Source of the DNA: a bacterium
Lineage (GTDB): Bacteria > Patescibacteriota > Patescibacteriia > UBA9934 > GWF2-40-263
Length of the DNA: 35,297 bases
Reading direction: 5' to 3'
Assembly: GCA_020051955.1 (NCBI GenBank)
Contig: JAGVQB010000025.1
Location: forward strand, 1 to 35,297
Part shown: one piece after another, positions 1 to 35,297 of the stretch
Position numbering within the stretch: the stretch's first letter is position 1
How the letters are laid out: every line of letters begins with the position of its first letter
Translations under genes and position numbers: made by a program
Notes under the pieces: generated by a model
Databases searched by the model: none
The model's input: the letters and a program-made list of their open reading frames with translations, nothing else
Told to the model about the DNA's origin: nothing

Positions 1-143
1 TTAGCTCCATACGATGGATAGTCTACCCCGCCTGCGGCGGGGAAGCTATCCATCGCGGGGGCAAGCCCCCGCGGTTTACGCTTCGCTTCGCTAAAAAGTG
101 ATGCTGGCTTCGCAAACCGAAGCGCAAGCAGATCGCTTTTAGT

Positions 144-309
144 AAAAAGACCTCTGAAAAAAGATGAGATGCGCCGCGCTGCCCGCCCGACTGAACGACG
201 TCAGTCGTTCGGGCGGGGAGGCAAGCAAAGACCGAGACGTAGGTCAATCCTACGTTGAGGCTTTTGCGAGCCGAAGCGCAAGCAGATCGCTTTTTTCAGA
301 GGTCTTTTT
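144..309. repeat. Nested inverted-repeat element A: perfect 20-bp terminal inverted repeats with an internal GCCCGCCCGACTGAACGACGTCAGTCGTTCGGGCGGGG hairpin and an ACGTAGG/CCTACGT hairpin
   Basis: AAAAAGACCTCTGAAAAAAG (144-163) is the exact reverse complement of CTTTTTTCAGAGGTCTTTTT (290-309); the core hairpin at ~180-219 recurs at ~5362 and ~32645. Confidence 0.85.
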
Positions 310-310
310 T

Positions 311-473
311 CTTCTTCCTGAGGCTGCGGAGCAAGGTCACGACATAAGCACGCCAGATCAGAACGTTTGAGCATGAGGAGAGAGATTTGCCGCTCAGTCT
401 TTCGACGATCGGCTATGCTCGCGATTTAGATCTGACAAAGAATCGTACCCCACTTCGCAGCCTCAGAAAGAAG
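311..473. repeat. Second nested inverted repeat, directly abutting element A; possible structured RNA
   Basis: CTTCTTCCTGAGGCTGCG (311-328) pairs with CGCAGCCTCAGAAAGAAG (456-473), 17/18; inner pairs CAGATC/GATCTG and GAGCAT/ATGCTC are nested. Confidence 0.7.
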
Positions 474-635
474 AATGTAAACTCGGACACCAATCGATTG
501 TATGCGAAGCAAAAGGAATAATCAAGAAACCCATCACGTCAGCAAACGACGCACAAACGTAGCAGGATAGCCCGTGAGCGTCAATGGATCAGACGAGAAT
601 GACCTACAAGCAATTCGTGATAGAATACAGTCATT

Positions 636-2993
636 ATGGCACGACGAAAAAAACGTTCACACCTTCCAATTTCACACAACATACCCACCATACACATCAA
701 TCCAGAAACAAAACGCGCGATTGCTGGCGTGCTGTTGTTTGCCTGCGCCGCGCTTATCTTTCTTTCCTTCTTCCATATCACTGGGAGTCTTGGCGTGTGG
801 GTAAACCACATCTTGATCTCTGTTTTTGGACTCGATCGCTTCCTTGTTCCACTGGTGCTCATCATGATCGGCGCGACATTAAGCTTCCCACAGCGTGGAA
901 TATTTTCTTTTTGGAACTACCTGGGCGTCTTTTTCTTTTTCCTTTCCTTCAACGCGTTGCTGAATCTTTTTTTAATCGACCGCGCGCAACCTCTCACTAA
1001 CGACCTGTCTCTGGCAGGTGGCCATATCGGACAATTCCTCGCGCTCATCCTTCCAAAGTTCATGGGCTACTGGGGTTCGATCGTCACAACCGCGGCAGTG
1101 TTGCTCGTTGCGATCTTGCTTGCTTTCAATACCTCTCTACGAAATCTCGCTGGCGCGCATACGCGCGTGGCAGGGTGGATGGGTCGACGGCTTCGTCAAG
1201 AAACAGACGTGGTCCAAACCTTGACTGATGAACAAGACGAGGACGAGCTTGAGGGGTCAGATGAGCCCCCCGACCTCGAAGATGAAGAGCCAGAGAGCCC
1301 TTCCGCTTTCCGTGTCGCGCCCGTCGCGCACGAACGCAAAGAGGAAACCGCGCTAATGTCCCGCGAGCAACGCCATATCACAATCCCAATGAACCTGATG
1401 GATCGCTCTGCTTCCAAGGCGCAATCTGGCGACATCGAACGCAACAAAGAAATTATTGAAAAAACCTTTGAAGAGTTTGGAATCAATGTCGAGATGGGAA
1501 AGACGTCTGTTGGTCCCACGGTCACACAATTCACTCTTCGACCCGCGCAGGGAATTAAACTGTCGCGCATTGTTAGCTTGCAAAACGACCTGGCACTCGC
1601 GCTCGCGGCGCATCCCCTGCGTATGGAGGCTCCAATCCCTGGACAGTCGCTCGTTGGAATCGAGGTGCCAAACAATAAAGTCGCGACAGTCGCTCTGCGT
1701 GACGTGATGGAGTCGCCTTCCTTCAAAACACAATCCTCCAATCTCACAATTCCACTTGGCAAAGACGTGTCCGGCGAATCAAAGATGATCGTGCTTGAAA
1801 AGATGCCCCACATACTTGTCGCCGGAGCGACCGGATCTGGTAAATCCGTGTGTCTCAATACCATGATAATTTCCTGGCTCTACCAAAACGGGCCAGACGA
1901 CTTGAAGCTGATCCTGGTGGATCCAAAGCGCGTGGAGCTCACAATCTATAACGGTATTCCACACCTGCTCGTGCCACCAATCACAAGCGTTGATGACACA
2001 GTGAACGCGCTCAAGTGGACAGTGCGTGAAATGGAACGCAGGCTGGATATCCTTTCAAAGTTCGGCGCGCGCGACATCACAAGCTACAACGCGCGAGCAG
2101 AAGAACGCATGCCAAAGATCGTTATTGTTATCGACGAGCTTGCTGATCTGATGTGTTCGAGTGGACGAGAAGTCGAGGCGGCTATCGTACGTATTGCCCA
2201 AATGGCGCGCGCGGTTGGCATCCACTTGGTTTTGGCAACGCAACGACCCAGCGTGGATGTAATCACTGGACTCATCAAAGCAAACATCCCTGGGCGCATC
2301 GCGTTCGCGGTTGCTTCACAAACAGACTCGCGCACAATTCTGGATCAGTCAGGAGCTGAAAAACTCCTCGGACGAGGAGACATGCTTTTTACGTGCGCGG
2401 AGCTTTCCAAACCAAGACGCTTACAGGGCGCATACATTTCTACTGGTGAAATAGAGCGTGTTGTTTCGTTCCTGCGCCACAAGGGTGAGCCAGATTATAA
2501 TATGGCTGTCACGGAAATCACAAAGGCGGGAACCGTGTTTGATGATCTTGAAAATACAGACCCCGTGCTGGAGGAAGCTATCAAAGTCGTACTCGAATCT
2601 GGCAAAGCCTCAACATCTTTCCTGCAACGCCGTATGCGCCTGGGATACGCGCGCGCGGCTCGCATTGTGGATTTGATGGAACAAGCTGGTGTCGTAGGTC
2701 CTGGCTCTGGAGCAAAGCCGCGGGAAATCCTCGTGGATTCATGGCCACCAGGTGGAAGTATCAAAGAAGCCATGCCAACAGCCCAGGATGATTACGAAGA
2801 AGCGTACGACAACGGAAAAGTGGATGATGAGCAGGATGAAGAAATTGAAGAGATAACCACCACCTCCGACTTCCCTATCCCGTCTGTTCCAGACACAGAC
2901 ATCGTGGACTGGGAAGACGCGGTTGATGAAGGATGGGTTAAAAAGGGTAGCTTGGACACTGAAGACAGTGAGGAAGAAAAGGATGAGGACTAA
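636..2993 (+). CDS. ftsK: FtsK/SpoIIIE-family DNA translocase
   Basis: N-terminal TM segments; Walker A 'HILVAGATGSGKSVCLN'; 'IVIVIDELADLM'; 'LATQRPSVDVITGLIKANIPGRIAF'; C-terminal winged-helix gamma-like region. Confidence 0.95.
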   Translation: MARRKKRSHLPISHNIPTIHINPETKRAIAGVLLFACAALIFLSFFHITGSLGVWVNHILISVFGLDRFLVPLVLIMIGATLSFPQRGIFSFWNYLGVFFFFLSFNALLNLFLIDRAQPLTNDLSLAGGHIGQFLALILPKFMGYWGSIVTTAAVLLVAILLAFNTSLRNLAGAHTRVAGWMGRRLRQETDVVQTLTDEQDEDELEGSDEPPDLEDEEPESPSAFRVAPVAHERKEETALMSREQRHITIPMNLMDRSASKAQSGDIERNKEIIEKTFEEFGINVEMGKTSVGPTVTQFTLRPAQGIKLSRIVSLQNDLALALAAHPLRMEAPIPGQSLVGIEVPNNKVATVALRDVMESPSFKTQSSNLTIPLGKDVSGESKMIVLEKMPHILVAGATGSGKSVCLNTMIISWLYQNGPDDLKLILVDPKRVELTIYNGIPHLLVPPITSVDDTVNALKWTVREMERRLDILSKFGARDITSYNARAEERMPKIVIVIDELADLMCSSGREVEAAIVRIAQMARAVGIHLVLATQRPSVDVITGLIKANIPGRIAFAVASQTDSRTILDQSGAEKLLGRGDMLFTCAELSKPRRLQGAYISTGEIERVVSFLRHKGEPDYNMAVTEITKAGTVFDDLENTDPVLEEAIKVVLESGKASTSFLQRRMRLGYARAARIVDLMEQAGVVGPGSGAKPREILVDSWPPGGSIKEAMPTAQDDYEEAYDNGKVDDEQDEEIEEITTTSDFPIPSVPDTDIVDWEDAVDEGWVKKGSLDTEDSEEEKDED

Positions 2994-3005
2994 CGCGACT
3001 GTGAT

Positions 3006-3674
3006 ATGTCTTTCGTGATCCGCAAATTTGATTATCAAGAAACTTTGGGTGAAAAACTCAAGGCGATTCGACGTTGCGCTAATCTCACGCTCTCTGAAAT
3101 CTCCGCCTCCACAAAAATCCGCAAACCTTTTCTTAAAGCGTTCGAGTCGGGCGACTACGCGAAACTTCCAGACTCCATCTACGCTCGCAACTATTTAAAA
3201 ACATACGTTCGAGCTCTTGGTGGTGATGTAGATTATTTTGTCGAGCAGTTTGAAAATGAATGTGGTACGTGCGACTTCACCAAGAACGCTCGTCTGCCAC
3301 GGGCGCGGGCGCGGGCGCGACAATTCCTGGTTACAAGTCGGTTCGTTCAAGTATTTGTAATAATCACGCTTGCTCTCGCGACCACTGGTTACCTCGGCTA
3401 TGAACTGCGCGCGATAATATCAGCGCCGGAGCTGGCTGTTTATGAGCCAGAAGACGGCCACGCGACACAGGAAGCTCTTGTCAAAGTCTCTGGTATGACA
3501 GAGGAGGGAACGCGCGTGAAGGTTAACGGCATAGATGTCCTACTATCCCAAGACGGGCAGTTTGAAACCGTGGTGGCGCTGGAGAGAGGACTAAACGTCA
3601 TCTCGATCGAAAGCGCCAAGCGTTACTCTCGTCCAGCAACTGAATATCGAAGAGTGGTGCTAAAACAAGAATGA
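3006..3674 (+). CDS. RodZ-like membrane protein: N-terminal HTH, one TM segment, C-terminal beta-rich domain
   Basis: 'GEKLKAIRRCANLTLSEISASTKIRKPFLKAFESGDYAKLPDSIYARNYLKTYVRALG' resembles HTH_25; TM 'VQVFVIITLALATTGYLGY'. Confidence 0.75.
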   Translation: MSFVIRKFDYQETLGEKLKAIRRCANLTLSEISASTKIRKPFLKAFESGDYAKLPDSIYARNYLKTYVRALGGDVDYFVEQFENECGTCDFTKNARLPRARARARQFLVTSRFVQVFVIITLALATTGYLGYELRAIISAPELAVYEPEDGHATQEALVKVSGMTEEGTRVKVNGIDVLLSQDGQFETVVALERGLNVISIESAKRYSRPATEYRRVVLKQE

Positions 3675-3777
3675 ATCCACTTAACATCTGCCTAAGCGCC
3701 AGAGTTTTTTGTTTTTCCCCTCGGCCTCTATGGCATTTACGGTCTGTACGGCCTTCCCAATTTCCTCGTCCCCACCT

Positions 3778-3820
3778 TGTCAGATAATTGTTTGACAAAT
3801 GTCTGACAGGATGATACTAT
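3778..3820 (+). promoter_or_regulatory. Candidate promoter with overlapping inverted-repeat operator for the downstream small ORF
   Basis: TTGACA (3792-3797), 17-nt spacer, TACTAT (3815-3820); TGTCAGA (3778-3784) / TCTGACA (3802-3808) flank the -35. Confidence 0.5.
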
Positions 3821-3846
3821 GAGAACGTAAGTCATCATTCCTCCAT

Positions 3847-4059
3847 ATGCTACAAACGGAACCAATCTCCGTGCGCGATTTTTTGCGCAACTTTGCTGCC
3901 ATTGTGCAAGGCAAGACAGTAAAGCGTTATGTAATTATGAAACACGGCAAACCTATTGGTGTGTTTACATCATGGGAGATGCAAAAAATGGAACTCAAGC
4001 AAAAAAAAGATAGTGAGATGCAGAAATGGCTCCTGTTAGATGAGATGTCCAAATTTTAA
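3847..4059 (+). CDS. Phd/YefM-like antitoxin-type small protein (putative)
   Basis: 70 aa: 'EPISVRDFLRNFAAIVQGKTVKRYVIMKHGKPIGVFTSWEMQK' resembles the Phd/YefM N-terminal fold; own promoter/operator upstream. Confidence 0.5.
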   Translation: MLQTEPISVRDFLRNFAAIVQGKTVKRYVIMKHGKPIGVFTSWEMQKMELKQKKDSEMQKWLLLDEMSKF

Positions 4060-4127
4060 GATGCCCCACTTGAATCCCAGAGCGGCTCTGCTAAGCTACG
4101 CTCGTTCAATCCCAATTTCAAAATAAT

Positions 4128-5183
4128 ATGGCAAAACAAATTACTAAGGAGGTAGAAACTGATGCCCGATCTCGAGCCGCTTTGGAAGCTATTACTCAAA
4201 TAAAGCAACGTTTTGGCGAGGGTTCGATCATGCGGCTTGGAGAGGCTAAAACTATGCAAGTGGATGCAATATCCACAGGGTGTCTGTCATTGGATTTAGC
4301 ACTTGGCGTAATGGGGGTACCTCGCGGACGCGTTATCGAGATTTATGGTCCAGAGTCATCTGGAAAATCTACGCTCGCCCAACACATTGTTGCCGAGGTG
4401 CAGAAGATTGGTGGAGTTGCGGCGTATGTAGACGCAGAACACGCGCTGGATCCAGAGTACGCGCAAAAAATCGGGGTGAACATCGACGAGCTCTTTATCT
4501 CTCAACCAGACAATGGCGAACAGGCGCTTGAGATTGTTGAAACGCTCGTACGATCAAACGCGGTTGACGTGATCGTAATTGATTCCGTGGCGGCTCTTAC
4601 ACCGAAGGCTGAAATCGAAGGCGAAATGGGCGACCAGCACATGGGGCTCCAAGCACGCCTTATGAGCCAGGCGCTACGCAAACTCGCGGGCATCGTGAGT
4701 AAGTCCAAAACAATCGTCGTCTTCATCAACCAGATTCGTATGAAGATAGGAATAGTGTTTGGTAATCCCGAGACAACACCTGGTGGCAACGCGCTCAAGT
4801 TCTACGCGTCCGTGCGTATTGAAATCCGTCGCGCGGCACAGATCAAGCAGGGCGAACAAATCATCGGCAACCGTACCAAAGCCAAAATCGTCAAAAACAA
4901 AGTCGCGCCCCCGTTCCGCTCATGCGAGTTCGACATCATGTACAACGAAGGTATCTCAATCGCTGGGGATCTCATCGACCTGGGTGTTACCTACGGCGTC
5001 ATTCAAAAAAGCGGGAACAGCTACTCCTTCCACGGAGAAAAATTAGGACTTGGCAGGGAAAACGCAAAAGCAACTATCAAAGGGAACCCAGAACTCCTCA
5101 AATCTATTCGCTCTGACATTGAGAAAACAATCGCCAATACAAATGGCGAAGAGACCATAACTCCAGCAGAAGAAACGGGCTAG
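4128..5183 (+). CDS. recA: Recombinase RecA
   Basis: '[23 protein letters not shown]', '[13 protein letters not shown]', '[17 protein letters not shown]', '[39 protein letters not shown]'. Confidence 0.98.
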
Positions 5184-5196
5184 GCCCGTTTTTTCT
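5174..5196 (+). terminator. Rho-independent terminator after recA
   Basis: AACGGGCTAGGCCCGTTTTTTC. Confidence 0.8.
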
Positions 5197-5272
5197 TGCG
5201 CTCTCATAACGAAGCGGCTATGCTTTGGATCGGATCAGCTGACGATTCGAGTTAACCCTCAACAACCCTAGG

Positions 5273-5443
5273 GGCTGTGATTTACGAAACTCGATGAGAT
5301 TTGCGTAAACGGGCTGTCGATCTCCGCGAACACTACTGAAACGTAGTGAGAGCGGGGTCGACGCCCGCCCGACTGAACGACGTCGGTCGTTCGGGCGGGG
5401 GTGCCCGTGAACGCAAAGATCGCGAGTTTCGTAATTCACAGCC
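5273..5443. repeat. Nested inverted-repeat element B (~171 bp), related to elements A and C
   Basis: GGCTGTGATTTACGAAACTCG.TTTGCGT.ACGGGC (left) pairs with GCCCGT.ACGCAAA.CGAGTTTCGTAATTCACAGCC (right); contains the GCCCGCCCGACTGAACGACGTCGGTCGTTCGGGCGGGG hairpin. Confidence 0.85.
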
Positions 5444-5456
5444 AGGGGGCACTCAC

Positions 5457-6116
5457 GTGCGACGCTATAAGGCAGGGCTAGAGCTGGAAGCGGAAGTCAG
5501 CCGTGAACTTGGTGCGTTGGGTATCGCCCACAGAAGAACCCAACACATGGGAAAGGAAGACGTCGAGGATCGCATTGACTTGATTGTCCCCTCCTTTGGA
5601 GGACGGCGCGCGCTAGAGTTCCAAATCACCCTGCGCGCAAAGCAGCCACGAAAGATCTACGCCTTCGCTCTGCGCGCGCTCACGACCCGCGCGAGAGGTG
5701 TGCGCGTTTACCTTGAAGTGGTTGGCGCGAGGCATAAGGACGCGATCAGCCTCATCGCGCAAAGAGTAGCGCGGGCGATCCAGACCATCGCGCGCAGGTT
5801 CCGCGACTTCGGAGAACACAATCTCCTAGGAGTTCGCGTGAGCGCGAAAAGCGCGGAGATCGAGAAGTTTGACTTGGTGAGTTTGTGCGGGAGGCGACTC
5901 CTGGAAGCTGTGAAACGCTTCTGGGAACAAGTCGAGGAACAGCGCAAGGCCGCTGCTGAAGTTGCCGCGCTACGCGCTCACCGCTCGCGACAGACCATCT
6001 CGCTTCTTGCTCTATGCTTGCTACCGTTGCGCGCGCGCCACGAGCGACCGCAATTCCAAGCAAGACACTACGCGGACACGCGCGCGCACTTCATGCCACG
6101 CAGACACTGTGTGTAG
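5457..6116 (+). CDS. Uncharacterised protein, possible PD-(D/E)XK nuclease-like fold; ORF track start at 5346 lies inside element B, GTG at 5457 preferred
   Basis: 'VRRYKAGLELEAEVSRELGALGIAHRRTQHMGKEDVEDRIDLIVPSFGGRRALEFQITLR' has a D-(x)n-ExQ arrangement; AGGGGG upstream of the GTG. Confidence 0.5.
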   Translation: MRRYKAGLELEAEVSRELGALGIAHRRTQHMGKEDVEDRIDLIVPSFGGRRALEFQITLRAKQPRKIYAFALRALTTRARGVRVYLEVVGARHKDAISLIAQRVARAIQTIARRFRDFGEHNLLGVRVSAKSAEIEKFDLVSLCGRRLLEAVKRFWEQVEEQRKAAAEVAALRAHRSRQTISLLALCLLPLRARHERPQFQARHYADTRAHFMPRRHCV

Positions 6117-6138
6117 TGACCATCAACGAAACGCAAAG

Positions 6139-6170
6139 CCTCCAATCGCGGGAGGTCTTTTTTTTGACCT
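6139..6170 (+). terminator. Rho-independent terminator
   Basis: GCCTCCAATCGCGGGAGGTCTTTTTTTT. Confidence 0.7.
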
Positions 6171-6204
6171 AAAAAAACAACCGTTTCTTTCAACGGCTGT
6201 TTCC
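6170..6204 (-). terminator. Rho-independent terminator for efp
   Basis: Minus strand AACAGCCGTTGAAAGAAACGGTTGTTTTTTTA. Confidence 0.75.
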
Positions 6205-6215
6205 AAGCGTCATCA

Positions 6216-6782
6216 TTATTTTTGTACACGTTCCGCGTACGCGCCTGTTTCAGTGCTGACCAGTATCTCGTCTCCTTCGTTAATAAACACCGGAACGCGA
6301 GCAACCAAACCATTATCGAGTTTAGCGTCCTTGAGCACGTTACCTGACGCGGTATCCCCTTTCACGGCAGGCTCTGTATAAACAACTTTGTATTGAATTT
6401 TCTGTGGTATCTCAATCGTGAGTGCTTGTCCGTCAAGCATCACAATCGTGACATCCAACCCTTCTTTAAGATACCCAACCGCGTCCTCAATATCTCCGCG
6501 CGCGATCGACACCTGTTCATAGGTTGCATTGTCCATAAAGGTGTAAAGATTGCCGTCCGCGTAAAGGTACTGCATCTTTTTATATTGCACATCCTCGAAC
6601 ATCACTGACTCTGATGCCTTGAGATTTTCTTCCTTGACTTTACCTGTTCGCAAATTCTTCATGCGTGTGCGCACAAACGAACTCCCTTTGCCAGGACTTA
6701 CCCGCTGAAAATCAATTATCAACCACAACTCATTATCTCGATTCAAGACACTGCCTCTTTTTATTTCATTTGGGGAAGACAT
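6216..6782 (-). CDS. efp: Elongation factor P
   Basis: 188 aa with KOW-like N-terminus, 'FQRVSPGKGSSFVRTRMKNLRTGKV' with the modifiable loop lysine, OB domains. Confidence 0.93.
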   Translation of the reverse strand: MSSPNEIKRGSVLNRDNELWLIIDFQRVSPGKGSSFVRTRMKNLRTGKVKEENLKASESVMFEDVQYKKMQYLYADGNLYTFMDNATYEQVSIARGDIEDAVGYLKEGLDVTIVMLDGQALTIEIPQKIQYKVVYTEPAVKGDTASGNVLKDAKLDNGLVARVPVFINEGDEILVSTETGAYAERVQK

Positions 6783-6834
6783 AGGGAGGGGTTAGGGGAT
6801 AGCTTATAGGAGGAGGGAGGTGAGAGGGTGAAAA

Positions 6835-7824
6835 TCAGCGGGGGAAAATTTTCAAGGCGGGGAATGGCAATACGTCTTCGATTGAAGATCGGCCGGTTAA
6901 AATCATGTGCAGGCGATCCACTCCAAGAGCGTTGCCAAATGTCGGAGAACGCAAGGATGGTAACAGACACAACAGTTCCTCGTCAATCGGGAATACGCGC
7001 TTGCCGAGACGCTGGCGCTCGTTGGCTTCTTCCTCAAATCGAGCGCGTTGTTCAACCGCGTCGGTCAATTCAGTAAACCCATTACACAACTCAACTCCGT
7101 CAATATAAAGTTCGAACCGCTGTCCATATTTTCCATCCGCGGTCATGGCAGAAAGAGCGGCTTGATGACGTGGATAGTCGTACACAAAAAGCGAGCGGCC
7201 TGCGAACGTCGGTTCGACCTTGGTGAGAAACAGGCGGTAAAAAAGATCGGATTCTGTGTCAGGAGGATCATCTTTGATTCCATTCGCGCGACACGACCTT
7301 CGCAGATCACCCTCTTGAGCAATATCAAGATCCAGACCAACACAATCAAGAAACAAGTCGCGCACTCGAATTCGATCGACCTTAGAGGCAACCCCCCTTG
7401 ATCCCCTCTTGGGAAGGGGAGAAATATTCTGAGCAACATAACTCACCAACTCCCAGGTCTCATCCATGCACGCTTGATAATCCGCTCCCTGCCGATACCA
7501 CTCAAGCATAGTGAACTCGGGATTGTGCGCGCCACCAAATGATTCCTCGTTACGAAAAACTTTTGTGATTGTAAAAATCTTTTGCATACCAAGCCCAAGA
7601 AGTTTTTTCATTGAATACTCCGGGCTGGTTATTAAACCCGCGCTGTGAGCCTTGCCGTCTGGCTCGCGCACGACCGTCTCAAACGGAAAAAGATTCGGCT
7701 CCATTCCAGGGGAGCGCACAACCAACGGTGTCTCAACCTCAAGATACCCGCGCTCGCGAAAAAACGAACGTATAGAATCATTGACGACTTGACGCTCAAG
7801 AATCACTTGTTCGATTTCATTCAT
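6835..7824 (-). CDS. epmA: EpmA/GenX/PoxA-like lysyl-tRNA synthetase paralogue (putative EF-P lysine ligase)
   Basis: Class II core without anticodon-binding domain: 'FFRERGYLEVETPLVVRSPGMEPNLFPFET', 'LITSPEYSMKKLLGLGMQKIFTITKVFRNEESFGGAHNPEFTMLEWYR', 'ELCNGFTELTDAVEQRARFE', 'GNALGVDRLHMILTG'. Confidence 0.9.
   Translation of the reverse strand: MNEIEQVILERQVVNDSIRSFFRERGYLEVETPLVVRSPGMEPNLFPFETVVREPDGKAHSAGLITSPEYSMKKLLGLGMQKIFTITKVFRNEESFGGAHNPEFTMLEWYRQGADYQACMDETWELVSYVAQNISPLPKRGSRGVASKVDRIRVRDLFLDCVGLDLDIAQEGDLRRSCRANGIKDDPPDTESDLFYRLFLTKVEPTFAGRSLFVYDYPRHQAALSAMTADGKYGQRFELYIDGVELCNGFTELTDAVEQRARFEEEANERQRLGKRVFPIDEELLCLLPSLRSPTFGNALGVDRLHMILTGRSSIEDVLPFPALKIFPR
7387..7421 (-). repeat. 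Palindromic element inside the epmA coding sequence (family P, copy 1)
   Basis: Minus strand TCTCCCCTTCCCAAGAGGGGATCAAGGGGGGTTGCC; encodes 'SPLPKRGSRGVA'; matches copies at 10035 and 12493. Confidence 0.8.
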
Positions 7825-7864
7825 ACAAATAGGCGACCTCCATTGAGGCCGCCTTTTATCATGA

Positions 7865-8092
7865 TTACTTCTGTATAAACGGCAGAAGCGCCATCACTCT
7901 TGCTCGCTTGATTGCCTCGACAAGCCCACGTTGATGCTTCATACACACCTTTGAGCGCTTGCGCGGAACTATCTTCGCGAAGGATGAAAGAAACCTGCGC
8001 AGTATCCCGACATCTTTATAGTCCACGTCATGAATGTTGTTGTGACAAAAGTAGCATTGCTTCTCTCTCTTTGGGGTTGATTTTTTTTCCAT
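7865..8092 (-). CDS. rpsR: 30S ribosomal protein S18
   Basis: 'CYFCHNNIHDVDYKDVGILRRFLSSFAKIVPRKRSKVCMKHQRGLVEAIKRARVMALLPF'. Confidence 0.97.
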   Translation of the reverse strand: MEKKSTPKREKQCYFCHNNIHDVDYKDVGILRRFLSSFAKIVPRKRSKVCMKHQRGLVEAIKRARVMALLPFIQK

Positions 8093-8095
8093 ACT

Positions 8096-8560
8096 TTAAA
8101 AAGGTATTTCTTCAAGTCGAATTTCATCGTCTGGATTTGGAGCTGGGTCGTCTTTGACGATTGGTTTAGGAGGAGTAAATGGAGCTGGGCTTGGAGTAAA
8201 CGCGCTTGGACTTGCACCAGTACTTCCAGTTGGACGATCCAAAAGAATCACATTGTCCGCGACGATCTCTGTGCGATAACGCTTCACGCCATCTTGCCCC
8301 TGCCAGTCGCGCGTCTGCAGATACCCTTCAACATAAACCTTGCGGCCTTTCTTTAAATACTGCGCGCAAATATCAGCTAACTTTCTCCAGGCGACAATGT
8401 TGTGAAACTCTGTTGACTCCTGCTTTGTCCCGTCGCTCCCTGTCCAAGTCCGATTGGTCGCGATAGAAAATGTACACACGCTCTGACCAGTTGCAAGTTG
8501 TTTGAGTTCAGGGTCACGCGTTAAGTTACCTAGAATCGTTGCACGATTGAGTGAATACAT
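8096..8560 (-). CDS. ssb: Single-stranded DNA-binding protein
   Basis: 'MYSLNRATILGNLTRDPELKQLATGQSVCTFSIATNRTW', 'EFHNIVAWRKLADICAQYLKKGRKVYVEGYLQTRDWQ', acidic tail. Confidence 0.97.
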   Translation of the reverse strand: MYSLNRATILGNLTRDPELKQLATGQSVCTFSIATNRTWTGSDGTKQESTEFHNIVAWRKLADICAQYLKKGRKVYVEGYLQTRDWQGQDGVKRYRTEIVADNVILLDRPTGSTGASPSAFTPSPAPFTPPKPIVKDDPAPNPDDEIRLEEIPF

Positions 8561-8570
8561 ACATTTTCGA

Positions 8571-9089
8571 TTAAATATTTTCAGCTATGTCGCCTTCCAA
8601 AATCTTGTCGAGTTTTTCATCTAGTTCCTCCATACTCATCGCGGGAACTTGCGCCACAGCAGGCGTAGGTGACGCGATTTGTGGGATAGGTCTGCGCGTG
8701 ATTGGACGAGCGCTACGACGAGATGAAGGTTCGCGTTCAGCCCTCGCTTCTTCTGAAAGCGGAGCGACGTATGATAATAGCTCGAACTTCTTTTCCAGCG
8801 CACCCTTCGCGCGCACAAGTAGCGTGTGGCGTAAAATCTCTTCAGTAAGAGTCAATCGTCGATTCAAATCCTGTATCACTGACGGCTCTGCGTTAAAATG
8901 CGCCAAGATGTATGACCCGTGACGCTGTGTCTTAATGGGATAAGCAAGACGAACCTTCCCCAAGTTCTCGTCGCGCAATACTTTCGCGCCAGTACTCTCC
9001 AAGAGCTGATGTATCTTCTCCTGAATTTTACTGATCTCAATATCGGTATACTGTGCTGGTACAATGTACAATAGTTCGTATTCCTTCAT
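8571..9089 (-). CDS. rpsF: 30S ribosomal protein S6
   Basis: 'MKEYELLYIVPAQYTDIEISKIQEKIHQLLESTGAKVLRDENLGKVRLAYPIKTQRHGSYILAHFNAE'; first gene of rpsF-ssb-rpsR. Confidence 0.95.
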   Translation of the reverse strand: MKEYELLYIVPAQYTDIEISKIQEKIHQLLESTGAKVLRDENLGKVRLAYPIKTQRHGSYILAHFNAEPSVIQDLNRRLTLTEEILRHTLLVRAKGALEKKFELLSYVAPLSEEARAEREPSSRRSARPITRRPIPQIASPTPAVAQVPAMSMEELDEKLDKILEGDIAENI

Positions 9090-9196
9090 AAATTACTGGT
9101 CCCGCAACAGGTGCGGAACAGCTCAATGGAGCTATGGACAGTTAATGATTTAAGTGGGTGAATCCTAACGATCTTTGATAAAATAGTCAAACCATT

Positions 9197-10389
9197 ATGA
9201 ATTTCTTTATTCTAGGTTCACACGACGAGTTATCAATTGCGGAAATAAAAGCAGTCCTGAAAGACACGCTTGTTGTCGTCGCACAATCGCGGCAGGCACT
9301 GCTAACACAACCTCTTGATCCCAACCTAGGCGAACTTCAAGAACGCTTGGCAGGTGTTGTAAAAATCGGTTATGTAATCGGGGAAATGCCACGGTGGTCT
9401 CAAGACGAAGCCGCCGAGCTTGTGGCTGGGTTCGCGTTGGAGGCGGCTGGAAAAAATAAAATAAGTTTTGGATTGAGTGTTTATGATTTAGATAATCCAA
9501 AACGAACTCATGAACTTGAAAAAGATTTAGACAGCGTTGGTCTGCAAGTGAAACGTCTCCTAAAAGAAGGCACGCGACCAGTTCGCTACGTAAAAGCAAA
9601 AGAGCCTCGCCTTTCCTCTGCTGTTGTGGAAACCAACGGACTTTTATCTTCAGGTGGCGAGTATGTTTTTCTGTGCGCGCAGGGCAGAACCTATGTTGGA
9701 AAAACAGAAACCATTCAAGACTTCCGCGCCTGGGAGGATCGCGACTTTGGCAGACCGGCGCGCAACGCAAAGGCAGGAATGCTTCCGCCAAAACTCGCTC
9801 GCTTGATGATAAACCTCGCAGGAGTCGAACCTGCAAACGCGACACTTCTTGATCCCTTCTGCGGCTCTGGCACGATTCTGATGGAAGGAATCCTAATGGG
9901 ATTCAAGAACCTTATCGGAAGCGACATATCCAACAAAGCAATCGATGATACAACCCAAAACCTTTCTTGGCTGATAAGTCATCTTCATCTCGCACAACCA
10001 AACCTTTCTATCTTTTCTTGTGACGCCTCTTCAATCCCCCCCTTACCAAGGGGGGGTTAGGGGGGGTTGCCAAATCTGTTGACGCGCTTGTTACCGAAGT
10101 CTATCTTGGCTCCCCTCGCGTGCGTCCGGTTTATGACCACGAGATCATCACAATCGAAAAAGAATTGCTACCGACCTACGAAGCGTCTTTCCGCAATCTC
10201 AAAAAACTTCTCAAGCCTTCCGCGCGCGCGGTCGTGGCTTTTCCAGCGTTCAAAAAAGAAGATAACACTTGGCACCGTCTCCCACTGAAAGAACTCCTCA
10301 CAAAACTCGGTTACAATGTCACCCGACAATTTCTCTATCACCGCGCTGACCAATTAGTGGCACGAGACATTGTCGTATTATCATTATGA
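9197..10389 (+). pseudogene. THUMP/TRM11-like RNA (guanine-N2) methyltransferase, reading frame broken inside a palindromic element
   Basis: ORF 9197-10060 has 'ATLLDPFCGSGTILMEGILMGFKNLIGSDIS' and ends at a TAG in the repeat; the -1 frame continues 'GGVAKSVDALVTEVYLGSPRVRPVYDHEIITIEKELLPTYEASFRNLKKLLKP...' to 10389. Confidence 0.8.
10035..10071 (+). repeat. Palindromic element inside the methyltransferase gene (family P, copy 2)
   Basis: TCCCCCCCTTACCAAGGGGGGGTTAGGGGGGGTTGCC; CCCCCCCTT/AAGGGGGGG 9-bp stem, 3-nt loop. Confidence 0.85.
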
Positions 10390-12089
10390 GATACTTCAAC
10401 GAGGGGCGCGCGGCTCACGCGGCGCAAGAAGCAAAAGAAAGTAAAGGTGGCTCGCGCGAAAAACTCAAACGCTGTCTGGACAATCACGTTGTAGACATTA
10501 CTCCAGAGTGGATCGGCTCTGACAAACTTCGTTCGACCTACGGAGGCGATGCCGTTGCCGCTGTGGAATCATCAATCAATCGTTGTGACCCGCCACTTAA
10601 CATCCCCAAACTCACTCTCGAACACGGGAAAAGCGTTGTGCTTGTTGGCCCAAACGGCGCTGGGAAAAGCACGATATTGGATGCGATAATGGATCGACGA
10701 GGAGCTGGTTTTGACACTGGCTCACATGGATATGGAGCTGGAACGCACGGCAAAGAAACAATGAGAGTTTCCAGACTGGATCAAGAGGAACTGCTTGGGG
10801 ACGTAAGCGATCTAAAAGCTGGCGACGTTATCAAAACAGCGACCGAACATTTCATCGCGCAATTTCCTGTTGATTGGGAAGACGCTGAAGCGTACGACCG
10901 CAACCTTATCAATCAAGAAGCAGAGCAACGCATACAACAACTCGTCAGCCAAGTCGTACAACTTTTTGAGGCAGTACAATTTTTGGATCGAAAAGTCAGC
11001 GAGCTGTCAGGGGGAGAACGAACCAAACTGTCGCTTTTGATGGTCTTAGCAAGCGAACCAGACATCTTGCTTTTAGACGAGCCGACTAACCATTTGGATT
11101 TGGAAAGCATCGCGAAACTCACTGGTCTATTTGATACATACAAACGGGCAGGAGTCTCAATCGTGAACGTCAGTCACGTTGAATGGTTCTTGGATATGGT
11201 TGGAGAAGACGGAACAATCGAATTGACTTACACGCCCACCCAGCGCGAGGCAGTACAATCAGGATCCGCGTACCGAAAGTTCAAAAAAAAGGAACGACGA
11301 AAAGCGGCAATAAAGGAATCAATAATCTGGAGCAAACTTCCAACCAAACAAGCTGTCGGTTCCCTGTTCATGACAAACGAAACAATCAGCATCCCGCGCT
11401 CACCACTTAAAGATGTCGACGCGCCATTGTTTGTCGCAGGCGACATCGCGGTACTTTCAGGAAAAAACGGAACAGGTAAAACAAAACTGATGCAAGAGCT
11501 CGCGGATCCGCACTCAACAATCATGCAACGAGACAAGGGTACGCAAACCACTTATCTTCCACAGCTCTGGCCAGAGGAAATAATGAACGGAACGGTAAAA
11601 GATTTTTTCAACTGGGTAAAAGAACAGAGCAACCCATTCAGCGAGGTCTCACCTTCACAATTGCAAAAAGAACTTCAAAGGTTGGGATTGGGAAGTGAAC
11701 GAGCAAGTCCATTACAAGAACCTTTCTCTCACTTTAGCGGAGGCGAACAGCGTCTATTGTGGTTTACTTGTGCGAGCATTATCGAAGGAACAGACGCGCT
11801 GATTTTGGACGAGCCGTCCAATCACATGGACGAACCTACAATGCTGAAAGTCGTTGAGGCAATACGCAATTTCCCAGGTGCGATTATCCTCTCGACCCAC
11901 GACTTACGTTTGATGAGCGCGCTCGAAAACGACCCTGGCAAAACTCGCCAAGGTCGGGGTATTACAAATTTTATTTTCAATCGTACTGGCCAGGAATCAT
12001 CCATTGAAAAAAGCCCCGTTGCCCCCCTAGCCTTTGCGCAACAGACAATCGCCAAATCACGCAAGCAAGCGGGGAGAGTGAAAGTGTGA
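10386..12089 (+). CDS. ABC-F-like soluble ATPase with two ABC domains; function unassigned
   Basis: 'VLVGPNGAGKSTILDAIMD', 'LSGGERTKLSLLMVLASEPDILLLDEPTNHLDLESI', 'VLSGKNGTGKTKLMQEL', 'FSGGEQRLLWF...DALILDEPSNHMDEPT'; ATGA overlap with the upstream frame. Confidence 0.85.
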   Translation: MRYFNEGRAAHAAQEAKESKGGSREKLKRCLDNHVVDITPEWIGSDKLRSTYGGDAVAAVESSINRCDPPLNIPKLTLEHGKSVVLVGPNGAGKSTILDAIMDRRGAGFDTGSHGYGAGTHGKETMRVSRLDQEELLGDVSDLKAGDVIKTATEHFIAQFPVDWEDAEAYDRNLINQEAEQRIQQLVSQVVQLFEAVQFLDRKVSELSGGERTKLSLLMVLASEPDILLLDEPTNHLDLESIAKLTGLFDTYKRAGVSIVNVSHVEWFLDMVGEDGTIELTYTPTQREAVQSGSAYRKFKKKERRKAAIKESIIWSKLPTKQAVGSLFMTNETISIPRSPLKDVDAPLFVAGDIAVLSGKNGTGKTKLMQELADPHSTIMQRDKGTQTTYLPQLWPEEIMNGTVKDFFNWVKEQSNPFSEVSPSQLQKELQRLGLGSERASPLQEPFSHFSGGEQRLLWFTCASIIEGTDALILDEPSNHMDEPTMLKVVEAIRNFPGAIILSTHDLRLMSALENDPGKTRQGRGITNFIFNRTGQESSIEKSPVAPLAFAQQTIAKSRKQAGRVKV

Positions 12090-12090
12090 G

Positions 12091-13200
12091 TTACACGCTA
12101 AATCTAAAATGACACACGTCCCCGTCAACCATCACATACTCCTTCCCCTCCAATCGTAACTTCCCCGTGTCGCGCGCGCCGACCTCGCCATTGCACGCGA
12201 CAAAATCGTCATACCCAATCACCTCGGCTCGAATAAAACCTTTTTCAAAATCAGTGTGAATGACCCCTGCGGCTTGCGGAGCTTTTGTCCCGCGCGTAAT
12301 CGTCCACGCGCGGGTTTCTTTTTCACCGGCAGTAAAAAACGTGATCAGATTCAACAGCTCGTAACACTTCGCTATCAAACGATCTAGACCGGATTGCGAG
12401 AGACCGAGCTCGCGCAGAAAAACGACCTGATCTTCTGGCGACATTTCTATGATCTCAGATTCGAGCTTGACGCTGATAGGAATCGACACAGCGGCAACCC
12501 CCTCTATCTCCCCCTCCACCTTCGCCATGGCTTCGGTGGACAGGTTGGAAAGGGGGAGGATGGTTCGTTCCTCCCCGACGTTCATCACATACAACACTGG
12601 CTTACGAGTCAATAACGAAATATCCCCGATCATCTTCTCCTCATCTTCCGTAAGCACAACAGTGTTTGCCATCTTCCCCGCCTGCAGTGCGGCAAAAATC
12701 TTCGCGAGCGCAGACTCCTCTGTCTCAAGATCTTTTGCGCGCCCGGCTTTCATTTTTGCGCGAACGCCATCCAGCCGTTTTTCAACTGTCCCAACATCAG
12801 CCATCGCAAGTTCCAATTCAATTATCTCAATGTCGCGTCTTGGATCAACCTTGCCCTCAACGTGCACAACGTTCTCATCCTCAAACGCTCGCACAACGTG
12901 CACTATCATATCCACCTCGCGGATGTTCGCGAGAAACTTGTTACCTAGCCCCTCACCTTTGTGCGCGCCTTTCACAAGACCCGCGATGTCAACAAACTCA
13001 ATGGCTGTTGGGATTCTTTTTTGCGACTTACAAATCTCCACAAGCTTATCAATGCGCGCGTCAGGCACTTCCACCACACCAACGTTTGGCTCGATTGTGC
13101 AAAACGGAAAGTTCGCGCAGTCAACCTGTTTTTTTGTGAGTGTCTTGAAGAGTGTGGACTTGCCAACGTTTGGGAGTCCAACGATACCGACTTGGAGCAT
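12091..13200 (-). CDS. ychF: Ribosome-binding ATPase YchF (Obg/OLA1 family)
   Basis: 'MLQVGIVGLPNVGKSTLFKTLTKKQVDCANFPFCTIEPNVGVVEVPD', 'FVDIAGLVKGAHKGEGLGNKFL', 'TFFTAGEKETRAWTI..GTKAPQAAGVIHTDFEKGFIRAEVI'. Confidence 0.97.
   Translation of the reverse strand: MLQVGIVGLPNVGKSTLFKTLTKKQVDCANFPFCTIEPNVGVVEVPDARIDKLVEICKSQKRIPTAIEFVDIAGLVKGAHKGEGLGNKFLANIREVDMIVHVVRAFEDENVVHVEGKVDPRRDIEIIELELAMADVGTVEKRLDGVRAKMKAGRAKDLETEESALAKIFAALQAGKMANTVVLTEDEEKMIGDISLLTRKPVLYVMNVGEERTILPLSNLSTEAMAKVEGEIEGVAAVSIPISVKLESEIIEMSPEDQVVFLRELGLSQSGLDRLIAKCYELLNLITFFTAGEKETRAWTITRGTKAPQAAGVIHTDFEKGFIRAEVIGYDDFVACNGEVGARDTGKLRLEGKEYVMVDGDVCHFRFSV
12493..12558 (-). repeat. Palindromic element inside ychF (family P, copy 3) carrying a second palindrome in its interior
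   Basis: Minus strand TCCCCCTTTCCAACCTG-TCCACCGAAGCCATGGCGAAGGTGGA-GGGGGAGATAGAGGGGGTTGCC; nested palindrome at 12515-12540. Confidence 0.8.
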
Positions 13201-13211
13201 AGGGGGAGGTT

Positions 13212-13257
13212 ACATGGGTGACAAGGGTTACAGGGGTTACAAGGGTGACAAGGGAAA
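13212..13257. repeat. Short tandem repeat, ~9-bp unit ACAAGGGTK
   Basis: acatgggtg acaagggtt acaggggtt acaagggtg acaaggg. Confidence 0.85.
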
Positions 13258-13359
13258 GGAAGACGCGGGCTACAAAAAACAAATCGGATACTGGGAAAGT
13301 ATATCTGGATGCAAAAAGGCTGTCGATTGGCAAACCGTATATTCACAGCCACTTTCCTG

Positions 13360-13388
13360 CCCGCCATAGCCCTCAGGGCGACGGCGGG
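13360..13388. repeat. GC-rich palindrome (CCGCC-n-GGCGG family)
   Basis: CCCGCCATAGCCCTCAGGGCGACGGCGGG; closely matches 32551-32576. Confidence 0.8.
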
Positions 13389-13442
13389 AGTGGCGTTCCA
13401 TGACGGGGTTGAAACCCCTTTGAATTAGCAACGTCCCCCGAA

Positions 13443-13488
13443 CTATCTGTAAAATCTGTAAATCTGTAAGAATCTGTAATCTGTAGAT
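13443..13488. repeat. Degenerate tandem repeat, unit ~ATCTGTAA
   Basis: atctgtaaa atctgtaa atctgtaag aatctgtaa tctgtag. Confidence 0.85.
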
Positions 13489-13506
13489 CGAAGAATCTCT
13501 TCGTAC

Positions 13507-13543
13507 AAAAAACCCGCAGTCAGGTCACAGACCATCGTGCGGG
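13507..13543 (-). terminator. Terminator for the 13555-14607 gene
   Basis: Minus strand CCCGCA...TGCGGGTTTTTTG. Confidence 0.7.
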
Positions 13544-13554
13544 CACGTGATGGG

Positions 13555-14607
13555 CTACTTGATGCTGCCGTCGTCGGGCTTGCGCGCGACGTACTTCTCA
13601 AGCTCTGCCTCCATTGCTCTGCCGAGTTCCCCAGACCTAGAATCCGAGAACCTACACCCTCTCGGCTGATCACCAGGACTGATCTCACCCCACCTGTCCG
13701 CCGCGCATCGCAAGCGGCCAGTGACTTCGCCTGCGGGCGTAGGCGAGGACGTCCTGGGTTCGGAGACGACCGGCTCCGAAACAGCACGCTCGCAACTCTC
13801 CAACCTCCTGACCTCCTCGCGCACCGCGTTGCGATCGAACCCGAAGGCGCTCATGACCGCCTGCTGGACCCTGCGATCCTGCCTTCGATCCGCGAGCTCC
13901 TGTGCGAGCATCCGCGTGGCGAACCTTCCAGCGTTCGCCACGAGTGTCTCCTTCACCCGCTTGATGATCTCGCTGTTGGCGTAGTCGAAGAACGGATTGC
14001 TCGGATCGTTTCCAAGCCCGACAAAGATGTCGCGCCCGTCAGAGACTACCACCACGTGTCCGACGAACATTCCGCCGTCCAACTCCCCCGTGCTTCTTGC
14101 CTCGATGCCGTACGGCCTGATCTCCACGTCCCCAATCGCCGGAATCACCACCTCACACCGGCGCCTCTGCGCATCCATGTCCGCGTTTTGGACCACGTAC
14201 ATGAAGACCGCCTCCGCGATCCGTTCGATCTGTTCACTGTCGGGGAGGGTGCTCCCACACGACAGGAGGAGACTGTGAAACTTCAGCACATCTCTTCTCA
14301 AAGCCGCTGTCAACGAGTTCGTCACACAAGCTTTCCCGCTGTCAGGGAACCTGCAACGGAGAATCCCGCTTTCTTCCGCGGTGAACGTATAGGTACCTGG
14401 GACCAACCCTTCAGGCATCGCGCTCGTCGCGCGACTGAAACACTCCGCGACCCTGTCAGTCGAGAAAACGCTTCCAAGGTTCGCGGGGGGGTCACTCGAC
14501 ACATCGAAAACGAACGAACTGCCAAACCTCGCCACCCTGATGGTGAGAACAAAGTCCCTCTTCTCGAACATCAGGGGGGAACGGCTCGTCTCTTGCGTGT
14601 CAGGCAT
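13555..14607 (-). CDS. Hypothetical protein, GC-rich module; ATG at 14607 preferred over the TTG at 14700
   Basis: Long minus-strand ORF 'MPDTQETSRSPLMFEKRDFVLTIRVARFG...', promoter-like sequence upstream and terminator downstream; opposite-strand ORF looks like an R/H/P-rich shadow. Confidence 0.65.
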   Translation of the reverse strand: MPDTQETSRSPLMFEKRDFVLTIRVARFGSSFVFDVSSDPPANLGSVFSTDRVAECFSRATSAMPEGLVPGTYTFTAEESGILRCRFPDSGKACVTNSLTAALRRDVLKFHSLLLSCGSTLPDSEQIERIAEAVFMYVVQNADMDAQRRRCEVVIPAIGDVEIRPYGIEARSTGELDGGMFVGHVVVVSDGRDIFVGLGNDPSNPFFDYANSEIIKRVKETLVANAGRFATRMLAQELADRRQDRRVQQAVMSAFGFDRNAVREEVRRLESCERAVSEPVVSEPRTSSPTPAGEVTGRLRCAADRWGEISPGDQPRGCRFSDSRSGELGRAMEAELEKYVARKPDDGSIK

Positions 14608-14671
14608 CTGGCTTCTCGCATACGGCTGGATTGAGGAGCACTGTCCGACTGCCGTTAGTCGGAACTTCAAA

Positions 14672-14741
14672 AATGTAGAAGAAAAGGGTATTTTAGTCAA
14701 TGGAGAGTTGACATTCTCGTAGATTTTTGACTAAATACCCC
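14672..14741. promoter_or_regulatory. Divergent promoter region with inverted-repeat operator candidate
   Basis: GGGTATTTTAGTCAA (14686-14700) / TTGACTAAATACCC (14727-14740); plus TTGACA-N18-TAAATA (14708-14737); minus TTGACT-N17-TACATT (14700-14672). Confidence 0.6.
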
Positions 14742-14799
14742 CTCGCCTCATTCATTGAGGCTGGGGTCGGAGAAATCCGACACACGAAAGGTTCATTCC

Positions 14800-16197
14800 A
14801 TGAGCGAAACCGAGAAGGAAAAGGACGGTGACATGGAAGGAAATGCTACTCCCAACGCGTTTCTGCCGACAGCGATCGAGCCGCCAGACAGTCTGCCTTC
14901 TGATGGTGAAATCGGACCCCTTGAACTGAGGGAACCGAAGCCACTGGTACTCGTCTTGGGTTCACACACGCTCGCATTCAGGGAAAAGGAAGTGGCTGAA
15001 CGAGAGGCAAGGGTTCGCGCGGCACTTGCGACGCTTGATGGCCAAAAGAAGCTGGCGGATGAGATCAACGCTGGCTTTCGTGACCAAGAGCCAGACATAG
15101 AAACGCCCGACCCCAACGCCGATTCCGCGGGCGAACAGAGGGATGCCACGCCGGAAGGGATGGCACTGTACTGGCAGGTCGTTCCAGAAGTGACCCATCC
15201 CACGAACAAGTGCACGTTCGGTTCGTGGGCAGAGGCGGCAGACGCGCTCAAGAAGGCGTTCCCGATCCTCAACGCATCCTCCTACGTGGACAGCCTGCGC
15301 CCTCTCGCTCTCGCGCTAATGGGTGAAGTGCGGCACGTGCCCGTGGACCAGTTCTCGGACACTGTCGCAATGATCCGCGCACTGCAGGCACACGAGCCGC
15401 AGGACATCGCGATCGTGCAGGCGACGGATGGCGGTGAACGAGCGCTCAGCGCGACGGAAATCAGAGAGCAGGAAGACCGGAACGCCGATGAAGCCCTGAT
15501 CGCCATGTTCCGCGACAATGAGGCTACACAGGCGCTTGGGCAGGATGGCGGTCTCGGACTCAACGATCCGATCGCCCCGCAAATGGAGACACGGGACGAG
15601 CCAGGGGAACGAGTCGAGTGGGATGTCGGCGAAGCGCTGGGGCGCGAACCTCGCCCCGACAGCGCACCTGCCCCGATCCGTCGCGGTCGTCGGACAGTTG
15701 AGCACAGACCCCTGCCTCCAGCGATGACCAGCCCACAGACGTCGACCGAGACAGCGGCCAAGAAGACGTCCCCACGCCTCGTCTACGCGATCATCCTTCT
15801 CATCCTCGTGGCGGTCTTCTTCTCCATCGCCTACCTGTTCTCGAATCAGGTGACGACGACGAAGTTGCAATCTGAGCGCGACAACACGCAGGACGAGTGG
15901 GATGTCGAGCAACAGATAACGCTCGATTCCCACGACGAACAGATCGCGCGAGTGGTGACGGGTTTGATGGAGAAAGAGAAGACTGTGATCTCGCTCACGG
16001 ACGAGAGGAACTCCCTGCGGGTGATCGCGGAGAGCTCCGCAACAACAATCCGCCTAAACACCCTGGTGATGGACAAGGTGTTGCAAGACAACATCAACAC
16101 GAAGACGGAACTTGGACGAGTGAGCGCGAGGATGATAGCCCTCGAGGGCGAACTCGAGAGGCTGAGGCAGAAGGCCTCCGTCGAGGAAAGCAAGTAG
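14800..16197 (+). CDS. Hypothetical single-pass membrane protein with C-terminal coiled coil; ATG at 14800 preferred
   Basis: 'MSETEKEKDGDMEGN...'; TM 'LVYAIILLILVAVFFSIAYLF'; C-terminal Glu/Arg-rich heptad-like region. Confidence 0.7.
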   Translation: MSETEKEKDGDMEGNATPNAFLPTAIEPPDSLPSDGEIGPLELREPKPLVLVLGSHTLAFREKEVAEREARVRAALATLDGQKKLADEINAGFRDQEPDIETPDPNADSAGEQRDATPEGMALYWQVVPEVTHPTNKCTFGSWAEAADALKKAFPILNASSYVDSLRPLALALMGEVRHVPVDQFSDTVAMIRALQAHEPQDIAIVQATDGGERALSATEIREQEDRNADEALIAMFRDNEATQALGQDGGLGLNDPIAPQMETRDEPGERVEWDVGEALGREPRPDSAPAPIRRGRRTVEHRPLPPAMTSPQTSTETAAKKTSPRLVYAIILLILVAVFFSIAYLFSNQVTTTKLQSERDNTQDEWDVEQQITLDSHDEQIARVVTGLMEKEKTVISLTDERNSLRVIAESSATTIRLNTLVMDKVLQDNINTKTELGRVSARMIALEGELERLRQKASVEESK

Positions 16198-16210
16198 TGA
16201 GGTGCGCACG

Positions 16211-16258
16211 TTTCCCCGCTGTTCAAACGCCACAAGCGAACGAACAGCGGGGAATATT
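16211..16258 (+). terminator. Long hairpin terminator
   Basis: TTCCCCGCTGTTC...GAACAGCGGGGAA, 13-bp perfect stem followed by a T-rich stretch. Confidence 0.65.
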
Positions 16259-16332
16259 CAAACTTTTTCAAAATCATCCTCTGGCGAGGAAACTCTTCTT
16301 TGCCAAAGCCGTGGTTTCGAAAGGACAACAGG

Positions 16333-30322: not shown

Positions 30323-31234
30323 TTAACGAACCTTTTTATTTACGATCCTGAAAACAAGCGCGGAAATTGTGGCCATGACACCCAACGTAATCAGTAATTG
30401 CCATGGGATTATCCAGAAATTTATACTTGATGTTATCGACCCAGAAGAACCATAAGATAGATCAAGTGTGGCTTTTACTTTCCCGAATGCGAGGTTCGAC
30501 AGTTGGTAGCTAATTATTTCCCCCCAAGACATATCAGGTCGTGAATAAACCTCATAGGCTCTAGTAGACGAAGGGAGCACCCGATCATTGTATCGATTCG
30601 CATCAAGCCGCTGAATCGTTTTTCCAAACCAATTCGTCAATGTTATCGAGCCTGTGGGAGTGAGATGGACATTGCCTTGATTTTGCAAACGATATCGGAA
30701 TACTTGAGGTGGCATGCCAAGCGAATCGCCTCCTGTGGTTAGATCCAATAGAGCAAGCGACTCTTTCACTGCACCCCCAACTCGCAACAACACGAGAGAT
30801 GCTGTTTTCGCTTCGATGATCGCGCCGTTGGTCGCGACAATATCCGCTGGGGCTTGAGAGACAGTAATCGCCGCGTAGTAACCACCTGCTGGAATTGAAT
30901 CAGGAATCGAAACCGTGAATGCGACATCACCTTTTGAAAGAGCTGGGGCAGTTACAGAGTCCGACCTAAACTTTATCCAACGAACCAGATGATCCCCTAC
31001 CGGCGCATCAAAAAAAGTCGGCGCGCCCGTTTCCCCACTAGAAGCAAATCCAAGTAAATCCAGATAGTAAACTTGATCGCTCGCGTTTGTGTTGATGATC
31101 GAGATACTGCTTTCGATCGTTTCGCCAGGCAACCCAGTAAGTTCAAGCACGGTTGGAGAAACTCCCGCCGCATTTGAAAAAGCTGGTACCAGCAAAAACG
31201 CGAGAGAACAAATGATGAAGATGCTTCGATACAT
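30323..31234 (-). CDS. Secreted, C-terminally TM-anchored protein with Ig-like/DUF916-like fold (putative)
   Basis: Signal peptide 'MYRSIFIICSLAFLLVPAFSNAAG'; 'VSPTVLELTGLPGETIESSISIINTN'; C-terminal TM 'IIPWQLLITLGVMATISALVFRIV' + KKVR. Confidence 0.75.
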   Translation of the reverse strand: MYRSIFIICSLAFLLVPAFSNAAGVSPTVLELTGLPGETIESSISIINTNASDQVYYLDLLGFASSGETGAPTFFDAPVGDHLVRWIKFRSDSVTAPALSKGDVAFTVSIPDSIPAGGYYAAITVSQAPADIVATNGAIIEAKTASLVLLRVGGAVKESLALLDLTTGGDSLGMPPQVFRYRLQNQGNVHLTPTGSITLTNWFGKTIQRLDANRYNDRVLPSSTRAYEVYSRPDMSWGEIISYQLSNLAFGKVKATLDLSYGSSGSITSSINFWIIPWQLLITLGVMATISALVFRIVNKKVR

Positions 31235-31236
31235 AC

Positions 31237-32142
31237 CTAAAAAGTTCCAGAAGCGATAAATGTCACTGTGTGGGCATACGCACCAACCGTTGTCGCTACT
31301 GTTGTGCCGACTTTGAATGTCACGAAGTTGCGACTATCAAAGCTGACAACGGACTCGGTCGCGACATCCTGATAACTAGACGTGATGGAGGTGTCAGCAG
31401 TATCGAACGTGGAAGTCGCAATCGAAGTATCAGACGACCGGGCGCCATACTCCTCTGACCCAACACTCACTGCCCCATCAGCAACATCGTCAATTGTGTA
31501 TGACGACGATCGGAGGTCACCATCCTCAAATACTTGAATGACGTAGCCAGAAGTGTTGTCGACAGTAACATCAAGGGCGACAATCCCTGTCTCCACAGAT
31601 CCATCCGAAATTGAGCCAAAATCCAGAGAAGCTCCATTCATCAAATACACATAGTCACCGCTTCCATCGATCGTAGGTTGAGTGCCTGCGTTTTTCCACG
31701 AATCTACTGTTACTGTTGACCCGGTCAACGATGCGACCTTGCCAACGGCGGCAACCTGGCTGACCCCCACATCCTGAATCAAGGCGATCGTGCTACCAAC
31801 TGAAACTCCAGTTGTGCTGGAGGTGACCGTCGTCCCAGAAAGCGAGGACGCTGTAAAAGCACTCGATGTGTCTTGCGCATAGACGTTAAAGATGATGGTT
31901 CGATCTGAAATCCCTCCTCGATAGCCCTGATCGACCGCGTACGAAGTCGAAGTGCTCCTACCAGCGACCGCTGGTTCAAGTGAGTCGTGTAGAAGATAGG
32001 TTGTAGATGATGCCGTATCTGAACCACCGGTGTTGATTGAGTCCCACCGGATTTGGTAGCTGGATGAGGTCATTTGCGCATACGCAACCTGCGTATATAC
32101 AAAAATCCCCACAATTGTCGCGACGAGAACCTTGTTGCTCAT
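31237..32142 (-). CDS. Secreted Ser/Thr-rich protein of unknown function; ATG at 32142 preferred
   Basis: 'MSNKVLVATIVGIFVYTQVAYAQMTSSSYQIRWDSINTGGSDTASSTTYLLHDSL'; signal peptide; first gene of the surface operon. Confidence 0.75.
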   Translation of the reverse strand: MSNKVLVATIVGIFVYTQVAYAQMTSSSYQIRWDSINTGGSDTASSTTYLLHDSLEPAVAGRSTSTSYAVDQGYRGGISDRTIIFNVYAQDTSSAFTASSLSGTTVTSSTTGVSVGSTIALIQDVGVSQVAAVGKVASLTGSTVTVDSWKNAGTQPTIDGSGDYVYLMNGASLDFGSISDGSVETGIVALDVTVDNTSGYVIQVFEDGDLRSSSYTIDDVADGAVSVGSEEYGARSSDTSIATSTFDTADTSITSSYQDVATESVVSFDSRNFVTFKVGTTVATTVGAYAHTVTFIASGTF

Positions 32143-32162
32143 AGGTCTCACTAGACATAAAC

Positions 32163-32191
32163 AGTCTATCATGAATACAATATGTAGTCAA
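32163..32191 (-). promoter_or_regulatory. Sigma-70-like promoter for the surface-protein operon
   Basis: Minus strand TTGACT-N17-TAGACT. Confidence 0.6.
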
Positions 32192-32222
32192 GCGCTTATT
32201 ACGCTAATTTTAGCCAAGAATC

Positions 32223-32299
32223 TTATCCACACCTCATCATTTTACCTCCAAATAACCTACTTTTTTAGATTATTGCCAAAATACCCAAACTTATCCACT
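32223..32299. promoter_or_regulatory. DnaA-box-like sites TTATCCACA (32223-32231) and TTATCCACT (32291-32299) in AT-rich DNA
   Basis: First matches the DnaA-box consensus TTATNCACA; second has one mismatch. Confidence 0.5.
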
Positions 32300-32403
32300 T
32301 TTTTCAATTTCTGTCCAGCCTGGCGTTGCCAAATATATCCATTTACCCAATTGTCCCTATCTCTGCTCTACCGAGCGGCCGCTTGCACTTACATCTGCCG
32401 TTT

Positions 32404-32419
32404 AGTTTCATGTGAAACA
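32404..32419. promoter_or_regulatory. parS-like site
   Basis: AGTTTCATGTGAAACA vs consensus TGTTTCACGTGAAACA, 14/16. Confidence 0.6.
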
Positions 32420-32522
32420 AATAAGCAGTGCCAATCACTGCTGCTCTCAATATCAATTCCCTGCCAATAAACCACTTCACTCTCCCCGAAAATCATTTAT
32501 CATCTGCCTCCTCATCAATTCC

Positions 32523-32730
32523 TCATGAGACCTCTGCAAAAGTTGATGAGCCGCCGTCGCCCTAGGGCTTTGGCGGCCAGGGATTGCGTTGAACGGGCTG
32601 TCGAGCCCCACGAAACGTAGACACTCTACGTAGAGTGGGGTCGACGCCCGCCCGACTGAACGATGTCAGTCGTTCGGGCGGGGGTGCCCGTGAAACGCAA
32701 GATTGCGACTTTTGCAGAGGACTCTCATGA
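32523..32730. repeat. Nested inverted-repeat element C (~208 bp), related to A and B, with an extra palindrome in the left arm
   Basis: TCATGAGACCTCTGCAAAAGT / ACTTTTGCAGAGGACTCTCATGA; shared core GCCCGCCCGACTGAACGATGTCAGTCGTTCGGGCGGGG; inserted CCGCCGTCGCCCTAGGGCTTTGGCGG at 32551-32576. Confidence 0.85.
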
Positions 32731-32775
32731 AAATTAACTTTCATCTTTGTACCCTCCGATTCGTCCTCCGATGGC

Positions 32776-33120
32776 TTATTTAAGGACTTTAAAATGCAAG
32801 TGCGGCTCCAAGCTAAACCCAGTATTGCCACTGTATCCGATCATTTGTCCTTTTCGAACAATCTCACCATCACTTACAAGCACTCCTTTGTATTTCAAAT
32901 GTTCAATGCACGGTAATCACCGATCCTGTGCTTATAACGATCCTGTTACCTTCGGTTCCAATACTTTTTCAGCGATGCCCCAACCATTGAGTCTTGTTTC
33001 AGATAAACCACTTTCCCGCCAGCCTCGTAGTAACCGTCCAGAGAAAACGAAATTAATCCTTCCAATGACGTAATCGGAATGGAAGGTGGTGTGAAGGCGT
33101 TGCGCCAGCCGTTGGCAAGA
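32776..33120 (-). pseudogene. Decayed M23 (LytM-type) peptidase
   Basis: Minus strand '[43 protein letters not shown]' plus upstream fragments 'GNRIVIST' and 'GYYEAGGKVVYLKQDS' in other frames, no intact start. Confidence 0.8.
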
Positions 33121-33172
33121 AGGCTACAACAGCCATGACCAGGATAGTTTCAATCTCATACCCACACAGATA

Positions 33173-33200
33173 ACAAAAAACCGCTATTAGCGGTTCAAAT
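33173..33200 (-). terminator. Terminator downstream of the minus-strand tRNA-Ala
   Basis: Minus strand AACCGCTAATAGCGGTTTTTTG. Confidence 0.75.
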
Positions 33201-33231
33201 ACTCGCACTTCGTTGTTAATTAGATTTGTTG

Positions 33232-33286
33232 ACCTCCGATTTCCGACTACCGACTTCCGACCACTGACTACTGGCTTCTGACTACC
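33232..33286. repeat. Degenerate short tandem repeat, ~7-bp unit (CCGACTW/CTGACTA)
   Basis: gacctccgatttccgactaccgacttccgaccactgactactggcttctgactacc. Confidence 0.75.
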
Positions 33287-33290
33287 ACCG

Positions 33291-33366
33291 TGGTGGACCA
33301 GTGGGGATTCGAACCCCAGACCTCCGCAATGCGAATGCGGCGCTCTACCAACTGAGCTACTGGCCC
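33291..33366 (-). tRNA. tRNA-Ala (CGC), CCA encoded
   Basis: GGGCCAGTAGCTCAGTTGGTAGAGCGCCGCATTCGCATTGCGGAGGTCTGGGGTTCGAATCCCCACTGGTCCACCA; G3:U70 present. Confidence 0.93.
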
Positions 33367-33389
33367 CTGGTTTACCTACAAGACAAAAT

Positions 33390-33405
33390 TGTTTCACGTG
33401 ACACA
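33390..33405. promoter_or_regulatory. parS-like site
   Basis: TGTTTCACGTGACACA vs consensus TGTTTCACGTGAAACA, 15/16. Confidence 0.7.
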
Positions 33406-33438
33406 CCTTTACTGAAACGATGTCGAAAGTCGTTATTT

Positions 33439-33509
33439 CGTTGTTTCGAAAATCGTAACGAGAATCGAAGGGCGAAAATCGACTTTCGATTACGATTTTC
33501 GAAACAACG
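33439..33509. repeat. Inverted repeat between two tRNA genes
   Basis: CGTTGTTTCGAAAATCGTAA (33439-33458) / TTACGATTTTCGAAACAACG (33490-33509), perfect 20 bp. Confidence 0.9.
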
Positions 33510-33550
33510 ACACAACGATTCTCGACTTAACTGCTTTTATCAGAAACCCC

Positions 33551-33626
33551 TGGTGCCCCCGGAGGGACTTGAACCCCCATTGTCAGCTTAGGACGCTGCA
33601 GCTCTATCCAGTTGAGCTACGGGAGC
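33551..33626 (-). tRNA. tRNA-Arg (CCT), CCA encoded
   Basis: GCTCCCGTAGCTCAACTGGATAGAGCTGCAGCGTCCTAAGCTGACAATGGGGGTTCAAGTCCCTCCGGGGGCACCA. Confidence 0.93.
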
Positions 33627-33727
33627 TTAGTTACTATGTGTCGTAAAACGTTATCCCACTGTTTATGCTATACTATTGCCAACAGGCGACGACATAATAC
33701 TTCCTCAAAAACATTTGGTCAAAAAAT

Positions 33728-34846
33728 ATGGCGTTTGAAATCCTTTTAGGCTCTGTCTCCGTTCTCCTGTTGGTTGTTTTGTTGTTTGTTATCTTCAAAT
33801 TCCGATCCACCCCCCCAGTCGACACATCACTCCTCACAATCATCAACGATCTTCGAAAAGAAATCCAGGAAACAACCTCCTCGCAACGGCGTGAAGTTGG
33901 CGAACGTATGGATAATATGCACGAAAGGATCGTCCAGAACTTAAATGAATCATCATCAACGCTACAAAAACACTTTCAACACACTTCCGGAATCGTACGA
34001 GACGTAACGGAAAAACTTACAAAACTCGATGAGACAAACAAACAAGTCCTCAACTTCTCAGAACAGCTTCAAAGCCTCGAAAACATTCTCAAGAACCCAA
34101 AACATCGTGGAATCCTCGGCGAATATTGGCTCGAATCTCTACTCAGCCAGGTTCTGCCTCCTGGACAATACCAAATGCAATACCAACTGGGCATTGATGA
34201 GGTAACTGGTCAATCACTTGTCCCAGACGCTGTTGTCTTTGTCAAAGACATGCTAATTCCAATCGACGCAAAGTTTTCACTCGAAACATACAACCGTATT
34301 TCACAGGAAATGAACCAAGACGCTCGCGAGGTTCTTGAGCGCGAATTTAAAGGTGATGTTAAACTTAGAATCGACGAAACATCAAAGTACGTTCAGCCAC
34401 AGAAGGGGACTGCACCGTTTGCATTTATGTTCGTCCCTGCCGAGGGGGTATATAACAACCTTATTTCCCAAAATGTCGGTGCTGTGAAAGTTAATTCAGT
34501 GAATCTTATCGAATACGCTTTCAAAAAAAATGTGATGATCGTTTCTCCAACCTCATTTTTTGCGTACTTGCAGACGGTGTTACTGGGGCTCAAAGCTTTA
34601 CAGATTGAAGACTCGGTGAAAGAGATCCAGAAACAGGCGGAGCAATTAATGCGGCACCTGAAGAGCTACGAAGACTTTCACAATAAGGTGGGAAAAAACT
34701 TAGAAACAACCGTCCGCGCGTTCACAGCATGCTCTAGTGAGTTTAAGAAAATCGACAAGGACATTTTCCGTGTCACTGCGGGAGTCGCTGGAAAGCAGTT
34801 AGAAATTGCCGATGTGCTGACAAACGATGAAAGCTTCGGGTCATAA
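33728..34846 (+). CDS. rmuC: RmuC-family DNA recombination protein
   Basis: N-terminal TM, long coiled coil, 'NPKHRGILGEYWLESLLSQVLPPGQYQMQYQLG', 'VPDAVVFVKDMLIPIDAKFSLETYNR', 'FAFMFVPAEGVYNNL'. Confidence 0.95.
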   Translation: MAFEILLGSVSVLLLVVLLFVIFKFRSTPPVDTSLLTIINDLRKEIQETTSSQRREVGERMDNMHERIVQNLNESSSTLQKHFQHTSGIVRDVTEKLTKLDETNKQVLNFSEQLQSLENILKNPKHRGILGEYWLESLLSQVLPPGQYQMQYQLGIDEVTGQSLVPDAVVFVKDMLIPIDAKFSLETYNRISQEMNQDAREVLEREFKGDVKLRIDETSKYVQPQKGTAPFAFMFVPAEGVYNNLISQNVGAVKVNSVNLIEYAFKKNVMIVSPTSFFAYLQTVLLGLKALQIEDSVKEIQKQAEQLMRHLKSYEDFHNKVGKNLETTVRAFTACSSEFKKIDKDIFRVTAGVAGKQLEIADVLTNDESFGS

Positions 34847-34925
34847 CATTTTGACAAATAATTATAGTCCGCTATACTTTCCCACGTTCTGATCATCAAA
34901 TAACAACGTCAAGATCCCACCCGAT

Positions 34926-35195
34926 ATGCCAAATCTCAAAAATGCAAAAAAGGCTCTTCGCCAAAGCGAGAAACACGCGGAACATAATAAGGTCGCCAAA
35001 GCTGAAATCCACTCTCTGCGCGTAAAAGCTCGCAAAATGCTGGATGCAAAAAATGTTGCTGAGGCAGAAAAGGTCGTTAAGCTGATTGGTCAAAAACTAG
35101 ACAAGGCAGCACAAAAAAATCTCATAAAGAAAAATGCTGCAGCTCGTTACAAGTCTCGACTGATGAAAAAAGTAAACTCTCTCAGAAAAGCGTAA
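34926..35195 (+). CDS. rpsT: 30S ribosomal protein S20
   Basis: 'MPNLKNAKKALRQSEKHAEHNKVAKAEIHSLRVKARKML...KNAAARYKSRLMKKVNSL'. Confidence 0.95.
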   Translation: MPNLKNAKKALRQSEKHAEHNKVAKAEIHSLRVKARKMLDAKNVAEAEKVVKLIGQKLDKAAQKNLIKKNAAARYKSRLMKKVNSLRKA

Positions 35196-35282
35196 AACAA
35201 AATCGAGTTAATAGACTTTTTCCAGTTGGTAAAAAACAGTTTTCTTTGCTAGTGTTTGGCATATTCTTGAACTTACTTAGCT

Positions 35283-35297
35283 ATGGCTACTAAAAAA
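35283..35297 (+). CDS. Possible start of next gene (MATKK...), truncated by window end
   Basis: ATGGCTACTAAAAAA at the right edge. Confidence 0.3.

Follow-up and report, generated by a model that had tools for sequence, protein, structure and literature searches.

The palindrome found inside the epmA gene of this tiny uncultured bacterium, whose Patescibacteria genome measures roughly 1 Mb, belongs to a dispersed family of short hairpin elements, here called family P, which is best explained (with a probability of about 0.85) as a non-autonomous mobile palindrome of the REP/RPE-like kind that is tolerated in frame within genes as an added loop. The epmA observation is confirmed as real and bigger than the preliminary description had supposed. 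According to the proposed mechanism, a hairpin unit of 39 or 69 nt, both multiples of three, would insert into intergenic DNA and genes without visible target duplication, after which selection would spare only those intragenic copies that are in frame, free of stop codons and placed in a surface loop or flexible tail. The host product would then bear a Pro/Gly-rich loop of 13 (or 23) residues and still work; that the peptide is made and that the host proteins function are points we infer.

In the window, meaning the whole 35,297-nucleotide stretch of DNA that was analyzed, the epmA element spans positions 7387-7425 (GGCAACCCCCCTTGATCCCCTCTTGGGAAGGGGAGAAAT on the plus strand), a length of 39 nt or 13 codons, and its minus-strand reading in EpmA is ISPLPKRGSRGVA. 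The minus strand at 7386-7421 is TCTCCCCTTCCCAAGAGGGGATCAAGGGGGGTTGCC, coding for SPLPKRGSRGVA within EpmA, and the epmA frame is open across the element; the original claim of an in-frame palindrome encoding an inserted peptide therefore stands, with the full unit now set at 39 nt. In the GGCAACCCCCCTTNATCCCCCCTTGGGAAGGGGGGAGAT orientation the unit consists of a 9-bp stem with a 3-nt loop, and a further C-run and a GGCAAC end lie 5' of the stem; in the model R1 structure, plus-strand positions 7402-7410 pair with 7414-7422 around a loop at 7411-7413, with mismatches present in the stem of this copy. The host gene (6835-7824, minus strand) encodes a 329 aa EF-P lysine aminoacylase (EpmA, also GenX) matching NCBIfam TIGR00462 with E=2.6e-92, its nearest structures are 3g1z and 3a5z, and its identity is firm. 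An AlphaFold2 model made with 28 relatives (mean pLDDT 88) places the insert, at residues about 134-147, in a coil between a helix (116-134) and a strand (150-153) with pLDDT about 75; the position of the insert on a loop, which the preliminary description had suggested modeling, is thus borne out as a prediction.

Two further copies are observed in the window. For matches of this kind a shuffled-sequence control gave an expectation of 0.00 there, against two found. The copy in ychF (12091-13200, minus strand; redox-regulated ATPase YchF, NCBIfam TIGR00092, E=7.2e-141, supported by orthologue alignment) is a 69-nt long form at 12493-12561 on the plus strand with a 30-nt inner palindrome in its loop; the gene is open across it, and its minus-strand reading in YchF is ILPLSNLSTEAMAKVEGEIEGVA. 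The inner palindrome motif CCTTCGCCATGGCTTCGG (12519-12536, plus strand, 1 mismatch) was considered as a second, independent family in this genome and rejected, as all 8 of its genome copies lie within family P elements, which makes it a component of the long form. The other copy is a 39-nt C-type element at 10033-10071 on the minus strand, inside a TIGR01177-type methyltransferase gene (UPF0020 domain; 9197-10389, plus strand) whose two ORF halves join within the element. Its C-run is one base shorter than that of the C-type copy of contig C10, so the two halves lie in different frames in the assembly, which may reflect a genuine mutation by slippage or a fault in the assembly. The earlier claim that two more conserved genes of the window hold in-frame copies thus stands for ychF, while the methyltransferase copy is frameshifted as assembled.

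The family extends well beyond the window. By blastn it is found at 15 places in the genome, and the covariance-model search that had been proposed for finding further copies, with a model made from 12 distinct copies, yields 44 places at E<0.01 as well as more in relatives. Subtypes are distinguishable, with A having the CCCCCCTT stem, B the CCCCTCCTT stem, C the sequence CCCCCCCTTGGTAA, and D the CTCGGGCAGG loop with a conserved ACTCCC ahead of it; a further one is the 69-nt long form, which has the 30-nt inner palindrome in its loop. Inverted dimers occur as well, with a spacer of 15 nt at three loci and 33 nt at one. No matching family is present in Rfam.

Comparison of copies indicates, at the level of sequence, that the hairpin stem is maintained via compensatory changes. 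Among 83 distinct copies, drawn from this genome and its relatives, 97.4% of 743 stem cells are paired versus 89.9% in shuffles, and double-sided changes number 74 versus 22.6, a value reached by none of 500 shuffles; when the partner is shifted by one column, pairing falls to 76-85%. As the 83-copy alignment was fitted to the model, a smaller unfitted set offers more independent support, and here 97.2% of cells are paired with 8 double changes, again unmatched by any of 500 shuffles.

A count of copies inside and outside ORFs, also proposed at the outset, shows that 27 of the 44 (about 60%) lie within long ORFs running through the element, with the rest being intergenic or at gene starts, several of them as inverted dimers. 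The hosts, most of them identified through NCBIfam and Pfam (three lack an NCBIfam match), are mainly housekeeping genes: DinB, SecA, LeuS, MnmA, EpmA, DnaK, LepA, SMC, MurI, ProS, ValS, YchF, Sua5/TsaC, UvrA, DnaX, DNA polymerase I (PolA), a RimK-family ligase and three glycosyltransferases. Some hosts carry more than one copy; the two SecA copies share a contig, where about 2 kb separates them, and are probably in one gene, and an O-antigen ligase-like gene (G000:C10:500-4500, G000 being the present genome) has three copies, with two in a similar gene of the relative G040.

Intragenic copies use five of the six reading frames, with the SPLPKGGxRGVA frame strongly favored (16 of 27; chi-square p=4e-7), and the reading of the LeuS insert includes SPLPKGGSRGVAG. 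The commonest A-type sequence contains a TAA in one of its six frames. The TAA base is found in none of the four A-type copies read in the ISPLPKGGxRGVA frame, compared to 9 of the 10 other A-type copies (Fisher p=0.005, in a small sample). Because the copies in the TAA-capable frame all lack the TAA, the family P peptide is probably translated; such avoidance is what production of the peptide would predict, whereas skipping of the segment would not.

Alignment of orthologues is consistent with the elements being additions to conserved proteins. For EpmA, a clean gap in relatives had been anticipated; none of the 29 aligned relatives has the epmA element and the shortest, G027, has exactly 13 fewer residues between fixed anchors, but the length of this loop varies in all relatives. 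In G022 this EpmA loop is occupied by a related but independent palindrome, whose inner palindrome, CCTGCCTGCCGGCAGGCAGG, differs and codes for PACRQAG. For 12 further host genes, a joined query was run against eight relatives and the sequences were aligned, also at the DNA level; the orthologues mostly lack the element segment. Relative to orthologues the proteins have exactly 13 extra residues in ProS, ValS and SMC, where the insert sits a few residues ahead of the Walker A motif, as well as 15 in LepA, 12 in Sua5, 10 in MurI, about 15 in MnmA and up to 13 in EpmA. Simple insertion fails to explain every site, because in YchF and LeuS the element substitutes part of the native loop and the net gain is less than the element length. 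In a separate observation, the Walker A motif of the G013 SMC (G013:C50:878-3226) is itself interrupted by an intein-like insertion, about 450 residues long (GPNGSGK^CLHGDS ... IIVHN^SNLADAIRWVLGE).

At least seven of the loops are occupied in relatives too. The LeuS loop holds an A-type copy in G000, a B-type copy in G003 and G013, and a D-type copy in G040; the YchF loop is occupied in G002 and G040, the DinB and MnmA loops in G040, the SMC loop in G003 and the EpmA loop in G022. The DnaK tail is occupied in G040 as well, and its copies in G000 and G040 are probably the same insertion, while in G067, a member of another family, the DnaX linker that is occupied in the present genome also contains a copy. 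Such sharing is compatible with tolerant loops receiving insertions more than once and equally with an old copy being replaced in place. In G001 and G013, of two genera, the YchF loop is filled by a different repeat with an inserted peptide of the FKAPSGASVAGGDKAPVN type, perhaps another coding-invading repeat family.

Across genomes the distribution is patchy. Family P matches at E<0.01 occur in 55 of 97 relatives (the present genome included), with 0 to 63 copies and no even pattern, and matches at E<1e-4 in 16 of 294 genomes drawn evenly from the phylum. When 85,488 species genomes, from which the present genome or its close relatives may be absent, were scanned for the exact pattern, only two genomes matched, both of them Patescibacteria and one named Ca. 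Uhrbacteria. Family P is absent from the phage and plasmid records searched.

How the copies spread can be approached from their ends. No target duplication is seen at the element flanks, as judged, like the element ends, from filled sites; MITEs, for comparison, have such a duplication together with terminal inverted repeats. In 24 copies (paired ones dropped) the flanks weakly favor T, A and T at positions -4, -1 and +1, respectively. As the flanks in G040 and G067 favor other bases, some of these preferred bases may be element ends. A hairpin without target duplication is typical of single-strand HUH/Y1 systems. Copying by trans-acting single-strand (HUH/Y1-type) transposition is put forward as a tentative and somewhat doubtful proposal, for which the support consists of the hairpin form, the lack of a visible target duplication and the weak flank preference. 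Two Y1 transposase genes exist in the genome (G000:C15:9008-9331 and C2:16790-17119) with inverted ends of their own, of the GGGGTCAGGTCTT type, resembling the TIRYT type (PMC3733652). These were rejected as the cognate transposase, their own ends (GGGGTCAGG type) being unrelated to family P, and a linked RAYT/Y1 was likewise rejected as the cognate enzyme, with 31 Y1 loci holding one weak family P match; copy number showed no correlation with Y1 count (Spearman 0.17, p=0.10).

Spread or updating of the elements by gene conversion or template switching between hairpins, instead of transposition, would have an occupied loop rewritten by the current subtype of each species. This would account for the three subtypes that fill the LeuS loop in different species and the similar sharing in YchF, MnmA and DinB, as well as for the replacement of native residues in YchF and LeuS. 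It is nevertheless rather unlikely: the copies in ProS, ValS, Sua5, LepA and MurI are private to G000 with clean neighbors, implying that new sites are also gained, and a tract of 39 nt offers little homology for conversion. Ordinary loop length variation or an assembly artefact might be argued from the variable EpmA loop and from the frameshift in the homopolymer at 10033-10071, but this can practically be dismissed, given that this 39-nt DNA turns up at about 44 sites unrelated to one another, as well as in independent genomes, and that the chance expectation in the window is 0.00. Chance or a native loop is ruled out by copy number and shuffles.

The elements could instead be a short functional motif selected in place in genes, for example one that serves DNA uptake or forms a hairpin with a regulatory role. 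Uptake sequences also occur within genes in preferred frames, and some family P copies lie just upstream of genes, yet the motif reading is very improbable given only about 44 copies per Mb of a 39-nt sequence, its patchy presence within one family, whose species have 0 to 63 copies, and the same-gene orthologues that mostly lack it. It is also hard to believe that the segment (e.g. SPLPKGGSRGVA) goes untranslated, as a bypassed or spliced-out hairpin like those of Magnusiomyces mitochondria. The hairpin is strong and such bypassed elements exist (mentioned in PMC6649704); however, family P copies are multiples of three, are open in frame, make use of five of the six frames and steer clear of the variant with an in-frame stop, none of which bypassed DNA needs.

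A mobile palindrome tolerated in frame has known parallels. Rickettsia palindromic elements (RPEs) are palindromic repeats found in frame in many unrelated protein genes (PMC10969869, PMC6649704, describing Ogata et al. 2000, 2002), and family P shares with them this placement, the existence of several families, copies that vary between species, and a reduced genome. It differs in phylum and in its length of 39 or 69 nt compared to ~150 bp (RPE-1 type); unlike in RPE-4 and RPE-6, which have a CGTC end, no more than 5 of 44 copies have CGTC/GACG close to an end, and these are scattered. Family P is not known to be related to RPEs in sequence. Intragenic REPs are known outside Rickettsia in several species, with uvrA, polA and tRNA synthetase genes among the targets and loops or linkers proposed as the tolerant sites (PMC3733652). 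Family P resembles the GTAG/CGTC REPs, 20-40 nt palindromes (PMC3733652), in its 39-nt length, its 44 copies, its monomers and inverted dimers, and its presence in uvrA, polA and tRNA synthetase genes; it has no GTAG or CGTC tag at its ends and no linked RAYT, and about 60% of its copies are intragenic whereas those REPs are mostly intergenic. The inverted pairs, which at three loci have the same 15-nt spacer, recall REPINs mobilized by RAYTs (PMC3116915), but family P occurs mostly as single units, also in genes, and a RAYT flanked by the unit was not found. Coding palindromes in Nematomorpha mitochondria (PMC6649704) are likewise inverted repeats retained in coding sequence, although these are long perfect repeats in mitochondrial genes and family P is a dispersed short family.

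Family P thus acts like RPEs and intragenic REPs, yet fits the strict definition of neither, and membership in either is not claimed, given the mismatches in size, end tags and preference for extragenic sites. The suggestion of a separate, coding-invading repeat family with RPE-like behavior is supported by the absence of GTAG/CGTC ends and is qualified by the intragenic REPs already known (PMC3733652) and by the replacement of native residues in YchF and LeuS. In the literature that was searched, no report of palindromes in Patescibacteria genes was found. Protein-coding palindromes were previously seen as a Rickettsia peculiarity, along with intragenic REPs in some other bacteria; family P is a separate family in another phylum. 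Going further, these may be distinct and still active micro-mobile hairpins of Patescibacteria, their unit length selected as a multiple of three for life in essential genes, with a few permissive loops serving as docking sites reinvaded by different hairpin families across species, although the odds of this wider picture are judged to fall a little short of even. About 20 conserved genes with inserts, each with relatives lacking it, form a large set, provided by nature, of insertions that conserved proteins tolerate; the sites mark loops of LeuS, YchF, SMC, MnmA or EpmA that accept foreign peptides, and the set makes it testable how selfish DNA gives proteins new loops.
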